Source: Diplonema papillatum
Lineage: Eukaryota > Euglenozoa > Diplonemea > Diplonemida > Diplonemidae
Length of the DNA: 64,000 nt
NCBI GenBank assembly: GCA_030068145.1
Contig: JAPJBO010000318.1
Location: 1 to 64,000 of the forward strand
Direction of reading: 5' to 3'
Part shown: piece after piece, positions 1 through 64,000 of the stretch
How the letters are laid out: each line of letters opens with the position of its first letter
Numbering within the stretch: position 1 is the stretch's first letter
Position numbers and translations under genes: made by a program
Notes under the pieces: generated by a model
What the model was told of the DNA's origin: nothing
The model's database searches: none
The model's input: only the letters and a program-made list of their open reading frames with translations

Positions 1-105
1 TGTTCACTCGCCGTTACTAGGAGCATCGCTGAAGCTTTCTTTTCCTGCGCTGAGTGATATGCTTAAGTCAGTTAGCGCGTAGATCTTCAACAGCTGAGGT
101 CGGTG
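1..105 (-). pseudogene. 28S rRNA 5'-end fragment (copy 1)
   Basis: Read on the minus strand this is the start of large-subunit rRNA: GACCTCAG, then CTTAAGCATATCACTCAGCG, the GGAAAAGAAA stretch and TAACGGCGAGTGAACA, all universal eukaryotic landmarks. The rRNA-like sequence stops at base 105, exactly where the copy at 44,160-44,429 stops, close to the expected mature 28S 5' end. No ITS2-like sequence follows. The window edge cuts the other side, so its full length is unknown. Because the identity ends at a rRNA terminus and not in a spacer, I read it as an inserted fragment and not part of an rDNA unit. Confidence 0.85.
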
Positions 106-1028
106 AGACGTCCTTCTTTTTGGAAAGTAAGCAGAGTGAACCACAGCTACTCTGATCAACCCCCGATAGTCCTGAGTACTCGACGTGCACGGCCTACCAG
201 CCGTCCGGCGGACGTCCGCACCTCAAAAACTGCGGACGAGCGGACGTCTTTCTTTTTGGAAATTCTAGTCCTTGCGGTAGTGTTTCCCGGGGCTGATGGC
301 AAATGCTGCTTATGTTTCTCATTTTCTTGTACAAGAGGTCCGCATGCCGCGAAACAGAGCTGTTTGAACCGGGGTGCTGGTCACGAGTCAATGAGACAAG
401 TTGAGCAGTTGAGTAGTGGCAGTCATAGTTTGAACTTGGTATGCAGCAAGGCCTTGTAGTAAGGCTAGCCCGACAGTATTGCGGGCGCGTATCCATCTAG
501 GATACATACGGATACGTATCTGTATCCGTATCCTGATTCTCGAAAACGCACGTGCTGTGCTCACGACTGCCGATCCTGTTTCGGCGCATGAACACAAGAG
601 CAGGAGGAAGGGTAGGGGTGAGAAAATCTTAGTTGATGTTTCAAGACTGGAGGTCCTATGAACATGCAATGTGAATAGCCTCTATTCGAGCCAACCCGGC
701 TTTCGTCTATGAAAAAGTGTATTGTTTTTGGACTAGATAATAGTGTGGTGCAAGCTTTTTTTCCCCTGCCAAAATGCATATGGGTGGCAGAATGAGCGGG
801 TGACAGCCTTCAGGCCGGTCGGCCCGGGTTCGAACCCCGCTCCTCACACTTTTCCGGTCGAAGATTGTTTTCGAGGTTTTGTTGCGTTTCGGGGTCCAAT
901 GTGCCCGAAAATTGCGTTTTTGCGGAGTTTCTCAGTATCTCGCGGTATTTGGGTCACCACGGGAAACGGAGTCGGGGGGGGCCGGGGGGGTCTCCCCCTG
1001 GGTACTGGCGCCGAACTTGCCACCAGAA
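106..1028. other. No gene recognised; weak tRNA-like patch
   Basis: No convincing coding region. A 20-bp motif (GACGTCYTTCTTTTTGGAAA) occurs twice, near 106 and 242. At about 783-856 a Pol III B-box-like GGTTCGAACCC follows an A-box-like TGGCAGAATGAGCGG and is followed by CTTTTCC. The expected acceptor and anticodon stems do not form, so at best this is a decayed tRNA-derived repeat head. Confidence 0.4.
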
Positions 1029-1424
1029 CCCGAACTTTGCTTCGCCCGAACTTGCTTCGCCCGAACTTTGCTTCACCCAGAACTTAGCTTCGCCCGGACT
1101 TTGTTTCGCCCGAACTTAGCTTCGCCCGAACTTTGTTTCGCCCGAACTTTGCTCCACCAGAACTTTGCTTCACCCGAACTTAGCTTCGCCCGAACTTTGC
1201 TTCACCAGAACTTAGCTTCGCCCGAACTTTGCTTCACCCGAACTTTGCTTCACCAGAACTTTGCTCGCCCGAACTTAGCTTCGCCCGAACTTTGCTTCGC
1301 CCAAACTTTGCTTCACCCGAACTTTGCTTCGCCCGAACTTTGCTTCGCCCGAACTTAGCTTCACCCGAACTTTGCTTCACCAGAACTTAGCTTCGCCCGA
1401 ACTTTGCTGTTCCCCGAACTTTAA
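1029..1424. repeat. 17-bp minisatellite (CTTCGCCCGAACTTTG-type)
   Basis: About 23 tandem units of a 16-18 bp motif alternate between GCTTCGCCCGAACTTTG and GCTTCACCAGAACTTAG variants. All three forward frames stay open through it, which is a by-product of the repeat. It ends abruptly at the single-copy sequence near 1,425. Confidence 0.9.
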
Positions 1425-1693
1425 CTGCTGCCTCCAGTCTCGCCACGCGCCGGCCTTGGCCGAGCGCACGTACTTTGGGCAGAATACTGCCTTTTGTGCT
1501 GAAGGTTTGCCCTCACACAATGCACATGTCGGGAGCTCATGATCACCATGCATCCGCAGAAACAGTCGGTGGCGCAGCGTGTTTCTCCACAATGGGTTTT
1601 TCATTGGCGACGGGGTATTTTCCAAGATTTTTGTGGTTAAACCCCGCACCTGAGTGGGTCGGAGAAGGCCTAGAATCTTGACCCTGTGGTACT

Positions 1694-1745
1694 AGGGCGA
1701 GTGAAGGGCGAGTGAAGGGCAAGTGAAGGGCGAGTGAAGACGAGT
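1694..1745. repeat. Short tandem repeat, GGGCGAGTGAA units
   Basis: Four near-perfect copies of an 11-bp unit. Confidence 0.75.
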
Positions 1746-1909
1746 CGCGACTCGCCCGCCACCTATGCGTAGGCTGGGCTGGCTGCATACGTGCATACGT
1801 AATGCAGAATCGAAATATGCATACGCATATTTCGTATACGCGGCTGCATTCGTATGCATGTGCTGTGTGAGGCAAGCCCGGCCTTCTGGCTGCTGCACGA
1901 CGGGCCTAT

Positions 1910-2035
1910 GAGCGTACACGGCGGAGTCCAGAGCCCCAGAAGCTGGAGTTGAAAAAGCGGTGGCCCGCTTGTTAGTGACTCGCACCCTCTTCGACTGCAG
2001 TTTCTGAGGCTGGACCTCACCGTGCAACAATGCAA
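1910..2035. repeat. Small inverted-repeat element (AGAAGCTGGAG family)
   Basis: The left side carries ACACGGCGGAGTCCAG and CCAGAAGCTGGAGTT. The right side carries the reverse complement of a close variant (CAGTTTCTGAGGCTGGACCT, then CACCGTGCA). The same paired motif recurs at 27,135-27,295. A single copy lies in each unit of the satellite at 32.8-34.2 kb. This pattern suggests a short non-autonomous element. Confidence 0.5.
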
Positions 2036-2782
2036 TGTACTGACGAGTAGACTACAAGGTAGAAAGCAGGTCGATGAGGATGCGTGTGAGGGTGTCTGCC
2101 TCGCTCTTTCCCCGACGACGTCGAACGCCAGCTCGAAGCGCTGAACGAGCATGCTTCATGGCGCACGACAGCCCACAACGGGCTGGCGGAAAAGGCCCGC
2201 ACCACGCGGGCGGGGGAGGTGTGGTAGGGAACGTTTGGTGTTCCATGACCTTTGCGAAAGTGAGTTGCTCAGCGGATCCTGAGACAACCAGCTTCAGTTG
2301 ACTCATCGGAGCGCGGCGGCTGGTCGGATTACGGGAGTGAAAACTTGTCCCGGGTTGCGGCAGACGTAGGTTCCGTCGACACTCACGAAGCTCTGCTTTT
2401 TAGTATCCTGCATTGGGCACTAAAAGTTCCCAATGCTTTTAAGTATCCTTTTCGACTCCCTCTTCGTCCTGGACGAAGGAGGTGCTTTGCCAGAGAATAT
2501 GCAATAAAATATACGTGTGTGCAGCCGTATGCAAACCATTGGGAGGTCGGTTTTAATGTCTCCAGTTGACATAGAGCTTAGCCTGGGGGGTTGAATGAAA
2601 AGAATGGAGGGTAATGCTTGTTTTGTGTCTGAAAAGAATGGATGATATTGCATTGGTTTTCTGCCTTTTTCCCGTACATACCTACCCCTTGTGTCATCAG
2701 AGGATTGAGACAGCAGAAAACAAGAGAGAGAGAGAGAGACGATTTGAAGTGCAGGGAGCATCTCTCCGAGGAGTTTCCGACG

Positions 2783-2974
<192 letters not shown>

Positions 2975-3278
2975 TGTGTTAACTGTAGGAATCTCTCAGC
3001 GAGAAGCGGAGAACGCACTCTACCTCATGTTCACTAAACCTCACATTACTAAATACTCAGGAATTTTATTTCGTTAGTTTTACACCAAAGAGAAAAACTA
3101 AGTCACCCTTTTCTCCCGCCCTTCCCGCCCTGGGGAGGAACAAGCCTCGTCCGGGAAGTCGAGATTCGACCTTTCCCGATCGAGCTTTTCCCCTTAGTTA
3201 TCGTGCAAGTCTGGCCTCGCCCATCTTCCGGGTGGGAGCATTTTGGAAGACGCTTTGGATACTCGGCTGCAGTGAGGT

Positions 3279-4782
3279 GTGCAGGACTGGGAAAGGCGCG
3301 CTGCGGGAGCTCGGGGACTTTCTGCTCCAGCAAGTCTGGGTGCAGTACTTTTTCTTGAAGGATCGGCTACCCCGTGGGGCGTTGCAGCAGCAGCTGCGGC
3401 GCGACGACACCGCGGGGCATGCCGTTGCGAAAGCGGTGGCAGCAGTAACAAAGCAGGGGGGCGCGCGGCGAGAGAAGCCGTTCGCGCCGGCAGCCAAGTT
3501 CCGACCAAGGAAGGCGGGAAACGGGGTGGCGGAAAAACGGCAGTGACTAGCGTTTTTCCGTCCAAGTCCCCGCCCGGTCACGCCCCTCCCCAGCCGAGAG
3601 TCCGTAACTGTAGGCGCACATTGTCACCCGGAGACGTTAATATCCCGGAGTTCAAGGCCGGCTCGATCCCGAGGGAGCGGCCCGCCGTCTGCAAACAACC
3701 CCCCCACAAACCTCCCAACCGGAACAGTTTTCCCGCAAAGCCCCCGACCGGAGTAGCCGAGAAGAGTGCGCGGCCCCCCCGCAGGCCCAAGCAGAGTCTC
3801 GTCCCGGGCAGCCCGCGAATTCCCCATTTTTTGACCGGCGTGAAAGCCGAGGCCCGAGCCCCGCGCAGCTGCATCCAGCGGCTCGGCGAATCTTGCGTAG
3901 GCAAGGGCTCGTATTTTTCGCAGGCCGTGCTAAGGCACATAGACCAACAGCCGGTAAGGCTGCTGAGCCGCACGGCCGAGGATGTCTCCGTAGTGCAGGC
4001 CCGCGAAATGCTGGACGATCTAGTCCAGAATGTGGGCACGGACAACGTCCAATCAAAGGCGCCACTTGTGGGTCGGCTGAGCCGGTGGTGTGCTCTCTGC
4101 CATCTTCGGGTGGACGCCTACGCGGCGACCCTGTTTGTGAGGGCCACTCAGGTAAGCCCGCAGGCCCAGCTCGCGCATGCGAAGGCATTTTCGGGTATGA
4201 TGAAGCACCTCGGGATGGATACCCAGCCACTCCTGAGTCTTCAGAAAGCCCTCCGGTCGGTGGGGGGTGCATTTCCGATCCGGCAGGCCCTCCCCATCTC
4301 AAAGACAGTTCTTCTTTTTCCGGCCGACAGGAGCACTGGTGGCTCTGCTTGCGTGGAAGACCGCGAGCAGGTGGGAAAATGTTACTTGGGTTTGAAGGTG
4401 GGGGGAAGTGGCCGCCCTGGCGTCCAGCCAATTTATTTTAGTCACCAGCTGCGAGGTCATCGTGGACTGGTGGACCACCCCCAAAATGAGGAAGGCAAAC
4501 CCGTTCTCTCCGTCGAGATGGACGGTGATAAGGGGGGATCTGACCCGGGAAATCGCGACCCTGGTCCGTTTTCTTTCTCCCTTTCCTCAGCTCTCCCCCG
4601 TGACGGCGCAGGAGCTGTCTATGACATGGCACTCCATCCCGCGGATGGAGTGCCATGGCGCCGTATTCGGCCCACAGCGTAAAGCGGGGCGCGGTGTCTT
4701 TCCTCTTTCATCGCCGCTAGTAGTAGTATGTGTCGTCCGTGTTGTATGGTCGTCTTTTGAAGGAACCGACGGGCCACGGTAG
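3279..4782 (+). pseudogene. Tyrosine recombinase (Crypton/DIRS-type integrase), broken
   Basis: Members of this family cut and rejoin DNA with a catalytic tyrosine. The 467-aa frame opening at 3,279 begins with Arg/Pro-rich sequence. From about 3,900 it encodes a helical SAM-like core-binding segment ending QALPISKTVLL. The catalytic part follows in frame 1: ALVALLAWKTASRWENV at 4,333 matches the box-I Arg region, and VDWWTTPKMRKANPF near 4,460 matches the lysine-hairpin region. Joining these pieces needs one frameshift near 4,310-4,330 and crossing an in-frame TGA at 4,396. Where box II (HxxR) should lie, near 4,625, a perfect hairpin interrupts the sequence. No C-terminal tyrosine region was recognised. 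A related broken copy lies at 61.1-62.7 kb. Confidence 0.6.
4625..4657. repeat. Perfect 15-bp inverted repeat (hairpin)
   Basis: CATGGCACTCCATCC and its exact reverse complement are separated by 3 nt (CGC). It lies inside the recombinase pseudogene, at the position of the expected HxxR box. Confidence 0.85.
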
Positions 4783-4794
4783 CGTTCGTGCTTT

Positions 4795-5257
4795 GACTCG
4801 GACACAACATCCAAAAATTTTGAGGAAAGTTTTTTGACCAACATTTTGCCCCATATAATTTTGCCCAACAAATTTGGACCCCAAATTTTTTTGACCAAAT
4901 TTTGCCCCACAGTAGATACGTTTCCCGACTTGTGGATCGTGCTCGGTCATTTGAAGGGGCGCGGACAGTCGGATAGTCTAGTTTGATGAAGAAGCCCCTT
5001 GTTCGGCCTTGCTTGGCCGTGGATGTGGTTGTGGGTTGTGGATGCGGTTGAAGACAAGTCGGTGAGGTGGCTCGAGACACCACATCAGAGCAAGTGGTAG
5101 GTAAGGTGCCACACCGACGTTCGGGGCTAATCTGCTACTGACATTACTGTAGTAGCTGGCCTCTGAGACCTAAGTTAGCATGTCCATGCTTTCCGAGAGA
5201 AAGGAGAAGCTTTTCGAAACCAGCTTGACAATGGAGGGTGCCAGGCGTCTCCTTTAT
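4795..5257. other. AT-rich degenerate repeat, then no gene seen
   Basis: Variants of TTTTTGACCAAATTTTGCCC recur several times between 4,830 and 4,915. Beyond that I see no coding or RNA gene before the stop of the next gene. Confidence 0.4.
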
Positions 5258-8200
5258 CTAATCTCTGCTAGCCGTATAACCAATTTGAGCGCCCGACGAT
5301 AGTTCTATGCCATCCAACCCGTTTGCAGTAAGCTCCAAGGCGAGATTCTCGGCCTCAGCGCTGGTAGCTTGCTTTTTCTTGCAGCGGAAGCAAACGCAAG
5401 CGATCAGAATTAACATTACAAGACCACCCAAACCAATCACCACCCACCAATACGTTTCAAGTGGTTCAGACGTCGCGGCCTGCCTGTCGCAAGTCGGCTG
5501 CCAGTCAGACTTCGAGCACGCCTCCACGCCGGACTCTTGCGCATCCGCCGGCATCGGATACCAGCCTTCGCGGCACTGCGTGCACTGAAGAGTGGCCAAG
5601 TCTTGCACCACGTTTTCCTTCTCGCACAGCTGCAGGGCGACAGATCCCCAAGCGTCCGTGAACGCAAGCAGCGACCCCGTCGACTCCAAGCATCCCGAGA
5701 CCTCGCTCGACGAGTTTGCGCATTCGTCGGACACACACTGAGCCTGTTTCGTGGCGTACTCGTCGTCAGCCGTCGTTAGTTTTTCACAGCACGCCGTCGC
5801 ACGTATCCGCGCTTCTTCCGTGCCACAAGTCTTCTTTGCATTGGCGAGCGTTGGTACCTGCAACACTTCTAGCTTCGTAGATTGTTCGGTCTCGCAGTAG
5901 AAACCACTACTAACCCCGCAGATGCAGGTTTTTACACCCCCGGACGGTGAACGATCCGAGCGGAGCAGATAACCGTGCACCTCGTGTCCGCCGGGTGCAC
6001 CCAAAGAAGCTCGCAGTGCCATCACCACTGTGCCCGTTCCGAACAACATACCCCTGACACCAAGAGTGTTCAATACCGGCATTGGATACATATATACCGA
6101 CACAAACCTCTCTCCGAAGAACTCGTACGACTCCACAACAAGCTTCAGAACCGCGGAGCCGTCCCCGTCGTGCAGCACCAAGGTCACCAAAGACCCCGGG
6201 GTACCCGTCACGTTGACCCAACCGAGAGACTCTGTTTCGCTACACTCCGACCGTTGTTCCACAGTGTCTCCCGTTACCAACACGTAGTCCTTCCGAAAAA
6301 TTCGCATGACGCGCACTTCGACAAGGCAGTCTCCGGCGCGTGATGGTCCACAGTGCGTCGGCCTGCCATACACAGCCAGGTCGTCGTCGTCATACAGGGT
6401 GTACGGCAAAAATGACAACGGCTTGAAGTCGAAGTTGTTACCCTCCATGTCTGTCCAGTGCAGGACACCCAGGCCTCCCAACACCGACGCCGGGCTCGCC
6501 GTCGGGGAAGACTCGTTGTTGCACGACAGCATCACATTGTCGTACCATATGCTGTCTCCGTTGAACAGGATCTCCTTCACTCCGGTCAGACACTCCTGCG
6601 CCATCGACGTGTTTCCTCTTACGGCCACACGGTTCAGCCCGTCTTTACCAGTTGCGTACAGCGTCCACATGCCTTTTGATCCCTTGTCCCACTCTGTCCG
6701 CAGCTCCACACGACTGAACTCTGACACGATCTTCTGGGTTTTCAGCAGCGCACTGTTAGGGCCTTCAACTTGCCACATCCATTCTGTGCTGTCAGTTTGA
6801 TACGATCCCGATATCGTGGCGCACACCTTGTCGTTGTCTCCCCGAAGTATGACAGTGCTCTCTACCTTCCCCGTCGCCACGGAGCTTGCTGCTACCATCG
6901 CCTTGAAGTAGAACACTGTGACGCCCATCCCTAACGTGTGGTCATCCGGCTGATGCAACGTCAAATTCGTGTTTCCACCAACCGCGACCATGTCGTATTG
7001 ACTCGCCTGCTTCACATCCACCATCCAAGTGCCCCAATCGCCATCAAGGTGGTGCTCCTGAAGTCCTTCCGCGGAGAATCTCCTCTCAAACAAGTACGGC
7101 CGGCGGAGCGCATCGTCATCACCGCAAGTCAAAGGCAGCACTTTGCACCCCGCGAGCAACTTCTGGTACACCGGGGCTCCCGAATACGCAGACGCGTCTA
7201 TCCAGGAGTATCCGAGACGGACGGTGTGCACACCTTCACTTGCACACGAGCCACCTGAGTAAAGCTTCGTCTTCTCCACCTCCACGTGCACGGTGCCGTT
7301 ATCTGAGCTTGACACCATCACTTCGAACACTCTTGCAGGCCAGTTGAACGTGATGGTAGCGCGCTGACGATGACCTACAGCTTCAACGTTGCTCTTCGTT
7401 TGCTTGCCGTTCACACTCCAACAAGCAGAGTCCGCAAAGTTTCGACCGAGAATCACCTCGGCGCACAAGCCGTCGGTGCTGTCTCTCACCTGGATGCGAT
7501 AAACAGACTCGTCCTCAAACACCTGCAACAGGTCCACATCGATCCAACCCGGGTAGTTCCCTCCCATGTGCGCTGTAAACCAAAATATCGTTTCACCAGC
7601 ATCACCAGTATCACTTGTCGTGTCTTCAATCTGGTCCCACTGCATCTCTTCGCACACCCAGAGGGGGGCAAGCGTGGGCGGGAAAGTCGGGGGCACCAAT
7701 GTGACCGGCGGCCGGGTCCTTGGAACGTTTGAGGGTGGTGCCTCTGTCCATGGAAATGGCGTCCATGTTTCGGGTACAGATGTTACGGGTATCGTCTTGC
7801 ATGACTCGTGCCACATGCACAGGATAGATGTTTCACAGTCTGCTTCGGCCCTGTCCTCGCACTGCCCGTCGGCGCAATACGCCAGCCAGTCAGACTTCGA
7901 GCACGCCTCCACGCCGGATTCTTGCGCATCCGCCGGCGTCGGGTACCAGCCCTCGTGGCACTCCGTGCACTGAAGAGTGGCCAAATCTTGCGCCACGTTC
8001 TTCTTCTCGCACAGCTGGAGGGCAACAGATCCCGTGCCGTCCGTGAACGCCAGCAGCGACCCCGTCGACCCCAAGCATCCCTTGCTCGACGAGCTATTTG
8101 CGCATTCGTCAAACACACACTGAGCATGTGTCTTAGCGTACTCGTCAGCCGTCGATAGTTTTTCACAGCACGCCATCGCGTATGCCCGCGCTTCTTCCGT

Positions 8201-10093
8201 GCCACAAAGCTGGGTTGCTTCGGCGAGCGTCGGTACCGTGAACACTGAATCAACCGGGGGGGGCGTGGTGCAGTATCCAGTATCGAAGTCGTCGGGACAA
8301 ATGCAACCTAGAGTCGCGTGGTTCATCAGCGAAAACGGCACTGAAGCCTGCTCGCCCTTCAGCATCGCCCTCCGCACCGAGATCCAGTCCGTGGTTGTCC
8401 CAAAGAGTATCCCGCTCAGGCCCATCACTTTCAGCAATGGCTGCGGATATCCGTGCACCGACACGTACTCTCCTCCCCACTGTTCATACGAAGTCACTAC
8501 GAGTCGCAAGAGGTCGCCGTCACTGTCACGCAGCATCAGCGTCACCGATGATCCTGGCGTTCCCGTCACTTCCACCCACGGCAACGACGCAACTGGCTGG
8601 CAGCCTCGTATCCTGGTTGCATTGTCCGCTGTCACTCGCACGAAATCATCCCGAGCGATCGACACGACACGCACTTCTTCAAAGCATGTCGCTGCTTCTG
8701 TTGATGGTCCACACGGCGCCATCAATCCGAGCACCACGAAGTCGTCGTCGTCATACAGCGGATACGGAATGCCGGCCTCCCCCATAAAGTCGAAGGTGTT
8801 ACCCGCCATATCTGTGAAGTGCGGGTCTCCCCACGCTGACACCGGGCTCGCCTTCGGATAGGACTCGCCGTTGCACGACATCATCACATTATCGTACCAT
8901 ATGCTGTCTCCGTTGAACAGGATCTGCTTCACTCCGTTCGGACAATGCCACGGCATCCTCGATTCGCGTTTGAAGACAACAGTCAGCCCGTCTTCGCCAG
9001 TTACGTGCAGCGTCCACGTGGCTCTGACTCCCTTATCCCACTGTGTCCGCAGCTCCACCCGACTCCACGACTCTGACACGACCACGTGAGCGTCAGCATC
9101 ATCAACCCTCCACCCCCATTCTGCGCTGTCATTGTGATATGTTCCTGATATCGTGGCGCACACCGTGTCGTTGTCTCCGCGAAGTATCACGGTGCTCTCT
9201 ACCTTTGCCGCCACGGTGCCTGGTGCGACCATCGCCTTGAAGAAGAACACCGTGATGCCTACCCCGAGAGTATCGTCATCCGGCTGATGAAGCGTCACAT
9301 TCGTCTTTCCACCAATCGCGGCATTGTCATGTGGACCCACCGACACCAAGTCCACCATCCAAGAGCCCCTATTGCCAGGCAGGGGATCATTATGCACCCC
9401 AACAGGCGCACCGTCGAAGAAGTGGGGCATGCGGAGTGCATCGTCATTACCGCAAGTCAGCAACGGCGGCACTTTGCACCCCGCAAAAAAATTCATGAAT
9501 GCCCATTGTCCCGAATGGGTAGGCATGTTCGCATTTACCCCGGAGTATCCAAAATGGACGGTGTGCACACCTTCTGTTGCACACTTTCCACCTGGGAGAA
9601 ACGTCCTCTGCTCACCCTCCACAAGCACTGAGTGAGTTTCGACTGCCACCATCTCCACTTCGAATATTTGTGTGACCCAGTTGAATGTCATGGTAACGTG
9701 CTGAATATGAAGAGCTGTATTCTCGGAGAATCTGCTCCTCATAAGTTTGCCGTTCACTCTCCAATAATAACAGCCCTCGTAGTTTATACCGAGAAGCACG
9801 TCGACGCACAAGGCGTCGGTGCTGTCTCTCAGTTGGATGTGATGTGCAGAATCGTTTGGTCCCAAAACCACGTCCACATCAATCCAATCCGGGTATGTCC
9901 CTTCGAAGGAACTTGGATACCAAAATATCGTTTCACCGGCATCACCAATACTACTCGTCGTGTCTTTAAACAGCCCAATGTCCTTCTCTTTACAATCAAG
10001 TGGGGGAACCACTGCACCACACGCGAGACTCATGCACACAAAAAGCAGCCATTTGACCGACATTGGAATTGCTTTATTTGCCCGTTTGAACAT
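5258..10093 (-). CDS. Large VWD-domain type I membrane protein, internally duplicated
   Basis: One uninterrupted 1,611-codon frame. Met11 begins a clear signal peptide (MSVKWLLFVCMSLACGA); Met1 would add ten basic residues. The protein has two homologous halves, about residues 35-780 and 815-1,545, joined by a Pro/Thr-rich linker (about 770-812). Each half has two unassigned beta-rich modules (marked by DAGETIFW and GDSIWYDNVM), a von Willebrand type D domain (GDPHFTDMAGNTFDF near 422), and a C8-like cysteine cluster (ACCEKL...QCVFDEC near 640-665). A transmembrane helix lies near 1,551-1,575, followed by CFRCKKK and a short cytosolic tail. VWD domains usually mediate extracellular assembly or adhesion. 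The second half has lost the GDPH signature (it reads VLHWTDMEG), so the two halves may have diverged in role. No ligand can be named. Confidence 0.85.
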   Translation of the reverse strand: MFKRANKAIPMSVKWLLFVCMSLACGAVVPPLDCKEKDIGLFKDTTSSIGDAGETIFWYPSSFEGTYPDWIDVDVVLGPNDSAHHIQLRDSTDALCVDVLLGINYEGCYYWRVNGKLMRSRFSENTALHIQHVTMTFNWVTQIFEVEMVAVETHSVLVEGEQRTFLPGGKCATEGVHTVHFGYSGVNANMPTHSGQWAFMNFFAGCKVPPLLTCGNDDALRMPHFFDGAPVGVHNDPLPGNRGSWMVDLVSVGPHDNAAIGGKTNVTLHQPDDDTLGVGITVFFFKAMVAPGTVAAKVESTVILRGDNDTVCATISGTYHNDSAEWGWRVDDADAHVVVSESWSRVELRTQWDKGVRATWTLHVTGEDGLTVVFKRESRMPWHCPNGVKQILFNGDSIWYDNVMMSCNGESYPKASPVSAWGDPHFTDMAGNTFDFMGEAGIPYPLYDDDDFVVLGLMAPCGPSTEAATCFEEVRVVSIARDDFVRVTADNATRIRGCQPVASLPWVEVTGTPGSSVTLMLRDSDGDLLRLVVTSYEQWGGEYVSVHGYPQPLLKVMGLSGILFGTTTDWISVRRAMLKGEQASVPFSLMNHATLGCICPDDFDTGYCTTPPPVDSVFTVPTLAEATQLCGTEEARAYAMACCEKLSTADEYAKTHAQCVFDECANSSSSKGCLGSTGSLLAFTDGTGSVALQLCEKKNVAQDLATLQCTECHEGWYPTPADAQESGVEACSKSDWLAYCADGQCEDRAEADCETSILCMWHESCKTIPVTSVPETWTPFPWTEAPPSNVPRTRPPVTLVPPTFPPTLAPLWVCEEMQWDQIEDTTSDTGDAGETIFWFTAHMGGNYPGWIDVDLLQVFEDESVYRIQVRDSTDGLCAEVILGRNFADSACWSVNGKQTKSNVEAVGHRQRATITFNWPARVFEVMVSSSDNGTVHVEVEKTKLYSGGSCASEGVHTVRLGYSWIDASAYSGAPVYQKLLAGCKVLPLTCGDDDALRRPYLFERRFSAEGLQEHHLDGDWGTWMVDVKQASQYDMVAVGGNTNLTLHQPDDHTLGMGVTVFYFKAMVAASSVATGKVESTVILRGDNDKVCATISGSYQTDSTEWMWQVEGPNSALLKTQKIVSEFSRVELRTEWDKGSKGMWTLYATGKDGLNRVAVRGNTSMAQECLTGVKEILFNGDSIWYDNVMLSCNNESSPTASPASVLGGLGVLHWTDMEGNNFDFKPLSFLPYTLYDDDDLAVYGRPTHCGPSRAGDCLVEVRVMRIFRKDYVLVTGDTVEQRSECSETESLGWVNVTGTPGSLVTLVLHDGDGSAVLKLVVESYEFFGERFVSVYMYPMPVLNTLGVRGMLFGTGTVVMALRASLGAPGGHEVHGYLLRSDRSPSGGVKTCICGVSSGFYCETEQSTKLEVLQVPTLANAKKTCGTEEARIRATACCEKLTTADDEYATKQAQCVSDECANSSSEVSGCLESTGSLLAFTDAWGSVALQLCEKENVVQDLATLQCTQCREGWYPMPADAQESGVEACSKSDWQPTCDRQAATSEPLETYWWVVIGLGGLVMLILIACVCFRCKKKQATSAEAENLALELTANGLDGIELSSGAQIGYTASRD

Positions 10094-10336
10094 TTCTTGT
10101 CGTCTGAGAGAATGTTAATGTCGTTCAAATTGACAAAAGCGGCTTTTGTCGCGGATGAATACGCAATAGTGTTAACAGAGTATACAGTTTCCTTTGCTTT
10201 CCACCGCAATTCATGTGTGCAGGAAGGATGCACACTTTTGCTTCGATGGCGGCGGGGCACCAAGGGTATGTCGACAGGACAGCATTGCTGAGTTTGAAGA
10301 TTTGTGGCTTTGAATGCACCATCCTGAGATGCTGAG
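10094..10336. other. Upstream flank of the VWD gene
   Basis: Presumed 5' flank. No TATA-like or other promoter motif stands out. Confidence 0.3.
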
Positions 10337-10849
10337 TGAGACTGGGTTCATTACCTGTCCGATTATACCAAAACTTCCTTTGTTTCGCGCCAAACAGGGC
10401 AATCTGAGGGGGGGAACACCTGGAACTGTCCTTGGAAGGAAGGCCGGTCTTCTCAACCGAACTTTCGGCGTCCCAGACCTGCAGCAGCATGCAGCGGAAG
10501 CGACATCGGACCCGAGGAGAGGAAGAAGATAAAAGCCAAGGCACGGGACGCCTTCACGAAGCACCTTGGTCATACAGAGCGCAAGCGACACGCACCGAAC
10601 GAAGTGGAGTATGAGAACTGCAGACACGAGTATGACAACTACTGCAAACACCTACTGAAGGAGGGCAAGGCGATCTCAACTGTTCGCTCACAGATCATTG
10701 TATTCCACGTCATCAAATGTGCATCTGCCCAAACACGGGGCAACACTCTCAAGCAGGTTTGCCGAAGCTGGCATACCTTAAGAACCAGAGGAAGTTGCAT
10801 ACCGAAGCGAGCTAAGTCGTTCTCTCGTCATGAAATCGTGCTCACATGA
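10337..10849 (+). CDS. Hypothetical basic protein fragment
   Basis: A frame open from 10,337 to 10,849 with no obvious ATG at its start. The first part includes DWVHYLSDYTK and a Trp/Cys patch (NTWNCPWKEG). The second part is Lys/Arg-rich and helical (EERKKIKAKARDAF ... HEYDNYCKHLLKEGKAISTV). The second part recalls the helical DNA-binding arm of tyrosine recombinases, but no catalytic box follows, so that is only a guess. It may be a single exon or a transposon remnant. Confidence 0.3.
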
Positions 10850-11384
10850 TGACAACGACACCGACTCTGAGTAATCGAACACCAAAACGAGGGGGCCGGT
10901 GACCCTATGGTTCGACGGTTTGAAATGGGCTGGACTGCAAGACATTACAGAAGTGGATTCACCGCAGAACACAAGTTACCCGGCAGGCGGCGCCCGCCCG
11001 GGAGAGCCGCGAAGACAAGGCGAGCGAGGACAGACTCATTACCAGCATCAGCATCAGATAGTCGACGAAGTGAAGAGGTCACAACTGTGCCCTCTGAGAC
11101 AAATTTGGCGTTTCCATCACAGGGGAACGGACAGTGCATTGATGAAAGTGCGGCAGGAACTACGAACAAGGCTTACGCGAGATCCCTGCAAGGGCTTTGC
11201 TCGAGGACTCCCGGACTGCGTACAACAGCATCAGACATCAGGCATCAGCATTAGCGTATCACCGACATCAACTCCACTGTCAGCGCACGCCGACCGCCGG
11301 CGTCAGAGAAGCACCTCACCTCCGAGGAAGTCCGCGCTGCCGAAGCAAGCAGACTTCGCAGCTGCTGTGAGTGGCGCTCTCGGG

Positions 11385-11579
11385 TGCTACCCGCGGCTCC
11401 TGATTTCTTCCAGGCCTTCTTGCATGTTGTGCCTGCAATGAAGTGTCAGCATGGAACTGTTACGAACAAGAGGAATCCAACTGGTTAATTAAACCACAGC
11501 ATTTCGCTTCATCACAGCGGTGACGAGTGGAATGTGACTTCTGTCCAGTGCCCTGAATGTCAACGCTGAGAGATCAGGT

Positions 11580-11639
<60 letters not shown>

Positions 11640-11762
11640 TTCTAATTAAAGACGCGCATGAATGGACCAATGAGATTCCTTCTGTCCCTACCTACTATCT
11701 GGCGAAACAGCAGAAGCCAAAACGGCCCAAGAAGGAGTGCGCCGCGAAAGCGAGAAGATGAC
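11385..11762 (+). pseudogene. 28S rRNA internal fragment (copy A)
   Basis: From 11,577 the sequence contains the most conserved large-subunit core: AAGCGCGGGTAAACGGCGGG, GTAACTATGACTCTCTTAAG, GTAGCCAAATGCCTCGTC, then GACGCGCATGAATGGA and ACTATCTGGCGAAAC. Similarity runs on to about AGAAGATGACC (11,762) and then stops. The upstream part (11,385-11,520) matches the second copy at 47,274-47,583 base for base over long stretches, so it belongs to the same rRNA. It is an isolated piece with no neighbouring rDNA. Confidence 0.88.
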
Positions 11763-12476
11763 CGCATCTTTCTGGTACGCTGAGGGAGTGTACGGAGCGT
11801 GGGGACAGCGAGTTCTTGCCTCTAAGCACTCGAAGCACAATGACGATAGTAACAACTCCGTACACTGCGGTTCCTCACTTCTGATCACCGTAGGACAGCG
11901 GATCCACTCACGATCCACGTTCTTGGGTTGGCTTGCCTCGTACTACAAAGGGGGGAGGCCCCTAAGACAAGAAACCTGCCAAGCACGGAGTCGCAGTCCA
12001 CGAGGGCACTTCACGCTTCGTCTTCCTTGACGACGGGAAAAGAGGCGGGTGAAGGCAGGCCGAACGTTTCAACTTTTTTTATTAATTTTTTGCACGAAGT
12101 CAGTAGTATCTGCAGTGCAAGGGGTCACGAAGGGTGTGACACATGCGAAAGAAAGTAAACGGACAGATTTTGCTCTACTACAGGAAGAAGAAGCGCCGCT
12201 CGGTGGGTAACAGGTCTCAAACGAAGGGCGAGGGGGGTAGGCAGGGGAGGGGGTTTGTTGTAGTTGGATCTGATTCCTGGGGAAGAATTAGGTGTTGCTC
12301 AAGCAGCATCAGGACGAAGCGGATGGTCGACGGCCACGACGGATGCATTTCTGTGACAACCCACAAACTGGGAGGCAAAACGAAGCTTTTACCAGCTGCT
12401 GCTCGGAGCACCATGGCAGGTCCATGCAAATATAAAGCGCAAGCAAACGCCACTCCCAGCCTGGGGTGGCGCAACT
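11763..12476. other. No gene recognised
   Basis: I see no supported gene, RNA or element here. A poly-T run lies at about 12,073. Confidence 0.35.
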
Positions 12477-12720
12477 GAGTGACTAGTGACTAGTCATAAT
12501 GACTGGTCATTATTATGACGAGTCATTCTTACTAGAATATTCTTTCCAGTGATTCTTACGAGTGACTATTGCATTCTGTGAAGGAATCCCGAGTCTACTA
12601 CTACCGACTAAAAGAGTACGTTTTATTCCCACAAAAGTGGATCATTCACTTGAAAGAATGACTACTGCGGTAAAGATCAGTAGTAAGTGACTAGTAAATG
12701 GCATGGCTGGTGCACCGTGT
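12477..12720. mobile_element. MITE copy, ACTAGTCAT family (left end eroded)
   Basis: Similar along its length to the element at 28,984-29,236: repeated GACTAGTCAT, ATTCTTACGAGTGA, CCCACAAAAGTGGA and a right terminus GGTGCACCGTG followed by TA. The left terminal repeat is not recognisable, so the end is lost or diverged. Confidence 0.6.
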
Positions 12721-12739
12721 ATTTATCCTCCCCAGGGGA

Positions 12740-12895
12740 TCCACCCCCGGCAACTCGACAGTTTAATCACGGTCGCGAACTTGTGCCCGTTTAGCTATGA
12801 GGAGAAGTTGTCAGGTTTCGCCGCCTTATACAACACGGCTACAACACGAGGTTGCAACCCCACTCAGGGGTGCACTCAGCCGTCACAGAGCCCAG
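12740..12895. repeat. Dispersed repeat (GGCTACAACACGAGG family)
   Basis: Shares CACGGTCGCGAA, TTATACAACACGGCTACAAC and GGTGCACTCAGCC blocks with 36,375-36,505. The end of the repeat also occurs at 63,150-63,187. Confidence 0.6.
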
Positions 12896-13216
12896 AGCTC
12901 GCCACTTGACCTGACACAGCTGCCACCCTGGCGGCCGCACCAGCAACCTTCACTGAAGGCGCGCGCAGCCGGAATGTATGTGGCAATTCCTTACAACATA
13001 TGCAGCAGACGCAGGTCGATCCGAGAGCTCGCTAGGGGAGGTGGCACCGCTCACTTGTCAGACGCGCAACTAACTGCTGCCCCCAAAAGAACACTGAAAG
13101 TTTCTACCGTACTGCAGCAGTACAGACTGTAATCAAGAAAGAAGGGGATCAGACAAACATGGGGATGTAGAATGGGTTCGGATATCGGACGAAAGGTACT
13201 AGCTGTTGTTAGACTG

Positions 13217-16223
<3,007 letters not shown>

Positions 16224-17279
16224 GTAAGTGTGGAATTCAATTGTGGGTAACCTCTGACGGAATATAGCCATGCTTTTAGCATTCTGACGTCACAGCTTGA
16301 TGTTCCAGCCGACTGCTCGCGGTGTCCACGCGGTGCTGAGAACTGCAGCCTCGTTTGATCTAGGCTTCCTGCTTCGTGGCCCATGTGCTGCATCGTACAG
16401 CATGTCGTGTGTGTGCTGCGGACTCGTTTTAACGTGGCGCCCCCCTTAGCGAGAGTGTCCACGCATGTTCCTGTTTGTTGCGACCCGTTTGAACGTGGTG
16501 CCTCCGTTCTCGAAAGTACGAACACGCTCCGCGTGTGTTAAGAACCGATTTTAATGTGGCCCTCCTCTTAGCGAGAGTGCGTCCACGCGCGTTTTCTTCT
16601 AGGTTACTGCTGATGCCCCCCGGGCTGCTGATGGGGGCCTGGAGTATCATGCGGACCGGAGTGGTGCTTGAGGCAGCATGGCCTTTCTTCCCCCGTCTCT
16701 CTGCACCGCTCTAGTCCATGGGGTCGGCAGTGTTTGGCTGCTGGACGTGGGCACTGCCGGCTGCGTCGCGCGCACACAAGCTCCCTGACTTGTGTGCGCA
16801 TGACTCGTCTGCCCGGACCCTCCTGGGGTCTAACCGGGCTCCGTGGGGCTTCCCTTCGAGTTCCTTCCCTGCAGAATTCGTCGACGTTTTGCGACCTCGC
16901 CCCGGGTTGCGACCATCCTTCGGGGTATGTTTCCTCTGGCTGAAACGTAGCGCCCATGCCAGGTGCTGCGGTCTTGACCGCTTTGTACATGCTCCCTGAC
17001 ACCCAGGATAACATCCTCGGCCGCTCTCGTGATCTGCGCTCTGCACGATACTCCTCGCACAGTGGTGCCTCCAAGCGACGTTAGTATGGGTTATAGTCGT
17101 CGGCGTGTCGAACCCGAAGTGCCATGGCCGCTTCGTCACCTTCGTGTTCGAGCTTCCCAGCTCAATCAGGCTCAGTGCCTTCCCAAGGAGTGACTGCTGC
17201 AACTGTCGCAGCAGCTTCATCTGCTCCTGTCGGGGTGGCCGGCTCCTCTGCACTACGTCTATCGCCGCGTTGCTGAGCG

Positions 17280-17690
17280 CGTCCGCATCACGGTTGCGCT
17301 CCAGCCGAACTTGTTCGACTACCACTTGTAACCGCTGCTGGATGGCGCTTCTGCGGATACTTGCGCGGGTGAGCATCGGCCTCAGCTGCTCAGAGCAACT
17401 TGTCGTCGTGTCACTTGGCCCACTGCGAGGGCGGAGTCGCCGCGGACCACGCAACGCACTTCCCGCTCGACCCTTACTTGCTGAAGGAGCTCTAAGCTAG
17501 CCAAGAGTCCTTCATACTCCTCGACGTTGTTCGTGCGCACGTTTGGCAGGGGCAGCACCAGCTTCTTTCTTGCCGTTCCGGTACAACACAGCCCCTGCTC
17601 CCGCTACTGCAAAAGTGGTGCCGTTTCCACGCGCCCCTCCGTCGAAGTACACTGCGATTAAGTCTTCGGCTTCTTCGTCCGGCAGCGTGT
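17280..17690 (-). pseudogene. RNase H domain of LINE copy 2
   Basis: Starts IAVYFDGGARGNGTTF, nearly identical to LINE copy 1. A frameshift after GKKEA (near 17,570) moves the conserved NVRTNN...EYEG section into another frame. The later DADALSNAAIDVV motif sits in the frame that opens at 17,454. The RNA-strand-removal function is therefore lost unless the shift is an assembly error. Confidence 0.75.
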
Positions 17691-18029
17691 CCCGTGCTGT
17701 TGTAGGCTTGTTCCTTGGGACTTCGGGTGGCGGGGCGTAGAACCGATTCTTCACCGGGGGCAGCTTGCACCCCGTTTCCAACAAAGGCTATCGCTGGCTC
17801 CATGTAGCTATTCCCGTTTCCTGCCCCGGCGACGCCCACTTGAGCGCTTTCAGCCAGCCCGTGAAAGCTGTCCAGAGGCTCGGGCCATGCTTCCATTTCG
17901 AGGTGGTTGCTGTGTGTGGGATGTCCGGTACGCTCAAGACCCGGGGGACCGTCGGTACCCATCCTCGCGGATACTCTACCGTCCGGTGGTGTCGCGTGGA
18001 CCGATCCGCCAAACCATCCGCTTCCTGCA

Positions 18030-19000
18030 TTACGCTATGTGATTCTGCGAGAAGTTGAGTTTTCTGCTTGGTGACTGGGGTTTTGTGGACAGCATCACCC
18101 CCAATGCGTCGAACTCGAGCGTCACCGGTGGTGCTGCCGGTTGCAACGCTCGGTGTATTGCACTGGCTCTAATGTTCCCTGTGCTGTGGTGAAGCAGAAG
18201 GACTTCTTCTGCGAGCACACTCGCATTCCCGTTAGCCCGGCAAACTGCTTGAACGTTGTACTGCCTCCTTCAGGTTTGCGCAGCTGTTCAGCTATGCGTA
18301 GAGATCGTCCACGTAAGACAATGGAATCGGCGTCAAGCTCAGCGATGTGGCTCATCCAAACGCTGATCAGCACGTTTATGAGCACCACGCTGATTGGACA
18401 CCCTTGCATTATCCCATTCGTGGGTATTAAACCTTCCCCAGTTGTGTTTCCAACACGGAAGTGACGCTGGATGTCGCGGCTCGCAGAATTCGGAGGACAG
18501 TCGAATGGAACCCCAGCTCTTCGGCGAGTTTGAATGCTATTTCCGCAGGCACCGAGTCAAAGCACTTTTGGAAATCCAGCGCTAGGCCATATAGCGGCTG
18601 TCCCGTTGTCTGTGCTTCCTCAATAAGTGCGGCAAGGTGCCAGATGAGGTCGTCAGTTCCGTGTTTCTTCCGGCACCCGTGGAGCCCGCTGGGCGCTATG
18701 GCGTCCATCCACTCCAATGCATCCCGCGCCCGTATCGAGGCCCATATCCTGTATAATACCCGGGTTATCGTTATTGGGCGCTGGGACAACGGGTCTCCGG
18801 TGCTCTCCGGTTTGGGAAGGAGATGGATGGATGATTGCGTGCATCAGGCGGTGCAGGCCTTTCCCCGTCTCGTTCCACGCAGTTCATTGCGTCCGCCACG
18901 AGTTCCAGGACCTGTGGCGGCAGCTAGACGCGCCACCCATGGAGGCCCGGGTGACGACGTTTTCTTCATCTTCGCCAGTGCCGCCTTCACGTCCGTGATG
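18030..19000 (-). pseudogene. Reverse transcriptase of LINE copy 2
   Basis: Recognisable RT blocks in order: KAALAKMKKTSSPGLHGW (fingers), RPITITRVLYRIW, then YGLALDFQKCFDSVP (motif A with its Asp), QGCPISVVL (motif B), and FKQFAGLTGMRVCSQKK (thumb side). The catalytic motif C (YVDD) is present at 18,315-18,304 but is one base out of frame with both the preceding motif B and the following thumb segment. Two compensating indels therefore flank it. Another frame change lies between motif A (ends 18,427) and motif B (starts 18,409). Confidence 0.8.
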
Positions 19001-19380
19001 AGACTGTGTTGCATCGCTTGCCGTGCAGGGAAGAATCGCGCGTAGTGGATTTTAAAGGTATTCCCATCTTGGTTCGGGGGTCCCAGCTTACCTGCTAAAG
19101 ATCCCTCCCCACGCGTCGTCGCCCCTTAGCATTTCGTCAATCTCGGTGCTGCAGGCCGTCAGCGTCCCGTCTTTCCTTCTGAGCAGGGCTAGCGGACCAC
19201 TTCGGCTCCCCGCCAGAAACCGGTAGACCTCACCTCTTCCTGCTCCGTTCCATGCGCTTTGCATTTTCTCCTTCCAGGCGCGGCTCCGCTGTTGCTTATG
19301 GGAGTTAATCGCATCTCGCTGGGTCCCTTCCAGCTTGATGAAGGTTTCCATTAATTGCTCGAGCTCAAGTGGGCTCCCAT

Positions 19381-19978
19381 TTATTTGGCGCAGGCAGGAC
19401 CGTAGCGGTTGCGTTCCCGTTGCTCTGCGAAGGTCCGGGTCCCTACCGACCTATTTTCGAGTCTCCGCCGCGCCTCTAAGATGGTGGTTCGGGGCAGGCC
19501 GATGACCTTATTGCGCTGCCTTGCTGACCAGTCGACCGCCCCCCTCGTCGAACAAGCCTGCCGAGCCGATACTTGCTTTATCCTCTGTTGAAACCCGTCC
19601 GTTCTGCCTTTGCATCCCCGCAACGCGTCAGGCTGCCTGGGGTCATTATGCAGCTCGAGCAGGTAGGTTTCAGCGACTTCCGTAACGTTCCAGTATGAGC
19701 CAGACACCCCATCCACCTCTTTCCTCTGCCGTGGCGCTACTTCAAGCACTTCTTCCGGCAGATTCCTCGGAAAAGGCGCCGGGATCCAGGTGATAGGGCT
19801 CGGCTGTGTAAACATTTCCAAACTGAGGGTGACGAACACCGGGCAGTGAGTGGGGATGTCGTATTGGTCTTTCTCAGCGGTCTTTACCGCGACCAGTGCC
19901 GGTGCCGCCACTCGGTTGACAAAGTACCTGTCGATGCGCGATCCGCCTTCTCCAGCCCAGCAGGTAGCTGGGCTGGGA
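19381..19978 (-). pseudogene. AP-endonuclease domain C-terminus of LINE copy 2
   Basis: GGSRIDRYFVNRVA followed by YDIPTHCPVFVTL is the typical C-terminal signature of LINE APE endonucleases (SRIDY... and DHxPV, here THCPV). This domain nicks target DNA to prime reverse transcription. Only the last part is present; the N-terminal catalytic half is missing at the junction with the rRNA fragment. Confidence 0.75.
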
Positions 19979-20115
19979 TGCATATCACTCGGCGCAGGAA
20001 AAGAAAGCAACAGCGATGCTCCGAATAACGGCGAGTGTGCAGCCTGAACCGGCGTTCTACGGATATGCGGATGTGGCGCAGGCTGCTTGGGGACACAAGT
20101 CCCGTACCTTCCTAG
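19979..20115 (+). pseudogene. 28S rRNA 5'-region fragment (copy 3), degenerate
   Basis: Plus strand: GCATATCACTCGGCGCAGGA, AAAGAAAGCAACAGCGATGC, TAACGGCGAGTG, then GCCTGAACCGG and GCTTGGGGACACAA. Relative to the copy at 44,160 it lacks the first about 40 nt and has internal deletions, for example the AACAGGGCAGAGCCCAAG section. It abuts the LINE endonuclease in the opposite sense. Confidence 0.85.
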
Positions 20116-20820
20116 TTTGTCTTCTTGGTATCGTATGACCGTCTCTTCTCGTGAATTTTTGGTGCTGCTTGTGGTTGCCGCAAATTGAGTATCCTGTAGC
20201 TATATCGTATTTTTCCGGCACAATAGAGAATACTTTGAACATACGCTCGCAAGGTGCTCATTCAAACATTCGAAAAAAAGCATACCGCACGCGTAACTAG
20301 TACCACTTGGACGGGGATGCCCTGCCTTGCGCGGCGTAATGTGTGCAAACACAGAATGCGCGCCTCTTGGACAAAAACAGCCACGTCGACGAGAGGAAGT
20401 TTCATCACCTAGCGTGTAGGTAGGGTCTTTTTTAGTTGGGACCTGGCACGGAACGGTAGGGAATGAATGACAGAACGCTGCCTCTGATGCATATTTGCCC
20501 CCTATTTCTTGCAACTTCTTTGAGCCCCCAAAAGCTGGTGCTAATGAGTGGGTCCTTTGGATCCTTTCTTGGATAGTTTAAGAAAAGGTTGGGACTCGCA
20601 ACCAACCGCCACTACTTTCAGTCGTGGTCTCCTGACCACGGTCGCAGTATGGACTTCGTAGTGCCGTAGAATATCGGCGTCATCGGACAACGTCCTTGCA
20701 CCCATTGGCATTGACGTGGTTACACGCTTGCAGGCTCCTGTCACAGCTATATATTCTGCTACCGATATGGAACACGAACCAACGAGTCTAACGCGTGATG
20801 AAAACGAAGATGAAAAAAAC
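20116..20820. other. No gene recognised
   Basis: No coding, RNA or repeat feature is supported here. Confidence 0.3.
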
Positions 20821-21180
20821 GGGGGGGGGAAGTCTTAGTTTCCTGTTCAGGCGAAATTTGCCTCTTGTGCATGTTTGCACGGCACTCCCGCACCGGTTGG
20901 GGGAGTGAATGCGGGAGAGAAAAAGCGCGGGAGTGATTTTACGCAAAATCAACACGAATTCGCCGGTACTTGGCACCAAAATGCGAAAGTGCCACTCCCG
21001 CATGGACGGATGTAAATGCAAAAAAAATAACGACCACCGCACACACATTCCCATATCCGGTGGGGGAGTCCGCCGTGTACAACCGTGTCTGATCAATCAG
21101 TTAAGTCAAGGGGGTTGGAAATCTCAGTTTAATGTTTAGGCAGGACACTGCCTCTCATGCATGTTTGATGCTAGCATTAA
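20821..21180. repeat. Repeat unit with G-run and CTTAGTTTCCTGTT ends
   Basis: A G-run followed by AGTCTTAGTTTCCTGTTCAG and TGTGCATGTTTGCACG at 20,821-20,880 recurs in variant form at 21,110-21,175 and again at 28,780-28,850. The interior contains CACTCCCGCA in both orientations. It looks like the ends of a short dispersed element; the class is unknown. Confidence 0.45.
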
Positions 21181-21214
21181 AGCTTCGAAGGGGGAGTGGG
21201 GGGAGAGGAGGTTG

Positions 21215-21682
21215 AGTGTACCTGACGTACGTTAACTGCTGCTGGGCGCGGGACGCTGGGACGGATGCGGAGCTTCGGAGGGCCGGATGGTAGCCAGGCG
21301 GGCCGGAGGCGCCGCCGAGTCTTGCGTCTGCCTCGCGGGATCTCGGCGAGGGGGCCGGCGGGTACCCAGTGGCGGCGTCTTCTTTCCGCCGCCGCCGCCG
21401 GGACCGCGTTTCGGAGTATTCGGTCGTAGGTGGAGTAGGCGGACGACGACGCGCCGTCCCTCCTCCTCGCTTCGCGCGCCTAGTCCTCCTTTCCGAAGGG
21501 CTGGCTTCCTCGACGCCCACCATCTACCTGCAGTCCCAGGGCTTCTGCCACGTCGAGTTTGAAGCGGGACTTCGAGAAGTCCTTGTAATCGGTCGAAAGC
21601 CTAGCCCGCAGTTTTTTCAGCCCATGTTCACCGTCGACGCGACGGGGGGTCCCGTACCCTTCCATCGTGCCCTCGATGCGGC
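21215..21682 (-). pseudogene. Tandem partial copy of the coiled-coil/RS gene
   Basis: Repeats two separate parts of the gene at 21,683-23,935: the GKMEGYGTP...FSKSRFKLDVAEA part (near 21,680-21,530) and the 3' tail (21,480-21,215). About 540 bp between them are deleted. It ends at the same splice-donor-like sequence (ACGTACGTCAG then GTAC). It directly abuts the end of the full gene. Confidence 0.7.
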
Positions 21683-23935
21683 TTACCTGACGTACGTGAA
21701 CTGCTGCTGGGCACGGGATGCCGGGACCTTGAGGGGAGCTTCGGAGGGCCGGGTGGTGGCCAGGCGGGCAGGGGGCGCCGCCAGGTCTTGCGTCTGCCTC
21801 CTGCGGGATCTCGGCGAGGGGGCCGGCGGGTACCCAGTGGCGGCGTCTTCGTCCCGCCGCCGCCGCCGGGACCGCGTTTCGGAGTATTCGGTCGGCTCGT
21901 CGTAGGTGGAGTAGGCGGACGACGACGCGCCGACGTCCCTCCTTCTCCTCCTGCTGGTCCCATCGCCGGACTTGGCGCGCCTCCTCCTCCTTTCCGGGCT
22001 GGCGGTGCCGGAGGGAGGAGGGCTGCCGTCGGCCTCGCGCCGCCGCCTCCGCCGGTGCTGCTGGACCGGCGCCTTCACCGTCGTGTCGTCGGCGGGGCGA
22101 GACCCGGGCTGCGACACGAAGTTGCCCGGCGGAGCCTTCGCCGACGGCTGCCGGCGGCGGTCGGCGGAGGATGACTTCCGCCGGTTTCCGGCGCTCTTCG
22201 AAGAGTCGCTCGACCGCCCGCTGTTGTCGCTGCTGCTCGTGTCCCCGCGGCGTCGGCGTCGCCGGCTGCCCTTCGCCTTCGTCGTCGTCGTCGGCGGCGG
22301 CAGGTCGGCGCCTTTGACGCCGCCCTGCACCAGCGGCAGGCCCTTGTGCTCCGCCGACAAAATCGGGCCCAAGACACGGTGGATGTCGTCGTCCGACCGC
22401 CCGCACCGAGCGATAAACCGCTCGGCGACAGCGTCGGCGTCGGGCAGCTTCGTGAACCGAAACGTGACGATCGTCGACCCTTCCTCGACGCCCATTATCT
22501 CCACCTGCTCCACCTGCAGCCCCATGGCCTCCGCCACGTCGAGCTTGAAGCGGGACTTCGAGAAGTCCTTGTAGTCGGTCGCGAGGCGGAGCTTTATCAG
22601 CCCTGACACCATGTTCACCGTCGACGCGACGGGGGTCCCGTACCCTTCCATCTTGCCTTCGATGCGGCTCGACCCGATCCACGACTTCCCGTGGACGAGC
22701 TCGCAGCGGACGGGGCGGCCGGTCTCCTTCAGCACGCGGCCGGCGGAGAGGAGGAACGTCTCCTTCGGCATCGACGCGAGGGTGTTCGCGAGGTGCGACC
22801 GGACGGTGAGTACTTCAACCCGGTTGACTTCGAACGCGGTGTGCAGGCGGACCGCGTCGTGGGTGATGATTTCGACGTGGCGGACGAGGGTGTGGTGGGC
22901 GGGCTGCCGGAACATTTCGGACAGATCCCGCGCCGCTGCAGCCATGAAGCGCTTCTCGAACGACGACACGACGCCCCTCTCGGTGCGTACCCACGTGTTG
23001 TAGTCGAAGTCCGGCGCGAGTTCAAGCAGGAACACCGCCGGAATGACCACCTCATGCGTGTCGGAGGCCACGTACTGGTCCCACCCGGCGGGGTCCAGCC
23101 CCAGCTCTTCCCCACCACCGAGCAGCGCGAAGGACCCCCTCGACATGATATGCTCGTACCTCGACTTCCGCCTCCGCTCGCTCTCCAGCTTCGCGTGGGT
23201 GTACTCCAACTCCCTCAGCAGCTCCCGGTCCCTTTCCGGCCACCGAGCCGCCAGACCGACGTGTCCCGCGAACCTGGGGGCCCACTCCGGCTCGAACCCG
23301 CCGGTGCTCCTGTGCTGCGGGCCGGCGGTGTCCCAGGAGTACGCGCCGACGCTGCCGACGTTGTCGGACCACAGGGGGCGGCCTTCGTGCGCGTTTTTGG
23401 TGGCGTCGCCGGTGACGGTGTCGGTCCGGATGCCCTTTGAAGCGAGCTGTTTTTCGAGGGCGTCATTTTCGCGCTGGAGGCGGCCGAGTTCCTCGCGGGT
23501 TTCGACGATGCGCTTCATGAGCAGGTTCGCGGAGTCGCGGGACGGCTGTCCGACGGTCGCTTCGTCCCACTGGGAGCGCATGCGGCCGTCGGCCGACCAC
23601 GAGAACGCGACCCGCGTGCTCGTCCCGTCCCCCATGTTGTACACCATCGGCTCCGCGGAGTCCATCGCCACGTGCCGCACGTGGGCGGGTAGCCCGGGGG
23701 GGGGCGGGTGCATGTTGGCGAGGGCATCCATGTCAAGCCCACGCAGGTTCGCCTGCGCGTTGTCGCCGCCGCCGCAGAGCAGCTGCGGGTTGAGGGCCGG
23801 GTGGTTCGCCCGGGGCGACAGCACGCGCGTGACGCACTGCGGCCCGCCGGACGGGTTCACGTGCGGCATCGACGCAGCGCGGCTGGCCATTTGGCCGCCG
23901 GCCGCCTGCGGCCCGCCCCACGCCGGCCGCTGCAT
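21683..23935 (-). CDS. Coiled-coil protein with two SEA-like segments and an RS-rich tail
   Basis: A 751-codon frame from Met at 23,935 (MQRPAWGGP); the frame is open upstream to 24,082, but that part overlaps a duplicated non-coding repeat, so I prefer this start. Order: a Gly/Pro-rich N-terminus; a coiled coil (LMKRIVETREELGRLQREND); a second helical stretch (RELLRELEYTHAKLESERRRK); two alpha/beta segments, the second reading DFSKSRFKLDVAEAMGLQV then VEEGSTIVTFRF, resembling SEA-like folds; and a long Arg/Ser-rich tail (RRRRRRGD..., PERRRRRAKSGDG). The 3' end runs into TACGTCAG|GTAAGCC, a good splice donor, so a further exon probably follows. Function unknown; the RS tail suggests RNA or nuclear association. 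Confidence 0.65.
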   Translation of the reverse strand: MQRPAWGGPQAAGGQMASRAASMPHVNPSGGPQCVTRVLSPRANHPALNPQLLCGGGDNAQANLRGLDMDALANMHPPPPGLPAHVRHVAMDSAEPMVYNMGDGTSTRVAFSWSADGRMRSQWDEATVGQPSRDSANLLMKRIVETREELGRLQRENDALEKQLASKGIRTDTVTGDATKNAHEGRPLWSDNVGSVGAYSWDTAGPQHRSTGGFEPEWAPRFAGHVGLAARWPERDRELLRELEYTHAKLESERRRKSRYEHIMSRGSFALLGGGEELGLDPAGWDQYVASDTHEVVIPAVFLLELAPDFDYNTWVRTERGVVSSFEKRFMAAAARDLSEMFRQPAHHTLVRHVEIITHDAVRLHTAFEVNRVEVLTVRSHLANTLASMPKETFLLSAGRVLKETGRPVRCELVHGKSWIGSSRIEGKMEGYGTPVASTVNMVSGLIKLRLATDYKDFSKSRFKLDVAEAMGLQVEQVEIMGVEEGSTIVTFRFTKLPDADAVAERFIARCGRSDDDIHRVLGPILSAEHKGLPLVQGGVKGADLPPPTTTTKAKGSRRRRRRGDTSSSDNSGRSSDSSKSAGNRRKSSSADRRRQPSAKAPPGNFVSQPGSRPADDTTVKAPVQQHRRRRRREADGSPPPSGTASPERRRRRAKSGDGTSRRRRRDVGASSSAYSTYDEPTEYSETRSRRRRRDEDAATGYPPAPSPRSRRRQTQDLAAPPARLATTRPSEAPLKVPASRAQQQFTYVR

Positions 23936-23974
23936 TCTCTCGCGTCCACAGTTGTGGTCCCTGACAGTTGCACA

Positions 23975-24215
23975 CAGAGCAGGAGCTTCAGCTGTGGCTG
24001 ACGCGAGGATGCTGACAACTACTGAGCTGCTTGATGAATCCCAACCCACAGGTGGTTGATGAATTCCAACACGCACACACACAGCAGCTGTGACGTGAAC
24101 TTTGAGCTATGCTCCGCTTTCAGGGGTTACGCGTAGGCAGGAGCTACAGCTCTGACGTGAGGATGCTGACAATGACAGGGATTACCCGTGATATGATGAA
24201 TACCAACACACGCAC
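23975..24215. repeat. Direct repeat pair upstream of the coiled-coil gene
   Basis: A roughly 95-bp block (AGGAGCT-CAGCT, GCGAGGATGCTGACAA, GATGAATCCCAAC, ACACGCACACAC) occurs at 23,975-24,075 and again, diverged, at 24,128-24,215. Confidence 0.55.
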
Positions 24216-24563
24216 ACACACGCAGACACAAGCCTCCCCTACCGCAAGGGAGAGAGAGAGAGAGCAGGGCTCCTTCAAGCTCCCCCCCCGCCTGCGTCGG
24301 GGGAGAGCACCCACGGACTGTTCAGCGGGACGGAGTCGCCAGGGGCACGAGAGGGAGGAGGGGGTGTTGTTTCCTCTGTCGCGGACGCGTTTCCCCCCCT
24401 CTTCCCCACCTTTCACGACACCTAGTGCCACCCGTTGCCTCCTGTGTTTTTTGGTGTGTACGCTTATGCTGAGCGGGGGGGCTGCCGGATTCGAATCGCA
24501 GGACTTTGGTGGAACTTGACGTTTGTTCGATCAATGAGAGCGACTGGCAAATTTCCTAAATCC

Positions 24564-24690
24564 CTCCTTCAGTGGCTAGTGGAGGTTGGACATCGTCTCA
24601 TGGGAATCTAGCTGCATGCCGCTAAACACTCCTCCAGTGGCTAGTGGGGGTTGGACATCTACTCACGGAAATGTAGCAGCATGCCGGTAG
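24564..24690. repeat. Two direct repeats of about 66 bp
   Basis: CAGTGGCTAGTGGRGGTTGG, ACATC, then GCATGCCG occur twice in a row. The surrounding 24,220-25,080 region shows no gene. Confidence 0.6.
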
Positions 24691-25084
24691 ACACTTTTCA
24701 GTGACCGAAAGACAAGAAGGGTCGAAAAAAGGTCGAACGAAGAGGAACCCAAGCTCGCGGAGGCGACACAACAGGCGAGAACAGGATTTGTCTAGTCTAC
24801 AAGGAGGGAAAGGGGACGGCAGAAGAAAACTGCCTTCAGTTAAACTGTTCATCGTGCGGCGGCACATTGCTCCGTGTCTGTGAGTTTGGGTGCCTGGCCC
24901 GTGTGCACGAAAGTACAAAGGCACTGAGGCACTACCCCGAAGTTCGAGGAATGGTCCTCTTGGCCCTGCTAGCGATATTCTAGCGTTTTTTTGGCTTTTT
25001 TCTGAAAACGCGTCATCGCGTTTAGTTCCAAACGCCAAGTTGACCGTCGTGTATCAGCAACGGCCTACGAGACTTCTCAAGTCG

Positions 25085-25175
25085 GCGGGGGGTGACTGGC
25101 CTGCCACCAGTGGTCCCCGTCAGAATACTCGCTCGCGGTGTCAGGTAAGCCCCGCCAAACGGGCACACTTTCGGA
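25085..25175 (-). pseudogene. Broken copy of PBZ-like zinc-finger exon
   Basis: Matches the finger region of the gene at 25,408-26,118 (KVCPFGGA..., HWWQASHP in a shifted frame). It has lost several bases between the two Cys positions. Downstream, 25,195-25,430 is a local repeat of CCTAAGTTCAAGGAGCCAAG. Confidence 0.65.
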
Positions 25176-25407
25176 CGCCAAGGACCAGGAATCATAAAGC
25201 TCCACGTATCGATCCCTAAGTTCAAGGAGCCAAGGACCTGAAGATTCATCGATCCTGAAGTTCAAGGAGCCAAGCTGATGGAGCCAGGGCCAGGATTCGT
25301 AAACTTCCACAAAGTATCGATCCCTAAGTACAAGGAGCGAAGGACCTGAACTCATAAGGCCCGCATATCGATCCCTAAGTTCAGGGCCCGCATGTCGATC
25401 CTTAATC

Positions 25408-26118
25408 TCAAGGAGCCAAGGACCACGGGTGCCTCAAAATCGGAGGATGCGGCCCTGAGCAGCGGCTGCTGCGATCTTGCGGAAAAGGCTGGGCGGCCGC
25501 GAAGGAGGTGTCCTTCGAAGGCAGCTCGAAGGAAAGCGTGCAGGACAGTGTCGCGTCCGGGTGGCTGAAGGCGTACAGGTGGTTGATGTCCGCCTCGTTG
25601 AGTCGGTCTGCGTCCCGAAGCAGGCAAGGGCACTCCTCCCCGCGTCGGCAGGGGTGACTGGCCTGCCACCAGTGGTCCCGGTCAAAATACTCGCTCGTGT
25701 TGTGCAGGTAGGGACAAGCCCCGCCAAACGGGCACACTTTCGGACGCTGCCGTAGGACGCTGGGTGGGTGGTTCACGCCCAGGGTAGCCTTGCCCGCAGC
25801 CAAACCCCACGACGACATCTCTTCCACCCCCTCCCTCCTTTTCCTGCAAAAGAGGGAAAGCCTGTTGGTTAATGCTGCGACTAAAAACTGCTTCCAATCC
25901 GTGTCTTGAAACGTGAAATGAGAGGCACTGGACAGGAAGGATTCAAGCGGGGCAGCATCGAGATCTAGCATCGCCCCTGCTGGCATCGCCCCTGCTGGGT
26001 CACGGCGCAACCACGACGCGACGGGAGACACCAAACCCACCATCTCAGCAACGGGTGGGGTGCCATAGCGCGACTGAAGTACATTGTTTACGCCCCTACA
26101 CACATCCGTACATGGCAT
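25408..26118 (-). CDS. Protein with two PBZ-like Cys/His zinc-finger repeats
   Basis: A 236-codon frame. Two tandem units share C-x5-C...H...SHP spacing: CPFGGACPYLH...DHWWQASHP, then CRRGEECPCLL...NHLYAFSHP. PBZ (poly-ADP-ribose-binding) fingers have the form CxxGxxC...H...HP, so the resemblance is real, but the spacing to the first His is longer than usual. The upstream part (LESFLSSASHFTFQDTDW) is unassigned. Inside the frame, near 25,850, the minus strand reads TTTCCCTCTTTTGCAG, a strong 3' splice site. The true exon may therefore start there and the N-terminus of this frame may be intronic. Function inferred only as nucleic-acid or ADP-ribose binding. Confidence 0.55.
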   Translation of the reverse strand: MPCTDVCRGVNNVLQSRYGTPPVAEMVGLVSPVASWLRRDPAGAMPAGAMLDLDAAPLESFLSSASHFTFQDTDWKQFLVAALTNRLSLFCRKRREGVEEMSSWGLAAGKATLGVNHPPSVLRQRPKVCPFGGACPYLHNTSEYFDRDHWWQASHPCRRGEECPCLLRDADRLNEADINHLYAFSHPDATLSCTLSFELPSKDTSFAAAQPFPQDRSSRCSGPHPPILRHPWSLAP

Positions 26119-27127
26119 ACATCCAATCCGATCTCGTTACGGTGGACTACCTGTCAGGCTGGTTCTTTGAGAATATGGTGAGGGGCTTGGCCGTCCTTGG
26201 CGGTTGTCCGGTTCCGGCACGTCTTCTTTTCGACTTTTCGAGTTCTTTGATTTTGCGGTATCACGTGATGGTGTGGGTCTGCAAATTTAGAGCGTTATTT
26301 TTAGAGTAAAAGCTTGAGAATCCGGCGCTTTTGTTGTAGTACAGTTCAGTACGTTGCGAGGTACTCAAACCTTGGCATGCTTCGTACAGGAATTCCTTGT
26401 CCCTGCTGGCGCATGGGTGACCACTGAAAAACAATCGACCACTACGGGACACGACCCTGGCTGGCTTTGCGTGCAGCTGGGTAAGTACCGTACGTTGGTC
26501 GCATTCTTCTCACTCACCCAGGCTTTCCCTTTCGTCGCCTGGTTTGTTTTCGTCGTGAATCGGGTGTCACATCGCAATGTTGCGAAAGAGAAGAAAAGCG
26601 GGAGAAGACTAAGAAAAGGACGAGAAAACGCTCGTTCTCCACCCCGTCCCTGCATGCAGACTAGCCCACACAGGTCGAATCCTCTTTTCTTGAGTTCCGT
26701 CGGCGCGTTTCCTGTTTTCGGCAGGAGGCGTTCAGGAGTGCTCACGGTTGAGTCCTTTGCCAAGGGTCGGAGATTCTCCTGTGAGCTATACGACGAATTA
26801 CTGTCACGCAGACGAGCCCAGTAAGATCGCTAGTGCCATCTGGGGGGGTCAACCTTTTGGCAATATCGAGTGCCGATACATGCCGTGGACAGCTCTTTCC
26901 ATCCCGACAAGAACTTCCCAATTTCACTCAAAATTCAACCCCTCCAAACGGCGGATTCCCGCACGATGCAAAATCTGTGACACTTTTTCGTGGAATGCGT
27001 GCCACAATCCGCTTTTCGTTGTTTGGCGACCATTTTTTTTACTCTCAGAAAGCCGGTCCATCCCGACTGTTGTGTGCATTGGTGCACTGCAGAAGATCTG
27101 TAGCAATGGCCTGCATTAGCCACCACA
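26119..27127. other. No gene recognised
   Basis: Several short open frames on both strands have no recognisable motif. I see no repeat structure. Confidence 0.3.
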
Positions 27128-27295
27128 CAGTGACAGGTCCAGCCTTCAGAAGCTGGAGTTAGAGAGGGGTGACGCACCCGAAAAGCGGGTGCCCTGCAAC
27201 CAACACGCGTGTAAACCCACACTCGAAAAGCGGGGTGTGACGCCCGCTTTTTTAACCCCAGCTTCTGGAGTGGGACTCCAACCGTGCAGGTGACC
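27128..27295. mobile_element. Short inverted-repeat element (AGAAGCTGGAG family)
   Basis: The left arm (CAGGTCCAGCCTTCAGAAGC, then TGGAGTTAGAG) and the right arm (AACCCCAGCTTCTGGAGTGG, then GACTCCAACCGTGCAGGT) are imperfect reverse complements. CGAAAAGCGGG blocks lie inside. It is the same family as 1,910-2,035. No target duplication was recognised. Confidence 0.5.
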
Positions 27296-27769
27296 ACCTC
27301 TCTCCGATCGTGCTGCGGCGCGTGCTTCCGGCCGCTTGCACTCATTCGAAGCACCGTCTTCGCGCGGTCGCTTCGCGTTCTTTTTCCCTTCCCTCGCCGG
27401 TGTGCTACGCTTCTGCAATCCCTGCCTTCAATTCCACGCGTGACGGGGCGGGGCGGGGGTCTGCAAGGCTTCCAAATATTTCGACGCCCTGGCCGAGGAC
27501 GCCATGGATGAGATCCGCGAGCTAGGCTTCTCGGACACCAAAACTTGGACTCAAAACTTGGATCCTGCACCCCTTCGATACCCTTCGGCAGGATGCAGTG
27601 GGTGGTCTGGCGTGAGCGCCGCCAAGCACTACGGTTGCAGAGCGTGAAGCCAACAGAAGCGGTTCAGACGACTGCTCCCACATCCAGGCCGTGAGCACGT
27701 CGTGCGAGAGAAGCGGGAAAGAAATAGGAATAGTTGAGTCGCAGCTTCGTGACACAACAGACAGACTGG

Positions 27770-28492
27770 AAAATACTCGAGGGGCTGCCTTGTGTGCTTA
27801 CTTCGAAAGAGGCTAGAGGGCGAGACACGACACCCCTGCGGATACACAGGTTTGGTGTCGCTCCAGCGGCCCATGGAGCAAACTGCTTCTACGTCGTTTC
27901 ACATCACTTTCGTGCTCCGTAATCAACCACCACATACTGGGGGTCTTTTGTTGAACGCTTACGCCTGCCACTAAACCCAGATTTACTTGTGTTTCGTGTG
28001 GGCTGCGCTTTTTTTTTTTTTACCTCCTTTGATCTTGGAATATTGTTGCGATAGTGGGGAGTCACACTATTCCAAGCTTCCTTTGATCTTTCGCAACTGA
28101 CAGCCTACTCAAGTACTCTCTACAAAGCAGGTGTGTCATACGAAAAATGAAGGGTGTTTTTATTCTCCGCTTTTTCTCACGAACGGGGGTCGGTCCTGCT
28201 TTAGGCTACGTGAGGTTCTCCCGACTCCGCAATTCGTGGTCAGCACAAACTCAAGAGGTCGAGTCAACTATTCCCCTGCAGTATTTGCATACTATCAAAA
28301 TACTCGAGGGGCTGCCTTGTGCTTACTTCGAAGGAGGCTAGAGGGGGAGAAACAAAACAACTACAAAGTGGGTCTTTTTGTTGAACGTTTACGCTCGTCA
28401 CTGAACCCGTGTTTCGTATGGGCTACAGCACATTTACCCCACTGATCTTTTGCAGCTGGCAGCCTCCTCAAGTATTTCCTACAAAGCAGGTG
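27770..28492. repeat. Duplicated block (CTCGAGGGGCTGCCTTGTG)
   Basis: AATACTCGAGGGGCTGCCTT with CTTACTTCGAARGAGGCTAG begins two related blocks, 27,771-28,135 and 28,297-28,492. Both also share TTGTTGAACG, GTGTTTCGTRTGGGCT and a CAAAGCAGGTG end. A third, weaker copy of the first part lies at 31,540-31,600. Confidence 0.6.
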
Positions 28493-28983
28493 CTTATACA
28501 AAGCTTATACAAAAAAGAAAACGCAAAGTCGGAAGTCGTGGGCGGCAAGCTGGGCCAGAAAGCCAAAAAAAAGGGACGGTATTTAGAGTTGAAAAGGTCG
28601 ATTGAGAACCGGAAAATCTCCCGGTGACCCTCGTCGAATGGTATCTTGTCTCGTATTTACGCTTTCTCCGGGTGGCAATTCGCGAAGTAAACTCCGCAGA
28701 GCACAGTGGACATGAGGTTGTCGTGTGCGGCAATAGTTGAAGTACCAAAAGAGAACAGTTCGAGGGAGTAACCCTCCAACAGGGGGGGGAATCTTAGTTT
28801 CGTGTTTAGGCTATCCGCCTCTCATGTATGTTTGATGCCAACATCTTCCACGGAAGGGGGGGAGGAAACCTATGTTCGCGACCCTGCTGGCAAGAGTGTT
28901 TGCATGGTTGGTGTTACCTCCAAGTCAGAATTATAAGACTTTGCTGCAGGACTTCACGGGGCTGTCGGTATAAGCTGTTTCTA

Positions 28984-29236
28984 CACGGTGCACTAGCCAT
29001 TTGAAAAACAGCGTAATCACTAGTCATGTTACTACTGAAAGAGTGCTTACTTTTCAGTAGTAATATGACTAGTCATTCTCACGAGAGTGGTCAAATATTC
29101 TTACGAGTGATACCGCTTCGTACTAGTGACTACTGCATTTTGTGAAGAAATTTCTTCATAAGGCGTACTTTTTCTTCCCACAAAAGTGGACTCATTCTTC
29201 ACTTGTAAGAATGGCTGCTATGACTAGTGCACCGTG
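28984..29236. mobile_element. MITE with 13-bp perfect TIRs (CACGGTGCACTAG)
   Basis: CACGGTGCACTAG at 28,984-28,996 is the exact reverse complement of CTAGTGCACCGTG at 29,224-29,236, giving a 253-bp element with no coding capacity. The base pair TA lies just outside the left end here and just outside the right end of the related copy at 12,720. That fits a TA target site or a TIR two bases longer. The interior has many ACTAGTCAT-type palindromes. Confidence 0.75.
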
Positions 29237-29261
29237 GATACCTCACTGGCTGTTCAATAAA

Positions 29262-29400
29262 ACCATGGTGGGATTTTACTTACGTATCAGCAGGGCGTAG
29301 TAACCATCATCTTTCTACAATAAAACCATGGTGGGATTCCGCGATGTATGCCTACTTACGTATCAGCAGGGCGTAGTAACCATCATCTTTCTACAATTCA
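29262..29400. repeat. Two direct repeats of about 60 bp
   Basis: AATAAAACCATGGTGGGATT, CTTACGTATCAGCAGGGCGT and AGTAACCATCATCTTTCTAC occur in order twice. Confidence 0.75.
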
Positions 29401-29845
29401 CTGCGAAAGCGTTCGACAAGGATGTCTGCTTTCCTTTCATCATGGACGAGAGCGTGGGGTGGTGGGGATCCAAATTGATATGTAGTCCACTGCTGAAAGC
29501 ATCATCACCAGCGTCTTCCCAACTACCTTGACCATATGATCAGGTGTATACGTGAGGGCCGACTCGGATGATGGGTCCATATTGGTGCTCATCCGGATCC
29601 TTAGTCGGTATCGAGTCGCCTTACCGACGATCGAAGATTCTTGATCTCTCTGACGTAGTTCGTTCGAGTGCGTGCGACCCCGGCAGTTTCCAGCACCTGA
29701 CGGAGTCAAACAGGAGCCAAAGCCGAAGTTCGCTCTTAACTTCTGCGGGGTTTTCGCTGGAGGGGAGAGTTGCACCTCCTCGCGGGGAGGGGCATCTCCT
29801 TTCTGCATACAATTTCTGTGGCGCGGCGACCCCCACCGTCATCAT

Positions 29846-29955
29846 GAAGCCGGTCCGCCCCCTGCTGGTAGACTGCTGGTAGACTGCTGGTATTTTGTGA
29901 CAGACAGCAGCAGGCGATTCGATGCATTTCCAGGAAATAGGGGTGGACTGGCTCA
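29846..29955. mobile_element. Short MITE of the 50-kb transposon family (copy a)
   Basis: Left end GAAGCCGGTCCGCCCC, about 3 decamer-like units (CTGGTAGACTG), then ATTCGATGCATTTCCAGG and right end GGGTGGACTGGCTCA. It lies in a unit of the 29.6-31.2 kb array. Confidence 0.7.
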
Positions 29956-30379
29956 TGCATACGGTCAGAAGCTGTTCAATACAACCGTGGTAGGATTCCG
30001 TGCTGCATCCAAGTCAGCACTCTCGTATACGCCCGATCAAATGGTCAAGGTAGTCGGGAAGACGCGATGACGATATTGCTTACAGCAGTGGGCTACACTC
30101 TCGTCCATGATAACAAGGAAAGCAGACATCCTTTTAAAACGCTTTCGCAGCGAATTGTAGAACGATGTCGCCTACCGACGATCGAAGAACCTTGATCTCT
30201 CTGACGTAGTTCGTTCGAGTGCGTGCGACCCCGGCAGTTTGAAATTCTAGCACCTGACGGAGTCAAAACAGGAGCCACAGCCGAAGTTCGCTAAAAACTC
30301 CTGCGGGGTTTTCGCTGGAGGGGAGAGTTGCCCCTCCTCGCGAGGAGAGGCACCCCTCTTCTGCGTACAATGCGCTGGT

Positions 30380-30509
30380 TGAGCCGGTCCACCCTGCTGG
30401 TAGACTGCTGGTAGACCGCTGGTAGACTGCTGGTAGACTGCTGGTATACTGTGATAGACAGCAGCAGGCAATTCGATGCATTTCCAGGAAATAGGGGTGA
30501 ACTGGCTCA
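30380..30509. mobile_element. Short MITE of the 50-kb transposon family (copy b)
   Basis: Left end TGAGCCGGTCCACCC, about six decamers (TAGACTGCTG/TGTGATAGAC), the GCAGCAGGCAATTCGATGCA block, and right end GGGGTGAACTGGCTCA. It is the same insertion as copies a and c, amplified with the array. Confidence 0.75.
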
Positions 30510-30797
30510 TGCATACGGTCAGAAGCTGTTTAATACAGCAACTGTAGGATTCGGTGCTGCAGATCCAAGTCAGCACTCACGTACGTATACGACAAGGTCT
30601 CTTGTCCATGATAAAGGAAAGCAGACATCCTTTTTAAACGCTTTTCTAATTGTAGAAAATATCGCCTTGCTGAAGATCGAACCTTAATCTCTCTACGTCG
30701 AAGTTCGCTCATAACTCCTGCGGGCTTCTCACTGGAGGGGAGAGTTGCCCCTCCTTGCGGGGAGAGGCATCCCTTCTTCTGCATACAATTCTCTGGT

Positions 30798-30875
30798 TGA
30801 GCCGGCCCACCCCCTGCTGGTAGACTGCAGCAGGCAATTCGATGCATTTCCAGGAAATAGGGGTGAACTGGCTCA
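30798..30875. mobile_element. Short MITE of the 50-kb transposon family (copy c)
   Basis: The minimal version at 78 bp: TGAGCCGGCCCACCCC, a single TAGACTG unit, the GCAGCAGGCAATTCGATGCA block, and right end GGGGTGAACTGGCTCA. Confidence 0.75.
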
Positions 30876-31170
30876 TGCATACGGTCAGAAGCTGTTTACT
30901 AAAGCTATGGTAGGATTCCGTGCTGCAGATCCAAGTCAGCACTCACGTACGTATACGCGTCATCAAATGGACAAGGTCTCTCGTCCATGAGGAGGCATCC
31001 TTTTCAAACACTATCGCCTTACCGAAGAACGAAGAACCTTGAACTCTCTACGTAGTTCGAGTGCGATATTCCAGCACGGAGCCAAGGCGAAGTTCGCTCA
31101 TAACTCCTCCGGGGTTCTCGCTGGGGGGGAAAGTTGCCCCTCCTCGCGGGGGAGAGGCATCTCTCTTCTG

Positions 31171-32299
31171 CATACAATTTCTCTCGTGCGGCGGGAACTA
31201 TTGGGTGACCCCCGCCGCCTTTCCATACGGGTCAGCAAAGCTGCTCAATATAAAACATCGTAAAATTCCGCGACGCTGGATCCGAGTCCGCATCCACGTT
31301 TACACTCACTCGACCTGGTCAAGGTAGCCGGAAGACGCGACGGTGATGGTGACTACCAGTGGACGACGTGCGTGTTTTTGTCGCCCATTGCCTTTTATCA
31401 GAGTTAAAGTCCGCTTCAAATTCCGCGGTTTTAGGGTCTCCGGGTGTCCGTTGTTAAATGGGTTCTCTTCAGAGCAAGCAAGGGCTATTTTTCGTTGGCT
31501 TCGCTTAAACCGATGACGATGCTGTTCCGGAATTGACCAAACGAGAATACTCGGAGGGGGGCCGCCACCCGGTGCAGATTTCGACGGAGGCTAGAGGGGA
31601 AAATCTCGGGTAATGTTGCATTGCCTGGAGTGCATGCAACGATTGCTATGCTAGCTCATGGGGGGAGGAAGAAGCATCGCAACTGCAATTGTTTCACAAA
31701 CCCCAGCTTCACCTGTTTTTTTTAGAGCTAAAGCTAGCTTGAGATTCCGGGATTTTAGGGTCTCCGGGTGTTTTCAGAGTTAAGGTTCGCTTGAAATTTC
31801 GGGGGTTTAGGGTCTCCCTGTGACCGTTGATAAATGGGTTCTAGCGTTTATTGGTTCTCTTTGCAACGGGTGGCCTCCCCCGAGAATTTCATACGAAGCA
31901 GGGTCCTTGTTCGAAACAAGGTATGATGACCCCCACCTGCTTCGGATTGACCGACGCTACTTGGTAGGTAGAAATCGAAAAACAGATTTGTTGTTGGTTG
32001 GCACTTTGACTGCTGCTTTTGTATTTTCACTCCTTTCCTTCTTTTTTCTTCTTATTTTGCGCGGTCGACCGTCGACGATTTGCGTCGTCTGACGTCTGGT
32101 GACTTTGCTGATTGGTTTGCTTGCTTCGTATTTCTTCGTTCGTCTCACTGGAATTGGTCTTGTCTTCCTTTTTAGACTGTTTTCGATGAAGATGGCGTTT
32201 ATACGCCGCGTCTCCTACGTCGTTCCGAGCTACGTGCGACCAGTGCCAGCTTTGAGGTGAAGCTGGCGTTTGGCTGAAACTGGCCGCATACCACCCCTC
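31171..32299. other. No gene; dispersed TTTTAGGGTCTCCGGGTG motif
   Basis: A block of the form TTAGAGTTAAAGTTCGCTTG, then ATTCCGGGRTTTTAGGGTCT, CCGGGTG recurs at 31,397-31,450, 31,720-31,770 and 31,773-31,822. It recurs outside at 28,582-28,632, 34,344-34,385 and 34,620-34,675. No coding region is supported. Confidence 0.45.
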
Positions 32300-32795
32300 A
32301 TGTCAGCAAAAATCTCGGTCAATTGTATCCACCTCAACCCCTCGGCTTCTAAGGCCCCGGGGAATTGGAACGAGTGGATTATTCGGACATGTATGGGCGA
32401 CGGAGTCAACTGGTATCCACCTGAGTCCAAAAAGGTTCTCAAATCTAACCACCTCGACCCCTCGAGTTGAAGGCCATGGGGAACTTACTTGTATCCGACA
32501 CAGCCTCAAAAGGCTCTCAATTGTAACCACCTCAACCCTTCAAAATTGAAGGCCGCGGGGAATTGAATCGAGGTGGAGTATTCGGACATGTACCGGCAAC
32601 GGAGTTAACTTGTATCCGACACGGCCTCAGCTCTCAATTGTAGCCGGGGAATTGAATCGAGGTGGATTATTCGGACCTGTAACCGGCAACGGAGTTTACT
32701 TGTATCCGACACGGCCTCAAAAGGTTCTCAATTGCAACCCCTCAGGTTTTAAGGCCACGGGGAATCGACTTGGAGTCTTCGACCTGTCGATCACG
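32300..32795. repeat. Tandem repeat, about 100-120 bp units
   Basis: Four diverged units share GGGGAATTGAATCGAGGTGG, ATTATTCGGACATGTA, AACGGAGTTAACTTGTATCC, GACACGGCCTCAAAAGG and TCTCAATTGTAACCACCTCA. Confidence 0.8.
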
Positions 32796-32814
32796 TCGAC
32801 TCACTCACAGAGAG

Positions 32815-34230
32815 AAGTTTCCCGGCGCGTACAACAACCATCGGGCTTATGCGTTTTACTCGCTCGAAAGCGCACGAAGCCGGTTTATATTGCTCGCACG
32901 AAGACGCAGAATTAGCTCAGGCCGTTGATGCCAGGAACGCCCTCGAGAGCTTGCACGATACGTTATCTTCAGTACGGATCCTGGGATGAAGCCGGAGGTG
33001 ACAAAACGAACTACAATGGCATTGCGACGTTGCTTTTGAACTTTCGTTGCCGGCCCTTCATATTTGCGGAGTGACAAACTCGAAACAGAACGCTGGCAGC
33101 GTGTATGGGAGGACAGTTGGCCTGTTGATCACGCTCGACTCACATCACGGTGAGGTTCATCCTCAGAAGCTGGAGAGATAAAGAGGGTGTGCCGTAACAG
33201 GCAAAGATTTCCCTCGGCGAGTACAAACAACCCGTCGGGCATCCGTTTTGCTCGCTCGAAAACGCGGAATGAAACTGTTTGAGCCTTGCTCGCACGAAGA
33301 CGCAGAACTAGCTCAGGCTGTTGATGCCAGGAACGCCCTCGAGACCGGTGATAAAAGCTTGCACGATACGCGAGGTGACAAAACGAATTACAAGGGCATT
33401 GCGACGTTGCTTCGATGCCGGCCCTTCATATTTGCGGAGTGACAAACTCGAAACAGAACGCTGGCAGCGTGTATGGGAGGATAGTTGGCCTGTTGATCAC
33501 GCTCGACCCACATCACGGTGAGGTTCATCCTCAGAAGCTGGAGAGATAAAGAGGGTGTGCCGTAACAGGCAAAGATTTCCCTCGGCGAGTACAAACAACC
33601 CGTCGGGCATCCGTTTTGCTCGCTCGAAAACGCGGAATGAAACTGTTTGAGCCTTGCTCGCACGAAGACGCAGAACTAGCTCAGGCTGTTGATGCCAGGA
33701 ACGCCCTCGAGACCGGTGATAAAAGCTTGCACGATACGCGAGGTGACAAAACGAATTACAAGGGCATTGCGACGTTGCTTCGATGCCGGCCCTTCATATT
33801 TGCGGAGTGGCAAACTCGAAACAGAACGCTGGCAGCGTGTATGGGAGGATAGTTGGCCTGTTGATCACGCTCGACTCACATCACGGTGAGGTTCATCCTC
33901 AGAAGCTGGAGAGGTAAAGAGGGTGTGCCGTAACAGGCGAAGATTTCCCTCGGCGCGTACAAACAACCCGTCGGGCCTATCCGTTTTGCTCGCTCGAAAA
34001 ACGCGGAGTGAAAGCGTTTGAGCACGCAGAACGGGATCAGGCTGTTGGCGTCAGGAAAAAGCACACGAATCCGGTCGATTCTCGCTCGCTCGAAAACGCA
34101 GAATGAAACCGTACCAGCCTGCTCGCACGAAGAACGCAGAACGGGATCAGGCTGTTGGCGCCAGGAAAAAGCACGCGAAACCAGTTGATTCGCTCGCTCG
34201 AAAAAACGCAAACCGAGCCCCGAAGCAACC
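32815..34230. repeat. 368-bp satellite with degenerate flanking units
   Basis: Two nearly identical units (33,145-33,512 and 33,513-33,880) repeat at exactly 368 bp. Partial or rearranged units lie on both sides (32,815-33,144 and 33,881-34,230). Each full unit carries an identical open frame (MLARKRGMKLFEPCS...) and the motif CACGGTGAGGTTCATCCTCA with GAAGCTGGAG, which is also found in the inverted-repeat elements at 1.9 and 27.1 kb. Shorter GCTCGCTCGAAAA and ACGCAGAACGGGATCAGG blocks multiply at the right end. Confidence 0.85.
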
Positions 34231-35044
34231 ATTCCGGTCCTTCAGACACTGCGGCTGAGCCTACTGCGCCCTGTGCCTGCAGGGCAGCACAAGCGGACCA
34301 GGCGGAGGCAGCGGGCTGTGTGTTGTGCAGTGGTCGGTGATTCTTCGCTTGAGAGTCCAGGATTTTAGAGTCTCCAGGCGACCTTCGTCGAATGGGATGT
34401 CAGTTTTCGACTAATCTTCTAGTATCTTCGGTCTCTACCATTATCCCAGAGTTTTTACGCCCAAAAATGGAAATCCAATAATAGGAGACACCGGGGACAT
34501 ACCGTAAGGACGCCTGTCCTGCCGGGGTTCACCTTCAAGCTCTGTCGAGTGGCTTGTGTCGAACTCGTCTAACGAGCACACGGAATGCTCCAGTTGCCTG
34601 CTTGTTTTTTTTTTAGTTTTTTAGAGTGAAAGTTCGCTTTTGAAACTCTGAGGTTTTAAAGTCTCCGGGTGATCTTCGTCAATACGGGAAGATATCCGTT
34701 GTGCTCTTGGGTGTACTTACGAGTGGGTATTTACACGAGGTAAAAGAATCGGTGTGTACCGTTGTAGGTGGTTTCGGCCATTGTTTCGCCCTCTTTGTGG
34801 TTCAGACGGTCGGCGACCGTACAGTCTCCGGTTGATCGCAGGATGCTTGGGGTGATATAGAGAAACAACTGTTCCCCTCGGCTCAACTGCGGTTGATCGA
34901 GGGTGACATCAATTGCACTTATCGGTGGCTCTGGGAACGATGAAGACCGCGGCCAGACGCGATAGTCAATGGGAATTGCAGAAGCATGAGACTCATCATC
35001 AGGTCGTCGAACGCATTAGCGGGCTGGGTTCAAAAAAGAGAGGA
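34231..35044. other. No gene recognised
   Basis: Contains two copies of the TTTTAGRGTCTCCGG dispersed motif (34,344-34,385 and 34,620-34,675) and a poly-T run at 34,605. Nothing else is supported. Confidence 0.35.
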
Positions 35045-35350
35045 ACTTGGAACCCCGTCGCCTGCTTCACCCACTCCACCGCGGCCTCCCTGCTCCACTT
35101 CATCCCCTTTGTTCTTCGCGTACACCAGGAGCCCCGTCGCCTGCTTCACCCACTCCACCGCGGCCTCCCTGCTCCACTTCATCCCCCTTTGTTCTTCGCT
35201 TACACCAGGAGCCCCGTCGCCTGCTTCACCCACTCCACCGCGGCCTCCCTGCTCCACTTCATCCCCCTTTGTTCTTCGCGTACACCAGGAGCCCCGTCGC
35301 CTGCTTCACCCACTCCACCGCGGCCTCCCGTGCTCCACTTCATCCCCTTT
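35045..35350. repeat. Tandem repeat, about 80-bp units (x4)
   Basis: Four units of CCCCGTCGCCTGCTTCACCC, ACTCCACCGCGGCCTCCCTG, CTCCACTTCATCCCCYTTTG and TTCTTCGCGTACACCAGGAG. A single extra unit lies at 36,988-37,040, upstream of the next duplication. Confidence 0.85.
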
Positions 35351-35589
35351 TTAGACTGTTTCTTGTAGTAAGCGGTCGGTTTTTTGAAGTCTCCGTTTGA
35401 CTTGTGAGGCGAGGGGGAAGGGGGGGTTTTCCTTTCATTCCTTTACGTACTTTGTGTCGCTTTTACTTTACTGTTTACTGTCACATGTGGTTGCGCATCC
35501 GTGTAACTTCGTTTTTGGCGTATGTGACCGACACCAGGTCCACTGTGTTGTGCAAGTGATCCTGGGCCCCCACGTCCTTTTTGTTCTTC

Positions 35590-35755
35590 GCTTACACCGC
35601 CGTGTGTTGCTTTCTCACTCAGGACTTTGACCTGTTCTGTTTGTGTGATTTGTCGTGTAGGGGGTAGACCCGCATGACCTCACGTCCGTTCAACACGTGG
35701 TTCGGTAGTTACAGCATTTGGGATCCCTTCTGTTCTTTGTCGGGCAGCATCGCCG
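35590..35755. pseudogene. Duplicate of the 3' flank of the RING-H2 gene
   Basis: The block from GTGTTGCTTTCTCACTCAGG through TAGACCCGCATGACCTCACG to TTGGGATCCCTTCTG...GGGCAGCAT also occurs at 37,163-37,303, where it covers the 3' end of the RING-H2 reading frame. With the tandem-repeat unit at 36,988-37,040 this marks an old duplication of about 1.6 kb spacing. A poly-A run lies at 35,786. Confidence 0.6.
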
Positions 35756-35756
35756 A

Positions 35757-37162
35757 GCATTTCCTTTCAAGCTGGCGCCTATGTAAAAAAAAAAAAAAAA
35801 AAACGAGTCGACGACGAAGGGTGTGGGCCTCAACCGTCAGGTGAGCCAGGCTAGATCCGAAGGCGGAGGGCGTAGCCACGCCTGAGCAGTCCCAAGGCCT
35901 AACCCACCTGCACGTTCTCGTCGTCGTCGCTGCCGCGCTGACCTTTCACGAGAGAGAGAGAGAGAGAGAGTTAGAGCATCTACTTGGTGTCGGAAAGTGG
36001 GTGCGAGATCAGGCAAAGGTTTGTGCGCCAGCTTCGTTCAACCGTGAGTCCAACAACCAGGGCTTCCCCCTTCCGGCATCGGCGGCTTGCTGCCTACCCG
36101 AGACGCGCACTACTTCTTCAGGCAGGGACTGCGCTTTGTTGTATTCTCTTCAAAACGACGTCACTTGCTTGAAGCGCGAACCCGGTGGAACCCCCAGCAG
36201 AACATTAACAATCTGTGACGATAGACTGCACGAGCCGCTGCAGACTACATCTTTGTCTCTTGTAGTAGTATGTGTCTTCTGCCGAAGCAGCCGGAGACAG
36301 CAGGCGCAGGGGGCAGGTTTTTCTTTACTTTTCTCTTCTTCATAGAGACCCGCCCCCGGCAATCCCGACTGTCCAATTACGGTCGCGAAAGGTTTGTGCC
36401 TATTGTGATGAGGTGGTTGACCAGGCCCCCATGAAGCCTTATACACGACACGGCTACAACACGAGGATGCAGCCCTGCTTAGGTGTGCACTCAGCCATCA
36501 CAGGCCTTTGGCTGCTAAGCAGCACTTCGTTTCGCGTCGCGTCGATGCTGGCGGTTGGGGGATCGGCGACCGCAGCTCAATTAAAGCGCGGTCAACAGTG
36601 TCGCCTCCCCATGCCACCTGCCATGTCACCTGACCATCAACAACAACAACAACAACAAAAGAAAAACACGTAAAAGGTGGGGACATACATCTCGGAAATG
36701 CCGACAGACACACCACATGGGAGCACGTGAGGCGGCGTCTGAAAGGGGATCGTGTAGGTGCGTTACTTCGTGTGGAAACCCTTGACTCCCGTTAATGACA
36801 AAGCCACAAGACCTTCTTAGCCACATGCAATGTGTGAGGAAACTGAAGCGCCCAAGTAGGATCTTCTGATCATGATCATTTGCCGATTTTGTTAGTTGGG
36901 GCATGCATGGCTTCTTTTACACTTCATTTGCTTGTTTTGGCAAGCCGGATTCGCAACAATGACGAGTATCTTAGCAAAACTAGATCACCCACTCCGCCGC
37001 GGCCTCCCTGCTCCACTTCATCCCCTTTTACTCTTCGCTTACTTTAGTACACGGTAGGAACTGGAGCAAAGCGCATGGCAGGAGATGAGCACACCACCCG
37101 AGCCTACAACAGGAGAATTCGGGTGGGTTGAGGTGGGTCTTCTGAGACTGAATTTATATTCG
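35757..37162. other. No gene; several dispersed repeats
   Basis: Holds a (GA) run at 35,951 and a copy of the AACAATCTGTGACGATRGAC block (36,205-36,250; other copy 39,945-39,990). It also holds the GGCTACAACACGAGG repeat (36,375-36,505) and a short (CAA)n at 36,637. No coding region is supported. Confidence 0.4.
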
Positions 37163-37238
37163 TGTGTTGTTTTCTCACTCAGGACTTTGACCTGTTGCGT
37201 TTGTGTGATTTGTCGCGATGGGGTAGACCCGCATGACC

Positions 37239-37757
37239 TCACGTCCGTTCAACAAGTGGTTCGGTAGCTACAGCACTTGGGATCCCTTCTGGGCAGCATA
37301 GCTTTAAAAAACACCCCCAAGCTAGCACCCGGTTCCATACCTCGGCGACGGCCTTTCCGCTGCTCGACGAGAGGAGCCCTTCGGTCTCGTCGGCGGGCCC
37401 GAACGCGCCCTGGTCCGGCGTGTACGGCGCTGGCGGCCACTTCGGCTTGCTCCGCTGCTGCTGCTGCTGCTGCTGCTTCTTCTCGTTGCCGGTGTACAGC
37501 TCGGTCTCGTGGAGGGGCCCCCAGCACAAGGGGCAGGTGTCGGACCGCTGGCGCCAGGTCTCGGCGCATTGGAGGTGGAAGGCGTGGCCGCAGGCGTACA
37601 GCATCGCCGGGTTGCTCGCCGTGTACCGCTCGAGGCAGATGCTGCAGGTGTCCTGCTTGTACGCTCCGAACTCGCCGAACGACGACTGGCAGCTCGTGCA
37701 GCTGCTCTCCATCGTCATCACGCTCGCTGTCTTCTTCATCCCGGGGCCCTCCTCCAT
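37239..37757 (-). CDS. RING-H2 zinc-finger protein
   Basis: A 172-codon frame starting MEEGPGMKKTASV. Residues about 38-78 form a RING-H2 finger: C-x2-C (CSIC), then CGHAFHLQC (Cys-x-His-x2-His-x2-Cys), then CPLC, the C3H2C3 layout of E3 ubiquitin ligases that recruit E2 enzymes. An extra CxxC (CTSC) precedes it, and a Gln tract (about 95-101) and a Pro-rich stretch follow. No transmembrane helix is seen. Near the 3' end the minus strand reads GCCGAG|GTATGG, a plausible splice donor at about 37,343. The last about 35 codons, which overlap a duplicated flank, may therefore be intron and the gene may continue. A MITE lies 15 bp upstream of the start codon. Confidence 0.8.
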   Translation of the reverse strand: MEEGPGMKKTASVMTMESSCTSCQSSFGEFGAYKQDTCSICLERYTASNPAMLYACGHAFHLQCAETWRQRSDTCPLCWGPLHETELYTGNEKKQQQQQQQRSKPKWPPAPYTPDQGAFGPADETEGLLSSSSGKAVAEVWNRVLAWGCFLKLCCPEGIPSAVATEPLVERT

Positions 37758-37772
37758 CGCGTTTTCCGTGTT

Positions 37773-38055
37773 TGAGCCGGTCCAGGCCCTGCTGATGGAC
37801 TGCCTGATAGCCTGTGCTAGCCTATGATAGCCAGCGATAGACTGTGATAGACTGCCTGATGGACTGTGGTGGACTGCCTGATTGACTATGCTAGCCAGTG
37901 ATAGCCTACGATAGCCTACGTTAGGCTGCCTGATAGACTGTGATATCTATGCAAGCCCGAGATAGCCTATGATAGCCTGCCTGATAGCCGGTGATAGACA
38001 GCAGCAGGCAATTTGAAATTCGATGCAGTTCGAGGAAATAGGGCGGACTGGCTCA
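37773..38055. mobile_element. MITE of the 50-kb transposon family, with 5-bp target duplication
   Basis: Left end TGAGCCGGTCC, right end GGGCGGACTGGCTCA, flanked on both sides by GTGTT (37,768-37,772 and 38,056-38,060). The interior is a diverged decamer array (GATAGCCTGC, GATAGACTGT and similar, about 20 units) followed by the GCAGCAGGCAATT...ATTCGATGCA block. It has no coding capacity. It sits immediately 5' of the RING-H2 start codon, so it could affect that gene's promoter or 5' UTR. Confidence 0.8.
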
Positions 38056-38060
38056 GTGTT

Positions 38061-39075
38061 GTCGGGTGATGACCGCTTGCGCTGAACTCAAGCTCGTCGA
38101 GACAGTCCGCCACAGGCAGATTGGAAGGGGTTATGCAGCTGCGCTGCCTTCGACGTCAAGCTTCGACGCAAAACTGTGGCCGACCGTCACGTTTCCGGCT
38201 TTTTTCCCTTTCTAGAGCAAAGGCGGGGGGTTGGGACGGGGTTTGTTTCCTTTTCTTCTGCCTTCTCCAAGGCTGTACTCTTTCTTCAAAAAAGAAACTG
38301 CTTTTATCAGAGATTTCTGAATATGCTCGTGTTGAGATTTGAGGGATCGGGATTCTGTGCTTTCGCTCAACCTCGCGTTTATTTTATACCTCGTGCTTTA
38401 TTTTCTTGTATCTCGCCCGCGCAAGCCTCCGCGTCCAGTCAGGTGGTGGGCTCACCCACACACACACAAACAGGGTGGAGCACACAGGTGTGGCGCGCGT
38501 AAAAAAAAAGTGTAGAATGTGTGCGTGTGTTGTGTTTTCTTGCTGTTTCTTCGATCCGTAGGATACACCGGATGGGGTGTTCTCGAAGACCTTCGGGGTT
38601 GTTCGGAAGGTGAAAGAGAGAGAGAGGGATTCTGAACGACAACTTACACAAGCACAACAGCAAGTGTACTCGGCGCAGTGCACCACTGCTTCTGCCGTGT
38701 CATCCGGGTTTGCGGTGGTTGCTTCCTTCTGCATCTTCGCGGGTTTGTTTATGCGCGCGCGTGTAGTTCCTATGTAATACGTGTAACGTGACACGCTGCC
38801 AACCGATTCTTTTTGATGATGACAAACGCGTTTTGTGCATGAAAACTTAGCACGGCGCTTTCTTTTGCTTGTGCGCAGTGGCGGAACTCATCTGCCTTGA
38901 TAAGTTTCATGTAGTACGCTGCCACCTACTACCGTATTTCTAAAACTGTTGCCCGGAAATAAACCCGGTTTACCAGGTTTCTTTCCGGCCAGCAGATTTC
39001 CCCCTACCCTCAACCAACCACCCCACCCCGCACATGTGTGTGGTTCGACGTTGGGTCACCTTTTCCAAGATGACC
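38061..39075. other. No gene recognised; one dispersed repeat
   Basis: 38,857-38,935 matches the CTTTGGTAAGTTTCATG repeat found at 57,222 and 63,684-63,925 (TTTGTGCGCAGT, GCGGAACTCA, TCATGTAGTACGCTGCCA). Otherwise nothing is supported. Confidence 0.35.
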
Positions 39076-39384
39076 TTAGCCAACAGTTCCCGCACCCTCG
39101 GGCAGGTGGTGACGTGGGCGTCGTACGGCGCATGCGGTACTTGTCCTTGTCAGTACAGATATTGCTTTTGTACAGCCCAAGCAGGAAACGGAGGCCACTT
39201 CCCCGGTTTTCTCGACTTTGAACCCTTTGGCAAGGGTGTGTTCGATGAGCTTCTTGATCATGATGCTGACACTGTCATCCCCCTTCCCGGGCTTGCGTGA
39301 AACCTCGACTTCGACTACAAGCTGCTTGCAGTTCTCGAGGCGCATACTCCGCAGGTCGCCGTAAGCGAGCACAGTCGTAGTCAA
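39076..39384 (-). CDS. Hypothetical protein fragment
   Basis: A 102-codon frame with a plausible mixed composition (DLRSMRLENCKQLVVEVEVS, then SIMIKKLIEHTLAKGFKVEK). A second frame just beyond it (VTTCPRVRELLAKVILEKV) could be its continuation after a frameshift or intron. No family recognised. It may be a single exon. Confidence 0.3.
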   Translation of the reverse strand: MTTTVLAYGDLRSMRLENCKQLVVEVEVSRKPGKGDDSVSIMIKKLIEHTLAKGFKVEKTGEVASVSCLGCTKAISVLTRTSTACAVRRPRHHLPEGAGTVG

Positions 39385-40389
39385 GTTGCTTATTTCTGCC
39401 TAAGATGAGCCTCGGTCCCACGCCTTCTGTACTTTTGCAGAGAAGGCACTTCTGACCAAATACTTCTCCTTCATCATTCCATGGGTTAAATTGCAGTGTG
39501 TTTTTCTGACCCTTTCATCGTTCCATGGTTTTGTACGTGTCAGTTCCTCGTTTTCCGTTGACTTATGTCTGTCGCATGCCTGTGTCGTCGTCATCCAGCC
39601 ACTTCGTCCCTGCGTAGGCCATGGAGACCTGGAAGGCCTTGCGGTTGCCTGTCTGTCGCTTTACCAACCAATGCATTGTTAAACACGAAAAAAAAAAACG
39701 GAAGGAGAACGGGTCTCAGGGAGGAAGTCGTCTAACGGCAGCATGTTGAGCGCCGCCACAGCCAGGACTCGGCGGAGCGGGGGTTCTACTCGATACGCGA
39801 TTGACAACTTGAAATGGTGGACGAGCTTGTGGCGCAGATTGCGAGGGGAGCAAAAGCAGCGAGCGTGTGTCTTCGGTTTGTGCCGGGTTTCTTGCCAGGT
39901 TTCCAAAGTCCAAGTAGTAGTAGCAGTTTGAGCTTGATATGCAGCAACAATCTGTGACGATGGAATGCACAAGCCGCTGCAGACTACCTCTTTGCACGCG
40001 TCGTGTCATGCCTCGGTTGCTTCTTGCCCCGCGTACTTTTTGTTTCCGGTGCGCGCTTCACGTCCGCTGTGGTGTCTGACAAGCCCGAGGAATCACCAGA
40101 CGATGCGGCGCATTTCCTTTCCTCCTTTCGCAGGTTGTCCCCGCGGCCGCGATCTCGACTCCTCTATGTTCCTTGCCTTAGCCTGCTCGTCTTCACGGCT
40201 CCGCTTCGGTTGAGTTCGTGGGCTGTCAACCTTAGTAGTATGTGTCGTTCTAGTCCAGAGCAAGTCTGGAAGAGAACGGAGCAATCGTTACACACAAACA
40301 AGCGACTTTAGGTAGCCGCCTGGGCGGCGCCGATCCGAGCGCACAGCGTTCCAGGTGGCCACCTCCGTCACTCGGCTTGCAGTAAAGAC
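39385..40389. other. No gene; dispersed AACAATCTGTGACGATGGAA block
   Basis: 39,930-39,990 repeats sequence seen at 36,205-36,250. Its upstream part (TTTGARCTTGRTATGCAGCA) is also seen near 430. Nothing else is supported. Confidence 0.35.
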
Positions 40390-40403
40390 CGCCAAACCCT
40401 GCC

Positions 40404-40896
40404 TCACGTGCTTCTTCGCTTCTCTGGCGCGGCAAGGACCCGATCGATTTGCCACTCTTGTGGCCCTCTATTCGCCGGGCGGTGCTGCCAGTCCCAACTT
40501 CGTTCCGCGTCGCGTGCAAACCCCAGGGGGCTCGCCGGCAGAGCGCGGGAGGAGAGGAGCAACACTTTGGACAGTCCGACGGCATGGTCACGCAGCAGGT
40601 CGAGCTTCGCCGTCGGCATCTCCGGGAGAAGCGGTGCGCAGCGCTGCCTGCACTGCTTGGGCAGGCAGAGAGTCATTCCACGAATAGTTCCTGCCAGCAC
40701 TTCGTTCCGCGTCGCGTGCAAACCCCAGGGGGCTCGCCGGCAGAGCGCGGGAGGAGAGGAGCAACACTTTGGACAGTCCGACGGCATGGTCACGCAGCAG
40801 GTCCAGCTTCGCCGTCGGCATCTCCGGGAGAAGCGGTGCGCAGCGCTTCCTGCACTGCTTGGGCAGGCAGAGAGTCATTCCACGAATAGTTCTCAT
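40404..40896 (-). pseudogene. Two tandem fragments of the Ser/Gln-rich gene exon
   Basis: 40,545-40,690 and 40,735-40,890 are near-identical to each other and to 49,000-49,180 in the gene at 48,864-49,715. The shared peptide is TAKLDLLRDHAVGLSKV, with SWNDSLPAQAVQAALRTASP in the same strand sense. Small deletions change frame between the blocks, so these are gene fragments. Confidence 0.7.
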
Positions 40897-40929
40897 TGTC
40901 TGGATGCAACGGACGTGTACCGCAGACAG

Positions 40930-41160
40930 ACTGAGGCTTTTTAGTCAGGCACTCCTGAGCTTGGAACGTTGCTTAGTGACACTCGCCGACGACGGAGCAA
41001 TAGTGTGGGACAAGTTGAGACGTTTCAGCCAGCTGACAACACTGAACGGCAACTTGACACCACCGGCTCAACGGAGGTGTGTAGCGTGGGGACAGGTTAA
41101 CGACTAAGAATTAGAACGCCGCTAGGCGAATTGGCAACACTGGCTCAACGGTAGTGTGAG
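40930..41160. repeat. AGTCAGGCACTCCTGAGC repeat unit
   Basis: Same unit as the tandem repeats at 47,875-48,900 (TTTAGTCAGGCACTCCTGAG, CTTAGTGACACTCGCC, GGCAACACTGGCTCAACGG). Both places pair it with the same gene fragment, so the two were copied together. Confidence 0.7.
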
Positions 41161-41654
41161 GATCCCGTCCGTTGGGCCCTTGGCCAACGGTGCCTGTTCT
41201 TCCCCGTCCCAAGAAGGGCGGCACCATCGGCTTTCTCTTTTCAAAGCGGGTTTTGCCGAGCACCCCCCGGCGAAGTGAAGACCGGTCAGGGGCCAGGAAG
41301 GTCGGCGGGTCGGTTTTTTAGCGTTATTTGTTTGCTTATTTGTTGTTGTTGCTTTTTCTTTTTTGTGGGGAACATCTTTTTTTAGTACCAGCGCCGTCTT
41401 TGTGACAGCTGGGGCTCGAAGCATCGAGCATTTGGAAAAAATCGATACCGTGGGGCCGTGGCAAAGGGGCAGTTGGAACGGTCCTGTGGAAGAATGACCT
41501 GCTCATGGATGTGTGATAAAACGCCGGCATATGCTGCCGGAAAAGGGGGCTCGGTTCCCTCCACGTTGCTCGTAACATTTGGCGGTCGTTTCCCTTGCAA
41601 ATTTGAACTTGCCCTTGACCGCGGGTACAGGACCATGTTTTGGCAGTGTAGATC

Positions 41655-42790
41655 AACAGATGCAGATTGTCGCCACAGGTTCTTTGCATTCTAACCCAAA
41701 CGCTCAACAGATTGCCGGATGGGTGCGGGCGACTGCAGCTCTGTGATTGTACCACCGACACCCTCTGGGTGCTTCCAGGTTACGCGCAATCGGGGGTTTG
41801 AAACACGATGATTAATATTAAAAACCCGCACCCACGCGGCGTTGACTGTGGTCTTTGTAAGGGCTGCAGATAGGAGCGGCGGCACAGCCGCACGTGTTCA
41901 AAGCGGAGAAGTGGTTCCGGGCCTTGCAGGAATGGCTGGACGGGATGCTGTGGTCTACCGGAGAGGAGAAGTGTCGACAGTAGAGCTGGCGGTATGGCGG
42001 TAGACGTTCGAGCTTTTCTCTGGTCTGAATCTGCCGGGGAATCTCCTGACGACGTCGAACGCAGTACCTCTGTGTACAAGGGCGAGAACCGTTTGGCGAA
42101 GATGATATGAAGATCGTCAGCGAGGCGGTCGAAGAGGCCGTCCGTCGGCGTCTCACTGGGTACGAACCGCGCCCTGTCTTTCGTGCGGGTACAGAGACGA
42201 TGCTCGAGTCGCAGCTACGGGCGAACAGGCTCGCCTTCCAATGGTGAGGCCTGGGGGATGGACGTATTCCTCACGCATGGGGAGGACTCTGTCGTAAACC
42301 CTGAATAAGAAACCGTTCTTGGGATTGGGTAGGGTGACGGTCGTTCTACCCATAGCGTAAAAAAGTCGGGGAGTTCCTCGCCGCCTGACTATCCTTGTGG
42401 GCGGTCGTTTGCTTAGGGGGAAGGCTACGTTTACGAGTCGGTCGTAAAGCATCGGACGTGCTGAGCGGTGGGACACTTTCGAAGACGGCATCACCGGCAA
42501 GAAGGGGCAGAAGAGGGCAGTGGGCGGAGACCCGAGGGGTAGGCGTGGCCAGGCACACGACCACGGACGAGAGAGAGGGTGTGCACGGAACATCGCAAGG
42601 TGAAATGCGAGTGGTGCGGGGTTCAGAAGTGCAAGCGTCGGAAGACGACGGTAGCGCGCTGCTGCGAAGGCGCACCCTGCGGCAGGGGACGGTCTCGGTC
42701 CCGTTAAGTATTGCGAGAGGCACAGGTTGTTTGGGTTAGAATTGCAAAGAATCTGTGGCGATAATCTGCATCGCCGACGGCGCGTTTTAT
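41655..42790. repeat. Region bounded by inverted repeats
   Basis: CAGATGCAGATTGTCGCCAC, AGGTTCTTTGCATTCTAACC at 41,655-41,700 is the reverse complement, with few changes, of 42,725-42,775. A third copy in the first orientation is at 44,853-44,900. Between the two arms I see no transposase-like frame. It could be the ends of one element or independent insertions of a repeat. Confidence 0.45.
42470..42722 (+). pseudogene. Cys-rich zinc-binding-like gene fragment (copy 1)
   Basis: Frame reads KVKCEWCGVQKCKRRKTTVA then RCCEGAPCGRGRSRSR. After a one-base shift KYCERHR follows. Cys/His spacing (CxxC, CC, C, YCxxH) suggests a metal-binding domain I cannot assign. It is homologous to 59,050-59,470, and similarity breaks at about 42,722. 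The 3' continuation (CCRNSHH) reappears after the 18S fragment at 43,303. The gene has therefore been split by 580 bp of inserted DNA. Confidence 0.55.
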
Positions 42791-43104
42791 CGCTTCGCAC
42801 GTGATGTGCCATGCTTTCGCCTCTTAAGCTCGTCTTGATCGTCGCGCTCAGGCGCGCGTTTGGTGCCGCGCTTCCCCTTCGATTGCTCGTCCAGGTGCAT
42901 CGGTTGGGCGTCGATGGTTGCTTCCTTACGGCGGCGCTTGGGCGATGACCGTGTCGTCTCCGTGGTGTTGCCGAGGTTGAGCGCCGCTTCGTCGTCTTCG
43001 CTCTCGAGATTGGGTTTCGCTCTTCGTGCTCACTGCTTTCGGAAACACCAGTACCACGTTGTCGCGCTTCGTTTGCTTCGGCGCACCGGTTACGCAGCGC
43101 GGGA
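42723..43104. other. Inserted DNA upstream of the 18S fragment
   Basis: Starts with the reverse-oriented GCAGATTATCGCCACAGATT repeat. It includes a block (CTTGATCGTCGCGCTCAGGC) that resembles the subterminal region of the 50-kb transposon near 55,062-55,085. No gene is seen. Confidence 0.4.
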
Positions 43105-43221
43105 CCTGTGCGGTGATCGCGCTGTAAACGATGCCGTCTCAGGATCGAGGGAAGTCATTTTGGCTCCCACGGCACTCCCCGAACGAGAAATCAAAGATTA
43201 TGGGTTCAGGGGGGAGTACAT

Positions 43222-43254
<33 letters not shown>

Positions 43255-43303
43255 TGACACCACCAGGCGTGGAGTATGCGGCTTAATTTGACTCAACACG
43301 GGG
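43105..43303 (+). pseudogene. 18S rRNA fragment
   Basis: Contains the universal small-subunit core: GTAAACGATGCCGTCTC, CGAGAAATCAAAGATTATGG, CGCAAGGCTGAAACTTAAAG, GAATTGACGG, ACACCACCAGGCGTGGAG and GCGGCTTAATTTGACTCAAC, then ACACGGGGA. Similarity stops there, and sequence homologous to the Cys-rich gene (TGCTGCAGGAACTCACACCA) begins. A four-base change in GACGGAAGGGCACC (here GACGGAATGACACC) and other substitutions suggest a non-functional copy. Confidence 0.92.
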
Positions 43304-44690
43304 AGTGCTGCAGGAACTCACACCACGCGCCGTCGCAGGGAGTCTCGCGGAACGGACCTTCCTGCGTATTCGCCGGAATAAAGCGAACGGCGTCTCGTCG
43401 AGCAAAGGTGGCACGAAGCTGCAACGGGGTGTTCGCAGAGCTCGTAGCGACGCCCGGGCTGCGGAAAGTGAAGCAGGTCTTCTTCGTGTGTTGCTGGAAG
43501 GCGGCATTTGCCAGGTGGTGATCTTCTCCACGACGTCTTCACCAGGCTCAAGCGCTGGTTGATATCGGCGGCAACGACGGACGGCTGGAAAAGCTGCCCC
43601 GAGCATCGGCGGTAACGACCTTCTCCTTGACCTCCGTGCACGGCGCGTCTACTTCGAGGAGGGGATAAGCCGGAAATCCGTCATGCGCGGTCTCCAACAG
43701 TTGACAAGAAGCGGCAGATGCCGGCACCAACACCGCCATCGAGAACGTAGAAGGCGACAACGACCTTTTGACGTGGCGTGGCGTGTTGCTGGAAGGCGGC
43801 ATTTGCCAGGTGGTGATCTTCTCCACGACATCTTTACCAGGCTCAAGCGCTGGTTTGATATCGGCGGCAACGACGGACGGCTGGAAAAGCTGCCCCGAGC
43901 AGGTGAGGCTCGGCAACGACCTTCACCTCCGTGCACGGCGCGTCTACTTCGAGAAGGGGATAAGCCGGAAGTCCGCCATGCGCGGTCTCCAACAGTTGAC
44001 AAGAAGCGGCGGATGCCGGCACCAACACCGCCATCGAGAACGTAGAAGGCGACAACACCGTCGTCAGGGACCTTTTGACGTAGCGTGGCGTGTTGCTGGA
44101 AGGCGGCATTTGCCAGGTGGTGATCTTCTCCACGAGGTCTTTACCAGGCTCAAGCGCTGCAAGCAAGGAGTTAACCAACATGGCTCGTCGAGGAAATACG
44201 GGACTCTCACCCTCTGTGGATACCCCATTCCAGGAGACTTACCTCGACGCCAGTTGTGTCCCCAAGCAGCTTGCGCCACATTCCGGATATCCGTAGAACA
44301 CCGGTTCAGGCTTGGGCTCTGCCCTGTTCACTCGCCGTTACTAGGAGCATCGCTGTTGCTTTCTTTTCCTGCGCTGAGTGATATGCTTAAGTCAGTTAGC
44401 GCGTAGATCTTCAACAGCTGAGGTCGGTGGTTGATATCGGCGGCAACGACGGGCGGCTGGAAAAGCTGCCCCGAGCAGGTGAGGCTCGGCAACGACATTC
44501 TCCTTGACCTCCGTGCACAGCACGTCTACGTCGAGGGGATAAGCCGGAAATCCCGTCATGCGAGGTTTTCAACAGTTGACAAGAAGCGGCGGATGCCGGC
44601 ACCGACACCGCCATCGAGAACGTAGAAGGCGAGAACACCAGCGGACGGCCGCTGGCAACGAGCAAGCGGCGGCGGAAAGACTCGGCATCA
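43304..44690. repeat. About 305-bp tandem repeat, interrupted by 28S sequence
   Basis: Units begin TTGCTGGAAGGCGGCATTTG and run through CTCAAGCGCTGGTTGATATC, GGCTGGAAAAGCTGCCCCGA, CTCCGTGCACGGCGCGTCTA and CAACACCGCCATCGAGAACG. Starts lie near 43,488, 43,788 and 44,092; the last unit resumes at 44,430 after a 270-bp insertion. The tail motif is shared with the Cys-rich gene at 59,380-59,420, so the array grew from that gene. Frames within are not conserved. Confidence 0.8.
44160..44429 (-). pseudogene. 28S rRNA 5'-end fragment (copy 2), inserted in tandem repeat
   Basis: On the minus strand: CACCGACCTCAG at the very start, then CTTAAGCATATCACTCAGCG, TAGTAACGGCGAGTGAACAG, GGCAGAGCCCAAG and GAGGGTGAGAGTCCCGTATT, i.e. 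the 5' domain of 28S. It lies between GCGCTG and GTTGATATC, which are joined directly in the two preceding repeat units. About 270 nt of 28S are present, starting at the same base as the copy at 1-105. Confidence 0.92.
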
Positions 44691-45090
44691 TCGAAGATCG
44701 AGACGTGCATTCCGAGGCGGGCAGCGGTGCAAGATGAGGTACCAGCGACGAAGCGAGGTGGCACGAAACGACCGCCCGAGACCCGACGAGCCAGAAGGTA
44801 ACAAGCGCCGGAAACATGACACGGTGCGCCCGAAGAGGTAAGTCACAAAAGAGAGCAGATGCAGATTATCGCCACAGATTCTTTGCCTTCTCACCCAAAC
44901 GATCAACGGGGTCGATCACGGTCGACCAGGGTGTACCAGGTGACTCGATGTCATCATGGAACATCGATGTGAAACACGCGTACCAGCTGGGTGCAATTGG
45001 GGACGCCACCTTGGATTCTGGAAGGACCATGCCTGAGATTTCAATTTCTTCAGCGGGCAGGGATGCATGCCACCGGAGGAGTGTGTATGG
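44691..45090. other. 3' flank of membrane protein gene; one dispersed repeat
   Basis: 44,853-44,900 is a copy of the CAGATGCAGATTATCGCCAC repeat. No gene is seen. Confidence 0.35.
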
Positions 45091-46587
45091 CTATCCAATG
45101 TGTGCAGCATTGGTCCCTACCGGAGCAAGAGCCTTGTCCCCTCCGTGCCTACCGTGGATGTACACAACCACCGTGGCGGCACACACCAGGAGCACCAGAT
45201 ACACGCTCTGCCCAGTCGCAGTGTAGGCGAAGGATTCCGGGAACACCATGTTGTAGAGCCCCGTGAACATGTACGCCCAGCCCCAGCCCACGTTGAGCGC
45301 CGCCGTGAGCACCGCGAGGGAGAGCGTGTTGGAGTAGAAGCTGCGCTCGCTCTTGGTGGCCGACGCGTTGCCGGCCCTGTTTTTGAGGGCGAGCGTCAGG
45401 AAGGTCATGCACACCGTGACGACGACGGCGAAGAGGAGCAGCCAGAGCACTTCGCTGATCGTGTCGGGGGCCGTCTTCACAGGAGCCCAGGACTCGTTTT
45501 GCAGCAGCTGTGCGAACGCCCGTTTCCACGCAACGCCGCACGTCATCCCAAACATCGTCACCGCGAGAGGGCTGACGTGGTTGAAAGCAGCGCAGACGAC
45601 CGCCGCAGCAATCGTAATGCCGATGGCGTAACAAAAGGTGTGCCACACAATCCGGTCGCCGTCCCCCACCCACTCTATGAACCCGTACGTGCTCGCGTCC
45701 GCCCAGGCCCACGCTACCATCATCGACGTTGTCTTGTGCACCAGCGCCACCATCGGCGACCGCAAATCGCTGCTGGGAGACAACCTCGCGAGGACGACAG
45801 CCGCAACAGTGATGGCACCGGCGTACAAAGACTGCCACCCCACCACCTTCGGCATATCTGTGCGGATCGCTTCGTTCCAAGACCGGCCGAGCATGACACC
45901 CGCCGCGTGCGACGACAGCACGATGAGACGGGCGTCGAAACTCCCTTTGTTTACGTACGCCTGCGGGAACCACCGTTCGGCTACCCCTACCACCAACGCC
46001 GCGACAATGAGCGAGAACACTGCGGCGAACACTAACGGGTTGTGCTCGAAGGACCGCATGTCGTCGAAGTATTCGGCCATCACCACGATGATCACGTCGG
46101 CCGCGGCCCAACCCACCATCAGCCCCCACGCCCCGATGAAGAGCGTGTTCTGCTCGCGCCCGAACTGCTTCGCGCGCTCCTTCGCCTTCTTCGCGCGTTC
46201 CCGGGCTTTCAGAAACAGCTTCTTCTCCTCGGCGGTTCCCTTCCGGCAGCTGGCCGCCGCCGCCCCTCCGGGCAGCTTCCCGCCTGTCGCGACCACTGGC
46301 ACCATCTCTCCCTCTTCTAGCGTCGCGTATGTCACACACCCTTCCACCACGATGGCCACCACCTCGGACTCTTCTTCCCCCTCACCCACGAAAACGCCCT
46401 CGCGTCCCTGCACCGCTGGGACAACCGCGTTATCCGGATGACCCGCAGCCACCGTATCAACCTCAACTACAGCATCCGCGGTCTCGCTAGCGACGGACCT
46501 GCTACCAGCGGTGCCGTCCATGTCATCTAGGGTGATGTACCCGCTGGCGCTCTCCCGCGACTCGAGGGGGCTCCCGGCCTCCGGCAT
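45091..46587 (-). CDS. Multi-pass membrane protein, unknown family
   Basis: A single 498-codon exon starting MPEAGSPLESRES. The first about 125 residues are acidic and polar, followed by a Lys/Arg-rich helix (KKLFLKARERAKKAKERAKQ) just before the membrane part. Nine or ten hydrophobic helices follow at about 148-175, 183-207, 219-236, 245-269, 277-303, 312-357, 377-402, 417-447 and 462-480. Several contain charged or aromatic residues (AWGLMVGWAAADVII, ALNVGWGWAYM), as in transporters, but no signature is recognised. The layout suggests a cytosolic N-terminus. A 60-bp sequence upstream of the start is shared with the SMP gene (see 46,680). Confidence 0.75.
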   Translation of the reverse strand: MPEAGSPLESRESASGYITLDDMDGTAGSRSVASETADAVVEVDTVAAGHPDNAVVPAVQGREGVFVGEGEEESEVVAIVVEGCVTYATLEEGEMVPVVATGGKLPGGAAAASCRKGTAEEKKLFLKARERAKKAKERAKQFGREQNTLFIGAWGLMVGWAAADVIIVVMAEYFDDMRSFEHNPLVFAAVFSLIVAALVVGVAERWFPQAYVNKGSFDARLIVLSSHAAGVMLGRSWNEAIRTDMPKVVGWQSLYAGAITVAAVVLARLSPSSDLRSPMVALVHKTTSMMVAWAWADASTYGFIEWVGDGDRIVWHTFCYAIGITIAAAVVCAAFNHVSPLAVTMFGMTCGVAWKRAFAQLLQNESWAPVKTAPDTISEVLWLLLFAVVVTVCMTFLTLALKNRAGNASATKSERSFYSNTLSLAVLTAALNVGWGWAYMFTGLYNMVFPESFAYTATGQSVYLVLLVCAATVVVYIHGRHGGDKALAPVGTNAAHIG

Positions 46588-46679
46588 CGTTGGGTGTGGC
46601 CCCCGTGCCGTTCTTTTGCCTTTTTGGTCCTTGTCTTGTGGTGGGGTGGTTCCCGTGTGTTGTTTCTTATTGTGTTTCC

Positions 46680-46745
46680 GACGGTCCGGTGGGACGTACA
46701 GATTGGTGCCTTTTGACCTTTCGCTTGTGTTGTGAGGTTCAGCTT
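46680..46745 (-). promoter_or_regulatory. Shared upstream/5'-UTR element (GTACAGATTGGTG)
   Basis: GACGTACAGATTGGTGCCTT, TTGACCTTTCGCTTG, TTGTGAGGTTC lies about 95-155 bp upstream of the membrane-protein start. It matches 57,148-57,205 upstream of the SMP gene in the same orientation relative to the gene. Further copies are at 47,190-47,235 and, inverted, at 63,205-63,262. It could be a promoter or 5' UTR sequence, or just a dispersed repeat. Confidence 0.4.
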
Positions 46746-46757
46746 GGTGCGTGTGGT

Positions 46758-46965
46758 CGGGATTGGATAGGAAGCTTTACTGTACCGGGCTAGACTGTAA
46801 CTCATAGGGATGCCCACTCCGCAGCCTTTCCGCTGGGCTTTTGGTAGCTGATCCGGCTCGCATACACTTTTCATAACAGTGGCGTTGCGCGCTGCGAAGT
46901 CGTCCATAATTTGCCAGTACGTCACGTTGCATTATTTTCGTTTTCATCACGCGATAGACCACGTC
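46758..46965. repeat. Direct repeat arm 1 (uninterrupted insertion site at 46,760/46,761)
   Basis: GATTGGATAGGAAGCTTTAC through CATCACGCGATAGAC is repeated at 47,586-47,790. Here GTGTGGTCGG and GATTGGATAG are contiguous. In the other copy 325 bp containing 28S sequence separates them. Confidence 0.85.
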
Positions 46966-47260
46966 TTCCGGATAACCCGCAGCCACCGAACTACAGCATC
47001 GCCTGCGCCCGCGGTCTCGCTGGCGACGGACCTGCTACCAGCGGCGCCGTCCACGTCATCTAGGGTAATGTACCCGCTGGCGCTCTCCCGCGACTCGAGG
47101 GGGCTCCCTGCCTCCGGCAACGTTGGGTGTGGCCCCGTGCCGCACTTTTCTCTTTTGCTGGGGTGGTGTTTCTTATTGTGTTTCCGACGATCCCGTGGGA
47201 TGTACACATCGGTGCCTTCCGACCTTTTGTTTGTTTTGAGAGGTCGATGCGTGTGGTCGG
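46966..47260 (-). pseudogene. Duplicated 5' end of the membrane protein gene
   Basis: Repeats the first about 50 codons of the gene (MPEAGSPLESRESASGYITL, with VASETAGAGD) plus its 5' flank, with about 10% differences. It then runs into unrelated sequence. It forms the first part of a tandem duplication of about 46,435-46,965. Confidence 0.8.
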
Positions 47261-47318
47261 TAGGCGGGGGGGGCAGAAGGAATCTCATTGGTCCATTCAT
47301 GCGCGTCTTTACATACAA

Positions 47319-47351
<33 letters not shown>

Positions 47352-47585
47352 TAGCTACTCCCTCCGCTCCGTATACCCGTGCTTGACCTGATCTCTCAGC
47401 GTTGGCATTCACCTGGCATTGGGCAGAAGTCACACTCCACTCGCCGCTGTGATGTAGCGAAATGCTGTGGTTTAATTAACCAGTTGGATTCCTCTTGTTC
47501 GTAACAGTTCCAAGCTGACACTTCATTGCGGGCACAACATGCAAGACGGCCTGGAAGAAAACAGGAGCCGCGGGTAGCACCCGGG
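47261..47585 (-). pseudogene. 28S rRNA internal fragment (copy B), inserted
   Basis: The minus strand matches copy A at 11,385-11,690: GGGTGCTACCCGCGGCTCCT, GAGAGATCAGGTCAAGC, GACTCTCTTAAGGTAGCCAA, ATGCCTCGTC and GACGCGCATGAATGGACC. It is more degenerate; GGTAAACGGCGGGAGTAAC reads GGTATACGGAGCGGAGGGAG here. It ends at GATTCCTTCTG followed by a run of eight C (minus strand). It splits a repeat that is intact at 46,751-46,770. Confidence 0.9.
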
Positions 47586-47790
47586 GATTGGATAGGAAGC
47601 TTTACTGTATCGAGCTAGACGTTAACTCATGCTTGAGCCAGGGATGCCCACTCCGCAGCCTTTCCGCTGGGCTTTGGTAGCTGATCCGCTTGCGTACACT
47701 TTTCACTACAGTGGCGTTGCGCGCTAAGTCGTCCATAATTTTCCAGTACGCCACGTTGCATTATTTTCGTTTTCATCACGCGATAGACTC
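47586..47790. repeat. Direct repeat arm 2 (right side of the 28S insertion)
   Basis: Continuation of the tandem duplication; see 46,758-46,965. Confidence 0.8.
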
Positions 47791-47869
47791 CTTGGTCCGT
47801 GATCCAAGACGGTGGTAGAAGATTTCTGTGACAAGAGCCTGCAAGCGTGTAACCACGTCAGCAATGACG

Positions 47870-48900
47870 CAGACTTTTTAGTCAGGCACTCCTGAGCACG
47901 AAGGCTGAACGGAACTGTGATGTGAGACAAGTTGAGATGTTTCAGTTAGGTCCTGCTGAGAATACTGAACGTCACTTGGCAACTTGGCAACACTGTCTCA
48001 ACGGAGGTGTAGCGTGGGACAGGTTGACAACTGAGAACTAGAACGCCGCTTGGTAAATTGGCAACACTGGCTCAACGGAGCCGTAGTGTGAGACACGTTG
48101 AGACATTTAGTCAGGCGCCGCTGAGAAAGGAGCATCACTTGGCGACACAGCAGGTGAGCTGGTTGGGGTGACCGTGTTGATGGGGTACTGCGCACCCGCC
48201 CACGTCGCAAGGACCAGGGGGCTCGCCTGCAGAGCGCGGGAGGAGAGGAGCGACACTTTGGACAGTCCGACGACATGGTCACGCAGCAGGTCGAGCTTCG
48301 CCGTCGGCACCTCCGCCGGCGGGTCGGGAGAAGTGGTGCGCAGCGCTGCCTGCACTTCTTGGGCAGGCAGAGTGTCATTCCACGATTACTGGCTGCAACG
48401 GACGTGTACCGCAGACTAGCTGAGACTTTTTAATCAGGCACTCCTGAGCATGGAACGTTGCTTAGTGACACTCGCCAACAACGGAACTGTAGTATGGGAC
48501 AAATTGAGACGTTTCAACCAGCTGACGTGACATCACTAGAGAGCGTGAAACAGGTTGACTAGGACGACAAGAACTAGAACGCAGCTAGGCAACTTGGCAA
48601 CACTGGCTCAACGGAGCTGCAGTGTGAGACAAGTTGCGGCACTTTAGTCAGGCACTCCTGAGCATGGAACGTTGCTTAGTGACACTCGCCGACAACGGAA
48701 CTATAGTGTGGACAAGTTGAGGCGTTTCAGCCAGCTGACAATACTGAACGGCACTTGGCAACTTGACACCACTAGAGGTGTGTAGCGTGAAACAGGTTGA
48801 CTACTGAGAATTAGAACGCAGCTAGGCAAATTGGCAACACTGGCTCTACGGAGGTGCAACACTTTAGTCAGGAGCCCCTGAGAAAGGAGCATCACCTGGC
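47870..48900. repeat. Tandem repeat (TCAGGCACTCCTGAGC) with embedded gene fragment
   Basis: Units of roughly 200-250 bp begin near 47,877, 48,434, 48,647 and 48,861. They share TTTAGTCAGGCACTCCTGAG, GGAACGTTGCTTAGTGACAC, ACAAGTTGAGACGTTTCAG and CTAGGCAAATTGGCAACACT. 48,130-48,400 (minus strand) is a fragment of the exon at 48,864-49,715. Confidence 0.75.
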
Positions 48901-49715
48901 GACACAGCAGGTGAGCTAGTGGGGGTGACCGTGTTGATGGGGTACTGCGCCACACTGGCGGCGCACCCGCCGAGGTCGCAAGGGCTGAGGGACCCCAGGG
49001 GGCTCGCCGGCAGAGCGCGGGAGGAGAGGAGCGACACTTTGGACAGACCGACGGCATGGTCACGCAGCAGGTCGAGCTTCGCCGTCGGCACCTCCGCCGG
49101 CGGGTCGGGAGAAGCGGTGCGCAGCGCTGCCTGCACTGCTTGGGCAGGCAGAGTGTCATTCCACGAATAGTACTCGTCGTCGGCGAGGCGGGGTGATTCC
49201 GATCTCTGTGAAGAAGCACGCCGGTGAGCGCCAACCGGCAGAGATGGAACGGGGGGTAGACAGGGAGAGTTGGCGAGGTTCCGCGCAATCGGGCTGGCCG
49301 AAGAAGCCCTGCTGCTGTTTCGCGTCAAAGGCACGAAGCCCGGGCTGCGAGTCGCAGCCCTGGCGGCGTCTCTCGCACTGTAGCTTCCCTCCTTGCTGTT
49401 GCCCGGCTGCTGCTGCCTGCGGCCCTGCTGCGAGACCGAGAGGATGTCCTCATCCGGGTCCGACCGAACGGACAACGAATCCGAAGCTTCGCGGTGGTGA
49501 GCCCCCGAGAGCGCCTGCGACGCGCCGCCGTTGCTGTCGTACTGGTGGCTTCCCGCGGCGCTTTCCGCCCCGTCCGCAGCCGCGTGGCCCTGCCGGCAGT
49601 CGTGCTCCTTCACGTCTTCTTTGAACCCGGGAAGCACCACAGGCGGCAGCTTGAACCGGTAAGTCTTCGAATTCGGGTGTACGAAGTTCCGCACCAGCCA
49701 CTTTTTCGCGACGAT
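48864..49715 (-). CDS. Ser/Gln-rich protein, terminal exon, unknown function
   Basis: The frame is open from the 3'-splice-like CTAACCCCGACAG at about 49,716 (a branch-like CTAAC is included) and there is no ATG at its start, so I read it as a 3' exon with upstream exons not located. It begins IVAKKWLVRNFVHPNSKTYRF, VVLPGFKEDV. It continues into low-complexity sequence rich in Ser, Gln, Ala and Pro (SQQGRRQQQPGNSKEG), then LDLLRDHAVGLSKV. The ordered first about 40 residues are not a family I recognise. Fragments of the 3' half occur at 40.4-40.9 and 48.1-48.4 kb. Confidence 0.5.
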   Translation of the reverse strand: MVAKKWLVRNFVHPNSKTYRFKLPPVVLPGFKEDVKEHDCRQGHAAADGAESAAGSHQYDSNGGASQALSGAHHREASDSLSVRSDPDEDILSVSQQGRRQQQPGNSKEGSYSARDAARAATRSPGFVPLTRNSSRASSASPIARNLANSPCLPPVPSLPVGAHRRASSQRSESPRLADDEYYSWNDTLPAQAVQAALRTASPDPPAEVPTAKLDLLRDHAVGLSKVSLLSSRALPASPLGSLSPCDLGGCAASVAQYPINTVTPTSSPAVSPGDAPFSGAPD

Positions 49716-49716
49716 C

Positions 49717-50173
49717 TGTCGGGGTTAGCGGTGAAATGACTTATTAGTGGGTAGAATGGTGTGTGGGCCTTTGAAGCGTGGATGATGCCTCTCGCGCTGC
49801 TCCCCTTGAGGTTCCTGGCTCATGCCAAAGCGCCGCCGCCCGGGTTAAGGGGTTGCGGCATCAGGCGTGGGCCAGGGCCAGGGAGGTTGTTCGGAGGGGT
49901 CACCACCCACCGTTCGCGGGCTTCGTTACTTCACTGCCCCTTAGTGGGTGAACAAATCGCCTGAGACCATTCTGCTTGTCTAGGTTAGGCAGACGGGAAC
50001 GCAGTGGCAGCACCACGGCACTGTCCGATCGACTTATAGCGCGGAAGAGCGAGCCAATAGCAGATCTGCGATGCTCCTAAACGTCCTAGGCTCCACGCGT
50101 ACTACACTGACGCATTAAACGAGTTTGAGAGCCTCCCGGCCCCTGTCTTGAAGAGGATGGGAAACCTTTCGAA
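49717..50173. other. Presumed intron or flank; nothing recognised
   Basis: No coding, RNA or repeat feature is supported. Confidence 0.3.
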
Positions 50174-50202
50174 CTTACGTGAGCCGGTCCACCCCATCCT
50201 GA

Positions 50203-50396
50203 TGGCCTGTAATAGACTGTGATAGACTGTGATAGACTGTGATAGACTGTGATAGACTGTGATAGACTGTGATAGACTGTGATAGACTGTGATAGACTGT
50301 GATAGACTGTGATAGACTGTGATAGACTGTGATAGACTGTGATAGACTGTGATAGACTGTGATAGACTGTGGTAGACTGTGATAGACTGTGATAGA
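50203..50396. repeat. Decamer array (TGTGATAGAC)n, left end of transposon
   Basis: About 19 units, near-perfect, starting about 10 bp inside the left terminal repeat. Both strands are open through it, which is an artefact. Confidence 0.95.
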
Positions 50397-50465
50397 CCAC
50401 TGGGTGATATTCGATGACATAATGTACTATATTTGTGGGTATTGTAGTTTGTTTTGTGCGCAGCC

Positions 50466-50930
50466 ATGAGACTGGTGCAGGAAGAGGTCTCACCCGAAGC
50501 GACGAGAGAGTTTGTGTTGGGCAGGCTTCACGTTGACTGCAAGTTCCGGCCAGCGAACGAGTCCGAACCCGAACCAGAGCCAAAGCATGTCCGGCACACC
50601 ATAAGTTTTTTGGCAGTAGATGACTCACGGTACTCATCCCCTTCATTTGTGAATATCCTGTCTGTTGTTCACCGGTTGTTTCTTGTGAAGAGGCTGGTGC
50701 GAAATGGGGCAAGGCAACCCATGGGAGAGACCTACGGCGACCCTAGATCAAGAAGAACTCACGAACGAGTGCAATGCCAGAGGAAGCTAGCTGCCCAATT
50801 CCGGAAGATCGCAGCCCTGATAATTGTCTATACCGCAGACGTTTGCTGTCCTGTGCTTGGCCCACATATTCTCGGAGAATGCAGGGAATCTCGGCTGCAT
50901 GATGTCTCTTCGGACGCGCCGACCGAGTGA
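50466..50930 (+). CDS. Small hypothetical ORF inside the transposon
   Basis: Starts MRLVQEEVSPEATREFVLG and runs 155 codons with an EPEPEPK stretch. It lies within the 5.1-kb element, on the strand opposite the two larger genes. No family recognised; it may not be real. Confidence 0.25.
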   Translation: MRLVQEEVSPEATREFVLGRLHVDCKFRPANESEPEPEPKHVRHTISFLAVDDSRYSSPSFVNILSVVHRLFLVKRLVRNGARQPMGETYGDPRSRRTHERVQCQRKLAAQFRKIAALIIVYTADVCCPVLGPHILGECRESRLHDVSSDAPTE

Positions 50931-51395
50931 CATGTTTTCGTCAGTGGTTTTAGGCCAATTTACATATGACCAGCCATACTAACGCATCATGCGTCATCGT
51001 GACCAGGTTAAGAGGAGAAGCCAGAGAACAGAAGTCAACGCAGCGGACAGGGTGCAGAGACGGCTGGAAGTAGCACGTGAAGATCTCTGTCCGAAAGCCG
51101 GAAAGAACTGCGTATATATCACGTGGCAGATGCGAGAACATACTTTGCAGCAATGTGCAGTGCGTGGCAACGCAGAACTGGGAGAAGTCGCTGATTCGAC
51201 AACTCCTGAACGAAAGAAAAGATCCGGACCGGTAGATATCCTACCCGACAGTGAATCGGAACTCCCCTATCGTGTGGTCGTGGAAACAAACTCTGTGCAT
51301 GAATCAGGAGGAAGAATGGAGCATCGATTTGGTATCGGAAAAAGGTACGGTGGGAGGCGGACCCAGATGGCAAACCGAGAGACGGATCAAGAACA

Positions 51396-52334
51396 TCACA
51401 GCAAAGAGTACTTCGTCTTCTTCGCGGGCGGAAGCGAGGGCTCAGGGGTCGCAGGAACAGGGGCGGGGACAGTACTTGAAGAATCAGAGGCCGCATCGGC
51501 TCCCACAGCATCGGGAGTTGCAAACTGAACTGTGGAAGCGATAGCCCGCATCGGCTCCCACAGTTCAGCGATCGTTCTCTGTCCCTGCGTACTCACCTCC
51601 TGGGCCTTCGCATCGGAGCGCGTTTCCTGCATGTTTTTTTGAGCCTTGCGCAGGTGCCTGACTCGTTTCTCCCGCATGCCGTTGAGCACGTCTTCCTTGA
51701 CGTGTTGTTGGGCGTCCGTGCACTCGACGACGTGCTTTTCGTACGGCGCCAGACGAAAACGCTGGCGGTCCGTCGGCAGCAGCGTAAAAACTGTACTGGA
51801 GCACCCAGCACACTTTACCACCGCTTTCTCGGCGACCCGCGACGTCGTAAACGCCTCTTCGCAGCCTATCGTGGCCAGCCTCGCCTTCAGGGTAGCCGCC
51901 ATGTCACCGGTCTTGACCTTCGGTGGCTCCGGTGCATCCACTGTGCAAACAATCGGTTTGCACCCCAGCCCACGCATGGCCTCAATGTCTTGAGGCGTGG
52001 TGATGCTTCGTAGGCGATCGTCGTCGTCGTCGACTTCCGTCCCCTTCGCCACCTTGTACTGGAGCTTTACAAGCTTCGACAGCGGCAACTTTCGCGGGGT
52101 ACCCAGGCGCTCGCGCACCTCCGCTTCTGCTTTCTGTAGCGCCGCTGCCTTTATGGCACCCAGCCCGTCTGCTTGCAGGACAAAATGGAACCGATTGGCT
52201 CCTTCTTCTTTCTTCTGAGCTTTCCATAGGGCGCGCGCCCTCTCTCCCCAGCAGACGCACACTGTGAAGGAAAACGCCGCAAAAGACATTGGTAGAAAGA
52301 CGGGTGCTGGTAGTTCGGGATGGAAACCTGTCAT
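51396..52334 (-). CDS. Transposon-borne protein with C2HC-like finger
   Basis: 312 codons. After a hydrophobic N-terminal stretch (FAAFSFTVCVCW), it is Ala/Lys-rich, with a run of five Asp (VDDDDDRL). The section AVVKCAGCSSTVF...YEKHVVEC gives C-x2-C...H-x3-C, a possible zinc site. The C-terminus is Ser/Pro-rich and ends PPAKKTKYSLL, a basic patch like a nuclear signal. It lies 0.4 kb downstream of the 707-aa gene, same strand, within the same terminal repeats. Inferred role: DNA-binding accessory protein of the element. If the real start is a later Met (for example MAATLKARLATIG), the N-terminal hydrophobic part is not translated. Confidence 0.5.
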   Translation of the reverse strand: MTGFHPELPAPVFLPMSFAAFSFTVCVCWGERARALWKAQKKEEGANRFHFVLQADGLGAIKAAALQKAEAEVRERLGTPRKLPLSKLVKLQYKVAKGTEVDDDDDRLRSITTPQDIEAMRGLGCKPIVCTVDAPEPPKVKTGDMAATLKARLATIGCEEAFTTSRVAEKAVVKCAGCSSTVFTLLPTDRQRFRLAPYEKHVVECTDAQQHVKEDVLNGMREKRVRHLRKAQKNMQETRSDAKAQEVSTQGQRTIAELWEPMRAIASTVQFATPDAVGADAASDSSSTVPAPVPATPEPSLPPAKKTKYSLL

Positions 52335-52726
52335 TGTGATGGGCAGCTATCGATTGCGAAAGTGGTCGGAAGCGGCCTGGCCGAATAAGACGCACACCTC
52401 AAGAGTCTAACAGACAGGGAGTATGAAGTTGTCTCACAACTGCCCACAGGCCAGGTCAAAGCCCAGAATGCAAACAAACGGAATCAGAAGGGTAAGCTGC
52501 GGTCAAAAGAAATGGCTAAAGGATGTGATGTGGACAAGGATTTAGTAGCAAGACCCATGATTAACTCTCATCTAGACATCCTTGCTAGATTTTTGTCGCT
52601 TCGATGGCAAAGTAGAGAAAGAGGAGCTCAGTTTTCCCTTCGCGGTTTTGACAGGCAATGAGGCGGCAGGAGAGCTCGCTTCTTGTTTTTCGTTTGCAGT
52701 CTGGGAGGTGACGATGAAGACGATGT

Positions 52727-54850
52727 TCAAGATGAAGACGTTGAAGACGTTGAAGATGAAGATGAGGACGCCTCGACCTGTTTCTTTCTCTTCTTCGTCG
52801 ATCGGACAGAAGGCTTCTGTTGTTGATTTGGCTCCGAGGGTTCGGCACACGCCTGGGCTGCTTTACCCCTGCGGGGATAGTCAGCAGGTATCGCGAAATC
52901 CGCTTTGTCGAATGCAATAATGCTTTCGAGAAGCTCTCTCATCTTCCCCGTTCTACCGAGGCCCCGCTTCCGGCATTGGTCCTCGAGACATGCTCGTGAG
53001 TTGTTGTCGACGATATCGGATGGGGACAGCTCTTTGATGGCAGCACGAGCTTCGTTCTCTGCGAGCACTTTTTTGTTTCGTTTCTTGACGAGTGCTTCTC
53101 CTGCTGCCTGCTTACGAAGCGTGTTCTCTTCGTACTCGTCAGCGAGCCGATGCGACCTTGAGACAGTGGTCTCCCAGTTCAGGTAAGTTTCCTTGCAATA
53201 GGCAAGGACTTTCTCATTTCCGAGCAGTTCGGATGACACTGCTGGAAGGTTCCCTGAACGGAACATGGCAACTGCGCGGAGTACATCGTCAGTTACCCCG
53301 ACGCCACGACAATCCTCGATCACTGCTTTGGCAATGCCGACAGGTTTCTCGGTCATGTTGGCATTGCAGCCTGGAGGGGCGTGGGCGTCGCTGACTGCGT
53401 TGACGTACTTTTCCACCTCCAAGCACTTGAACGAGCGGATGTGCTTTACGATTACCTCGTCGAAACGCACTCCCTCCTCCGTCCCTGGATCTTCCAGTTC
53501 GAGCTCGTTCGGCAACGGGTTGCTGGAGAGGGACTTGACGGCGGCCTTCAGTTGATCGGCATACGAGGTCGGCCCGCATTCGCGATCTCGACCAAGCTTG
53601 TTACCATCGGCGGCAAGATGCCCAAACTTGAGTGTTGTGGGCGGGGAACTGCCTTCAACCAGCTTCAGGTTATCGGGCACGCTGCAGCCGAACAAATCTT
53701 TTCTCCCTTCGAAGGCAAGAGCACGGAGAGGCGGGTTGGTCAGGTTGTGACATAGACACGCGATGATTCCGATCCAAGCCTCCTTGACCGACCCCAGCTC
53801 AGATAATTGCCAGAGAAGCTGGCTGAGAGGATAGGTCAATGCTGTGAACACCCTGCGCAGCATGCGGAGCTTGTCGCAGAAGCTGGGGTTGCCAAGGGCG
53901 ATGAATAGCTTGTGCCACTTGTTCGGCACTTTAGTCTTCGCACCGGGAGCACTCGAGTAGAGCACATTATCGCGCTGTTCCAAATACAGTTGCAACCAAC
54001 CGGCCACGATCTTGCCCTGAACCGTGTGTGTCAGGCTGTACGCACCGGCTGTCAACGAACAAAAGCGGCCGGACTTCACGGGAACCCAGAACATGCCAGC
54101 CGGCGAAAGTCCGGTGGTTTGGGTAAACCAGTGCGCGAAGGGATCATTGCCAGCTATAAACTGGTATGCCAGCGGAATCAGCACTTTCAGCGGGAGCTGG
54201 TCGGAGGACAGCTGGTCTAGCATGCTGCTGTCGGCGAGATGCTGTCTGTGGACAGGCTCCATGATGACCTCATCAACGAACTGTGCACTGTAGAGGTCGG
54301 TGCACACACCGAACATCGCTCGGTCGGTCACTACCTTCTTCAATCGTGGCATAAAAGCCTCGTCGCAGACTTGGAAGCCAAGTTCAAGCAACTTATCATT
54401 TAGCTCCGTGAAGTACTTCGAGGTGCGCTCGATATGGCGTACCACCGCGTCGTTCGTCTTCACGATGACAAGCGCAGCTAAGGCGGCATGCCTCCTCCAT
54501 ACTGCTTCGACTGAGTCGAAGTAAGTAAAGGATAGCGTGAGCACGTCCTTGTTGCGGCCAGGCAAGTCGCCCGCGTCCCCAGACAGACAGATGTCTCCAG
54601 TATTGAGACGCAGCAGAAACTCCATGTCCTGCAAGATCATGCTCAGTCCAAGAGCACGTCGTACGGCGCGTCGACTTACGTCATTCCTCAAGTCCAGATT
54701 TGGAAACGGGCGCAAGATGATGTGCGTGGTTTCCTTGATGAGGGTCGGGATCCTTGACAGCGGAACCCGAGCTACGACGAACGCAAGGACGAGCTCACGT
54801 AGTGAAGTGGAAACCTCCTCTTCTGCACCTGAACCAGTGCTTCCCGACAT
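52727..54850 (-). CDS. SAP-domain protein, transposase candidate
   Basis: 707 codons, one exon, starting MSGSTGSGAEEEV about 420 bp inside the right terminus. The body (about 1-560) is a globular region without a signature I can name. It has isolated acidic motifs (LSGDAGDLPGRN near 86, VCTDLYSAQF near 180) that could be part of an RNase H-like catalytic site, but this is unproven. At about 630-655, ACLEDQCRKRGLGRTGKMRE matches the SAP helix-hairpin-helix that binds AT-rich DNA. The tail is basic then Ser-rich (TKKRKKQVEASSSSSS). As the only large protein between matching terminal repeats it is the natural transposase candidate. Confidence 0.65.
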   Translation of the reverse strand: MSGSTGSGAEEEVSTSLRELVLAFVVARVPLSRIPTLIKETTHIILRPFPNLDLRNDVSRRAVRRALGLSMILQDMEFLLRLNTGDICLSGDAGDLPGRNKDVLTLSFTYFDSVEAVWRRHAALAALVIVKTNDAVVRHIERTSKYFTELNDKLLELGFQVCDEAFMPRLKKVVTDRAMFGVCTDLYSAQFVDEVIMEPVHRQHLADSSMLDQLSSDQLPLKVLIPLAYQFIAGNDPFAHWFTQTTGLSPAGMFWVPVKSGRFCSLTAGAYSLTHTVQGKIVAGWLQLYLEQRDNVLYSSAPGAKTKVPNKWHKLFIALGNPSFCDKLRMLRRVFTALTYPLSQLLWQLSELGSVKEAWIGIIACLCHNLTNPPLRALAFEGRKDLFGCSVPDNLKLVEGSSPPTTLKFGHLAADGNKLGRDRECGPTSYADQLKAAVKSLSSNPLPNELELEDPGTEEGVRFDEVIVKHIRSFKCLEVEKYVNAVSDAHAPPGCNANMTEKPVGIAKAVIEDCRGVGVTDDVLRAVAMFRSGNLPAVSSELLGNEKVLAYCKETYLNWETTVSRSHRLADEYEENTLRKQAAGEALVKKRNKKVLAENEARAAIKELSPSDIVDNNSRACLEDQCRKRGLGRTGKMRELLESIIAFDKADFAIPADYPRRGKAAQACAEPSEPNQQQKPSVRSTKKRKKQVEASSSSSSTSSTSSS

Positions 54851-55106
54851 TTGGATTATTTTATTATGCGTGGAGGAGAAACCCTACGAAGGGGCAGAGC
54901 TTCCAATACACAAACCGAACCCGGGTGATCGTAAGCTCATGTGGTGGGCTGAATTAGTTTGAGCTAAAAAACAGAGAATCGAAGGCGAGAACCTGCGTCG
55001 CCGACGCAACGGTTACCTCTTCGAACGTGAACTATCGTGCGTTCGCTTTTTCAGCTCGCCTTGATCGTCGCGTTCAGGCGCGCTTGGCCGCCCCAGTCCA
55101 CAAGCC

Positions 55107-55247
55107 CTGTGATAGACTGTGATAGACTGTGATAGACTGCGATAGACTGCGATAGACTGTGATAGACTGTGATAGACTGTGATAGACTGTGATAGACTGT
55201 GATAGACTGTGATAGACTGTGATAGACTGTGATAGACTGTGATAGAC
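55107..55247. repeat. Decamer array (TGTGATAGAC)n, right end of transposon
   Basis: 14 units, two with a CGATAGACTG variant, lying about 25 bp inside the right terminal repeat. Confidence 0.95.
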
Positions 55248-55582
55248 AGAAGAATGCACTTCGATGGGGGAGGGGTGGACCGGCTCACTTACGCCGTGAT
55301 GGGGGTCGACGATTGCAAGTATTCTCCTTGAACAAGGAATTTCGCGCAAGTCAACAGCTTGCACGGATTGCGTCCCTGCCATTTGTGCACACCACGTTGC
55401 TGCACCAACCGTGGATAGATACCAGGACTAGAAATGGGAGATTTCATACCGCGAGCCAGCTGGTGATTACTTGCGAGTCGGTAATCTTGTGCCGCGCTCC
55501 AATCTGGGTGCTCATCTTGATCGAAACATCGGGTACTGCGTGGGTGTGGGTTGTGTGCCTACTGTGCCTTGTCTGCCTTCAG

Positions 55583-55725
55583 AGGCCTTGATGTGGGTCA
55601 ACCTTTCTGAAGGCGCTGGCCTCTAGAGACCTTGATGTGGGTCAACCTTTCTGAAGGCGCTGGCCTCTAGAGACCTTGATGTGGGTCAACTTATCTGAAG
55701 GAACTGGATTTAGACCTTGATGTGA
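55583..55725. repeat. 48-bp tandem repeat (x3)
   Basis: GAGACCTTGATGTGGGTCAA, CCTTTCTGAAGGCGCTGGCC, TCTA occurs three times, the last diverged. Confidence 0.85.
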
Positions 55726-55739
55726 GTCTGGATGACATT

Positions 55740-56168
55740 AGCTCAAAATCCATATGCAATTTCTGCTGCCCCAAAAACACGTCCCCCGAAAAATCCCGTC
55801 AAAGTCCGATTTGGGTTCAGAACAAGGGCAAACTACCTCAAATGTCCGACTATAGCTTCAAATCCCCTTTATATGTCCGACTATAGTTGTCAGATTTGTC
55901 ATCCGACATGGTAAATTTTGTCAGATATACCATGTCGGATGTTACGGAAATTTACAGGTGGGCGGCACTGTTGGCTCAGCGAGACCTCAATCGGATCGAC
56001 CCGGACGCGGGTCTGGATGTCTATCGAGCGCACCTCGACATCGACGTCCCGAACAGCGGCAGCTGCACCTGGTACTCGATGCTAAAGGAGATCTTGAAAG
56101 ACCCGTTGTAGAACAGATCCGACTCGAACGTCCGCCGATTCTCGCCGGCGTCAGGTTTGCACAAGACA
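55740..56168 (-). pseudogene. Partial duplicate of the SMP gene exon
   Basis: The minus strand encodes CKPDAGENRRTFESDLFYNG then SFKISFSIEYQVQLPLFGTS, as in the SMP gene, but it lacks about 85 bp and shifts frame at the end. Flanking non-coding sequence (TTTCTGCTGCCCYMAAAACA, ATATGTCCG) is duplicated too (compare 56,258-56,400). The whole segment is therefore a direct duplication of about 500 bp. Confidence 0.8.
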
Positions 56169-56391
56169 CTGCTTCCGATCGTCGGTTTTAACGACTTTTC
56201 AATGTACGAGGACGGCAGTGAATTCTTTTTCGTCGAACAGCAAAAAATCCATATTGCGGAAATTTCTGCTGCCCTCAAAACACGTCCCCAAAAGAATCCC
56301 GATCGAAGCCGGACATATGTGTCCGGTAGGTCAGAGTATAGTTTAGTTTTTTGTCAAACTCGCCCTTATATGTCGGATGTATGACAAGAAT

Positions 56392-57102
56392 TCACAGGGA
56401 GTACATACTGTTGGTCAGTGAGACCTCAAGGATCGACTGGGTGTTGGGGTTCGGGAAGAGGATGGTTTTGAGGGCGTCCGGCGGCGTCGGCGCGCAGGAG
56501 AAGTGGTCCGCCGAGTCCCACACGACCCGGACGCGGGTCTGGATGTCTATCGAGCGCACCTCGACGCGCATCGGGAACATCGACGTCCCGAACAGCGGCA
56601 GCTGCACCGGGTACTCGATGCTGAAGGAGATCTTGAAAGACCCGTTGTAGAACAGATCCGACTCGAACGCCCACCGATTCTCGCCGTCGTCGGGTTTGCA
56701 CGAGACGCTGCAGAGCTGCGGCGGTTTGTCGCCCAATTCGACCTCATGCAGTTCAAACTTGCCGCCGGAAGCATTCATGGTCTGGTTGACCTTGAATGCG
56801 ATCGCTTCGAGGACATCTGCCTTCGACACGTGAGCGACGGTCACCTCGTACAGCTTGTTCACGATCACTTGCAGCCAGTCGCACGACTCTCGGTCGCCCG
56901 CCGCCTCGCGTCGGTCCGGTGTGATGCGCAGCACCGGCACCCGCGACGACTTCTTGAACACCGACACGCGCACGCACACGATCACAACCACCCACGCCGC
57001 CCCGCACAGGACGCAGTAGACGACCAGCTCCTCGAAACTGAGCAGGATGTCGTCCCACTGCGTCTCGCTGCCGGCGCCGCCGCCGTGCAGCCGGTCCTCC
57101 AT
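56392..57102 (-). CDS. SMP-domain (synaptotagmin-like) ER membrane protein, first exon
   Basis: SMP proteins form lipid-transfer tubes at ER contact sites. A 236-codon frame starts MEDRLHGGGAGSETQW. A transmembrane helix lies at about 27-47 (VVYCVLCGAAWVVVIVCV), followed by a basic linker and an SMP-type domain at about 72-215: SCDWLQVIVNKLYE, VELGDKPPQL, WAFESDLFYNGSFKISFSIE, LFGTSMFPMRVEVRS. This is the N-terminal layout of extended synaptotagmins/tricalbins, where C2 domains follow. No C2 domain is encoded here. A GTATGT donor-like site at 56,408-56,403 near the end of the frame suggests that later exons follow. The duplicate at 55,740-56,168 confirms the exon but lies where the next intron should be. 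Confidence 0.75.
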   Translation of the reverse strand: MEDRLHGGGAGSETQWDDILLSFEELVVYCVLCGAAWVVVIVCVRVSVFKKSSRVPVLRITPDRREAAGDRESCDWLQVIVNKLYEVTVAHVSKADVLEAIAFKVNQTMNASGGKFELHEVELGDKPPQLCSVSCKPDDGENRWAFESDLFYNGSFKISFSIEYPVQLPLFGTSMFPMRVEVRSIDIQTRVRVVWDSADHFSCAPTPPDALKTILFPNPNTQSILEVSLTNSMYSL

Positions 57103-57147
57103 GGGTGGGGCTCAGAGATACCCCTTCCACCCCTCACTCTTTTTCAA

Positions 57148-57205
57148 CTAACGATTTGTGGGCGTACAGATTGGTGTGTCTTTCAACCTTTTGCTTGTTT
57201 GTGAA
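57148..57205 (-). promoter_or_regulatory. Shared upstream/5'-UTR element (GTACAGATTGGTG), SMP gene
   Basis: GGCGTACAGATTGGTGTGTC, TTTCAACCTTTTGCTTG, TTTGTGAAGTTC lies 45-105 bp upstream of the SMP start codon. It matches the element upstream of the membrane-protein gene at 46,680. Confidence 0.4.
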
Positions 57206-57221
57206 GTTCTGCCTTTTTTTT

Positions 57222-57316
57222 GTTTGTGCGCAGTAGCGGAACTCACCTGCTTTGGTAAGTTTCATGTAGTACGCTGCCAACTACTTATTTTTAGTACCAA
57301 CAATGCATTGTTAACA
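57222..57316. repeat. Dispersed repeat (CTTTGGTAAGTTTCATG)
   Basis: TTTGTGCGCAGTAGCGGAAC, TTGGTAAGTTTCATGTAGTA, CGCTGCCAACTACT and TAGTACCAACAATGCATTGT also occur at 63,684-63,925 (twice) and 38,857-38,935, with the end part at 39,664-39,690. Confidence 0.75.
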
Positions 57317-57429
57317 CAAAATCTGTTGGTAATACAAAAGGGACAACAGGACAACAGTGCTGAACTGGTTAGTCAGACCGACGCCTAGGGGTAGGCGCAA
57401 GTCAAACAGGTTGCATTAACTTCGTCCGG

Positions 57430-58123
57430 TCAATTGGACATATCGCCGTTGATGCTATCGCCGGGCTGCGGGCGCGATAGACCGTGGGAGAACTGCTCTT
57501 CTTCTTGGCTGCAGCGGATATCCCCTTCGGTGTTGGCTTGGCGGCAGCTTTCGCGGTTTTTGACTTGGGCTGCGCTTCGCTGCGTTTCGACTTGGACTGC
57601 TGCGTTTTCCCGGGCTGAGACGGGGGTTTTGGATGTAAGCGCAGCAGAAGAGAAGGTTGCGCCCTTGGCAGCTTTGCTGCCTTAGAGCCTCAGCTTTACA
57701 GGAGCCTGTGAGGATGTGTGCCCGGAAGTTGCAATCCTGCTCACGGGTGGCGTGAACTCTGCAACGGTGGACGTGGGCGTGGACCTTTTGACACCGCTAC
57801 AAAATTCGTCATTGGCATGAGGCCTAAAGCCGCTGCGGCGCTGTTCGCGTTTTTGGTCCTGTCGCCTTTGCAGGAGATTTTGAAGGCTTCTGTGTCGCCG
57901 TCTTCGGAACCTTTTTTTCAACAGCTGTCGGTGGGAGTGGGACCCTAGCGTCTTCGGGATCCGGTTGAGCGTTCGAATCTTTCGCTGGCAGAGCAGCCGG
58001 AACGAGGCCGACCAAAGCCTCTCTCGCGAGTGTCGGACATGGCAAATCGACCCACCGCAACCGGACTGCCAATGCCTCACCTCCGCAATGCGGCAACGGA
58101 GAGGCGTCGGCAACCACGAACAA
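57430..58123 (-). pseudogene. Lys/Ala/Pro-rich basic protein fragments
   Basis: Two minus-strand frames have histone-H1-tail-like composition: EKKVPKTATQKPSKSPAKAT in 58,123-57,824, and SKTAKAAAKPTPKGISAAAK with KKKSSSPT in 57,620-57,430. They are in different frames with 200 bp between. They may be exons, or one gene broken by a frameshift. Function unknown; the composition suggests nuclear or nucleic-acid binding. Confidence 0.35.
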
Positions 58124-58146
58124 AGGGGTTATCTCATCCGGTCAGT

Positions 58147-58770
58147 TCAACAGCACTTGCTGTCGTAGCCGATAGAGCAAAAGTTTGCCCACACGTGGAT
58201 GAGCTCCCCGATGTCACGTCGGTGTCCGAGCCGATTTGGGATGGCGGTCCCCTGCAGCCGCTCGCCCCACAACTGTTGGGCAATTTGGTTCTGGCTGAGA
58301 CCACCCATTACACCGACGTAGATGCGGGAGTGGACAGTATGCAGCAATTTGCTGGGCTCGTCATCAATATGCTCCGGTACGAAGCGCTTCTCAGTCTTGC
58401 CAGTCTGTTGGGGCCGGCAAGGTACGCCATTTGCCACAGTGCGGACACCTGGCGCCTTCAACGCCGCTAATGCGATGGTATGGCCCTCCTTCCGCAAATG
58501 CTTCATCCGCGACGCCCTGGCAAGTCGGATCGGACCACTTCTGCTGCTCTCCTACCGCATAGGCGGCTCCTGTCCAATCGGGTAGGGGACCGCCTCAATG
58601 AACGCGGCCGTTCTGCACACTTTGCAGAACGTTGTCGAGCCTTCGACGCCGACGCAACACAGGGGTTGGCTCAGCTGCAGGGTTGGTGATTTTGCTCCCC
58701 ACAATCTCCAGGTTCGCCTGGCGACCGAAGTGAGGAAGCCGGCAGAGCCGGACAACGAAACAATGAACAT
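58147..58770 (-). pseudogene. Hypothetical minus-strand reading frame with one stop
   Basis: The frames 58,770-58,552 and 58,506-58,147 are in phase, separated by a single TAG. They read CCVGVEGSTTFCKVCRT ... HTIALAALKAPGVRTVANGV ... VGVMGGLSQNQIAQQLWGER. No family recognised. An 11-bp tandem repeat (TCGGGGAGTTT) follows at 58,789-58,845. Confidence 0.35.
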
Positions 58771-59049
58771 CCACCTGGTCCAGACAAAAATATCGGGGAG
58801 TATCGGGGAGTTTCGGGGAAATTCGGGGAGTTTCGGGGTATTTCCTTTGTGGCGACCACTTTCCCTGCAGCCGGCCTTGGCGAAGGCGGGGAGGGGCTAT
58901 TCTGGCCCTACCTTGATGGGGAGGAAAGGTCCGAACGTGCTGGTGGGGCACCTTCGAAGACGGCACCTCCGGCAGAAGAGGGTAAATTTAGTCGGCGGCG
59001 GAGACCCAGCGCATGGAGGTAGGCGTGCCCAGGTCACCACAAGGACGAG

Positions 59050-59470
59050 AGAGTGTGCACGAGACATCACAAAGTGAAATGCGCAGAGTGCAAGCATCGG
59101 CAAGCGTCGGTAGCGCGCTGCCGAGGCACACCACGCGGCAGGGGACGGCCTCGCCGTGAAGTACTGCAAGAAGCACAGGATGACGCAGTGCGGGACGTGC
59201 GAGACGATCGCGGGATGCTGCAGGAACTCACACCACGGATGCCTGCAGCACGATATGCCGATGTGCGGAGTCGGCGGCGAAGAGACGGAAGCGCGGGCCT
59301 GGGACGCCCGAAGCGACACCGAAGTCGAGACGCAAGCTGCGACCATCGGCCCAAAGCGCCACAAGGGAAGCGGCGGATGCCGGCGCCAACACCGCCATCG
59401 AGAACGCCGCAGAAGGCGACGACACTAGGATGGCCGCTGCAACGAAGCGGCGGCGTAAGAACTGACAATT
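59050..59470 (+). pseudogene. Cys-rich zinc-binding-like gene (copy 2, uninterrupted 3' junction)
   Basis: Homologous to 42,470-42,722 plus 43,304 onward, but here the CETIA-GCCRNSHH junction is continuous. Frame 1 gives KVKCAECKHRQASVA. After a one-base shift, frame 2 gives KYCKKHRMTQCGTCETIAGC then CRNSHHGCLQHDMPMCGV. Many paired Cys/His suggest metal binding; no family assigned. It ends in a basic Arg-rich tail. Confidence 0.45.
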
Positions 59471-59538
59471 CGAGCGAGGAGTAAGGTTGATAACCAAAAT
59501 CAGAGGCACGATGGCCATCCTGAAAGCAGGGTTGCAGG

Positions 59539-60378
59539 ATGATGCTTGGCCGAGGATACGGTTGCTATGGCGACCGGGACAGAGAGAAAACGCAAGTTAG
59601 AGAGTCCTCCTTATGGGGTGGTCACGCCTTCGCAGTCCCAGGGCCTCCACCCACCACCTGCATACGGTCGTCGACAGACCTTTCCCGAGACGAGTTGGAA
59701 TGCGGGTACCATCTTTCCGGAGACTTCCGGTTCCTCCCGTACTCTACAACTCCCCACATAAGTGAATGTGGACTCCGAAGTGGACACTCCTTTCAACAGC
59801 GAATTCAGCATTCCGGAATGGTTCCAATCATCGAAGGTGCCTCCGATGCTTCTGACAACCTGGAAGACGCACCGATGGATCTGCCCGATCAGCCTGAGGC
59901 GCCTGGCGGATGCAAGCTCACGCGGTTGGAGATCGAAAAACTGTACCGCTTTTTCTCGTTGCCTTCTGTATTTCACTTTGTTGGTGCCATGCCCTTTGAC
60001 GAATTGAAACTTTCGCATTTGACGGCTTACCGGAACACCCACACAATCGTGAACACCCAGAAAGCAGGCAAAGAAGGCTATCACTGGCTGCTGGTGAGTT
60101 GCGACAGGGTCGAGAAGATTGCAGTTGTCAGAGATCCTTTGCCAGACACAAACTGGTCCTGGCATGCCTGTATTGACTTCCTGTGCGGTGTGCTTTCTGC
60201 CGAGGAAGGCTGGACGATTCAAACCCTCTCGCTGGGCAATCAGAGAGACGGCTGGAGCTGCGGCTACCACATCTTGCACTACGCTCTGAACTGCAGTGAA
60301 AGTGGCCAGGACGTTCCACCCATGCCAGACAGCTTCTTGACCAAGTGCTCCATCGCACTATCGGCCTTTGGTGCATGA
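59539..60378 (+). CDS. Ulp1-type cysteine protease (C48-like)
   Basis: SUMO-protease-type fold. Residues about 135-279 contain EGYHWLLVSC (catalytic His), VVRDPLPDTNW (Asp) and LGNQRDGWSCGYHIL (oxyanion Gln and catalytic Cys) in the right order and spacing, so the active site looks intact. The first about 100 residues of this frame are doubtful. An alternative frame from 59,546 (MAEDTVAMATGTERKRKLES) stays open to a TAA at 59,759 and resumes as VNVDSEVDTPFNSEF before meeting the main frame near 59,830. A small indel and stop may therefore separate the true N-terminus. Ulp1-like proteases are common in DNA transposons of protists and plants, and this neighbourhood is transposon-rich, so it is more likely element-borne than a host SUMO protease. 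Confidence 0.75.
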   Translation: MMLGRGYGCYGDRDREKTQVRESSLWGGHAFAVPGPPPTTCIRSSTDLSRDELECGYHLSGDFRFLPYSTTPHISECGLRSGHSFQQRIQHSGMVPIIEGASDASDNLEDAPMDLPDQPEAPGGCKLTRLEIEKLYRFFSLPSVFHFVGAMPFDELKLSHLTAYRNTHTIVNTQKAGKEGYHWLLVSCDRVEKIAVVRDPLPDTNWSWHACIDFLCGVLSAEEGWTIQTLSLGNQRDGWSCGYHILHYALNCSESGQDVPPMPDSFLTKCSIALSAFGA

Positions 60379-60862
60379 GTTTCTCTCCAAGAGTCCTCTG
60401 TTTTTTTCTTTCTCCTTTTAAGTTTCACCAACCGCTCAGCTCATCAGTGTAGGTTTGCCGACACCGGAAATAGCCAAAGCACAGCTGCCGGGGAATCACT
60501 GCGTCCCGAGAACAAAAAATTAGTGTCATCATTTTCTCTTGTGCTAGCTTTTCGCTCTCATTTTCCTCTGACCCCGTTCTACCTTCAGTTTTTTCGGTAG
60601 CGGTTTTTTTCTTGAGCGTACTCATACGTTTTCCTTCAGTGTCAGCCAACCTCGATCCACTTAGTTTTCACTCTACATTTTTGCGTTTGCACTCTACCAA
60701 AGCAAAGGGGCAGACGGATGGGACACTGCGGGTTGTGCCGCGCAGTGTTCTAGAACTCCTGGCGGCGGGCTCATGCGCGACTTGCAAACTAAGGAAGTGA
60801 AGCCAGTGTTGGTCAGTGGTCAGCCGCGAAATTTCACTAAGTGCACAGGACCCCCCGAAAAT
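60379..60862. other. No gene recognised
   Basis: Pyrimidine-rich sequence downstream of the protease. Nothing is supported. Confidence 0.3.
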
Positions 60863-60934
60863 AGTTGGACCGGACAAAAGTTGGACCGCGAGAGCCCGAA
60901 ATAGGTGAGTTGGACCATTTTGTCCGGTCCAACT
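60863..60934. repeat. 72-bp hairpin with 17-bp perfect arms
   Basis: AGTTGGACCGGACAAAA (60,863-60,879) and TTTTGTCCGGTCCAACT (60,918-60,934) are exact reverse complements. GTTGGACC repeats in the loop at 60,880 and 60,909. It could be a minimal MITE; no clear target duplication. Confidence 0.75.
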
Positions 60935-61131
60935 TATTTCCGTTTACGGTAGTTAATTTTGAAAAACATGTGGAAAAGTGCAAAGATCTTTGTAAATCCA
61001 TGTATATATTCAGGCAAGGGATTCTGATCAACCACCAAAACACGCTGCCTACGTCTTTTTAGCCTGCACAATACATTGAAGGGCAACCCGCAAGATTGTT
61101 AGTACTAAAAAAAAGAAAAATAAACAGACAA

Positions 61132-62670
61132 ATGGCGCCCGTTACGTCGTCGACAGGGTTCTTGCACTTCGCGGTACCGGCCGCTATTAGGCTTGGGGAC
61201 ATTGTGGGACGCACATTCAGCAGGAGGAGCGTGAAACTGACCGAAGCTTCTGCTTGGGCCATGTATTTTTTCGATGCCGCGGAAGGTACGAGTGCCCAGG
61301 TGTTGCGTGCGCAGGACGTCCTGTACGACATGCTCGAGCTTGGCGAGGGTGACGAATTACGCGAGAAGGTGAAGGCATGGGAGCCGTGGAAGTTTGCCAC
61401 GGTCCTGGCTGAGGCGGCCGTCGTCAACAAGGGCCTGTTTCGTCGGGTCAAGAAGGCCCGGGATTCTTGGAAAGAAGGCGCCCCCCGCCATTCCGACAGT
61501 GGGTGCTGGCGGAGCAGTGACCCCGCCCCTGTTGCCCGAGGAGGAAGCGGACCTACGGAAGGAGGTCGCTTCGTTGTCAGGCAGCTGACGGAGCTGGTAG
61601 CCGGTGGGGAGAGGCCAGCGGGTCCGTCTTCTGTCGAAGCAGGGAGCTTGTCGAGGTGGCGGTTCCTCCCCCCTTGTTGAAGTTCGCGGACGTGTTCGCG
61701 TGGCGGGACGCGATGAGGGACGACGCGGAGGGTCTGGGTGAGGGCCGCCGATGTAGCTGGGCGGCAGCACATGCCCGGTGGGGACCAGTTGGTGAGCGCG
61801 TTTTCGATGCTGCGATGTTTTGTACTCGCGAACGCGCAGACAGACAACTGGGACCACTCGGCGGAGTTGCTTCGGGCTCCTCCTCAACATGCGCTTGCAG
61901 CGCATGTACGCTGAGAGACGCCCCTCCCGGAAGGCCTTACTGCGGGAGGTGCAGCACCAGTCGGGACGACCCGCTTGAGAAGGCAGCGGCCAAGCTGCTG
62001 ACGCAGAAGGAGAGGCAGCCGCGCGTGGAGACTGCAGCCGAAGCAGGGAAACGGAAGGGGCGGAGGTTGTTGACTGGCTCCTCCACAGCCCGTTCTCGAA
62101 ACGCCAGTACAAAAAAAGCTACGGTACGCACCGAGGTCAAGAGGGTGGGGAAGCCAGTTGGCGGCCTCAGGAACGCGTTCTGGGACCGTGTTCGGTCGCA
62201 CAGTTCGCCGTCTCGTCGCGTCGAGGGTTGGAACACGACCCGTACGGCCACGGCGAGGGAGGCATCAGTGACGGTAGCAGATACGGAAGAAATTCTGCGG
62301 GTTGGTGTCAAGATGTGGGCGGAGACCACCCTCGGGATCGGCAGAATTTATGGCGCCGGTTCGAATATGCATGTACGGTAGCCCGAGGCTTGCCGACCAA
62401 TGCGGATTCGGTGAGCCTTTTTGTTCTAGCCACCTATAGGTGCGCCCTCAGGGCCTTCTGTCCTACGCCAAGGCTTTGTCGGCGGTGTTTTGCCACATGG
62501 GCAGGGACAACCACCCGCTGCGGGCGCTGGCGTGCGGCCAATGCCGTGTGCGCAGGCGGAGCCAATACCTCGGGAGCTGCTTTTGCAGTGGGCGCAAGCT
62601 CAGGAGAGCTCGGTTAGTCTGGTGGCGCTTCTGGCGGTTGGGGGAAAGTGTGCACCCTCTCCTTTTTATA
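61132..62670 (+). pseudogene. Second tyrosine-recombinase-related element, frameshifted
   Basis: Starts MAPVTSSTGFLHFAVPAAIR. The coding signal then moves between frames: KKARDSW, PPLLPEEEADLRKEVASL, PPLLKFADVFAWRDAM, FDAAMFCTRERADRQLG, EEILRVGVKMWAETTLG. Near the end, LLSYAKALSAVFCHMGRDNH followed by QAEPIPRELLLQWAQAQ and SVSLVALLAV parallels the 4-kb recombinase (AHAKAFSGMMKHLGM, QALPISKTVLL, ALVALLAW). The box-I Arg and everything after are missing; the copy ends in tandem repeats at 62,670. At least three frameshifts. Confidence 0.45.
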
Positions 62671-62674
62671 ATTC

Positions 62675-63075
62675 CTGCTGGTGACCTGCCGCCGCTTGCT
62701 GCCGCTAGCTCGGAACCTGCCGCAGCTTGCTGCCTCTAGCTCGGATACTGCGGCCGCTAACTTGGAACCTAGCTGCCGCTAGCTCGGAACCTGCCGCAGC
62801 TTGTCCGCTATCTCGGATACTGCGGCCGCTAGCTTGGTACCTAGCTGCCGCTAGCTCGGAACCTGCCGCAGCTTGCCCGCTATCTACTGCGGCCGCTAGC
62901 TTGGAACCTGCCGCAGCTTGCCCGCTATCTCGGATACTGCGGCCGCTAGCTCGGAACCTGCCGCAGCTTGCCCCCTATCTCGGATACTGCGGCTGTTAGC
63001 TTGGAACCTAGCTGCCGCTAGCTCGGTACCTGCCGTTGGCTCGCTCGGTACCTGCCGGCTGAGCTTGCGGACACA
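62675..63075. repeat. Tandem repeat, GCTAGCTYGGAACCTGCCGC units
   Basis: About ten irregular units of 30-60 bp built from GCCGCTAGCTCGGAACC, TGCCGCAGCTTG and TATCTCGGATACTGCG. Confidence 0.85.
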
Positions 63076-63149
63076 GGTAGACAAGCTATAGGGTCGTCGG
63101 ACCCAGTTTCCGAGCTAGCGGACACAGATAGAGGAGCGTCTCTGTCAGC

Positions 63150-63300
63150 GCCGCAGCCCTACTTAGGTGTGCACTCAGCCATCACAGGGTCTCAGATCTT
63201 GCCAGAACTGCGCAAACAAGCAAAAGGTCGGACGACACACCAATCTCTACGCCCACAAATCGTGAGTTGAAAAAGACTGGGGGTTGTATCTCTGAGCCCC
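63150..63300. repeat. Junction of two dispersed repeats
   Basis: 63,150-63,187 is the end of the GGTGTGCACTCAGCC repeat (see 12,740). 63,205-63,300 is the reverse complement of the SMP gene 5' region (57,108-57,200). Confidence 0.65.
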
Positions 63301-63683
63301 ACCCCCCCCTCCCAGTCCATGCAGGACCGGCTGCAATCCCATGTGTTCTAGCCGTGTTGCGCATATGGCACCCGGGGGAACTGGCCAACCTCATCACCAC
63401 CGAGCATATACTTTGGCAGACAACCGTGGCAACCTCCAGGGCCTGAAGCGAAGCTTCACCGCACGAAGATCACAACGCTAGTAGAAAGAAAAGGAGGAAG
63501 AAGAGGCGGATCGTCGGAGACATATCGATGCCCAAAGGGGCAGACGCAATCGTTTTCTTTCGTTTTTCTTTCTGGAAGATTGGGCTTGCAATGCTGGGGT
63601 TGCGGGGGGGGGGGGGGGATTGGAATACGTACGAGGAGGAGGGGCCCGAGAAGGGTGGGGCACACAACCGGCGTTCTTCACAA
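63301..63683. other. No gene recognised
   Basis: Contains a G-run at 63,605. Nothing else is supported. Confidence 0.3.
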
Positions 63684-63925
63684 AAAAAATCGTATGGCGC
63701 TTTCTTTTGTTTGTGCGCACTAGCGGAACTCATCTGTTGGTAAGTTTCATGCAGTACGCTGCCAACTACTAATTAATAGTACCAACATTGCATTGTTTAA
63801 CACGAAAAAATCGTATGGCGCTTTCTTTTGTTTGTGCGCTCATAACGGGACTCACCTGCTTTGGTAAGTCACGCTGCCAACTACTCTTTTGGTACCAACC
63901 AGTGCACTGCTAACACGAAAACGAA
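63684..63925. repeat. Dispersed repeat in two tandem copies (CTTTGGTAAGTTTCATG family)
   Basis: AAAATCGTATGGCGCTTTCT, TTTGTTTGTGCGC, GGTAAGT and TACCAAC...GCA-TG-TAACACGAAAA occur twice in tandem. The same repeat is at 57,222-57,316. Confidence 0.8.
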
Positions 63926-64000
63926 AAAGCTCAGGCGGGCGAAAATTCGGGGCAGGGGATTAGTTTCCGTTGCAGATTGACCGACGGTCTAAATCTGCAA

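What the first reader, a model, noticed from the sequence alone, without database searches (positions are those of the whole stretch)
50174..55293. A complete 5.1-kb DNA transposon of uncertain, possibly new, superfamily
Seen: 17-bp perfect terminal inverted repeats, an exact 6-bp flanking duplication (CTTACG), a decamer array just inside each end, and two genes reading inward from the right end. The large protein has a C-terminal SAP domain and no transposase signature I know. Superfamilies with 5-6 bp target duplications (Transib, IS3EU, Dada, Polinton) have different proteins or sizes. The chance of matching ends, matching flanks and a derived family is very small.
Basis: partly seen in the sequence, partly recalled or inferred. 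Interest (0 to 1): 0.9.

Follow-up and report, generated by a model that had tools for sequence, protein, structure and literature searches.

The report
Two-gene DNA transposon, possibly new superfamily
This is a complete "jumping gene" of an unnamed eukaryote whose two proteins resemble no transposase family we could search, so it may found a new superfamily; in nearly all places examined, a second kind of jumping gene of the same genome sits in the repeat arrays at the ends of its sister family.

Summary
The element spans 50180-55287, with 16-bp perfect terminal inverted repeats, CTTACG on both sides, two decamer arrays and two same-strand genes (707 and 312 aa). The genome holds 5,846 copies of the terminal repeat against 336 for the control. 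Other copies examined end at the predicted bases, and the window's insertion has uninterrupted empty sites elsewhere. A sister family (4.25 kb in L042, near-identical copies) has different ends but homologs of both genes in the same order (46% and 27% identity; pairs within 1 kb in 41 of 43 copies). Target duplications are mostly 5 bp in both. No Pfam, NCBIfam or solved-structure transposase matches either protein; SAP is weak. Two aspartates kept in both families and a following ExxH fit the RNase H-like (DDE) layout of the hAT/MuDR/P/Kolobok/Dada group. Best reading: an autonomous cut-and-paste transposon, possibly a new superfamily, with a transposase plus a zinc-finger-like partner. Side finding: a LINE that lies in the sister family's decamer arrays in 29 of 30 places scored, of 466.

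The parts
50174..50179 (.). left copy of target-site duplication (CTTACG; commonest length in the family is 5 bp)
   Evidence: empty sites
50180..50195 (+). left terminal inverted repeat TGAGCCGGTCCACCCC
50207..50397 (+). left subterminal array of the decamer TGATAGACTG, 19 units
51396..52334 (-). gene 2: 312-aa protein with C-x2-C...H-x3-C and other residues shared with the sister family; proposed DNA-binding partner
52727..54850 (-). gene 1: 707-aa protein, proposed transposase (D92, D176, ExxH 198-201 kept in the sister family; SAP-like stretch near residues 620-648)
54954..55083 (.). stretch upstream of gene 1 similar to sequence elsewhere in the window and genome; by eye like the 3' tail of a LINE; present in other copies of this family
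55107..55247 (+). right subterminal decamer array, 14 units, same strand as the left array
55272..55287 (-). right terminal inverted repeat
55288..55293 (.). right copy of target-site duplication

Best explanation
An autonomous, terminal-inverted-repeat, cut-and-paste DNA transposon. Shown: exact ends, short target duplications, empty sites, two conserved genes, thousands of copies of the ends, and a sister family of near-identical copies. Inferred: the 707-aa protein is the transposase, with an RNase H-like DDE core (D92, D176, the ExxH strand, then a helical insertion and a last acid, perhaps E501 or E572), which cuts the two ends and joins them to target strands staggered by 5 bp. Also inferred: the 312-aa partner and/or the transposase binds the direct decamer arrays, one site per helical turn, and because the arrays run in the same direction at both ends they give the two ends different identities.
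For: Ends: the other copies read stop at the same terminal bases. TSD, family A: of 15 long copies with both ends, 8 have an exact flush 5-bp duplication, 2 have 6 bp (window included), 3 have a duplication only if one or two extra bases at the left end are allowed, 2 have none. TSD, sister family B: 9 of 11 flush 5 bp, and L041 and L042 too, so 11 of 13; the other two fit 5 bp plus carried-over bases. Empty sites: 6 of 13 B sites tested have a like uninterrupted sequence in held loci (L042, L063, L081 exact; L045 one mismatch; L041 and L069 three); all six lie in repeated sequence. The window insertion has 40 like places over its joined flanks (junction read). Genes: homologs in the same order and strand, 46% and 27% identity; 41 of 43 B copies carry a gene-2 homolog within 1 kb; in gene 1 third codon positions differ at 0.66 against 0.34 at second positions. 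Integrity and recent activity: none of the 43 listed B matches has a stop inside, and 38 of 43 span query residues 7-700; B coding DNA is 99.4-100% identical over the aligned pieces of the five copies compared with L041.
Against: No catalytic fold was shown: structure prediction was off, and no profile match to any transposase was found. Only two diverged protein subfamilies were aligned, so kept residues are many and the last acid cannot be picked. Resemblance between the two families' decamers is 7 of 10, which 8.7% of shuffles reach. Some copies lack an exact duplication: L033 and L037; short derivatives L010, L019, L021, both pairs in L035, and three further short pairs in the window itself (29846, 30380, 30798). 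Fits with extra bases were sought at several offsets, so they are weaker than flush ones. Gene-2 binding to the arrays is not shown.
Confidence: 0.77

Rival explanations
1. It is a very diverged member of a known superfamily, most likely of the hAT/MuDR/P/Kolobok/Dada group (second D followed by C/DxxH) or, by duplication length, Transib, and only sequence divergence hides it.
For: Second aspartate in VVTDR followed by E198-P-V-H201 resembles the C/DxxH motif reported for those five superfamilies (passages of PMC9587614, and PMC3706591). 5-bp duplications are called typical of Transib (passage of PMC4411706). Carry-over of flanking sequence is also described for Dada (passage of PMC8869645). 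Some hAT groups are recalled to make 5-bp duplications.
Against: No match of either subfamily's protein to a Pfam transposase family, of the window protein to NCBIfam, nor of their profile to any solved transposase. Dada: 6-7-bp duplications, RNA-gene targets, and no terminal inverted repeats in Dada-U6 and Dada-U1. Transib, hAT and MuDR termini do not resemble TGAGCC (recalled).
Confidence: 0.35
2. The two genes are passengers, and the ends are moved in trans by an unrelated transposase encoded elsewhere in the genome.
For: No catalytic motif is proven for gene 1. Short derivatives without a gene have the same ends and duplications, so movement in trans does occur.
Against: Both genes are kept as a pair across two families with different end sequences. 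None of the 43 listed B matches to gene 1 has a stop inside, and 38 of 43 span query residues 7-700.
Confidence: 0.08
3. Not a mobile element: a segmental duplication or chance combination of repeats.
For: None found beyond the window's richness in repeats.
Against: Thousands of copies of the ends, exact boundaries, duplications and empty sites.
Confidence: 0.01

Closest known systems
hAT / MuDR / P / Kolobok / Dada group of DDE transposons
   Same: a second D followed by an acidic/Cys-xx-His motif (here ExxH); DNA transposons with duplicated targets
   Different: no sequence match to any family model; two-gene layout; ends TGAGCC; 5-bp duplications (unlike Kolobok TTAA and Dada 6-7 bp; lengths of the others recalled)
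Transib / RAG1-RAG2-type transposons
   Same: 5-bp target duplications; two-gene versions exist
   Different: ends do not resemble the RSS-like heptamer (heptamer recalled); no RAG1 match in Pfam or PDB searches; genes tandem on one strand
Dada
   Same: DDE with DxxH; reported carry-over of flanking sequence on movement
   Different: 6-7-bp duplications, RNA-gene targets and no terminal inverted repeats in Dada-U6/U1
EnSpm/CACTA
   Same: arrays of short subterminal repeats and a second protein that binds them (recalled)
   Different: ends are not CACTA; 5-bp instead of 2-4-bp duplications (recalled); no family match
Tx1L LINE inserted in the Tx1D DNA transposon of Xenopus (recalled)
   Same: precedent for a LINE whose target lies inside a DNA transposon
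   Different: here the target is the decamer array at the transposon's ends; different host and elements

Membership tests
cut-and-paste TIR DNA transposon (general) | inverted terminal repeats, short target duplication of constant length, empty sites, exact copy boundaries | tested here: met
   (exceptions on the duplication told in the Against line)
cut-and-paste TIR DNA transposon (general) | RNase H-like DDE/D catalytic domain | not testable with these tools
   structure prediction off; only a motif-level reading
Transib | 5-bp target duplications | tested here: met
   definition from a passage
Transib | termini similar to the RSS heptamer (heptamer letters recalled, not from a call) | tested here: not met
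   ends TGAGCCGG and TGAGCCAA
Transib | RAG1-core-like transposase | tested here: not met
   no RAG1 match among Pfam or PDB results; a fold comparison was not possible
hAT | duplication length (8 bp, 5-6 in some groups) and YARNG-type ends (both recalled) | tested here: inconclusive
   5 bp would fit only some groups; TGAGC ends do not fit
hAT | hAT family domains | tested here: not met
   no Pfam match up to E 10
Dada | 6-7-bp duplications and insertion in multicopy RNA genes | tested here: not met
   duplication mostly 5 bp, 6 bp in 2 of 15 A copies; flanks judged by eye only, not searched for RNA genes; definition from passages
MuDR, P, Kolobok | duplication length (8-10 and 7-8 recalled; TTAA for Kolobok) and family domains | tested here: not met
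C/DxxH group of DDE transposases | C/DxxH between second D and last E | tested here: inconclusive
   ExxH present after D176; fold untested
Polinton | large element with DNA polymerase B and integrase | tested here: not met
   5.1 kb; no such Pfam match in the four frames scanned
IS3EU, Ginger, KDZ, Sola, Academ, Novosib | family transposase sequences (Repbase) | not tested
   no library of these was at hand beyond what Pfam/NCBIfam hold

The most novel reading that the evidence does not exclude
A new superfamily of eukaryotic DNA transposons: two conserved genes, TGAGCC ends, 5-bp duplications and direct, helically phased decamer arrays that mark left and right ends. Its arrays have in turn become the private target of site-specific LINEs that ride on the transposon.
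Probability: 0.5. Interest if true: 0.78.

Novelty: new variant of a known kind. Interest (0 to 1): 0.64.

Why it matters
In the Repbase scheme 20 superfamilies encode the known eukaryotic DDE transposases (passage of PMC9587614), so another one, recently active and in many near-identical copies, would extend the map of how eukaryotic DNA moves and offer a new enzyme to test. The nested LINE looks like a natural case of one mobile element using another's end arrays as its target, and makes the decamer arrays testable as binding sites for two different machineries.

Tried and rejected
Plus-strand frames of 154 and 179 aa (50466-50930, 50989-51528): no Pfam match that means anything; the second changes frame in copy L031 (by eye); taken as chance frames. 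The 2.5-kb extra stretch in copy L031 was considered as a missing gene and rejected: its 815-aa frame gives no meaningful Pfam match, no reverse transcriptase either, but its C-terminal Cys/His pattern resembles by eye that of the LINE tail in L041, and it interrupts the array. Homology between the two families' decamers: 7 of 10, reached by 8.7% of shuffles, so not claimed. Relatives in viral contigs (two scans) and in bacterial/archaeal genomes: none. Solved-structure searches with the protein, its profile and the gene-2 profile: nothing meaningful. The idea that the L031-type LINE-like element is specific to the window family's array: rejected, since of 20 other 3' junctions none lies in that array; most are followed by GA-N6-GTG (GTG at that place in 15 of 20, GA in 17 of 20). 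Literature searches whose listings gave no description of this element; for LINEs aimed at DNA transposons. Papers: passages seen and part of one section; all others only in listings.

Rows set aside before counts: of 20 B copies whose flanks I fetched, 9 lacked one end in the fetched stretch; of 8 A copies fetched, one lacked an end (L150/L151) and one had no stretch at one side (C1215). The gene-1 search scored 63 of 778 candidates, so copy numbers are lower bounds; the gene-2 search scored 74 of 74. The 30 LINE loci are the first 30 listed of 466; the 20 L031-type junctions are 20 of 641. No shuffled control was run for the decamer score.
Full report
What is there. The element runs from 50180 to 55287 (5,108 bp). 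It has 16-bp perfect inverted ends, TGAGCCGGTCCACCCC, and is flanked by CTTACG on both sides. Just inside each end lies an array of the decamer TGATAGACTG (19 units left, 14 right, 98% matches). Both arrays are on the same strand, so the arrays are direct while the ends are inverted. Two frames on the minus strand read inward from the right end: 707 aa (52727-54850) and 312 aa (51396-52334).

Is it a family? The terminal 16-mer with at most two mismatches occurs 2963 times forward and 2883 reverse in the 271-Mb assembly; the reversed control pattern occurs 188 and 148 times. That far exceeds the gene copies found, so I infer that most are ends of short derivatives; one, 283 bp with duplication GTGTT, lies in this same window at 37773-38055. 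The 707-aa protein finds 68 matches with 63 of 778 candidates scored. Of these, 25 rows at 19 loci are of the window's family A (89-100% identity). The window copy is the only one of the 19 that matches residues 1-707 in one open frame; the others match in part, in two frames, or with a stop. Copies L031, L032, L034 and L037-L040 end at the same terminal bases as the window copy; in L033 the last base of one end differs.

A sister family. The same search shows 43 matches at 45-47% identity, most with near-identical scores; none has a stop inside, and 38 of 43 span query residues 7-700. Two were read in full (L041, L042). This family B is 4.25 kb in L042 (a LINE insertion lengthens L041), has ends TGAGCCAATTCACCTA (11 of 16 identical to A) and arrays of CTCGATTACR, again direct. 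It carries homologs of both genes in the same order and strand: 46% identity over 693 residues and 27% over 214. In 41 of the 43 B copies a gene-2 homolog lies within 1 kb downstream of gene 1 (gene-2 search, all 74 candidates scored); the two exceptions are C765 (none found) and C187 (4.5 kb away). B coding DNA is 99.4-100% identical over the aligned pieces of the five copies compared with L041, so B moved recently. Between A and B, gene 1 differs at 45%, 34% and 66% of first, second and third codon positions (dN 0.56, dS saturated); gene 2 gives dN 0.96 and dS 2.4. That is protein-coding constraint, strong in gene 1 and weaker in gene 2. The gene-2 search also shows more diverged matches (for example C680 at 48%, C498 at 27%), not read.

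Target duplications and empty sites. In B, 9 of 11 copies with both ends fetched have an exact flush 5-bp duplication, and so do L041 and L042. The other two fit 5 bp if one extra base at the right end, or five at the left, were carried over. In A, of 15 long copies with both ends, 8 are flush 5 bp, two are 6 bp (window CTTACG, L146 ATTACG), three have a duplication only if extra bases at the left end are allowed (L032 5 bp plus G, L039 7 bp plus G, L155 5 bp plus two bases), and two have none (L033, L037). Of nine short derivatives outside the tandem repeats, four have exact 5 bp (window 37773, L001, L007, L030) and five do not (L010, L019, L021 and two pairs in L035); three more short pairs in the window (29846, 30380, 30798) show none either. 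Empty sites: 6 of 13 B sites tested have a like uninterrupted sequence among held loci, three of them exact, all in repeated sequence. The window insertion sits in a dispersed repeat: the joined flanks match 40 places at 86% (40 of 667 candidates scored), and ten places read straight through the junction with two or three mismatches (one further place read). Since those places have G after CTTRC, the window's six bases may be a true 6-bp duplication or 5 bp plus a carried-over G.

What the proteins are. No Pfam family (asked up to E 10), no NCBIfam family (window proteins only) and no solved structure gives a transposase match for the proteins or their profiles. The A/B alignment (three sequences, two subfamilies) keeps GDAG (D92), KKVVTDR (D176) and DEVIMEPVHR (E198xxH201). 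My reading, by inspection only, is an RNase H-like layout: first strand ending in D92, a hairpin, a helix, a strand ending in D176, then a strand with ExxH. [quoted passage not shown] PMC3706591). The last acid could be E501 (NxNxTExPVG) or E572/E574; two subfamilies cannot decide. Gene 2 keeps C175, C178, H201 and C205 in a C-x2-C...H-x3-C pattern, which I take as a zinc-binding, probably DNA-binding fold (inference).

How it most likely works. Gene 1 product pairs the two ends, cuts them, and joins them to strands 5 bp apart; repair makes the 5-bp duplication. Occasional extra bases between the duplication and the left or right end suggest that the cut sometimes falls outside the end and carries flanking bases along; carry-over of flanking sequence is also described for Dada (passage of PMC8869645). 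Gene 2 product and/or the SAP-like tail bind the arrays, whose 10-bp period would put all sites on one face of the helix. The common direction of the arrays at both ends would tell left from right. Apart from the duplication itself these steps are inferred.

A LINE that lives in the arrays. Of the 22 B copies whose ends I read, six have LINE sequence directly inside a decamer array (L041 and copies on C86, C558, C112, C535, C792), and in three more (C418, C51, C191) the LINE's 3' tail lies where the left array should be, with the junction outside the fetched stretch (by inspection). The LINE's 3' end GATTCTTTGCATTCTAATCCAAAC occurs 466 times in the genome. In the first 30 places listed, the sequence right after it matches a pair of B decamers at 14 or more of 20 positions in 29, in fixed register: GATTAC, TACTAC or TATTAC in 27 of 30. 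A long copy (L121) has a reverse transcriptase (PF00078, E 7.7e-21) and is followed within the same array by the start of another copy. A second, LINE-like element, found in the A array of copy L031, has 641 copies of its 3' end and a looser target: 17 of 20 junctions start GA and 15 of 20 have GTG eight bases on, which is also the spacing of the A decamer. Its frame in L031 shows no reverse transcriptase, so calling it a LINE rests on resemblance by eye. The precedent I recall is Tx1L in the Tx1D transposon of Xenopus; my searches listed no paper describing the present case.

Membership and novelty. It behaves as a cut-and-paste inverted-repeat transposon in the features tested. It fails tested features of Transib (ends, protein), hAT (domains; ends by recall), Dada (duplication), MuDR/P/Kolobok (duplication, partly by recall; domains) and Polinton (size, genes). 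A distant place in the C/DxxH group is not excluded. Repbase was not available, and for comparison 51 DNA transposon families of the brown alga Ectocarpus are listed as unknown (table in PMC12477816), so an unnamed relative may already sit in such a list. I therefore call it a new variant of a known kind, with an even chance of being a new superfamily.

Noticed in passing
L091-L120, L121 (203-7563), L041 6709-7466; B copies on C86, C558, C112, C535, C792: A LINE with 466 exact copies of its 3' end lies in the decamer arrays of the sister transposon in fixed register (29 of the first 30 places by a decamer score): apparently a site-specific retrotransposon that uses another transposon's ends.
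   Followed up: partly
L031 349-2866; L122-L141: A second, LINE-like element (641 copies of its 3' end) ends before GA-N6-GTG motifs (GTG in 15 of 20), i.e. also at 10-bp-spaced sequence; one copy is in the array of the window's family.
   Followed up: partly
window 1-102, 11464-11680, 34914-35043, 44106-44415, 47270-47665: Scattered fragments of large-subunit and 5.8S ribosomal RNA in both orientations; an SSU-like stretch near 43.2 kb seen by eye.
   Followed up: no
window 39033-39649 (-): Decayed relative of gene 2 (tblastn E 4e-7 with the sister protein), with no gene-1 match beside it.
   Followed up: no
window 37773-38055, 30380-30509, 30798-30875, 29846-29955: Short derivatives with related inverted ends; the first has duplication GTGTT and degenerate decamers, the others no duplication.
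   Followed up: partly
L034, L087, L088: Internal segments of some copies lie inverted within the element.
   Followed up: no
window 50080-50178 and 55293-55400: The window insertion lies in a dispersed repeat with at least 40 uninterrupted relatives.
   Followed up: yes
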